Shown piece by piece: positions 1 through 33,126 of a stretch of DNA of 33,126 bases (positions are counted from its first letter, which is position 1; each line of letters begins with the position of its first letter). The position numbers and the translations under genes were made by a program. Origin of the DNA: an uncultured Hyphomicrobiales bacterium (GTDB lineage Bacteria > Pseudomonadota > Alphaproteobacteria > Rhizobiales > Beijerinckiaceae); NCBI GenBank assembly GCA_903897875.1, contig CAIUDK010000129.1:1-33126 (forward strand), written 5' to 3'. Below the pieces are notes generated by a model. The model had not been told where the DNA came from, searched no databases, and was given only the letters and a program-made list of their open reading frames with translations.

Positions 1-2
1 AC

Positions 3-623
3 ACGATCGTTGGTTTTATTCGCGCCGATGCGCCCATTAAATCCGTGGCTGAATTGCGCACCAAAGAGCTCATTGTCGCCGCTACCGGCAGCGGCGCCGA
101 TAGCCAAACTTATCCCGATGTTTTGCGAAAACTCTTTGGGCTCAACATACGCATTGTGTCGGGCTATCCCGGCTCGCGCGATATGAATCTGGCGGTTGAG
201 CGGGGCGAAGTGCATGGCACCTTCATCAGCTATGATACGGCCGCACGCGAGCCAAGTTTTCGTGATGGAAGTCGCCGCATTTTTGTTCAAGGCGCAATCA
301 CACCAGACGAGCGCATGAAAGACATTCCAACACTCGCTGGCCTTGCAAAATCTGATGACGAGCAACGCGCTATAGAATTCTTTCTACTGCGTGCTGGCAT
401 GGGGCGTCCCTTTGTCGCAGCTCCCACCGTGCCACCAGAGCGATTGACCGCACTGCGTGAAGCTTTTGCTGCTGCTCTGCGCGATCCCGAGTTGATTGAA
501 GAGGCTAAAAAAGGAGGTCTCAACATTTCATATGTCTCGCCCGGAACACTCGCTGCCATTGTGGCAAGTGGCTACAAAGCCGACAAAGCAACGATTGCGC
601 GTGTGCGCGATGCCATGCGTTAA
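3..623 (+). CDS. Tripartite tricarboxylate transporter (TctC/Bug) family substrate-binding protein, 5'-truncated by window edge
   Basis: Open frame continues upstream of the listed GTG at 45 (TIVGFIRADAPIKSVAELRTKELIVAATGSGADS...). C-terminal motifs GYPGSRDMNLAVERGEVHG and RPFVAAPTVPPERLTALREAFAAALRDPEL resemble the other SBPs in this window. Confidence 0.85.
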   Translation, partial: TIVGFIRADAPIKSVAELRTKELIVAATGSGADSQTYPDVLRKLFGLNIRIVSGYPGSRDMNLAVERGEVHGTFISYDTAAREPSFRDGSRRIFVQGAITPDERMKDIPTLAGLAKSDDEQRAIEFFLLRAGMGRPFVAAPTVPPERLTALREAFAAALRDPELIEEAKKGGLNISYVSPGTLAAIVASGYKADKATIARVRDAMR

Positions 624-639
624 CAAAGAGGAAGCATCC

Positions 640-1737
640 ATGTCAGCGGTCCACTTGGCTGATCCTTATCTCGACTGGGCACATGCACAAGGCGTCCCTA
701 TTGTCGAAGATTTTGGAATCGATATACGCAAAGTGCCAGTTGCTCGCTGGGATCGCTATGGCATGAATGGCGCGTTTTGCCACCTCAAAGGCCGCGACGA
801 CTACATTTCGATCTTTGCTTTCGAATTGCCGCCGGGCGGAAAATCGGCCCTTCTAAAGCATATTTGTGAAGAGGTGATTTACGTTATCTCAGGACACGGC
901 TCCACAACTGTGGTTTTGGAAGATGGACGCAAACATAGTTTTGAATGGGGGCCAAAAAGTCTTTTTTCGATTCCGCTGAATGCCACGCATCAATATTTCA
1001 ACGGATCTGGATTAGAGCCGGCTCGTTTTGCCTCTGTCAACAATATGGTCTTCACCATGAATCGCTTTCGCGATGAGGACCTAATCTTCAATTGTCCCGT
1101 TTCGTTTCCTGAGCGCGTTGGCAGTCCGAATTATTTTGCGGGCGAAGGTGAGTTTATTTCCATTTCACCTGGTCGTCATCAATGGGAAACAAATTTTGTT
1201 CCCGATCTTTCCGATTTTGAGCTCAAACAATGGTCCAAGCGCGGCGCGGGAGGTTCCAACCTTCGCTTCATGTTGACGGAAAACACGATTGGCGCACATT
1301 CCTCAGAAATGCCCGTTGGTACCTATAAAAAAGGCCATCGCCATTTTGACGGCGTCTGTGTTTTTGCCGTGACGGGTGCCGGTTATTCTCTGCTGTGGCG
1401 CGAAGAACATGAAGATTTTACGCGCGTCAATTGGGAACATGGCTGCGTCTATTGCCCACCCGATTCCATGTTCCATCAGCATTTCAATGTGGCTGACCAT
1501 CCCTCGCGCTACTTAGCGCTTCAAATTGGAACCGTGCGCTATCCCTTGCTGAAAATGAAGCGTGAGATCTGGGACGTTGGTGTTGACAAGGACGTCAAGC
1601 AAGGTGGTGCGCAAGTTGAATACGAGGATCAAGATCCACGCGTCCATTCCATTTGGCTCGACGAAATCAAACGCAATGATGTGGAATCCCGCATGGGCCC
1701 ATTCATTGATGAATCACTTTTCGTGGGGAAAGTTTGA
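640..1737 (+). CDS. Long bicupin protein 1 (cupin-domain protein, ~365 aa)
   Basis: ATG at 640 follows an AGAGGA-like RBS. N-half KHICEEVIYVISGHGSTT. C-half GTYKKGHRHFDGVCVFAVTGAGYSLLW...MFHQHFN. Similar to the ORFs at 11173 and 12534. Confidence 0.85.
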   Translation: MSAVHLADPYLDWAHAQGVPIVEDFGIDIRKVPVARWDRYGMNGAFCHLKGRDDYISIFAFELPPGGKSALLKHICEEVIYVISGHGSTTVVLEDGRKHSFEWGPKSLFSIPLNATHQYFNGSGLEPARFASVNNMVFTMNRFRDEDLIFNCPVSFPERVGSPNYFAGEGEFISISPGRHQWETNFVPDLSDFELKQWSKRGAGGSNLRFMLTENTIGAHSSEMPVGTYKKGHRHFDGVCVFAVTGAGYSLLWREEHEDFTRVNWEHGCVYCPPDSMFHQHFNVADHPSRYLALQIGTVRYPLLKMKREIWDVGVDKDVKQGGAQVEYEDQDPRVHSIWLDEIKRNDVESRMGPFIDESLFVGKV

Positions 1738-1739
1738 AC

Positions 1740-2696
1740 GTGACTGACATGACCCCAGCCAACCTCGATCAAAAATATCTTGTCGATCCCTATGTCAATT
1801 GGGCCAAGAGTGAAGGCGTGCCGATTGTTGCGGCAGCCGCAATTGACCTCTTTGCAGTGGAGACGAGCCCTTGGGCTCGCTTTGGTGTGAAGGGCGCAAT
1901 CTGCCATGTTGATGGCAGATGCGATTATCTCACCGCTTTCCTTTTCGAGATTGCGCCCGGCAAAAGCACAACGCCAATTCGTCACCTTTATGATGAATGT
2001 TTGTACGTTCTGGATGGCACGGGCGTTAGTGAATTTGTGCTCTCAGATGGCACGCGTCACAGCGTGACATGGGCTCCAAAATCTTTGATCTTCGTGCCCG
2101 TTAATGCAAGCTGCACGCATAAAGCTGAAGGGGCCAGTTCGGCGCGTCTGATAGCTCTCAACGATATGCGCTATTTGATGGGCCTATATCGCAACGAAAC
2201 TTTCATTTTCAACAATGATGCGCCTATGAGCGCACGTCAGCGCAAAGCGGTTGAAGCCGGCTTTGAGGTCAATCTATCCAGGCAGATGCCGCAACAGGCT
2301 GCGCTCTCGCGCGGCGACAGTGTCATTGGTGCTGATCTTACAACTTTGGCTGCAAAAAGTGCCGGGCTTGCCAAGCGGCAGATGCAAGGGAGTCATCTGC
2401 TGGGCGTGACGGGCGAGGGCTATACGTTGTCCTTTGAATCTGAGACATCAGATATCGTCAAAACCGATTGGCAGCATGGTGTTTTGACCGGACTTCCCGG
2501 CATGACATTTCATCAGCACTTCAATGCTCATGCCGCACCAACCAGTCTTATGACCGTTGAATTGGGCTCGCTCGCATCGCCCATGTTCCGAAGTCGCCGC
2601 GCCGCTTATGGCGACACGGACGTCTATGCTTCGGGGCATGAGATTATCCCGCGCGCCAACGAACGCGCTGACATAAGCAAGCACCGATTAGACTAA
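1740..2696 (+). CDS. Bicupin protein 2, shorter and divergent paralog with degenerate C-terminal metal motif
   Basis: Start ambiguous (TTG 1734, GTG 1740, ATG 1749), overlapping or abutting the upstream stop. Same family signatures: LVDPYVNWAKSEGVPIV, HLYDECLYVLDGTG, GVTGEGYTLSFE, MTFHQHFN. The HxH segment is replaced by AKRQMQG. Confidence 0.8.
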   Translation: MTDMTPANLDQKYLVDPYVNWAKSEGVPIVAAAAIDLFAVETSPWARFGVKGAICHVDGRCDYLTAFLFEIAPGKSTTPIRHLYDECLYVLDGTGVSEFVLSDGTRHSVTWAPKSLIFVPVNASCTHKAEGASSARLIALNDMRYLMGLYRNETFIFNNDAPMSARQRKAVEAGFEVNLSRQMPQQAALSRGDSVIGADLTTLAAKSAGLAKRQMQGSHLLGVTGEGYTLSFESETSDIVKTDWQHGVLTGLPGMTFHQHFNAHAAPTSLMTVELGSLASPMFRSRRAAYGDTDVYASGHEIIPRANERADISKHRLD

Positions 2697-2727
2697 GACT
2701 TAAAACAACAAAAATAAGAAAAGGGAG

Positions 2728-3879
2728 ATGAATGTGTCTGGAGCACTTGAAGGCATCCGCGTTATTGAATTTGCGAATTATGTTTCCGGTCCCTACGCGG
2801 GCATGTTGCTCGCTGATTTTGGTGCCGACGTCATTAAAGTTGAAGCTCCGGGAAAGGGCGATCCGTTCCGCGGTTGGGGACGTGTTGAATATAGCCCTAC
2901 GTTTGGCTCCGTAAATCGGAATAAAAAAGGCATCGTTCTTGATCTGAAAAGCGAGGAGGGCGTCACAGCTGCCCGTGCACTGGTCAAGACAGCCGATGTT
3001 GTCATTGAGAATTTTCGCTCTGGCACAATGGAAAAACTTGGGCTTGGCTATGATGATCTCGCCAAAGACAATCCGGGTTTGATCTATTGCGCCATCACAG
3101 GTTTTGGCTCGACAGGGCCTTACGCGTCACGGCCAGGTTACGACACGGTGGGGCAGGCCATGAGCGGATTGTTGAGTCTGCTCACGGATATGGAAAATCC
3201 AAATCCTATGGGCATTTCCTTGTCTGACCATTTGTCGGGCATGGTTGCTTGCAATGGCATTCTCACTGCATTGGTTGCGCGTGGACGCACAGGCCGCGGC
3301 CAGCGTGTTGATACATCCTTGCTGGAATCAACCATTTCATTCTGCGGAGAAAATGCAGCGAATTATTTTGAAAATGGCAAGGTGCCAAGCCGCGCCACCC
3401 GTACACATCGAGCCCAAGTTTATGCCTTTGTAGCGGGCGATGGAAAGCCCTTAGTCGTTCATCTTTCTTCGCCAACCAAATTTTGGGAAGGGCTGACGCG
3501 TGTGGTTGGGCTGCCGAACCTACTCACGGATGAGAGATTTAAGACCAAGGAAACGCGCGGCAAAAACTACAACGCTTTGCATAAAGTCTTATCTGATGTG
3601 TTTGCAACGCAAGATCGACTCTTTTGGCTGAACAAACTCCTTCAAGAGGATGTTCCCTCGGCACCATTGAATAATTTTGACGATGTTTTTAACGATCCTC
3701 AAGTTCAGCATCTCGAAATGCGCAAAGAACTCCCGCATCGTAAATTGGGAAAAGTCAGTCTCATTCGCAACGGTCTTCGCATGTCGGAAACGCCGCCAGT
3801 CATTCATTCCGCTTCACCCGAGCTTGGTGAGCACACGGAAGAGATTTTGGCAGGCTTAAATTTGAAAAACGAAAAGTGA
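2728..3879 (+). CDS. CaiB/BaiF family (class III) CoA-transferase
   Basis: N-terminus LEGIRVIEFANYVSGPYAGMLLADFGADVIKVEAPGKGDPFRGWG, then NRNKKGIVLDLKSEEG and VVIENFRSGTMEKLGLGYDDL: hallmark family III CoA-transferase motifs. RBS AAGGGAG. Confidence 0.95.
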   Translation: MNVSGALEGIRVIEFANYVSGPYAGMLLADFGADVIKVEAPGKGDPFRGWGRVEYSPTFGSVNRNKKGIVLDLKSEEGVTAARALVKTADVVIENFRSGTMEKLGLGYDDLAKDNPGLIYCAITGFGSTGPYASRPGYDTVGQAMSGLLSLLTDMENPNPMGISLSDHLSGMVACNGILTALVARGRTGRGQRVDTSLLESTISFCGENAANYFENGKVPSRATRTHRAQVYAFVAGDGKPLVVHLSSPTKFWEGLTRVVGLPNLLTDERFKTKETRGKNYNALHKVLSDVFATQDRLFWLNKLLQEDVPSAPLNNFDDVFNDPQVQHLEMRKELPHRKLGKVSLIRNGLRMSETPPVIHSASPELGEHTEEILAGLNLKNEK

Positions 3880-3889
3880 GATTTTGCAA

Positions 3890-4942
3890 ATGACATGCAA
3901 AGAATTGTCACGCCGGACCATTTGTGGCGCACTCGCTGGCACAGCCCTTTCGTTAACAGGCACGCATTGGTCGGCGCATGCCGATACGCTTGCTGATTTC
4001 TATAAGGGCAAGAAATTATTGCTTATCACATCCGCATCGGTGGGTGGTGGCTACGATCAATATGCGCGTCTCCTTGCGCGTCACATGAGCCGCTATATTC
4101 CCGGCGAGCCCACAATCTCCGTGCAGAACATGCCGGGCGCAGAAGGGCTCAAGGCCGCCAACCATATCTATAATGTCGCACCGCAGGACGGCACAATTAT
4201 CGGCGGACTATCGCGCAACACAGGGCTCGCTCGCTTTTATGATTTCAATAATTCAGGCATTCAATTTGATGCCAGAAAATTTCATTGGCTAGGGTCACCC
4301 CAGCAAGAGATTGGTCTCTTGATTGTTGGCGACAAATCAGGAGTGAAGTCAGCTCAAGATTTGAAAACTCATGCGCTCACGGTAAGTTCGACAGCGCGTA
4401 ATTCTCCAAGCTCTATCTACGCACGCATGCTCAATGATCTGTATGGCGCCAAGATCAAGCCCATCGACGGCTATGATGGCTCGCAAGCCTGTTTGCTGGC
4501 TGTGGAGCGTGCTGAAGTCGACGGTCATATTTCTGGCGGCTCATCAGCGCCGTTTCGAAACCGCTTTTTACCATGGGTGAAGGCGGGCAATGTTCATCTC
4601 ATTATGCAGATGGGTATGCAGCGCGATCCGGCGTTTCCCGATGTGCCAACAGCGCTGGACCTTATGACATCAGCGCAGGACAAACAGCTTTTCGAAATTG
4701 CTTTTGCCGAGCAGGTGATGGGACGGCCCTTTGTTTTGGGGCCGGGTGTGCCGACTGATCGCGTGGCGATGTTGCGCGCGGCTTTTGACGCAACGATGAA
4801 AGACGCCAAGTTTTTAGCTGAAGCAGAGCGGGAAAATGCTGAGATTGATCCGGTGGACGGTGTCACCATCAACGCGCTCTTGGACCGCGTCTATACAGCG
4901 CCGCCTGAAGTTGTTGAGCGCCTGCGCGCCTTAGCGAAATAA
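3890..4942 (+). CDS. TctC/Bug-type substrate-binding protein
   Basis: Signal peptide, then ADFYKGKKLLLITSASVGGGYDQYARLLARHMSRYIPGEPTISVQNMPGAEGLKAANHIYN. ATG at 3890 preferred over the TTG at 3884. Confidence 0.9.
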   Translation: MTCKELSRRTICGALAGTALSLTGTHWSAHADTLADFYKGKKLLLITSASVGGGYDQYARLLARHMSRYIPGEPTISVQNMPGAEGLKAANHIYNVAPQDGTIIGGLSRNTGLARFYDFNNSGIQFDARKFHWLGSPQQEIGLLIVGDKSGVKSAQDLKTHALTVSSTARNSPSSIYARMLNDLYGAKIKPIDGYDGSQACLLAVERAEVDGHISGGSSAPFRNRFLPWVKAGNVHLIMQMGMQRDPAFPDVPTALDLMTSAQDKQLFEIAFAEQVMGRPFVLGPGVPTDRVAMLRAAFDATMKDAKFLAEAERENAEIDPVDGVTINALLDRVYTAPPEVVERLRALAK

Positions 4943-4954
4943 AAGGGAGTGACT

Positions 4955-6136
4955 ATGATACATCCTTCAACCGAACTGCGCGATATTTGCGCCATTGTTG
5001 GCGCAGGTACATCGCGTTTGGGCAAAGTGCCCGGCGTGTCGAGTCTCGATTTGATTGTTGAGGCTATGCGCAATGCCATTTCAGAATCTGGCGTGCAGGT
5101 GAGCGACATTGACGGCATCATCTGTCGTGGACCTGATGAGCTCTATAGCCAACATCAGCTCGTTGGTGAACGTCTTGGCATTAACGCCAAATTTTCAACG
5201 ACGGCTACAAATGGTGGTGCCAGTCAAATCCTATCTATTGCGCTGGCTGTGATGGCCATCCGTCATGGTCTAGCAACCACGGTGCTGTGTGGCTATGGAC
5301 GCGATGCGTGGTCGCGCACGCATAAGTCCGAAGAGGCGCGCGTGCGCAATGAGACGCGGCCAGACAGCCAGCTCGCCAAAGAATTTGGTCCTGAATATGG
5401 ATATTTTGGTGCAGCCGCCACGCACGCCTTTGGCGCGACACGTCACATGCATTTGTATGGAACGACGAAAGAGCACTTTGGACATATAGCGGTGGACTTT
5501 CGCGAGCACGCTTTGCGCAATCCCGATGCGCAGATGAAAAAAGTCCTCACGATGGAAGACTATCGTGCGCAGCGCTCCATCGTGCGGCCGTTTGGATTGT
5601 ATGATTGCAGCTTGCGAAGCGATGCGGCGGGTGCGGTGATTGTGACAAGCCGAGAACGCGCACGCGACCTCAAACAGCCACCCGTGCTCATCAAAGGCTT
5701 TGGCACGTATAATAATCTGCGTGGTTGGTTTGCCGATGACAACATGGTGATGACGTCTGCCAAACAGGCAGGCGAGACGGCCTATCGCATGGCGGGGCTT
5801 GGTCCGCGCGATGTTGATACCGCGCAGATTTATGATTGCTTCACCTATATGGTTCTCACGCAATTAGAAGATTATGGCTTCTGCAAAAAAGGAGAGGGTG
5901 GCGATTTTGTTGCCTCTGGCGCTTTGCGTCTGGGCGGTGCTTTGCCAACCAATACGTCGGGCGGACAATTATCTGAGGCGCACGGCGAAGGCATGCTGCA
6001 GATCGTCGAAGGCGTGCGGCAAATGCGTCATACTTATCCAGCGCATCGCCAAGTGAAAGACGCAGAGATTGCATTGATTTCAGGACATGGTGGCAATCAA
6101 GTATGTCACTCAACACTCATTCTTGGGAGAGCGTGA
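4955..6136 (+). CDS. Thiolase-fold / SCP2 (lipid-transfer)-like protein
   Basis: AIVGAGTSRLGKVPGVSSLDLIVEAMRNAISESGVQVSDIDGIICRG; C-terminal LPTNTSGGQLSEAHGEGMLQIVEGVRQMR and GHGGNQVCHSTLILGRA. Directly followed by a DUF35 gene. Confidence 0.88.
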   Translation: MIHPSTELRDICAIVGAGTSRLGKVPGVSSLDLIVEAMRNAISESGVQVSDIDGIICRGPDELYSQHQLVGERLGINAKFSTTATNGGASQILSIALAVMAIRHGLATTVLCGYGRDAWSRTHKSEEARVRNETRPDSQLAKEFGPEYGYFGAAATHAFGATRHMHLYGTTKEHFGHIAVDFREHALRNPDAQMKKVLTMEDYRAQRSIVRPFGLYDCSLRSDAAGAVIVTSRERARDLKQPPVLIKGFGTYNNLRGWFADDNMVMTSAKQAGETAYRMAGLGPRDVDTAQIYDCFTYMVLTQLEDYGFCKKGEGGDFVASGALRLGGALPTNTSGGQLSEAHGEGMLQIVEGVRQMRHTYPAHRQVKDAEIALISGHGGNQVCHSTLILGRA

Positions 6137-6543
6137 TGAGCCAGATTCCGAAACCCGTTCCTCAGCCCGCTCCAGAATCGCTGCCCTATTGGGAAGCCGC
6201 GCGCCAACATCGGCTGGAACTTCCGCAATGCGAAGATTGCAATAAGCATTGGTTCCCGCCATCGCGCACCTGTCCACATTGTTTGTCGACACAGTTCAAA
6301 TGGTCGCAAGTGTCTGGGCGCGGCAAAGTTTTTAGCTTCGTGATTTATGACCGTATTTACAGACCCGCTTTCACGGAAGATGTGCCCTATGTAGTAGCCC
6401 TTGTCGAATTGGAGGAGGGGCCGCGCATTCTGTCCAACGTGATCGGTATTCCGCCTGATGACGTGCGCTGCGACATGGCAGTGACAGTTGTCTTCGACGA
6501 CGTGTCTGATGTGACATCGGTTCCGAAATTCAAACCTTTGTAA
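6136..6543 (+). CDS. DUF35 Zn-ribbon/OB-fold protein (probable partner of the thiolase-fold protein)
   Basis: CEDCNKHWFPPSRTCPHC four-Cys zinc ribbon followed by an OB-like segment (GRGKVFSFVIYDRIYRPAFTEDVPYVVALVELEEG). ATG overlaps the upstream TGA. Confidence 0.92.
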   Translation: MSQIPKPVPQPAPESLPYWEAARQHRLELPQCEDCNKHWFPPSRTCPHCLSTQFKWSQVSGRGKVFSFVIYDRIYRPAFTEDVPYVVALVELEEGPRILSNVIGIPPDDVRCDMAVTVVFDDVSDVTSVPKFKPL

Positions 6544-6582
6544 ATATCCAACATAAGTCTTCTTAAAACTTGGGGATAATGA

Positions 6583-7158
6583 ATGGCACGCGTTCAATTT
6601 TTGAAATCTCTGTCTTTGGTGGCCGGGCTGGTGCTTGGTGGAGCAATGTCGGCAAACGCTGCAGATGTTTTTTCAATTCGCTCGTCCGCCTTTGAAGATA
6701 ACGGCCAGTTGCAAAAGAAGCATGGCGGCATAAGTCCGATCAATAAAAATTGCAGAGGCGATAATATCTCGCCACCGCTGTCATGGACGGCTGGTCCTGA
6801 GGGAACGAAAAGTTACGTGTTGATGATGTGGGATCCAGAGGGGCGCATGGGCGTCGGCGTTTCGCATTGGGTGGCCTATGGTATCCCAGTCAATGTGACG
6901 AGCCTTGCGGAGGGTGAGGCCACACAGGATAGCAAGTCGATTGTGGGCGGAAAAAACGCCTCTGACACAATCGTCTATTTTGGACCATGTCCCGCGCCCA
7001 ATACCGGATCACATCATTATGTCATCTCGCTCATTGCGACAGACCTTGAGCCTAACGCGTTGAAGTCTGGCATGACACGTGAAGAGGTGATGGTTGCTAT
7101 TCAAGGCCATGGCAAAGCTGTCACTGCAATGGTTGCGCGCATGGCGTATATGCCATGA
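6583..7158 (+). CDS. Secreted YbhB/YbcL (PEBP, Raf-kinase-inhibitor-like) protein
   Basis: Signal peptide (SLVAGLVLGGAMSANA); core DNISPPLSWTAGPEGTKSYVLMMWDPEG...HWVAYGIP...YFGPCPAPNTGSHHYVISLIATDLE. Confidence 0.9.
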   Translation: MARVQFLKSLSLVAGLVLGGAMSANAADVFSIRSSAFEDNGQLQKKHGGISPINKNCRGDNISPPLSWTAGPEGTKSYVLMMWDPEGRMGVGVSHWVAYGIPVNVTSLAEGEATQDSKSIVGGKNASDTIVYFGPCPAPNTGSHHYVISLIATDLEPNALKSGMTREEVMVAIQGHGKAVTAMVARMAYMP

Positions 7159-8228
7159 CGCGATCAAACGCTTTTTCAAATAAAAGGAAATTCAGCGGAG
7201 TTGGGTCGGTGAAGAGAATTTGTTTGCTGGCCGCACTGTTTGCTAGCCTATCGCAGCAGGCCATCGCTGACGACAGTGTTCGCTCATTCTATGCCGGCAA
7301 GACGATGGAGCTCATCGTCTCAGCAGGAGCGGGTGCTGGCTATGATTCCTACGCACGAATTTTAGCGCGTCATTTTCCGCGCTATTTGCCCGGGAGTCCG
7401 ACCATTATCGTCAAGCAGATGGATGGCGCTGGCGGCCTAACGGCCACCAATTATCTCGCCGGTGTGGCGCCCAAAGATGGGTCAGTCTTTGCCACCGTCA
7501 ACAATCCAATCCCCTATCTTCCGCTACTGGGTGAAACCAAAGCGCGGTATGATAGCAAGACGCTCAATTGGATCGGCAGCATGGCGTCCGAAGTGGGCTT
7601 GCTTGTATCTACGCGTGCGAGTGGTGTTGATAGCATTGAAAAAGCAATATCCACGGGCATGACGGTGGCAGCGACTGGAGCTGGCAGCGGCAGTTATTTT
7701 AATGCGCGCGTGCTCAATCGGTTTATTGGAACCAAGCTTAAAATTGTTGCGGGCTATCAGACGGCGACGCAAGGGCTGCTCGCTATGGAGCGCGGCGAGG
7801 TGGATGGCTTTCCGGCTCTGATGTGGTCGACACTCAATCACACCAAGCCAGATTGGTTGGTGGGCGATAAGATTTATATCTTGGGACAATTGGCGCTCAA
7901 GCCACATCCTAAATTGCCCAATGTTCCGCTCGTCTCTCAGTTCGTTGCCAATGAGGCCGATCGTCAAGCCTTGCAAGTTGCCTTCGCGCCGCTCGCCGCC
8001 GCGCGTCCTTTTGTGGCGCCTCCCAATGTGCCAATTGAGCGTGTGAATGCTTTGCGAGCAGCATTTATGGCGACACTTGATGATGCCGACTTTCGCAAAG
8101 ATCTCGAGCGAGAACGACTTGAAACCTTTGGCTCCATGTCTGGCGAAGAGCTGACCGAGTTGATTGCGCAAGTCTACAAAACACCAGCTGATGTTCTGGC
8201 CAATGTGGCCGCACTCTCGAAAGATTAA
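7155..8228 (+). CDS. TctC/Bug-type substrate-binding protein
   Basis: SVRSFYAGKTMELIVSAGAGAGYDSYARILARHFPRYLPGSPTIIVKQMDGAGGLTATNYLAG; 4-nt overlap with the upstream stop. Confidence 0.9.
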   Translation: MTRSNAFSNKRKFSGVGSVKRICLLAALFASLSQQAIADDSVRSFYAGKTMELIVSAGAGAGYDSYARILARHFPRYLPGSPTIIVKQMDGAGGLTATNYLAGVAPKDGSVFATVNNPIPYLPLLGETKARYDSKTLNWIGSMASEVGLLVSTRASGVDSIEKAISTGMTVAATGAGSGSYFNARVLNRFIGTKLKIVAGYQTATQGLLAMERGEVDGFPALMWSTLNHTKPDWLVGDKIYILGQLALKPHPKLPNVPLVSQFVANEADRQALQVAFAPLAAARPFVAPPNVPIERVNALRAAFMATLDDADFRKDLERERLETFGSMSGEELTELIAQVYKTPADVLANVAALSKD

Positions 8229-8268
8229 TCGCGCAAGCGTGCGCCAATAAGAAAAGGAAAATGTGCTT

Positions 8269-8784
8269 ATGTCCGATCTGTCAAATAAACTTCCTCCCAT
8301 TCGTCGTATCGTGACGGGACATAGCGCCGACAATATCTCGCAAGTGTTGTGGGACGGAACCGATCTCAACACGCGGACAGGACCCGCTGGAAATTCGTCG
8401 ACGTTGATTTGGTGCACGGATAAAACGCCAACCGACAACAATGTTGGTGTTGATGTTGAGGATATGGGAAAACGAATTCTGGGCACAGCGCCTCCCATGG
8501 GTGGCACGCGTGTCACCGTGAATGATCTGCCGCCCGGTCGCGTCTCTAATATGCATCGCACTGAGACAGTGGATTATGTCTTTGTCTTGATCGGTGAGAT
8601 TGAGATGGATATGGATGATTCAACCGTCACACTCAAAGCAGGTGATGTCATGGTGCAACGAGGCACGAATCATCGCTGGATCAACAAAACCGATAAGCCA
8701 GCGCGCGTGGCCTTTGTGCTTGTTGATGCGGAGCCATTAGGAATTGGCCACGCCATCACAGGCCATAGTGTCGCGGGCCGATAG
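8269..8784 (+). CDS. Small single-domain cupin protein
   Basis: PPGRVSNMHRTETVDYVFVLIGEIEMDMDDSTVTLKAGDVMVQRGTNHRWINKTDKPARVAFVLVDAEP: canonical cupin motifs 1 and 2. Confidence 0.9.
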   Translation: MSDLSNKLPPIRRIVTGHSADNISQVLWDGTDLNTRTGPAGNSSTLIWCTDKTPTDNNVGVDVEDMGKRILGTAPPMGGTRVTVNDLPPGRVSNMHRTETVDYVFVLIGEIEMDMDDSTVTLKAGDVMVQRGTNHRWINKTDKPARVAFVLVDAEPLGIGHAITGHSVAGR

Positions 8785-8791
8785 AATTACC

Positions 8792-9406
8792 ATGAGCGAA
8801 TTGAAAGAAGAGAACATGTATCCAGCCGATATTCATCCCGAATCTGGGTGTCGCTTGCCGCCACCAGAGCGCGACCAGCTTGATGCTGAAACACAGAAAA
8901 TTTACGACGTGCATATGAAGCCCGGCGGCCATTCGATTCGTGGTCTACGCGGTCCAGGTGGGATTCAATTGCATAGTCCTGAGCTTTCCAAAACGCGCCG
9001 ACCTTTAGGGCGCTATCTCCGCTTTGAGGCTGGCTTTCCTGATCGTGTGCGCGAAGTTGCCATTTTGATTACGGCGCGTTGCTGTGATTGCCAATTCGAA
9101 TGGGCAGCGCATGAACATGAAGCGCAAAAGGCGGGCGTGCCGGAATTGACGATTGAAGCGATCAAGCACAATCGTTCTCTTGATGGACTTGATGCGGATG
9201 ATGCGCTCATCATCACTTTGGGGCGACAGATTTTTCGTGCGCGCAAAGTGACATCGGAGACTTATGCGCAATGCCAAAAATTGTTTGGCAATCGCGCATT
9301 GGTCGATCTGGTTGCCTTGATGGGCAATTATGCTTCAACGGCAGCTCTTTTGACGGCTTTTGATATGCAGTTGGATCCTGGCGTCGAGCCGCCTTTACCT
9401 GTCTAA
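8792..9406 (+). CDS. Carboxymuconolactone decarboxylase (CMD/AhpD-like) family protein
   Basis: REVAILITARCCDCQFEWAAHEHEAQKAGVPELTIEAIKHNRSLDGLDADDALIITLGRQIF; ATG at 8792 chosen within the longer ORF starting at 8744. Confidence 0.85.
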   Translation: MSELKEENMYPADIHPESGCRLPPPERDQLDAETQKIYDVHMKPGGHSIRGLRGPGGIQLHSPELSKTRRPLGRYLRFEAGFPDRVREVAILITARCCDCQFEWAAHEHEAQKAGVPELTIEAIKHNRSLDGLDADDALIITLGRQIFRARKVTSETYAQCQKLFGNRALVDLVALMGNYASTAALLTAFDMQLDPGVEPPLPV

Positions 9407-10908
9407 GAAAACAGCAGAGACTTAATCACCACCGGGACAACACCCGGTGGTGAGATCATCTCACCCACATCGACATAATCAAGCTCTTGCAGCTGCACAC
9501 CATCAATTGAGACAATGTCGCTGTTGAGATGACATTCCTTGTGCAAGAGCGTGCCCATGGTCTTGCCGATATCGCCATCAATCATCAGCAACAACAGGCC
9601 GCGTCGTTTGCCCGATGGCGCAACAGCATTGGCAATCGCAGTCGCGGTGGCAAAGAGCCGCTGATAATCTGGATCACCGGTCCAAGAAAACGCCAGTGCC
9701 AATTGGCCTTCGGGATCAATATCGAGTTGATCGAATTTGGCGCGCACGGCCGCTGTGATCTTGTCTGGGAAAATCTCGCCTGACAAATCCATGGGAATGG
9801 TAACAACGGGCACATTATGGACGGGTAAAACATCTGGCTTTGGCAGATAGATGGTTTTGCCGCTCACCTGCACGGTGAATTGCGAAGCACCAATCACTGT
9901 GGCGCGAATACGATTGCCGGGATCTGCAATGGGAAGCGAGCTACGCAAGGGTAGGCGCGCGCGCAGCTCATGCGCCAAATCGCGCGCCACATCGCCGAAA
10001 TCCTTGCTTTCGGTGTCAAAAATATATTCCGAAACGCCACCAGAAAAGGTGATGGCATTTGGCATCACATGGCGCGGCAAACGCTCGGTGAGTTCAAGGG
10101 CAAGGCCCAATTCATCAAGCGGCGCGCCGACAATCTGGTCGATGAGAACATCGGCAAGGCGGCCAGCGATTTGACGACGAAACGCCGGGTCTGCTGCCGT
10201 TTTCGAACTGACAGTGAGGCCCAAATCTTTGGCAACCAACCAAGCCGATTGATCGATGCGGGTCCAATCTCCCTGTGCGTCGGTTGCCAAAAGACGGCCA
10301 CCCACAGCAAAGGCGCTGACGCCAAGAATGACACCGCGATCAATCAAAGCCAATTTGGTTGTGCCGCCACCAATATCGACATGCAGCAGGCAGTCGCCTC
10401 GCGCGCGTGACAGCGCAACAGCGCCCGAACCATGCGCGGCCAATGTGCATTCCAATTTGTGGCCAGCGGTTGCGCAGACGAATTTGCCTGCCTCTTGGGC
10501 GAAAAGTTCATCAATGGCGCGCGCATTTTTGCGCTTGATAGCCTCACCCGTAAGGATCACCGCGCCACTATCAATGTCAGAGCGTTTCACGCCGGCGGCA
10601 TCATAGGAGTCATGGATGAAGTGATCGAGCGCATGGGCATCAATCATCCCGTCGGGCAGGAAGGGGGTGAGCATAATGGGCGAGCGCCAGACCACTTCGC
10701 GGTCGGTCACGATAAAGCGACTGGAAAGGCCCTGCGCTTGGCGCTGCAGAGTGACCTTAGCAAATAGAAGATGGGATGTTGAGCTACCAATATCGATGCC
10801 AATGGTGCGAAGCTCAATGCTGTCTTGGCTCCAAATCCACTTCGCCATCTCTAGCTTTTGGGCATCCGTCATGGCGGCGTGGTTATGGTCTTCATCTACG
10901 TCGTGCAT
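9403..10908 (-). CDS. eutA: EutA-like ethanolamine ammonia-lyase reactivating factor family protein (ASKHA ATPase)
   Basis: Phosphate-1 motif RTIGIDIGSSTSHLLFAKV; SGAVILTGEAIKRKNARAIDELFAQEAGKFVCATAGHKLECTLAAHGSGA; phosphate-2 motif CLLHVDIGGGTTKLALIDRG; adenosine motif NAITFSGGVSEYIF. No eutB or eutC in the window. Confidence 0.85.
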   Translation of the reverse strand: MHDVDEDHNHAAMTDAQKLEMAKWIWSQDSIELRTIGIDIGSSTSHLLFAKVTLQRQAQGLSSRFIVTDREVVWRSPIMLTPFLPDGMIDAHALDHFIHDSYDAAGVKRSDIDSGAVILTGEAIKRKNARAIDELFAQEAGKFVCATAGHKLECTLAAHGSGAVALSRARGDCLLHVDIGGGTTKLALIDRGVILGVSAFAVGGRLLATDAQGDWTRIDQSAWLVAKDLGLTVSSKTAADPAFRRQIAGRLADVLIDQIVGAPLDELGLALELTERLPRHVMPNAITFSGGVSEYIFDTESKDFGDVARDLAHELRARLPLRSSLPIADPGNRIRATVIGASQFTVQVSGKTIYLPKPDVLPVHNVPVVTIPMDLSGEIFPDKITAAVRAKFDQLDIDPEGQLALAFSWTGDPDYQRLFATATAIANAVAPSGKRRGLLLLMIDGDIGKTMGTLLHKECHLNSDIVSIDGVQLQELDYVDVGEMISPPGVVPVVIKSLLFS

Positions 10909-10996
10909 TGATCCCCACCAAGGTCGCGTCCCTCATTATAGCTGAGGTTTCTTATGACCCTCGAACAATAGGGATTGCAGCCAGTGTTGTCCAGAT

Positions 10997-11015
10997 ATGG
11001 CCATGCGCTGGCCAT
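10997..11015. promoter_or_regulatory. Inverted repeat in the divergent eutA-like / bicupin 3 intergenic region
   Basis: ATGGCCA-TGCGC-TGGCCAT, perfect 7-bp arms. Confidence 0.45.
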
Positions 11016-11172
11016 TAGCACTCTTGCCCCTTTTCACGCGGTCCCCTAATCTGTTTTTGAAGTTATGCGATCTGGTTGAATCGAGCGGGCTCCAGCTTGG
11101 GAAGCTCATGTGCGTTCGGCCCAGATGGCACTGGCACGAAGCAATAACAAGAAACAGGGAGTTTGAATAAAA

Positions 11173-12375
11173 ATGTCGAATACAAATACGACAGAAGAAG
11201 ACATCAGCATGGGCGGAAAATTTCTCGTCGATCCTTATCTTGATTGGGTGAAGGGCGAAAATATTCCTGTGCATTTGGATTTCGGGCATGACCTTTTGAC
11301 GCTGGAGACGGCGCCTTGGGATCGTTATGGCGCGCGTGGTTGCTTTGCTCATACGCATGGACGCGGCGACTTCATGGCCAATTATGTGCTGGAAGTGCCC
11401 CCCGGCGGCAAAACCGCCCCGATGAAGCATCTTTATGAAGCGTTTTTCTACACATTGGCTGGCACGGGCTCGACCACGATTTGGCTGCCCAATGGTGAAA
11501 AGCAGAGTTTCGAATGGGGCCCTAAGGCGCTGTTCGCCATTCCATTGAATTGCCAATATCAGATTTTCAATGGATCTGGTTTGGAGCCTGTGCGTGTGTC
11601 GTGCACCAATGATGCGCCGCTCACACTCAATCTGTATCACAATGTGGAATTCGTCTTTAACAATCCCTTCAAATTCCCTGAGCGCGTCGGCGCTGCAAAT
11701 CATTTTGAAGGCGAAGGCGAATTGGTTCCCGTGACGCGTGGAACAGGTGTAGCGCAGCTCAACATTTGGGAAACAAACTGCGTTCCCGATCTGACTGTTT
11801 TCAAATTGTATGAATTAAGTGAGCGCGGAAAAGGCTCGCTGAACGTGTCCTTCGTGCTGGCTGACGGCACGATGCATGCCCATTCATCGCAAATTCCAAA
11901 GGGTCGCTACAAGAAGGCGCATCGTCATGCTGCCGGCACCCATGTCCATGCTGTGGATGGCGAGGGCTATTCGTTGCTTTGGTATGAAGGCGAATCCGAG
12001 TTCAAGGAATTCCCTTGGAAGCACGGCTTCATGTATACGCCGCCGTTCTGGATGTTCCATCAGCATTTCAACACATGCGATCACCCTGCACGCTATCTGG
12101 CTTGCAGTCTGGGCAGCCGTCGTTACCCGTTCATCTCGCTGCGCAAGAAGAGCGCTGAGGGCGGCGGCTCGACGTCGATCCAGCAGGGCGGTCGTCAGGT
12201 GGAATACGAAGATCAGGATCCACGCATCCATCGCAAATGGCTCGAAGCCATGCAGGTGACCGGTGTGACCTCAGAGATGGGCGACATCTTTGATGAAGAC
12301 GCGATCATGAAGATTCCTGAAGCGGATCTTCAAGGTCCAATTCGTACACCAAAGTCGATTGGCCCAGCCGTTTAA
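11173..12375 (+). CDS. Long bicupin protein 3 (400 aa)
   Basis: HSSQIPKGRYKKAHRHAAGTHVHAVDGEGYSLLWYEGESEFKEFPWKHGFMYTPPFWMFHQHFNTCDHPARYLACSLGSRRYP; C-terminal QGGRQVEYEDQDPRIHRKWLEAM shared with bicupin 1. Confidence 0.9.
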   Translation: MSNTNTTEEDISMGGKFLVDPYLDWVKGENIPVHLDFGHDLLTLETAPWDRYGARGCFAHTHGRGDFMANYVLEVPPGGKTAPMKHLYEAFFYTLAGTGSTTIWLPNGEKQSFEWGPKALFAIPLNCQYQIFNGSGLEPVRVSCTNDAPLTLNLYHNVEFVFNNPFKFPERVGAANHFEGEGELVPVTRGTGVAQLNIWETNCVPDLTVFKLYELSERGKGSLNVSFVLADGTMHAHSSQIPKGRYKKAHRHAAGTHVHAVDGEGYSLLWYEGESEFKEFPWKHGFMYTPPFWMFHQHFNTCDHPARYLACSLGSRRYPFISLRKKSAEGGGSTSIQQGGRQVEYEDQDPRIHRKWLEAMQVTGVTSEMGDIFDEDAIMKIPEADLQGPIRTPKSIGPAV

Positions 12376-12388
12376 CGCGGCGTGATTT

Positions 12389-12419
12389 ATCCTCTATCGC
12401 GTCCATCGCGGTAGAGGAT
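12389..12419. other. Strong intergenic stem-loop between bicupin 3 and bicupin 4
   Basis: ATCCTCTATCGCG-TCCAT-CGCGGTAGAGGAT: 13-bp stem with one G:T wobble and 5-nt loop. Confidence 0.7.
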
Positions 12420-12533
12420 TTGCAGTGCAGTGCAACGACATTATCCCTTGCGCGATATTGCGCGCATGGTTCTATAGAGACCAAAAATGAGCGGAGCGCT
12501 TGACTCCAGCCACACATAAATAGGGAGGGTGCA

Positions 12534-13736
12534 ATGCCCCATGACGTGAATGAGCGCAGCCATTGGCACGAGCCAAAGGCAGGTGAGAACGCTGGCTTTG
12601 GGAAATTTAGCCGTCCCCAAATGCCCTATGATCAATTCATGGAATCGGAAGGCGTGCCGATTTTTCGCGGCATTGGCGTCAAGCGCGTGCAAGATTTGCC
12701 AATGACAAACTGGCGCCGACTGGGTGGGCGCGGCAGTTATATTCAGCTCTATGGCACAGAAGGTCTGTGGGGCATGTATGTTGTGGAAGTGCCCGCCGGT
12801 GGTGCCCTCAATATCGAAAAGCATCTCTATGAGAAGCAAGTGCTGGTTGTTGATGGTCGCGGCTCCACTGAAATCTGGCGTGACGATCCAAAAGCCAAGC
12901 AGACATTCGAATGGCAGACGGGTTCGTTGTTTTCCATTCCCGTTAATGTCACGCATCGTTTTGTGAATGCGACCAATTCGCCAGCGCTCATATTGTGCGG
13001 CACGTCAGCACCAAATGTGATGAACCTGTTCGACAATCCGCGCTTTGTCTTCGATTGCCCGTTTGATTTTTCTGATCGCTATTCAGGTGAATCAGATTAT
13101 TTCAAACCGCAAGAAGACATCACGCCTGATCCTGTGCGTGGCCTTGCGATGAAGCGCACCAATTTTATCGCCGATGTGTTCAACACAGAATTGCCACTCG
13201 ATAATCGTCGCTCGCCAGGCTATCGACGACTTGAGCCCTATATGGCTGGCCAGCGTTTCCATCTGTGGATTGGTCAGCATGAAACGGGCCGTTATTCCAA
13301 ATCGCATAAGCACGAGAGTGCTGCTGTTCTCATCTGCATCAAGGGTAAGGGCTATACCTACACTTGGCCTGAAGCGCTTGGCATGACGCCATGGGCAGAC
13401 GGCAAGGGCGATAAAGTTTTGCGCCAAGATTACGAGCCTGTTGGTCTTGTCTCTGCGGCACCTATGTCTGGCGATTGGTATCATCAGCATTTTGGTGTGA
13501 GCAAAGATCCATTGCGTTTGACCGCTTGGTTTGGCCCCAACAATCATTCGGCTTTGAAGCCCGGCCTGCCGGGTGAAGCCATGGCAGATGTGTGGGCGAT
13601 GGATGTCAATAAGGGCGGCAAGGCCGTTCCCTATTGGATGGAAGATCCATTCATTCGCAAGGAATTCGAGCAGGCGCTCCATAATGATGGTGTGCCCTCT
13701 CGCATGGAAGACAAGCTCTATAAAAAGCCGGAATAG
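12534..13736 (+). CDS. Long bicupin protein 4 (400 aa)
   Basis: RBS AGGGAGG; EKHLYEKQVLVVDGRGSTEIW; GRYSKSHKHESAAVLICIKGKGYTYTW; DWYHQHFG. Confidence 0.9.
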   Translation: MPHDVNERSHWHEPKAGENAGFGKFSRPQMPYDQFMESEGVPIFRGIGVKRVQDLPMTNWRRLGGRGSYIQLYGTEGLWGMYVVEVPAGGALNIEKHLYEKQVLVVDGRGSTEIWRDDPKAKQTFEWQTGSLFSIPVNVTHRFVNATNSPALILCGTSAPNVMNLFDNPRFVFDCPFDFSDRYSGESDYFKPQEDITPDPVRGLAMKRTNFIADVFNTELPLDNRRSPGYRRLEPYMAGQRFHLWIGQHETGRYSKSHKHESAAVLICIKGKGYTYTWPEALGMTPWADGKGDKVLRQDYEPVGLVSAAPMSGDWYHQHFGVSKDPLRLTAWFGPNNHSALKPGLPGEAMADVWAMDVNKGGKAVPYWMEDPFIRKEFEQALHNDGVPSRMEDKLYKKPE

Positions 13737-13778
13737 GCAGTGAGCGCACACTAGAAAGTTTAAAATCGGGGAGGGGTC

Positions 13779-14825
13779 ATGATAAAAAAATTGATCGCAG
13801 CCAGCGTTGCGCTGGGTCTGTATTGTCCTGCTGCGCTTGCTGATTCAGTTGCGGATTTTTATCGTGGCAAACAAGTTCAAGCCATCGTCGGCTATGGTCC
13901 CGGCGGTGGTTATGATGTTGTGGCTCGCCTTGTAGCGCGCTTTATTGGCAAACATATTCCGGGAAACCCCACTGTGGTTTTCCAAAATATGCCGGGCGCT
14001 GGCAGTCTTGTTGCGGCCAATTACATTTATAATGTGGCGGCTAAAGACGGCACATCCTATGGGCTTTTTGCCCGTAATATGCCGCTGATCGCGCTGCTGG
14101 GCGTCAATTCCAGTGTCAAATATGATCCACAAAAATTCACATGGCTGGGCTCAACGTCAGATTTTGAAGACGATGCCTATATCATGTGGTTGCGCAAAGA
14201 TGCGCCGGTCAAAACCATTGAACAGGCGCGTGTGAAGGGTGGGCCACCAGTGGTGCTTGGTGGCACGGGTGAGGGGGCGACAGGCAATGATGTGCCCCTC
14301 ATTTTGCAAGACGCGCTTGGCATGAACATCAAGCAGATTATTGGCTATCCTGACAGCAACGCACTCTTTCTAGCCATTGAACGTGGCGAGATTGAAGGGC
14401 GCACAACCGATTATACATCGGTGGTCAGCAGTCGCCCGCATTGGCTGGGGCCTGACAGTCCTGTGCGCGCATTGATGCAATTTGCCAGACGCACGCGCCA
14501 TCCAGATTTTCCAAACATTCCCACAGCGCGCGAATTGGCGCGTGATGACGATGCACGCAAATTGATTGAATTAGCAGAATTGCCTTATCTCTTCTCGCGG
14601 CCCTTTGCCGCTCCTCCGGGTATTCCAAAAGATCGTGCAGAAGCGTTGCAAAAAGCTTTTATGGACACGCATGCCGATCCCGAATTTTTAGCCGAAGCTA
14701 AGAAGATGGGCATATCCGTGTCGCCGATTAGCGGGCCTGATCTGGTCAAGGCCATGGCACAAATCTCAAATACACCGCCAGAGCTTTTGGCGCGGCTCAA
14801 GAAAATTTTTGCCGATAGCAAATAG
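13779..14825 (+). CDS. TctC/Bug-type substrate-binding protein
   Basis: Signal peptide (MIKKLIAASVALGLYCPAALA), SVADFYRGKQVQAIVGYGPGGGYDVVARLVARFIGKHIPGNPTVVFQNMPGAGSLVAANYIYN. Confidence 0.92.
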   Translation: MIKKLIAASVALGLYCPAALADSVADFYRGKQVQAIVGYGPGGGYDVVARLVARFIGKHIPGNPTVVFQNMPGAGSLVAANYIYNVAAKDGTSYGLFARNMPLIALLGVNSSVKYDPQKFTWLGSTSDFEDDAYIMWLRKDAPVKTIEQARVKGGPPVVLGGTGEGATGNDVPLILQDALGMNIKQIIGYPDSNALFLAIERGEIEGRTTDYTSVVSSRPHWLGPDSPVRALMQFARRTRHPDFPNIPTARELARDDDARKLIELAELPYLFSRPFAAPPGIPKDRAEALQKAFMDTHADPEFLAEAKKMGISVSPISGPDLVKAMAQISNTPPELLARLKKIFADSK

Positions 14826-14853
14826 AAAATGCCCCCGGTGTCGGGGGCATTTT
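14826..14853. terminator. Bidirectional rho-independent terminator between convergent genes
   Basis: AAAATGCCCCCG-GTGT-CGGGGGCATTTT: perfect 12-bp stem with 4-nt loop, A-tract on the left and T-tract on the right, between the + SBP stop (14825) and the - dioxygenase stop (14862). Confidence 0.95.
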
Positions 14854-14861
14854 TGTTTGTG

Positions 14862-15719
14862 CTAAAAGCGTGGACGCTCGGTTGCGGCAACGGTGGTGCG
14901 CAACATAAGTCGGCGTTCATTGTCAGGAAAATCTGTGCGCGCATGTGAAGAGCAGCGATTGTCCCAAACAATCATATCGCCCACCTGCCATTTGTGCGTA
15001 TAGACGAACTCTGGCTTTTCCATGTGGTCGAAGACTTTTTCGAGAATGGGCGCAGCCTCTTCATCGCTCATGCCCTCCAACCCCGTTGTCATCAATCGAT
15101 TGACATAGAGTGCGCGACGTCCCGATTCTTCATGCGTGCGCACGGCAGGATGCGCATTTTGACCAAAGGCATCGGTGCCCTTTTTGTCGCCTTTTTGCGT
15201 TGATCCGTAATTATACAGATGTTTGGCAATGCGCCCCTCAAGCTTGGATTTCAGCTCCGGATCGAGCGTGTCCCAAGCGGCATAACCGCTGGCAAACAAA
15301 GTGTCGCCACCGCGTGATGGGATTTCGATTGAGTACAAAAAGGTCGCTTTATCAGGCAATTCTGCATGAATCATATCGTGATGAAACATCATCTCGCCAT
15401 CAGGCAGCGCACCAATGGGCTCGCCATTCTCACGAATATTTGTGATGAGCATAATGTTGGGCAGCAGTCGATTGAAGCCAGGCGGAAAGCTTTTGGGTGG
15501 GCGGCGAATATGGCCTAGCTCACCAAAGGATTTGCTGACGCGGACATGATCTTCTTGGGTCAGTTTTTGATTGCGGAAGACCACAACAATATGGTCAAGC
15601 CAGGCTTGATGAATAGCCTTTGACGTTGCCTCATCCAAGGGCTGAGACAGATCGACACCGCGGATTTCCGCACCGATATGTTGTGACAGTGGAATAACTT
15701 CAATTGGACCTTGAGGCAC
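14862..15719 (-). CDS. TauD/TfdA family Fe(II)/2-oxoglutarate-dependent dioxygenase
   Basis: IEVIPLSQHIGAEIRGVDLSQPLDEAT; iron ligand region MMFHHDMIHAELPDKATFLYSIEIPSRGGDTLFAS; distal His and Arg in IVWDNRCSSHARTDFPDNERRLMLRTTV. Confidence 0.95.
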   Translation of the reverse strand: MPQGPIEVIPLSQHIGAEIRGVDLSQPLDEATSKAIHQAWLDHIVVVFRNQKLTQEDHVRVSKSFGELGHIRRPPKSFPPGFNRLLPNIMLITNIRENGEPIGALPDGEMMFHHDMIHAELPDKATFLYSIEIPSRGGDTLFASGYAAWDTLDPELKSKLEGRIAKHLYNYGSTQKGDKKGTDAFGQNAHPAVRTHEESGRRALYVNRLMTTGLEGMSDEEAAPILEKVFDHMEKPEFVYTHKWQVGDMIVWDNRCSSHARTDFPDNERRLMLRTTVAATERPRF

Positions 15720-15925
15720 GCGCGTCTCCCATTTTTCCAGTTTCCCCCGCTTTGTGCAGGTGTTGGGGTGAGCTTACGGGATAGACTTCGAAAAGGGGAG
15801 TAGAATTTTAGGGCCTAACTTTGGCTCTTTATTGCAAGGGCGGCTTAATTGTTTCTAGGGGCACCCCGCAAAATCTGTGATAAAGATCAAAAAAATAATG
15901 CAGTGAAAAACAGGGAGAGACATTC

Positions 15926-16513
15926 ATGGATGGGCAGGAGCCAGAGCCACAAAACCCAGAGCTCATGAAACAACCAGTCTCGTTGTTTGCGCTGTTTCGT
16001 GTGTTTTTTGAAATCGGCCTTTTGAGCTTTGGCGGTGGCCTAGTCAGTTGGATTCATCGCGAAATTGTGAATAAGCGCGGCTGGATGAGCAACGAGGAAT
16101 TTCTCGCGGGCATGTCGCTGAGCCAAGTTCTTCCCGGCATCAATTCCACCAACACAAGCATTTTTGTGGGCCAACATTTGCGCGGGAGCGTAGGCGCTGC
16201 TGTGTGCCTGATGTCGATGTTGCTGGGACCCTTTCTCGCCATCCTACTCGCAGGCGTCACCTATAAATGGCTGATTGGCGTATCGGGTTTTCCAGCTCTC
16301 GTTGAGGGCGTTGGCGCTGTTGCGATGGGGCTTTTGATGCGCATCGGTATTCAAGCGGCCCAAAGTGTGAAGATCAGTTGGGCACCCGCCCTAGCCACTT
16401 TAGCGACCTTCATTGGTATTGGCATTATGCAATGGCCAATGCTGGCTGTTGTGGCTGTTGTTGCACCCATCAGTGTTTTGCTCGCTTGGCCAAAGGACAA
16501 AGCTGATGCGTGA
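15926..16513 (+). CDS. Chromate-type transporter, N-half of split pair 1
   Basis: LFRVFFEIGLLSFGGGLVSWIHREIVNKRGWMSNEEFLAGMSLSQVLPGINSTNTSIFVGQHLRG: ChrA domain signature; hydrophobic throughout. Confidence 0.9.
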   Translation: MDGQEPEPQNPELMKQPVSLFALFRVFFEIGLLSFGGGLVSWIHREIVNKRGWMSNEEFLAGMSLSQVLPGINSTNTSIFVGQHLRGSVGAAVCLMSMLLGPFLAILLAGVTYKWLIGVSGFPALVEGVGAVAMGLLMRIGIQAAQSVKISWAPALATLATFIGIGIMQWPMLAVVAVVAPISVLLAWPKDKADA

Positions 16514-17048
16514 TAATGTTTATACGACGCTTATTTTTATGTTGGCCCCTTTGTCGCTGGCCTCCATTGGTGGTGCGACGGGTATCTATGCACCGCTTCA
16601 ACATGAGACTGTGGAAGTTTTGGCTTGGATCACGCCGCGGGAATTCATCGATCTATTTGCGATTTCGCGTTTGACGCCGGGGCCAAGTTCCATGCTGGCG
16701 CCCTTGATCGCGTGGAAAGTGATTGGATTGTCAGGCGCGATTGTTGCGATGATTGCGCTCTATTTGCCGTCATCCTTATTGTGCTATTTCACCGCGCGTG
16801 TTTGGAACCAGCATCGTGGCAAGCCGTGGCATCGTGCGTGTGAAGCGGGCCTTGTGCCTGTGGCGGCAGGCTTGGTGTTTTCTGGCGTGTTGGCGCTGTT
16901 GCGGATCGCGGGCTCGGGTCCGCTCACTTGGGCAACGCTCGTGGTCACTGCAGCCCTTTTGACATGGCGGCCGAAACTCCATCCGTTCCCATTTTTGGGA
17001 GCGGGCGCGGTGCTCTTTCTGCTCGTCAATTGGTTTCAGCTGTCCTGA
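16506..17048 (+). CDS. Chromate-type transporter, C-half of split pair 1
   Basis: PLSLASIGGATGIYAPLQHETVEVLAWITPREFIDLFAISRLTPGPSSMLAPLIAWKVIG; ATG 16506 overlaps the upstream gene. Confidence 0.9.
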   Translation: MRDNVYTTLIFMLAPLSLASIGGATGIYAPLQHETVEVLAWITPREFIDLFAISRLTPGPSSMLAPLIAWKVIGLSGAIVAMIALYLPSSLLCYFTARVWNQHRGKPWHRACEAGLVPVAAGLVFSGVLALLRIAGSGPLTWATLVVTAALLTWRPKLHPFPFLGAGAVLFLLVNWFQLS

Positions 17049-17119
17049 GACGCGTCTGCAATTGGCATCGCGATAGATGTATTGCTGCCAAAGATCTGTA
17101 TATAAGGCCCAATATCATC

Positions 17120-17165
17120 CGTGATTTGCCAAGCAATCACGATCAAAGCTGCCGTCTGAAGGCAG
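17120..17165 (+). promoter_or_regulatory. Tandem hairpins in the leader of the NCS1 permease gene
   Basis: CGTGATTtGC-CAA-GCAATCACG (9 bp with one bulge) followed by CTGCC-GTCTGAA-GGCAG, ending about 20 nt before the ATG at 17185. Confidence 0.4.
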
Positions 17166-17184
17166 ATCGTAAGAGGGGAATGTC

Positions 17185-18465
17185 ATGAGTCATCCAAATC
17201 TCAATGAGGCGCTGACGCCGGTTGGCGATGAGCAACGCGTCTTTCAATGGCATTCGCACGCCTCTTTGTGGTTTAGCCTAGGTGTTGGCCTGCTGGTCAT
17301 CCAAATCGGCGCTTATCTTGTGCCCGCCGTTGGTACGCGCGACGCATTCATAGCAATCGTCTTGGGCTCGGTTCTGGGGTCGGCCCTTCTGGCATGGACG
17401 GCTCGCATTGGCTGCCAAAGCGGCCTGTCGAGTGCAGGTCTGATGCATAGCGTTTATGGCAGTGCGTTTGCGCGTCTGCCTGTGTTGCTCAACATTCTGC
17501 AATTGGTTGGCTGGACGACATTTGAATTGGTCATCATGCGCGATGGCACCGCCGCCATCGGTCTGCAAACACTCGGCCTCAATCTTGATGTGCCCATGGG
17601 CATTGTTGTCACCACGCTTTTGTGGGGTGCAGTCCTCACGGTGTTGATGATGGGCTCGATGCTGACCTTGGTGCGCAAATTCGTGAGCAGCGTGGGTCTG
17701 CCCTTGGTTGTGCTGTCCTTGCTTTGGTTGAGCTGGCACTTTGTTGGCGTCGTGCAAGAGAAGGGCTTTGCAGCCTTCTGGACGCGCGAAGGCGATGGCA
17801 GCATGGGCATGCTCTCGGCGCTTGATCTTGTGATTGCGATGCCTGTCTCGTGGTTGCCGTTGGTGGCAGACTATGCTCGCCACGGGCGCACTGCAGAGGG
17901 TGCTTTTAAGGGCACATGGTTTGGTTATGCCATTGCCAATATCTGGTGCTACGCGCTGGGCGTTATGGTGGCCAGCGTGTCTGAGCCAGATACCAATTTG
18001 GTGCATGCATTATTGCTCGCCCAAGGCGGTCTGCTCGCTCTTGGTCTCATCTTGCTCGACGAACTCGATAACGCTTACGGCGATGTCTATTCGGGCTCTG
18101 TGTCGGCACAATCTTTGTTGCCAAAATGGAGCGTGCGTCGCTGGGGTGTGCTGATCGCCATTGTTTGCACTGGCCTTGCGCTCGTTTTGCCAATGCATAG
18201 CCTTGAGCCATTCCTGCTAATCCTCAGCTCAATCTTCGTGCCTTTATATGGTGTGATCTTGGGCCGTCTTGGCACGGGTGCTAGCCTTGGCGTCGTGCAG
18301 AGCAAAGCGATTGATCCAATCGCGGCAACTTTGTGGATTGTCGGTGTGGCTGTGTTTCACGCCGTGGGCACATGGGCACCTGAGTTTGGCTCTGCGCTTC
18401 CAAGCCTCTTCGTCACATTCACTCTGGCTTGGCTAACGCGCGCGCAGGCGAAAAAGGCCGCTTGA
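17185..18465 (+). CDS. NCS1 / purine-cytosine permease family transporter
   Basis: HSHASLWFSLGVGLLVIQIGAYLVPAVGTRDAFIAIVLGSVLGSALLAWTARIGCQSGLSSAGLMHSVYGSAFARLPVLLNILQLVGWTTFELVIM; polytopic membrane protein with NCS1-like N-terminal layout. Confidence 0.8.
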   Translation: MSHPNLNEALTPVGDEQRVFQWHSHASLWFSLGVGLLVIQIGAYLVPAVGTRDAFIAIVLGSVLGSALLAWTARIGCQSGLSSAGLMHSVYGSAFARLPVLLNILQLVGWTTFELVIMRDGTAAIGLQTLGLNLDVPMGIVVTTLLWGAVLTVLMMGSMLTLVRKFVSSVGLPLVVLSLLWLSWHFVGVVQEKGFAAFWTREGDGSMGMLSALDLVIAMPVSWLPLVADYARHGRTAEGAFKGTWFGYAIANIWCYALGVMVASVSEPDTNLVHALLLAQGGLLALGLILLDELDNAYGDVYSGSVSAQSLLPKWSVRRWGVLIAIVCTGLALVLPMHSLEPFLLILSSIFVPLYGVILGRLGTGASLGVVQSKAIDPIAATLWIVGVAVFHAVGTWAPEFGSALPSLFVTFTLAWLTRAQAKKAA

Positions 18466-18482
18466 GGCAAGGCCGATAAACA

Positions 18483-18521
18483 CATCAGCCCATCCACCTT
18501 TTAGGGTGTGATGGGCTGATG
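18483..18521. terminator. Hairpin terminator between convergent genes
   Basis: CATCAGCCCATC ... GATGGGCTGATG perfect 12-bp stem with nested CACC/GGTG, followed by CTATTTTATAG. Lies between the + stop at 18465 and the - stop at 18548. Confidence 0.8.
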
Positions 18522-18547
18522 CTATTTTATAGCAATGTTTTTTGAAT

Positions 18548-19306
18548 TTAAGCCGTAACAGGCTCTGGTAGCGTGCTGGCAGACGTGTCGGGCTCCGCAG
18601 CGCTATTGATAAGATCAGTCCAAGCCAACTTCATTGTATTTGTGTCACCGCTGGCAACCGCATCTTGCAGGGCTTTGAAGTGCGGATTTTGCAATAGGGC
18701 GCTGGCGGCCTGACTGCCCGCTGACAGCGGCGTATTTTTCGACAAGCTTCCGCTCGATTGAAAGCTGGAGAGCTGGGTTAGCTCATCCAAAATGCTCTTC
18801 ATAGCGGCCCGCGCATCGGGCGTATTACCGCTCGTGATGGCATTGGCAAGTTGGGTGGCTGGACCTGAAACGGTTGTTTTTTGAATCGCACGCGATGTCG
18901 CAGCAATTCCGGCCTGAGTTGCGTTAGGTGACGTTGCGCTGACAGATGCTGTTGCCCCGTCATCACCATCTCCATCATTTTCTCTTTCCCCACCGCCCTC
19001 TGGTGCGCGGCCAGATTTTTGAGCAGCATCGGCAGGTTGGGGAAGGGCCGCTTTGGCACCAGCGATGTCGCCTTTGTCGAGCGCATCGCCAATTTTCGAA
19101 AACGAACTCTTGGGATCATTCGTCACTTTCGAGGGAAGCTCGGTCTTTAATTTCGCGTAAGCAGTTTTAGCCGCACCTAAGTCACCAGAATTGAGGGCTT
19201 GCGTCAGCGCTGCAAAATCCAACTCGCGCTGCTTACGCTGGCTCTGCAACGTGGCGTAAGTGGATTGCACATTGGAATATGCTGCGCCCGATACCGACCA
19301 ACCCAT
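18548..19306 (-). CDS. Uncharacterised Ala/Ser-rich protein with four degenerate helical repeats
   Basis: 252-aa ORF between intergenic regions with a terminator at its 3' side. Repeats: FAALTQALNSGDLGAAKTAY, FSKIGDALDKGDIAGAKAAL, ATQLANAITSGNTPDARAAM, FKALQDAVASGDTNTMKLAW. Confidence 0.75.
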   Translation of the reverse strand: MGWSVSGAAYSNVQSTYATLQSQRKQRELDFAALTQALNSGDLGAAKTAYAKLKTELPSKVTNDPKSSFSKIGDALDKGDIAGAKAALPQPADAAQKSGRAPEGGGERENDGDGDDGATASVSATSPNATQAGIAATSRAIQKTTVSGPATQLANAITSGNTPDARAAMKSILDELTQLSSFQSSGSLSKNTPLSAGSQAASALLQNPHFKALQDAVASGDTNTMKLAWTDLINSAAEPDTSASTLPEPVTA

Positions 19307-19524
19307 AATAACATTCCCTGTCTGACTGGGGCATGACGCAGGCCATGCAAAATGTGGGGAGATCGAACGGCTGAACTCCCCTCGATGTTTGAGAACGGCT
19401 TGCGGTTTGAATTGTTTAGCTCGAAGTCCAAAAATTGAGATCAGACCTCAGATGCCCAGAAATGCTGGGCCCGCGCCGTCTCGTCATCAATGGTGTACGC
19501 CGCTAAGCAAGGCTTGCAAAATTG

Positions 19525-19538
19525 ATAACGCACGTTAT
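19525..19538. promoter_or_regulatory. Palindromic candidate operator upstream of marR-like gene
   Basis: ATAACG-CA-CGTTAT perfect inverted repeat, about 57 bp upstream of ATG 19596. Confidence 0.5.
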
Positions 19539-19595
19539 GATATTGTGTGTTAGGTATCTGCCAAGCCGCAATCAAGTTCCAATCATCGGGAAATT

Positions 19596-20060
19596 ATGTC
19601 GCAATTGCCGGAAAATGACCTGCTCTTCACGCTCTATGACGTTGCGCGCTTAATGCGCGTGCGGGCGGATCAGCGCGCCAATCTGACGGGAATGACGCGC
19701 GCGCAATGGGTTGTTTTGGTCTGGTTGGAGCGCCGACCTGGCATTACCCAACAAGAGCTTGCCTCACTTGTTGAGGTGGAGCCCATTACAATTGCTCGTC
19801 TGGTTGATCGCCTAGAAGCGCGCCAATGCGTTGAGCGCCGTCTTGATCCCAATGATCGCCGTGTGCGGCGCTTGCATTTGCTGCCAGACGCCAAGCCCCT
19901 GTTGAAAGAAATTCACGCCTATCGGCGCGCGTTGGAGCGCATGGTGACGGCAGGACTCCCCAAACAAGATGTGGCCTGCGTCCTCAACGCACTCAATGCC
20001 ATGAAAACAAACTTATTGGATGAGAAGCGTGACTACGCCGACTCCAGTGATCCCTCATAA
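19596..20060 (+). CDS. MarR family transcriptional regulator
   Basis: GMTRAQWVVLVWLERRPGITQQELASLVEVEPITIARLVDRLEARQCVERRLDPNDRRVRRLHLLPDAKPLL: wHTH with DRR wing. Confidence 0.95.
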   Translation: MSQLPENDLLFTLYDVARLMRVRADQRANLTGMTRAQWVVLVWLERRPGITQQELASLVEVEPITIARLVDRLEARQCVERRLDPNDRRVRRLHLLPDAKPLLKEIHAYRRALERMVTAGLPKQDVACVLNALNAMKTNLLDEKRDYADSSDPS

Positions 20061-20077
20061 ACAGACTGCCATCGTTC

Positions 20078-21226
20078 ATGACCATTCAGGACACATATCA
20101 ATTTTTACAAAGCCATAAGCGGCGCATCGCTAATCCGCGTGCTTTTGTTGGCTATCTGCGACAGATGGATCGGGCGCGGTTGCGCGTTTGGTTGATGTCA
20201 GCTGGCTTTGTTGTAGCGGCTTTAATTGTGGGCGAATTTTGGCTCTCAAGCGGTCGTTGGGTATCGACTGATAATGCCTATTTGCACGCGCCAAAATTGA
20301 TGGTCTCAACGGATGTGTCTGGGCTTGTGACGCAGGTAGCCGTCAAAGAAGGTGAGAAAGTCAAAGCGGGGCAGGTGTTGTTTCGTATCGATCCGCAACA
20401 ATATGAAATTGCGCTCAACGCCGCCCAAGCCCAACAGGACCTGACCAAAACCAACTTAATCGCCGCGCAGCAAGATTATAAACGTCTGCAAATTGATGTC
20501 GCTGGCCTTGAGGCTCAAGTCTCTCTGGCAGAGGCAAATAATGCGCGCGCAGCCGCCTTGGTCGAAATGAAAGCTGGAACCAATGCTGCCTATGATGTGG
20601 CACGGTTCACGCTGATTTCCGTTAAAAAGCAGCTTGAGTCCTCGCGTCAGCAATTACAGGTGGCTCTGACTCATTTAGGCGGCGATGCGACGCGGCCGGT
20701 TGAGCAACATCCGCAATATCTCGCAGCCCAAGCGCAGGTTGATGAAGCGCGCCGTCAATTGGATCACACAATCGTGCACGCACCTTTCGCGGGCATTGTG
20801 ACAGCGGTCGATAGTTTACAGCCCGGCATGTTCCTTGTGTCGCAGACAGCGGCCTTGACCAACACTGGTGCAATAGGTCTGATTTCGACTGATGATATTT
20901 GGATTGATGCCAATGTGAAGGAAACGGATTTAACCTACGCAAAAATAGGAAATCCCGTGACAATCAAAATTGATACCTATCCTGATCGCGTGTTCAAGGG
21001 TCATGTGGTGTCAATTGCGCCCGCCAGTGGCTCAGAATTTTCGATTCTTCCAGCCCAAAATGCCAGTGGCAATTGGGTCAAAGTGGTGCAGCGCGTTCCG
21101 ATGCGCATAGCACTTGATGCAGATTCTAATATGCCAGCCTTGCGTGCTGGTATGAGCGTGCTTGCCGATATCGACACTGGCCGTCGTCACAGTCTATGGG
21201 GCGCAAACGGACAGACGAATGAGTGA
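20078..21226 (+). CDS. HlyD/EmrA-like membrane fusion protein
   Basis: STDNAYLHAPKLMVSTDVSGLVTQVAVKEGEKVKAGQVLFRIDPQQYEIALNAAQAQ ... LDHTIVHAPFAGIVTAVDSLQPGMFL; single N-terminal TM segment. Confidence 0.95.
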   Translation: MTIQDTYQFLQSHKRRIANPRAFVGYLRQMDRARLRVWLMSAGFVVAALIVGEFWLSSGRWVSTDNAYLHAPKLMVSTDVSGLVTQVAVKEGEKVKAGQVLFRIDPQQYEIALNAAQAQQDLTKTNLIAAQQDYKRLQIDVAGLEAQVSLAEANNARAAALVEMKAGTNAAYDVARFTLISVKKQLESSRQQLQVALTHLGGDATRPVEQHPQYLAAQAQVDEARRQLDHTIVHAPFAGIVTAVDSLQPGMFLVSQTAALTNTGAIGLISTDDIWIDANVKETDLTYAKIGNPVTIKIDTYPDRVFKGHVVSIAPASGSEFSILPAQNASGNWVKVVQRVPMRIALDADSNMPALRAGMSVLADIDTGRRHSLWGANGQTNE

Positions 21227-22778
21227 TGCGAGCATCACAGCGCCGGCCTTTCAGCCCGTGCCGCATCGCGGTCTGATTACCGCGTGCACGATGATTGCCA
21301 CATTGATGCAGGCGTTAGACACAACGATTGCCAATGTGGCCTTGCCTTATATGCAAGGTTCGCTGTCCACCACAGCTGATCAGATCACGTGGGTTTTGAC
21401 GTCGTATATTGTTGCGGCTGCGATTATGACCTCGCCAGTCGGTTGGCTTTCAACGCGCTACGGCCGCAAGAACTTTTTCATCGTCTGCTTGGCAGGATTT
21501 ACGCTGGCGTCCATTCTGTGCGGAATAGCGCAGTCCTTGCCGCAGATGGTTGTGTTTCGGCTTTTGCAAGGTGTGTTTGGTGCGGCTCTTGTGCCCTTGT
21601 CGCAGTCCACTCTGCTGGATCTCTATCCTATCGAGCAACGCGGTGCCGCGATGGCGATGTGGGGCATGGGCGTTATGGTTGGCCCCATTCTTGGGCCAAC
21701 ATTGGGCGGCTATTTAACCGATGTCTATAATTGGCGCTGGGTGTTCTTCATCAATCTGCCCTTTGGCATTGCTGCCATTGCGGGGCTCGTGCTCTTTCTT
21801 AAAGAAGATAAATTGCCCTCCGCCATTACGTTTGACTGGACCGGCTTTTTGGTTTTGTCGATTGGTCTTGGCGCGCTGCAATTGATGCTGGATCGTGGCG
21901 AGCAGTTGGATTGGTTTTCGTCCGGCGAGATTTTGTTTGAGCTTCTCTTGAGTGTCTTGGGGCTCTATCTATTCATCGTGCATATTTTGCTTGCCGATAA
22001 AACATTCATCTCACCGCGCATTTTTGCTGACGTTAATTTTCTGTCTGGCTTTACAGTCATGTTTGCGATTGGCATGGTTTTGCTTGCAAGCTCAGCATTG
22101 CTTGCGCCTTACCTTCAAGTCATGGGTGGCTATCCGGTGCGCCAAGCCGGGCTTTTAATGGTGCCGCGTGGCTTGGGCACGATGTTAGCCATGGTGGTGG
22201 CTGGGCGTCTCACGAGCCGTTCGGATCCGCGTTTGCTGATGCTGTTTGGCATTTCCTGTCTCGCCTTTTCATTTTGGGAAATGGCGCAATGGACGCCAGC
22301 AGTGGCTGTCTCGACGCTGACGTGGGTCACGGCCGTTCAAGGCTTTGGATTGGGCTTTGTGTTCATTCCCTTGCAAGTGATGGCCTTTGCGACCTTGCCA
22401 GCACAATTTCGCACCGACGGCACGGCTCTGTTTAGCCTTGTGCGCAATGTCGGGTCTGCGGTGGGTGTGTCTGTGACGTCCTTCATGCTGGCTCAAAATA
22501 CGCAGATCATGCATGCGCAGTTGAGTGAGTTGCTCACACCCTTCAATCGAATGATGCAAACAGGCGGTGCCTATCTCATGTGGAACTCGGCCACGTCAGG
22601 AGGGCTTTTTGCGTTGAATGGGCAGGTGACGCGCCAAGCGCAGGCCATCGCTTATTCGGACGATTTTATGCTCATGTTTTGGGTCAGCCTGCCAACAGCG
22701 CTCCTCTTGCTCTTGATGCGGCGGCCTAAGACGCCTGCCGCGGCTGCGCCAGATGCATCCCACGCTGTGATTGATTGA
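21219..22778 (+). CDS. DHA2-family MFS efflux transporter (EmrB/QacA type)
   Basis: MQALDTTIANVALPYMQGSLSTTADQITWVLTSYIVAAAIMTSPVGWLSTRYGRKNFF; overlaps the MFP stop. Confidence 0.95.
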   Translation: MSDASITAPAFQPVPHRGLITACTMIATLMQALDTTIANVALPYMQGSLSTTADQITWVLTSYIVAAAIMTSPVGWLSTRYGRKNFFIVCLAGFTLASILCGIAQSLPQMVVFRLLQGVFGAALVPLSQSTLLDLYPIEQRGAAMAMWGMGVMVGPILGPTLGGYLTDVYNWRWVFFINLPFGIAAIAGLVLFLKEDKLPSAITFDWTGFLVLSIGLGALQLMLDRGEQLDWFSSGEILFELLLSVLGLYLFIVHILLADKTFISPRIFADVNFLSGFTVMFAIGMVLLASSALLAPYLQVMGGYPVRQAGLLMVPRGLGTMLAMVVAGRLTSRSDPRLLMLFGISCLAFSFWEMAQWTPAVAVSTLTWVTAVQGFGLGFVFIPLQVMAFATLPAQFRTDGTALFSLVRNVGSAVGVSVTSFMLAQNTQIMHAQLSELLTPFNRMMQTGGAYLMWNSATSGGLFALNGQVTRQAQAIAYSDDFMLMFWVSLPTALLLLLMRRPKTPAAAAPDASHAVID

Positions 22779-22901
22779 GGCTTGAGGTGCGTGCCCTAAT
22801 GCTATGGCTCGCGTCCCAAATCGGGGAGGGCTGCCCTTGTGCTTTTGCCCAAAAGCCTCCATAAAAATACCAATATAAAAATAAAACGGGTGGGGTTTTC
22901 A

Positions 22902-23498
22902 GTGGCAGACACACAAGATCAGACAGTCGAGCGGGTGCTCGTCACGCCGACACTTTTTCAAATCTTTATGGCCTTCTTGAAAATTGGCGTGACATCATTT
23001 GGCGGCAGCTCGCGCGCGCAAATGTATGATGAGAGCGTCGAGCGTCATGCATGGCTGACAGAGAAAGATTTTCTAACAGGCTTTGCAGTGGCGCAAGTTT
23101 TACCCGGCGCTAATCCTGTCAACCTCGCGCTCTATATTGGTCTGCGCGCCCGCGGCCGCTTGGGTGCCACGATTGCAGTGTTGGGCATGGTGATCCCCGC
23201 ATTTTGCATCATCCTCCTTATGGGGTTTGCCTATAAGCAGTTGAGCGATTATCCCGCCACGCATTTTGTTTTGGGTGGTGTTGCTGCAGCCGGTGTAGGC
23301 GCCACACTCGCTATCGGCGTCAAAGTGACGACGCGCTTAGAACGCCATGTTTTGCCGATCCTCACCGCGCTGATTGTTTTTGGCGTTGTTGGTCTCCTGC
23401 ATTGGCCGATGGTGCCAGTGGTTCTCGTTGCCGTCCCCTTTAGCGTTGGGTTGGCCTATGTAAAAGCGCGCAAACAAGCAGCGGAGACAGGCAAATGA
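22902..23498 (+). CDS. Chromate-type transporter, N-half of split pair 2
   Basis: FLKIGVTSFGGSSRAQMYDESVERHAWLTEKDFLTGFAVAQVLPGANPVNLALYIGLRARG; GTG start at 22902 assumed (longer frame from 22839 also open). Confidence 0.88.
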   Translation: MADTQDQTVERVLVTPTLFQIFMAFLKIGVTSFGGSSRAQMYDESVERHAWLTEKDFLTGFAVAQVLPGANPVNLALYIGLRARGRLGATIAVLGMVIPAFCIILLMGFAYKQLSDYPATHFVLGGVAAAGVGATLAIGVKVTTRLERHVLPILTALIVFGVVGLLHWPMVPVVLVAVPFSVGLAYVKARKQAAETGK

Positions 23499-24028
23499 CT
23501 GATAATCGTCTCATCGGCCTCGTGCTGGTTTTTGCGCCCTTGTCGCTGTTGTCGTTTGGTGGTGGGCAAGCTGTGGTTGCTGATATTGGGCATCAAACAG
23601 TTGGTGTGCAGCAATGGCTCACTGGTCCGCAATTCCAAGATATGTTTGCCATCTCGCGCGCGGCACCTGGCCCCAGCACTTTGATTGCTGCGCTCATTGG
23701 CTATCAGGTGTCCGGATTCTTGGGCGCGATTATCGCAACACTCGCCATCTATGTGCCATCATCCATCGTTGTTTATTACATATCCAAATGGTGGCAAAAC
23801 CATCCAGTGTCATTGATTAAAACGGCGGTGGAGAATGGTCTGGCACCTGTGGCGATTGGTTTGATTTTCGCCGGTGCTGTGGCTGTGATCGAGTCCGCAC
23901 CCATCACCGCTCTCACATTGGCCACGACCGCTGCTTGCACGGCTGTGTTATTTTATACAAAAGTCAGCCCCTATCTGCTGGTTTTGGGTGTTGCGGCAAC
24001 CTATTTGGGAATCGTTTTTGTCGTATGA
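23495..24028 (+). CDS. Chromate-type transporter, C-half of split pair 2
   Basis: PLSLLSFGGGQAVVADIGHQTVGVQQWLTGPQFQDMFAISRAAPGPSTLIAALIGYQVSG; 4-nt overlap with the N-half. Confidence 0.9.
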   Translation: MTDNRLIGLVLVFAPLSLLSFGGGQAVVADIGHQTVGVQQWLTGPQFQDMFAISRAAPGPSTLIAALIGYQVSGFLGAIIATLAIYVPSSIVVYYISKWWQNHPVSLIKTAVENGLAPVAIGLIFAGAVAVIESAPITALTLATTAACTAVLFYTKVSPYLLVLGVAATYLGIVFVV

Positions 24029-25260
24029 AACTTCGCCAGCTCCGAACAGTGATGGCCGTGGCCAATTGCAAAAGCATGAGCGCGGCCGCGCAAGCGATTA
24101 ATTTGTCGCAACCTGCTGTTACGCGGGTGATCACGCTGCTGGAAAAAGAACTCGGCCATCGCCTCTTTTTGCGCACGCATACGGGCACACATATCACCGC
24201 TGAAGGCGCGCTGTTGGTTCGCGCTGGAACACTTGCCTTTCAGCAATTGTGTGAGATTGAACACGGCACCGATGAGCCAAGTGATCTGACACCTCGCGAT
24301 TTAGAGAGCGCCTTTGCGCGTCAGGTGTCTGATCATGAAATCGCCGCTCTCATGTCTGTTGGGCAGACGGGTTCCACGCGGCGGGCAGCTGAAACATTGG
24401 GTGTCACACAGACAGCCGTTGCGCGCTCTTTGGCCACACTTGCAGCCCGCGTCAAGCGTCCGCTGTTTGACGATCCGCAGCAGAAAAAATTAAGCGAATG
24501 GGCCGCCACCGCCGCCATGAAAGCAACGCGCGCAATGGCAGAAATTGCCGCGGCTGAGACGTTTTTGCGCGCCAACCCTATGAACCAGCCCGCATCCGTT
24601 CGACTGCGCATTGGAGCTTTGCCGGCCTCGCGTGTGCATCTTGTGCCCGAAGCTGCCCGCCGGTTTGCATTAGGATATGCGGCCTGCGAAGTGTCTATCG
24701 TCGATGCCAGCTACGAGACGCTTTTGTCCAAACTCTATGCGGGCGAGATCGATATCATCGTGGGCAGTATTCGGCCCAACAATATGCCGCCTTGGGCGCA
24801 TGTGGAGACTTTATTCGAAGATCATCTTGTCGTCGTCAGCCATCCCAATCATCCCTTACAGTCGCTGTCTGAAGTGGATTGGTGGGACCTGCGCTCGGCG
24901 CGTTGGGTGCTGCCGGGCAAGCCCACACCCATTCGGGTCGAGTTCGAACGGTTGGTGAATTGCAGCGCCATTCCCGCACCTGTGCAAATTGTCGAAGTGG
25001 ATTCTTTCATTGCCGCGCGCTCGTTTTTGCTCGCGGGCGATTGGCTTGGCATTTTCTCAGCAAGCCAGATTATCCCTGAAGAGCGCGCCAATCTGCTCAA
25101 GCGTCTGCCCATGTCTGACCTTGGCTATGCGCGTAAAGTGGGGGCTCTGACTCGCCGCGATGAGTCTGCTGTTCCCGGCCTTTCCCGCTTTTTGGAAGAG
25201 CTGCGCGCCGTGGCGTTGGAGGTCTCGTCCGCCTTGGCACCAGTGGGCGCGGCCACTTAA
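24025..25260 (+). CDS. LysR-family regulator with apparently duplicated N-terminal HTH domain
   Basis: HTH1 MKLRQLRTVMAVANCKSMSAAAQAINLSQPAVTRVITLLEKELGHRLFLR; HTH2-like SDHEIAALMSVGQTGSTRRAAETLGVTQTAVARSLATLAARVKRPLFDD; LysR effector domain VRLRIGALPASRVHLVPEAARRF...GEIDIIVGSIRP. ATG overlaps the upstream stop. Confidence 0.9.
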   Translation: MKLRQLRTVMAVANCKSMSAAAQAINLSQPAVTRVITLLEKELGHRLFLRTHTGTHITAEGALLVRAGTLAFQQLCEIEHGTDEPSDLTPRDLESAFARQVSDHEIAALMSVGQTGSTRRAAETLGVTQTAVARSLATLAARVKRPLFDDPQQKKLSEWAATAAMKATRAMAEIAAAETFLRANPMNQPASVRLRIGALPASRVHLVPEAARRFALGYAACEVSIVDASYETLLSKLYAGEIDIIVGSIRPNNMPPWAHVETLFEDHLVVVSHPNHPLQSLSEVDWWDLRSARWVLPGKPTPIRVEFERLVNCSAIPAPVQIVEVDSFIAARSFLLAGDWLGIFSASQIIPEERANLLKRLPMSDLGYARKVGALTRRDESAVPGLSRFLEELRAVALEVSSALAPVGAAT

Positions 25261-25361
25261 ATCGCGACTAAAACTGATACCCCACAACGCGAACTGAATT
25301 GTGCGCGCAGCCCGTCTCCTCCCTAATTGGCGCAAAGTTCAATTTGGGGGAGACCGAGAGC

Positions 25362-27113
25362 ATGAGTGGGCCGCATCAAACGACTGTCGCGACGGAGTCA
25401 ACAGTATGGGGCAGCGACATCGTCGCCGACGTGCTCCGCCAGCTCGGCTATCCACATGCGGTGATCGTGCCGGGGGCCAGCTTCAGAGGTCTGCATGATA
25501 GTATTGTAAACCATCTTGGCAATCGCGATCCCCATCTCATCACCTGCCTTCACGAAAACCATGCCGTCTCGATTGCTGATGGGTATTCGCGCGTCACCGA
25601 GACGCCGCTTCTCGTGATTTTGCATTCCAATGTGGGCCTGATGAATGGCTCGATGGCCATTTATAATGCGTGGTGCGATCGTCGCCCGATGCTCATTCTA
25701 GGCGCGACGGGGCCTGTTGATGCGCATCAGCGCCGCCCATGGATCGATTGGGTCCACACATCAAAAGATCAGGGCGCTTTGGTGCGCCAATTTGTGAAAT
25801 GGGACGATCAGCCAGCCTCCGTTGAGTCCATGGTGGAATCCTTGTTGCGCGCCGATCAGATTACGCGCTCTGCCCCGCACGGTCCCGTCTATGTTTGCCT
25901 TGATGCGCATATTCAGGAAGGCGCGCTGGATCGCAAAGTCTCAGTGCCGCCCATCGAACGCTTCAAGCCAGCCAAAAAGCCATCTGTACCGATGGATACG
26001 CTTGTTGCGATTGATCACGCTTTGCGCAATGCCAAGCACCCGCTCATCCTAGCTGGGCGCATGTCGCGCAGCAGTGCTGATTGGCAAAAGCGCATTAATC
26101 TGGCCGAGCGTTACGGCGCAATCGTTTTGAGCTCAACGAACAACGCGCCATCATTCCCCGTCAATCATGCGCAGCATGTGCTGCCACCAGCTGGTGACAA
26201 AGCAACTGAAGCCGAAACCGCTCTTTTGGCGCAAAGCGATTTGATCTTGTCTTTTGATTGGCTCGATCTTGCGGGCTTCTTGCGGGCCCGCACAGGCGAT
26301 GCGCAAAGCCAGAAACCCAATGCGGCGCAGATCATTCATTGCTCGCTCGACGGTCAGCTCACCAATGGTTGGAGCATGGATCATCAAGCGCTTGCGGCGG
26401 TTGATATTCCCGTACTTGCTCATCCAGATACGCTCGTTGCGCAATTGCTGGAGGGTTTTGAAAAGCCAGCCGCCAGAAAAATCGAAGCCACACATTGGAC
26501 CGCGCAGAAGCGCGTTGAAAAGGCCGATGCACCTTTCGATCTCACGCAACTGGCTTTTGCCATGGCCGATTGGAGTGATGATCTCAACGTCTCCTTTGCT
26601 CGCTTGCCAATTGGCTGGCCGCAGCGCGCTTGTCGTTTTAATCACCCGCTCGACTTTTTGGGCAAGGACGGTGGCGGCGCTGTCGGCACGGGGCCTGCCC
26701 ATACTGTTGGTGTCGCGCTCGCGCTCAAAGACAGTGATCGGCTTGTTGTTGGCGTGATTGGTGATGGTGATTTTTCCATGGGCATGAATGCGCTTTGGAC
26801 AGCGGCCAATCAAGAACTGCCGATGATGCTCGTCATTGCCAACAACCGTTCCTACTACAATGATGAAGTCCATCAGGAACGCGTTGCGATCCAGCGCCAT
26901 CGTCCCGTTGAAAATAAGGGCATCGGCCAGCGTTTGGAATCGCCGGCCATCGATCTGTCACAAATCGCTGCCGCGCAGGGATTTACGACACAAGCACCCG
27001 TCACGAATGTGACCGAACTTAAGGCGGCATTGCTCAAGGGCCAGAAAATTGTTGAAGCTGGCGGCTGCTACTTTATCGATGCACGTATCATACCGGGCTA
27101 CGCCAAAGACTAA
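25362..27113 (+). CDS. ThDP-dependent enzyme (acetolactate synthase/benzoylformate decarboxylase-like superfamily)
   Basis: ThDP Glu region ITCLHENHAVSIADGYSRVTETPLLVILHSNVGLMNG; ThDP motif GVIGDGDFSMGMNALWTAANQELPMMLVIANNRSYYND. GGGGGAGA RBS before ATG 25362. Confidence 0.92.
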   Translation: MSGPHQTTVATESTVWGSDIVADVLRQLGYPHAVIVPGASFRGLHDSIVNHLGNRDPHLITCLHENHAVSIADGYSRVTETPLLVILHSNVGLMNGSMAIYNAWCDRRPMLILGATGPVDAHQRRPWIDWVHTSKDQGALVRQFVKWDDQPASVESMVESLLRADQITRSAPHGPVYVCLDAHIQEGALDRKVSVPPIERFKPAKKPSVPMDTLVAIDHALRNAKHPLILAGRMSRSSADWQKRINLAERYGAIVLSSTNNAPSFPVNHAQHVLPPAGDKATEAETALLAQSDLILSFDWLDLAGFLRARTGDAQSQKPNAAQIIHCSLDGQLTNGWSMDHQALAAVDIPVLAHPDTLVAQLLEGFEKPAARKIEATHWTAQKRVEKADAPFDLTQLAFAMADWSDDLNVSFARLPIGWPQRACRFNHPLDFLGKDGGGAVGTGPAHTVGVALALKDSDRLVVGVIGDGDFSMGMNALWTAANQELPMMLVIANNRSYYNDEVHQERVAIQRHRPVENKGIGQRLESPAIDLSQIAAAQGFTTQAPVTNVTELKAALLKGQKIVEAGGCYFIDARIIPGYAKD

Positions 27114-27185
27114 ACGCATCAAACATAGATTTGAGCGACGACAAAAATAAAAATCACTCGTAACGCAGTGAACAAGGGGTGGAAT

Positions 27186-28160
27186 ATGCAATCGATCACA
27201 AGCAGATTGATGACGTCGTCATTCGCCATTTTGACGTCATTTTGTGCCATAGGTGCGCATGCCCAATCAGCAGACCAATGGCCCAACCATCGGGTGTCCA
27301 TCATGGTGGGCTTTGCCGCCGGTGGTTACGCAGACAATGTCGCGCGCATTGTCTCTCGCAATCTTGGCGAGCGTTGGAAACAGGCTGTGGCCATTCAAAA
27401 TATGGCGGGTGCTGGCGGCAATATCGCAGCGCGATCTGTGTCAGTAGCGCCCCCTGACGGCTACACCATTTTGGCCACAACAACAGGTCTGGCAATCAAC
27501 GAAACGCTTTATAAAAATAAGGGTTTCACAAGCAAGGGCCTCGTGCCTATCGCTCTTCCCATCGAAGCACCTGAGCTTTTGGCAACCAATGCCAAGGGCG
27601 ATATTCGAACGTTTGAAGATGTGTTGAAGGTGGCGCGCTCTGGCAAGCTCTTCATGTCAACCTCTGGCATCGGCAGCGGCTCACACATTTCGGCCGAATA
27701 TCTATTTAAGATTCTTGCCAAAGTCGAAGTGAAACACATTCCGTTTCCCGGCGGCAATCCTGCCATGCTGGCACTTATGACGGGCGATGTGAATCTGACG
27801 GCCAGTACAGCAACAGTTCTGCCCTCGATCATCAATGGTGAGCTGATTGGCATTGGTGTGGGAAGCACGCAGCGCATGCCAATGCTGCCCAATGTGCCGA
27901 CCTATATTGAAAACGGTTTTCCCGGATTCACGGCCAGTTCGTGGGTTGGCTTCTTTGCGCCAGCTGGAACACCTGACGCGATCTTGGACAAGATGAATGC
28001 CGATATCAATGAATCGCTCAGTGACCCCGAAGTCAAAAAGCAATTCCAGACGATGGGCCTGATCTCCACAGTGCGCAATCGCACTGACACAACCAAATTG
28101 TTCAACTCGGAAGTTGAGCGTTGGGGCGTCATGGTGAACGCACTCAATCTGTCGGAATAA
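27186..28160 (+). CDS. TctC/Bug-type substrate-binding protein
   Basis: Signal peptide; WPNHRVSIMVGFAAGGYADNVARIVSRNLGERWKQAVAIQNMAGAGGNIAARSVSVAPPDGYTILATTTGLAINETLYKN. Confidence 0.93.
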   Translation: MQSITSRLMTSSFAILTSFCAIGAHAQSADQWPNHRVSIMVGFAAGGYADNVARIVSRNLGERWKQAVAIQNMAGAGGNIAARSVSVAPPDGYTILATTTGLAINETLYKNKGFTSKGLVPIALPIEAPELLATNAKGDIRTFEDVLKVARSGKLFMSTSGIGSGSHISAEYLFKILAKVEVKHIPFPGGNPAMLALMTGDVNLTASTATVLPSIINGELIGIGVGSTQRMPMLPNVPTYIENGFPGFTASSWVGFFAPAGTPDAILDKMNADINESLSDPEVKKQFQTMGLISTVRNRTDTTKLFNSEVERWGVMVNALNLSE

Positions 28161-28256
28161 ATATATGGGCGATGGGGTGAGGGTGAGGGGCAAAATCGTC
28201 ATTCAAAATTGGCCTCTCACACCTCTTCGCACGCAACTTCGTAAATGAGGACTTCG

Positions 28257-28682
28257 ATGAAATATAGTGAAACCATTCAGCGTTTGATCACCAATGCTTG
28301 GGTCGATGGATGTGTGTGTCTGCTTGGCACCTCAGGAGAGGATGGCCCCAACATCAGCCCAAAGGGCAGTATGATGCTTTTCGACGACGATCATCTTGCC
28401 TATTGGGAGCGTTCTAAAAAGGGCGCGCTGGCCAATCTGTCTCACGATAACCGCGTCATCGTTCTCTACAGCAATATGCAAGCGCAAAAAGATGGCGTTT
28501 TGGAATCCGGCATTCTGCGCTTTTACGGAACAGCGCAAATGCATGAGACAGGCCCCGTGCGTGACGCGATCTTTGCGCGCCTCAATGAGCGCGAATCCAC
28601 TCATGTCGGCGCTGATACCGGAATTGGCGTGCTGATCAAAATCGAGCGGGCGCTTGATGTGCGCGGCAAACCACTCGCCTGA
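28257..28682 (+). CDS. Pyridoxamine 5'-phosphate oxidase-like flavin-binding family protein
   Basis: CVCLLGTSGEDGPNISPKGSMMLFDDDHLAYWERSKKGALANLSHDNRVIVLYSNMQAQKDGVLESGILRFYGTAQM: PNPOx-like split barrel. Confidence 0.85.
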   Translation: MKYSETIQRLITNAWVDGCVCLLGTSGEDGPNISPKGSMMLFDDDHLAYWERSKKGALANLSHDNRVIVLYSNMQAQKDGVLESGILRFYGTAQMHETGPVRDAIFARLNERESTHVGADTGIGVLIKIERALDVRGKPLA

Positions 28683-28714
28683 ACTCCATTAGCCCACTCA
28701 ATTCAGATCATTCG

Positions 28715-30208
28715 ATGAAGGACGATAAAATGACAAAAGAAAATGCCTTTGACTTACTGCCTGTCAACCGTGGTCTGTATTACGGCGGGAAATGGCACAA
28801 GCCGATGCTTGGCAAAGTTACCGAGCTTATGAGTCCGGGCACGGGCCAGTCCTTGGGTCAGGCCGCTGAGGGCACATCGCAGGACGTGGATGCTGCTGTC
28901 GCAGCCGCACTTGCCGCCTATCACGATTGGCGTCGTGTGCATCCAGCAGAGCGCGCCAAAATTTTACGGCGCATTGCTGAGATCGTGCGCAAGAATGCGC
29001 ATGAGCTTGCATTAATCGACGCGCTTGATGGTGGCTCGCCTGTGCATGAAATGGCGGGTGATGTGGAGAATGCCGCGTGTCAGTTGGACTTCTTCGCTGG
29101 CCTTGTCACCGAGATGAAGGGAAGCTCCGTTCCGCTTGGTCCTGACTCGATGAACTTCTCGATCCGCGAACCGCGCGGTGTGGTGGGGCGTATCATTCCC
29201 TTCAATCATCCTTTCATGTTCTGTGCAGCCAAATCAGCAGCACCGCTGGCCGCAGGCAATACAGTGATTGTGAAGCCACCAGAGCAAGCACCACTCAGCG
29301 CGCTGCGCTTTGCGGAATTGATTGAGGGCCTGTTACCACCCGGCGTGTTCAACGTCATTCCCGGTGGTCGCGATGCGGGTGCAGCTCTGGCCGCACATCG
29401 TGATGTCGCCATGATCTCATTGATCGGCAGTGTTCCAGCAGGGCGCGCTGTGATGAAGGCGGCCTCTGATACCGTCAAGCCTTTGTTGTTGGAATTGGGT
29501 GGCAAGAATGCGCTGATTGCTATGCCTGATTCTGATCCCGATGAAGTGGCGGCTGCTGTTGTCGCCGGTATGAATTTCACATGGTGCGGACAATCATGTG
29601 GCTCAACCAGTCGCGCCTTCATTCATGATGATATTTATGATGCGGTCGTTGAGCGCGTGAAGGCGCGTGCCGCCGAGTTCAAGCCGGGCAATCCTACAGA
29701 TCCTGCCACAACCATGGGCGCTATCATCAGCCCGGTTCAGCATGCGCGCGTTTTGGATTTTATCAAATCGGCAGTGGACGAGGGCGCAAAGCTTGTCTGC
29801 GGCGGCAAGCGTCCGGATGATGTGAAACTCGCCAAGGGGTTGTTTATTGAGCCAACGATCTTTGCCAATGTCACAACAAAGATGCGCATTGCCAATGAGG
29901 AGATCTTTGGACCTGTTCTCTCAATGCTGCGCTGGCGCGATGAGAAGCAAATGCTGTCCGATGTGAATGGTCTGGAATATGGGCTCACTTGCTCCATCTG
30001 GACCAATGATGTGCGAAAGGCGCATCGTCTTGCAGGCGATGTGCAGGCCGGTGTTGTTTGGATCAACGAAGTGTCGCGCCATTTCCTAGGTGCGCCCTTT
30101 GGTGGTTATAAGCAGTCTGGTCTTGGGCGTGAGGAATGTCTGGAAGAACTGCTCAGCTACACCCAAGAAAAGCACATCCACATCAACCTCAAGCGTCCAG
30201 CCCGCTAG
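28715..30208 (+). CDS. NAD(P)-dependent aldehyde dehydrogenase
   Basis: VVGRIIPFNHPFMFCAAKSAAPLAAGNTVIVKPPEQAPLSALRFAELI; LLLELGGKNALIAMPD; catalytic Cys in FTWCGQSCGSTSRAFIH; NEEIFGPVLSMLRW; GGYKQSGLGREECLEELLSYTQEKHIHI. Confidence 0.97.
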   Translation: MKDDKMTKENAFDLLPVNRGLYYGGKWHKPMLGKVTELMSPGTGQSLGQAAEGTSQDVDAAVAAALAAYHDWRRVHPAERAKILRRIAEIVRKNAHELALIDALDGGSPVHEMAGDVENAACQLDFFAGLVTEMKGSSVPLGPDSMNFSIREPRGVVGRIIPFNHPFMFCAAKSAAPLAAGNTVIVKPPEQAPLSALRFAELIEGLLPPGVFNVIPGGRDAGAALAAHRDVAMISLIGSVPAGRAVMKAASDTVKPLLLELGGKNALIAMPDSDPDEVAAAVVAGMNFTWCGQSCGSTSRAFIHDDIYDAVVERVKARAAEFKPGNPTDPATTMGAIISPVQHARVLDFIKSAVDEGAKLVCGGKRPDDVKLAKGLFIEPTIFANVTTKMRIANEEIFGPVLSMLRWRDEKQMLSDVNGLEYGLTCSIWTNDVRKAHRLAGDVQAGVVWINEVSRHFLGAPFGGYKQSGLGREECLEELLSYTQEKHIHINLKRPAR

Positions 30209-30235
30209 ACGGGTCACGCTGCGCGAAATAAAAAA

Positions 30236-30268
30236 GGTTGAGCTGACGCGTGATCGATCTGCTCAACC
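30236..30268 (-). terminator. Hairpin with terminator geometry on the minus strand, located between two + genes
   Basis: + strand AAAAAA-GGTTGAGC-(17 nt)-GCTCAACC: perfect 8-bp stem. Read on the minus strand the stem is followed by TTTTTT. Confidence 0.5.
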
Positions 30269-30318
30269 ACCACATGCGAAGAATTGACTGTTTCTCCTCC
30301 TTCAACATTGAGGCTAAC

Positions 30319-31305
30319 ATGTTTGAATTGACGCGACGTGATGCACTGCTGGGTACTATGAGCACTTTAGCTGTTGGCACCATGGGCAATGCTTTTGCTG
30401 CCAGCCCATTGGCCAATAAGCAAGCACCAGCTTTTTTTCGCTACAAGGTTGGCGATATTGAAATCACGGCTGTGAATGACGGCGTGAGCCGCATGCCCAT
30501 CACCGACGATTTTGTAAGCAACGTGCCAAAAGAACAGGTTCAAAAAACGCTTGATGCGCTCTTTATGGAGCGAGATTTTTATGCCGGTCCTTATAATCCG
30601 ATCTTCCTAAACACGGGTTCCAAACTTGTGCTTGTGGACACAGGCACAGGTGAGGCTGCTTTAACGAGCAGCAATGGCCTCAATGGGCGTCTGTTGATGA
30701 ACATGGCAGCCGCGGGCCTCTCGCCCAATGATGTGGACATGGTGATCCTCACGCATTTTCACGGCGATCATGTGAATGGCATCCTCAAAGCGGATGGGTC
30801 GCTTGCGTTTCCCAATGCTGAAATTTTGGCCCCTGCAAAGGAGGCTGCGTTTTGGCTTGATGATGGAGAAATGAATCGTGCTTCTTCGGCGCGTGTTAAA
30901 GCAACGTTTCAAAATGCACGTCGTGTTATGACACCTGAGGCTCTCAAGCGCCTGCGCACTTATGAGCCGGGTAAAGAAATTTTAAGCGGCGTGAGTGCTG
31001 TTGAAACAGCAGGCCACACACCGGGCCATTGTTCGCTGACTGTATCGTCGGGGAACAAATCAGTTTTCGTGCAAGGCGACGTCACGCATGCGTCATTCTT
31101 GTTTGCGCGCAATCCGGGCTGGCATTTCATGCTGGATATAGATCCTGTCGCGGCAGAGGCAACCCGTCGCAAGGTCTACGATATGCTCGTTGCTGAGCGC
31201 ATGGTTGTGCAAGGCTTCCATTATCCTTTCCCCTCTATCGCGCATGTTGAGAAAAGCGGTGATGGCTATCGGGAAATTCTGGTGCCGTTTAGCCCTATTT
31301 TATAA
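30319..31305 (+). CDS. MBL-fold metallo-hydrolase with Tat-like signal peptide
   Basis: LTRRDALLGTMSTLAVGTMGNAFA leader; DMVILTHFHGDHVNGIL (HxHxDH); TAGHTPGHCSLTV; FVQGDVTH. Confidence 0.93.
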   Translation: MFELTRRDALLGTMSTLAVGTMGNAFAASPLANKQAPAFFRYKVGDIEITAVNDGVSRMPITDDFVSNVPKEQVQKTLDALFMERDFYAGPYNPIFLNTGSKLVLVDTGTGEAALTSSNGLNGRLLMNMAAAGLSPNDVDMVILTHFHGDHVNGILKADGSLAFPNAEILAPAKEAAFWLDDGEMNRASSARVKATFQNARRVMTPEALKRLRTYEPGKEILSGVSAVETAGHTPGHCSLTVSSGNKSVFVQGDVTHASFLFARNPGWHFMLDIDPVAAEATRRKVYDMLVAERMVVQGFHYPFPSIAHVEKSGDGYREILVPFSPIL

Positions 31306-31423
31306 GGAGGGCGATTTATAACAGCGCAGAGTCGCTCTTGGTGGGGTCGCTATAGTTGCGGCAGGTCTCGCCTTGGCGCGACGCATATTGCATTCACGGC
31401 TTGAGCTCTTTCCTGATAGATAG

Positions 31424-32563
31424 GTGAAAGAGCTCAATCGTTTGTCGATGTCGCTCGGTAAACGGTCGCGTGTGGATGCAATGGATAGCAACAAGCCAAT
31501 AGATGTTCTTGTGGTGGGCGCGGGCCTCTCGGGCCTGACTGCGGCTGTCTGCTTGCAGGCAGCCGGATTGCGCGTGCGGATATTGGAAGGTGCGGGGTCC
31601 GTTGGCGGGCGCATTAAAGGCATATCGGGGATAGAGCAGAATACGATCCTTGCCGATTTGGGGCCGACTTGGGTTTGGCCAAGATGGCAGCCGGTGGTCG
31701 AGCGCTGGATGGGGCGCCTGTCGCTGGCGCAGTTTCCACAATATGAGGCGGGGGATGGTATTCTTGATGGGTATGGCGGCCCGCCGCGCCGGTATCCCTT
31801 GCCCGGACAGGATGGCATTGCGCGCATCGTGGGCGGGCCCTCCGCCCTTGTGCAGGCGCTCGCGGCGCAATTAGATCCAGACACGATCATGACTAACGCA
31901 CGTGTCGTGGAGATTAAGGCGACGAGCGCTGGCATTGAGGTCATCACCGCAGATGGGGCGCTGTTTGAAGCGGCTCACCTCATCCTTGCAGCACCTCTCA
32001 GGTTGATCGAGGAGCAGATATGTATCGCGGGCTTGCCGCCAGAGCTTTTGGCCGCTCTTCGCGCCACGCCAACTTGGATGGCGCAACAGGCTAAGGCGGT
32101 CGCACTTTACGATGAGCCATTCTGGCGGGGCGAGGATTTGTCGGGCCGGGTTGCAAGTCGGACTGGACCACTCATGGAAGTGCATGATCACACGCCCGCA
32201 TCGGGTGACATCGGCGCGCTCTTTGGCTTTGTTGGCTGGGATGCCGCAGCACGTTTGCAAGACCCCAAAGCACTTCGCCAAACGATCCTTGATCAGCGCG
32301 TGCGATGCTTTGGCCCGCGGGCCGAGAAGCCGATGCAGTTGGTGATTCAAGATTGGGCGCAGGAGCCTTTGACGTGCAGCGCCGCCGATCTTCGCGAGCC
32401 GCCTCTTCATCCCGATATTGGTCCCGCTATTTTGCGCCAGCCGCATCTCGATGGCCGCTTATGGTTTGCCGTATCGGAGAGTGCGGACATCAGCCCGGGG
32501 CTTATTGAGGGAGCGCTGAGTGCCGGGGAAATGGCGGCGCAACGCCTACTGGTGCGCATCTGA
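31424..32563 (+). CDS. FAD-dependent amine oxidase-like (flavin monoamine oxidase family) protein
   Basis: DVLVVGAGLSGLTAAVCLQAAGLRVRILEGAGSVGGRIKG dinucleotide-binding motif; C-terminal LHPDIGPAILRQPHLDGRLWFAVSESADISPGLIEGALSAGEMAAQRLL. Start uncertain (31424, 31448 or 31481). Confidence 0.88.
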   Translation: MKELNRLSMSLGKRSRVDAMDSNKPIDVLVVGAGLSGLTAAVCLQAAGLRVRILEGAGSVGGRIKGISGIEQNTILADLGPTWVWPRWQPVVERWMGRLSLAQFPQYEAGDGILDGYGGPPRRYPLPGQDGIARIVGGPSALVQALAAQLDPDTIMTNARVVEIKATSAGIEVITADGALFEAAHLILAAPLRLIEEQICIAGLPPELLAALRATPTWMAQQAKAVALYDEPFWRGEDLSGRVASRTGPLMEVHDHTPASGDIGALFGFVGWDAAARLQDPKALRQTILDQRVRCFGPRAEKPMQLVIQDWAQEPLTCSAADLREPPLHPDIGPAILRQPHLDGRLWFAVSESADISPGLIEGALSAGEMAAQRLLVRI

Positions 32564-32762
32564 GCTCAGCTGCGGACTGAGTAAGCCGCCGATCAAGCCG
32601 ACGCGCGCGAGCATACTTGATCGACGGCACACAGATGCGTCTTCTAAACTTCTTATGACTAGATGTGGCTGTGGCTATCCTGATGGGACTTCAAATATCC
32701 GCTTGGATTTCCGGCTATTTGGACATCTGAACAGGATAAGCTTAACAATCATCGTCACATAA

Positions 32763-32816
32763 CATTCACGTGACTCTGGTCAGTGAAAAGTCGTGAATGC
32801 GATATATCAATATATC
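32763..32816. promoter_or_regulatory. Two inverted repeats upstream of the terminal small gene
   Basis: CATTCACG (32763-32770) ... CGTGAATG (32792-32799), and GATATAT-CA-ATATATC (32801-32816). Confidence 0.4.
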
Positions 32817-32837
32817 TTGAGTGAAGGAGTTCAGTAG

Positions 32838-33126
32838 ATGGCAGCTAAGAGCAAAAAATCATCGGCACATGACAAGGCTTCTGTGTTTCATCGTTTGGCA
32901 GCGCACCACTTTGAAGCTGCGGCCCATTTTCAACATCAAGCGGCCGATGCTGATGATCGCGATGACAGTGCAACAACTGTACGCGAAGCGTATCTAGCTT
33001 ACGGACATCAAGTTCAAGCCGTCTACTATGCAGAAATGGCTGCCGTCGAGAACGAGGTCGCCGATAACGACGCTCAAATTCGCAATGCTAAAAAAGCCAG
33101 CAAGGCAAAGAAGTCAGACAAGCCAA
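32838..33126 (+). CDS. Small His/Ala-rich helical protein of unknown function, 3'-truncated by window edge
   Basis: AAGGAG RBS at ~32823, ATG 32838: MAAKSKKSSAHDKASVFHRLAAHHFEAAAHFQHQAADADDRDDSATTVREAYLAYGHQVQAVYYAEMAAVENEVADNDAQIRNAKKASKAKKSDKP... open to the window end. Not in the supplied ORF list. Confidence 0.75.
   Translation, partial: MAAKSKKSSAHDKASVFHRLAAHHFEAAAHFQHQAADADDRDDSATTVREAYLAYGHQVQAVYYAEMAAVENEVADNDAQIRNAKKASKAKKSDKP

Follow-up and report, generated by a model that had tools for sequence, protein, structure and literature searches.

The EutA-like gene of the window (the whole stretch of DNA analysed here, 33,126 nucleotides of contig CAIUDK010000129.1 from an uncultured Hyphomicrobiales bacterium) encodes a genuine full-length EutA-family protein of the ASKHA superfamily, and the functional partner of such proteins is very probably a cupin. 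We propose that they form a distinct ASKHA clade whose partner would be a cupin metalloprotein (in most cases a bicupin of some 360–413 aa) and not ethanolamine ammonia-lyase (EutBC). A bolder reading is tentative, with somewhat less than an even chance of being right: EutA-like proteins may be a widespread, undescribed class of chaperones that use ATP to insert or renew the metal of cupins, serving a non-cobalamin client while being entered in databases as EutA. The relevant features of the window are as follows.

610..1737, plus strand: 375-aa bicupin in the tail-to-tail operon, scoring 569 bits against the bicupin profile
1749..2696, plus strand: diverged bicupin of the same operon, 315 aa, 373 bits with the bicupin profile
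8269..8784, plus strand: single-domain cupin, penultimate gene of the tail-to-tail operon, PF07883 47.8 bits
9403..10908, minus strand: EutA-like ASKHA ATPase, group A, 501 aa, PF06277 377 bits
10843..10908, minus strand: N-terminal His/Asp-rich arm (MHDVDEDHNHA...), flexible, residues 1–11 with pLDDT below 50
11173..12375, plus strand: bicupin, 400 aa, the most likely partner; divergent from the EutA-like gene with 264 bp between them; HxH at 250/252 and HQH at 296/298
12534..13736, plus strand: second bicupin, 400 aa, PF07883 match, 457 bits with the bicupin profile
13779..14825, plus strand: TctC/Bug-type solute receptor of the bicupin operon, of the same family as TctC of related loci
14825–14854: two-way terminator-like hairpin after the bicupin–bicupin–TctC unit, at its end

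The PF06277 (EutA) model covers residues 32–500 of the window protein (E 1.8e-112), and the ASKHA and EutA motifs quoted in a first-pass annotation of this DNA do occur in it, and their conservation in relatives is strong. Scores against the four curated NCBI EutA equivalog models (304, 277, 235 and 206 bits) fall far short of the respective cut-offs (598, 769, 799 and 952). The ATP-site residues D39, G41, D178, G180–G182 and S289–G291 are common to the window protein and canonical EutA, and the phosphate-1, phosphate-2 and adenosine motifs of the superfamily are conserved in the EutA-like proteins; class-specific residues include S42, S43 and K185, where canonical EutA has T, T and N. A structure model (pLDDT 87) gives Foldseek matches to ASKHA proteins (exopolyphosphatase, the 2-hydroxyglutaryl-CoA dehydratase activator 1hux, EutJ and MreB); a search by sequence among solved structures found no solved EutA. 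In a FastTree phylogeny with long branches, the EutA-like and EutBC-linked EutA proteins lie on opposite sides of a branch valued at 99, and as judged by sequence comparison the EutA-like proteins are a clade distinct from EutBC-linked EutA.

The gene had been labelled an orphan, a description that does not hold, as four full-length EutA-like genes are present in the window genome and likewise in each of five congeneric genomes. These fall into four paralogue groups, with the window gene in group A. Group B proteins have a (GHGHSH)n-like C-terminal tail and their genes adjoin an ABC transporter and bicupins; the long His-rich tails with GHGHSH repeats were seen at loci L034, L037, L040, L043, L047 and L050. 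Group C genes, which encode no His arm, are often head-to-head with group B; such a gene is the immediate downstream neighbour of its own diverged bicupin in several rhizobial genomes and in one from the genus. Group D adjoins TctAB or DctM transporters; single-domain cupins precede the gene in four of six genomes, as a tandem pair in three of those four, and resemble a split bicupin.

The absence of ethanolamine ammonia-lyase proposed from the window alone extends to the whole assembly (a Beijerinckiaceae-type MAG, 96% complete), from which both EutB and EutC are absent; the possibility that eutBC lies hidden elsewhere in the genome was ruled out by this genome search. Of 19 other genomes that carry EutA-like genes, 18 likewise lack EutB, the lone exception being a Roseiarcaceae isolate with EutB as well as an EutA-like gene, and we found no eutB or eutC within reach of any EutA-like locus. 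At the canonical EutA loci examined the relationship is reversed, with eutB in all and a bicupin in none. Outside the genus, a full-length EutA occurs in one of 143 other genomes of the family sample, adjoined by EutB and EutC. Separately, an EutC-like match was seen at locus L054 (G028:C22:27389-27898) in a genome without detectable EutB.

We considered whether the EutA-like proteins are ordinary reactivases of some other adenosylcobalamin enzyme in the genome. In favour of such an explanation, B12-binding domains are present in all 11 genomes tested, but the window genome has its matches within frames of 1252, 720 and 679 aa, lengths that fit methionine synthase and the acyl-CoA mutases, enzymes that rely on other helpers. 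A search for diol dehydratase gave no match, nor did its control. With EutB and EutC absent and the linkage being to cupins, we regard an adenosylcobalamin client as very improbable.

The genomic neighbourhood was surveyed in 80 named loci, gathered by EutA-like sequence alone, together with loci of the genus and of the class sample; genes were called by a codon-usage script and then scored with profiles. A bicupin is adjacent on the same strand to 84 of 121 EutA-like genes (upstream of 43, downstream of 41) and adjacent on the other strand to six, including that of the window; 12 more have a cupin within four genes. This set contains a few near-duplicate loci; after dereplication at 80% identity a cupin lies within eight genes in 60 of 70 EutA-like loci. 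The pair, with either gene first, is found in Alpha-, Beta- and Gammaproteobacteria, Actinobacteria and Chloroflexota, so the conserved neighbourhood on which the first-pass annotation had staked its suggestion is present. There is no bicupin near the remaining 19 genes, some of which are at contig ends. Five of the 19 (two from one contig) share a single cupin and UbiD, and in four of these a gene for a NicO-type Ni/Co transporter is present as well; we had treated these UbiD loci as a plain exception, a view dropped once the single cupins turned up. Four marine Rhodospirillaceae loci (L115, L119, L132 and L148) have the operon-like order UbiD, EutA-like, NicO-type Ni/Co transporter and single cupin, with the EutA-like gene at about 8974–10503 in the first three and 8129–9655 in L148; the NicO gene beside the EutA-like gene hints at the metal.

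The layout of the window is as originally described, with bicupins 11173–12375 and 12534–13736 head-to-head with the EutA-like gene and those at about 610–1737 and 1749–2696 in the tail-to-tail operon, to which we add the single cupin at about 8269–8784, absent from that description. Bicupin 11173 is 69–75% identical to bicupins lying directly upstream of EutA-like genes in Phyllobacterium, Oxalobacteraceae, Pseudonocardia and Rhizobium, and the window therefore keeps the same type of partner in a third arrangement; close relatives of the window have a different bicupin (47–49%), directly downstream of the EutA-like gene. The diverged bicupin 1749–2696 has lost part of its second cupin, including the HxH, and may be a non-metal paralogue. 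The window also contains five genes of the TctC/Bug receptor family (3–623, 3890–4942, 7224–8228, 13779–14825 and 27210–28160), with no TctA or TctB recognised among the subset of window proteins searched, and two gene pairs of the chromate-transporter family, the members of each pair lying side by side (15926–17048 and 22839–24028).

Across genomes, EutA-like genes and bicupins are near-perfectly matched. Among 289 alphaproteobacterial genomes, EutA-like genes occur in six and bicupins in seven, and in the seventh genome the contig with the bicupin breaks off within an EutA-like fragment. Among 251 Chloroflexota genomes, EutA-like genes occur in 17, all 17 of which have bicupins and none EutB, whereas in the five genomes with EutA of the lower score band (canonical) EutB adjoins in all five and a bicupin in none; two have a bicupin without an EutA-like gene, but in one of them it lies at a contig end and in the other the match is weak (220 bits). 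These counts come from related genomes and are not independent events, but the pattern is seen in two phyla. Because the neighbourhood is conserved and the co-occurrence near-perfect, the bicupin originally guessed as the client is strongly supported as the partner. Bicupins often outnumber EutA-like genes within genomes, which implies that not every bicupin needs an EutA-like copy of its own.

The two families also appear, from their sequences, to co-diverge. For 78 adjacent pairs, the distance matrices correlate with a Mantel r of 0.80 (0 of 999 permutations); as this test is confounded by species history, we added a quartet comparison of paralogous modules within genomes, in which 28 quartets give the same pairing between genomes, two give conflicting pairings and 22 are too weak to call. 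Both genes do sit among transporter and oxygenase genes, and it could be argued that they have no functional link and simply ride together in catabolic islands, with species history confounding the Mantel result. Against this, the two genes are immediate neighbours in either order, their co-occurrence recurs in two phyla and their pairings within genomes agree; we give the idea very little credence.

Strict pairing and co-divergence would also fit an obligate complex, in which the EutA-like protein and bicupin are two subunits of a single ATP-consuming enzyme, the ASKHA subunit energising a substrate or partner and the cupin completing the chemistry, in the manner of 2-hydroxyacyl-CoA dehydratase activators or of enzymes of the hydantoinase or acetone-carboxylase type. 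The presence of 1hux among the best fold matches lends this some appeal. It is harder to reconcile with genomes having multiple bicupins without an EutA-like protein of their own, with the retention of the full EutA domain and motifs, and with a His arm that has no obvious catalytic role; we consider it unlikely, at roughly one chance in five.

Metal-related features are found on both proteins. The His/Asp-rich arm is present at 93 of 108 EutA-like N-termini and absent from all five EutBC-linked EutA proteins with a readable N-terminus, and it is unstructured in the EutA-like model. In the bicupin, the C-terminal HxH and HQH (H250, H252, H296 and H298) are kept in 93 of 93 proteins, and a model (pLDDT 91.8) matches MncA, oxalate decarboxylase, gentisate dioxygenase and quercetinase; by its conserved predicted His metal ligands the bicupin belongs with the metal-dependent cupins. 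EutA strips damaged cofactor from EutBC in a reaction that requires ATP (PMC5821096), and by analogy we propose that the EutA-like protein would use ATP to open the cupin, so that its active-site metal is loaded or exchanged, with the flexible arm (MHDxDxDHxH) holding a metal ion. The family and fold, the linkage to the partner, the near-total lack of EutB in these genomes, the conserved His ligands and the arm are observed; a physical complex, ATP use, the metal and the substrate are inferred. In our estimation, there is about an even chance that these proteins reactivate the cupin or load its metal. The His-rich tails of group B and the NicO gene at the marine Rhodospirillaceae loci also speak for the proposal. 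Counting against this explanation are group C proteins, which in some genomes have a bicupin and no His arm, the 19 of 121 genes with no nearby bicupin, and the frequent excess of bicupins.

The neighbours of the EutA-like genes include TctABC transporters, LigXa-type Rieske oxygenases, UbiD, CoA-transferase and thiolase, which suggests catabolism of aromatic or other organic acids, and the cupins would most likely act in organic-acid, probably aromatic-acid, catabolism. Since transporters are frequent nearby (TctABC, ABC and DctM), the pair might instead be a sensory or regulatory module, in which the cupin binds a metabolite and the ATPase controls a linked transporter or pathway. The invariant metal ligands of the bicupin look enzymatic, there is no DNA-binding or kinase domain, and several loci have separate LysR, MarR and IclR regulators (the IclR label being by inspection of the sequence); a sensory role is thus distinctly improbable, at some one chance in ten.

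The metal-chaperone reading bears on existing annotation. The group A protein WP_262291242.1 (Phyllobacterium, L031 14001–15506) is publicly named ethanolamine ammonia-lyase reactivating factor EutA; a bicupin lies upstream of its gene, we did not find EutC on the plasmid bearing it, and the name is likely a misannotation. If the proposal is true, it corrects names of this kind, which suggest that a genome lacking eutBC uses ethanolamine. It also offers a concrete partner to test where bicupins have expanded, namely in freshwater Beijerinckiaceae, in marine Rhodospirillaceae and in Chloroflexota. We found no pairing of EutA with cupins, or other non-ethanolamine context for EutA, in the open literature (the EutA known from ectoine metabolism belongs to a different pathway and only shares the name), and nobody appears to have described the system.

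Among known systems, the closest is EutA itself (PF06277; NCBIfam PRK10719 models), with which the EutA-like proteins share homology over the whole length, the ATP-site residues and a C-terminal PVxxKSL motif; they differ in having a cupin partner in place of EutBC, which is missing in nearly all genomes, and in the N-terminal arm, the class-specific residues and scores below the equivalog cut-offs. The gentisate 1,2-dioxygenase, MncA/oxalate decarboxylase and quercetinase families have two cupin domains and His metal ligands in common with the bicupin, although the match is one of fold with weak sequence similarity (8–18% identity in structural alignments). HypB, UreE and SlyD-type nickel chaperones have His-rich stretches, and HypB is an NTPase serving a metal enzyme; these offer a parallel in how the EutA-like protein may work, but the fold class differs. 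A role of the EutA-like protein as a metallochaperone is a prediction, for which the features seen are its His-rich sequence and one NicO linkage. DdrA/PduG (diol dehydratase reactivase) and HgdC (2-hydroxyacyl-CoA dehydratase activator) likewise belong to the ASKHA ATPases and maintain the activity of a metallo- or cofactor-enzyme. HgdC appears among the fold matches of the EutA-like protein; the clients of both are different. To our knowledge, no reactivating ASKHA ATPase is known for clients other than B12 enzymes and a few radical dehydratases, and a second EutA branch tied to cupins, if true, would mean that the reactivase idea has been reused for ordinary metal enzymes.
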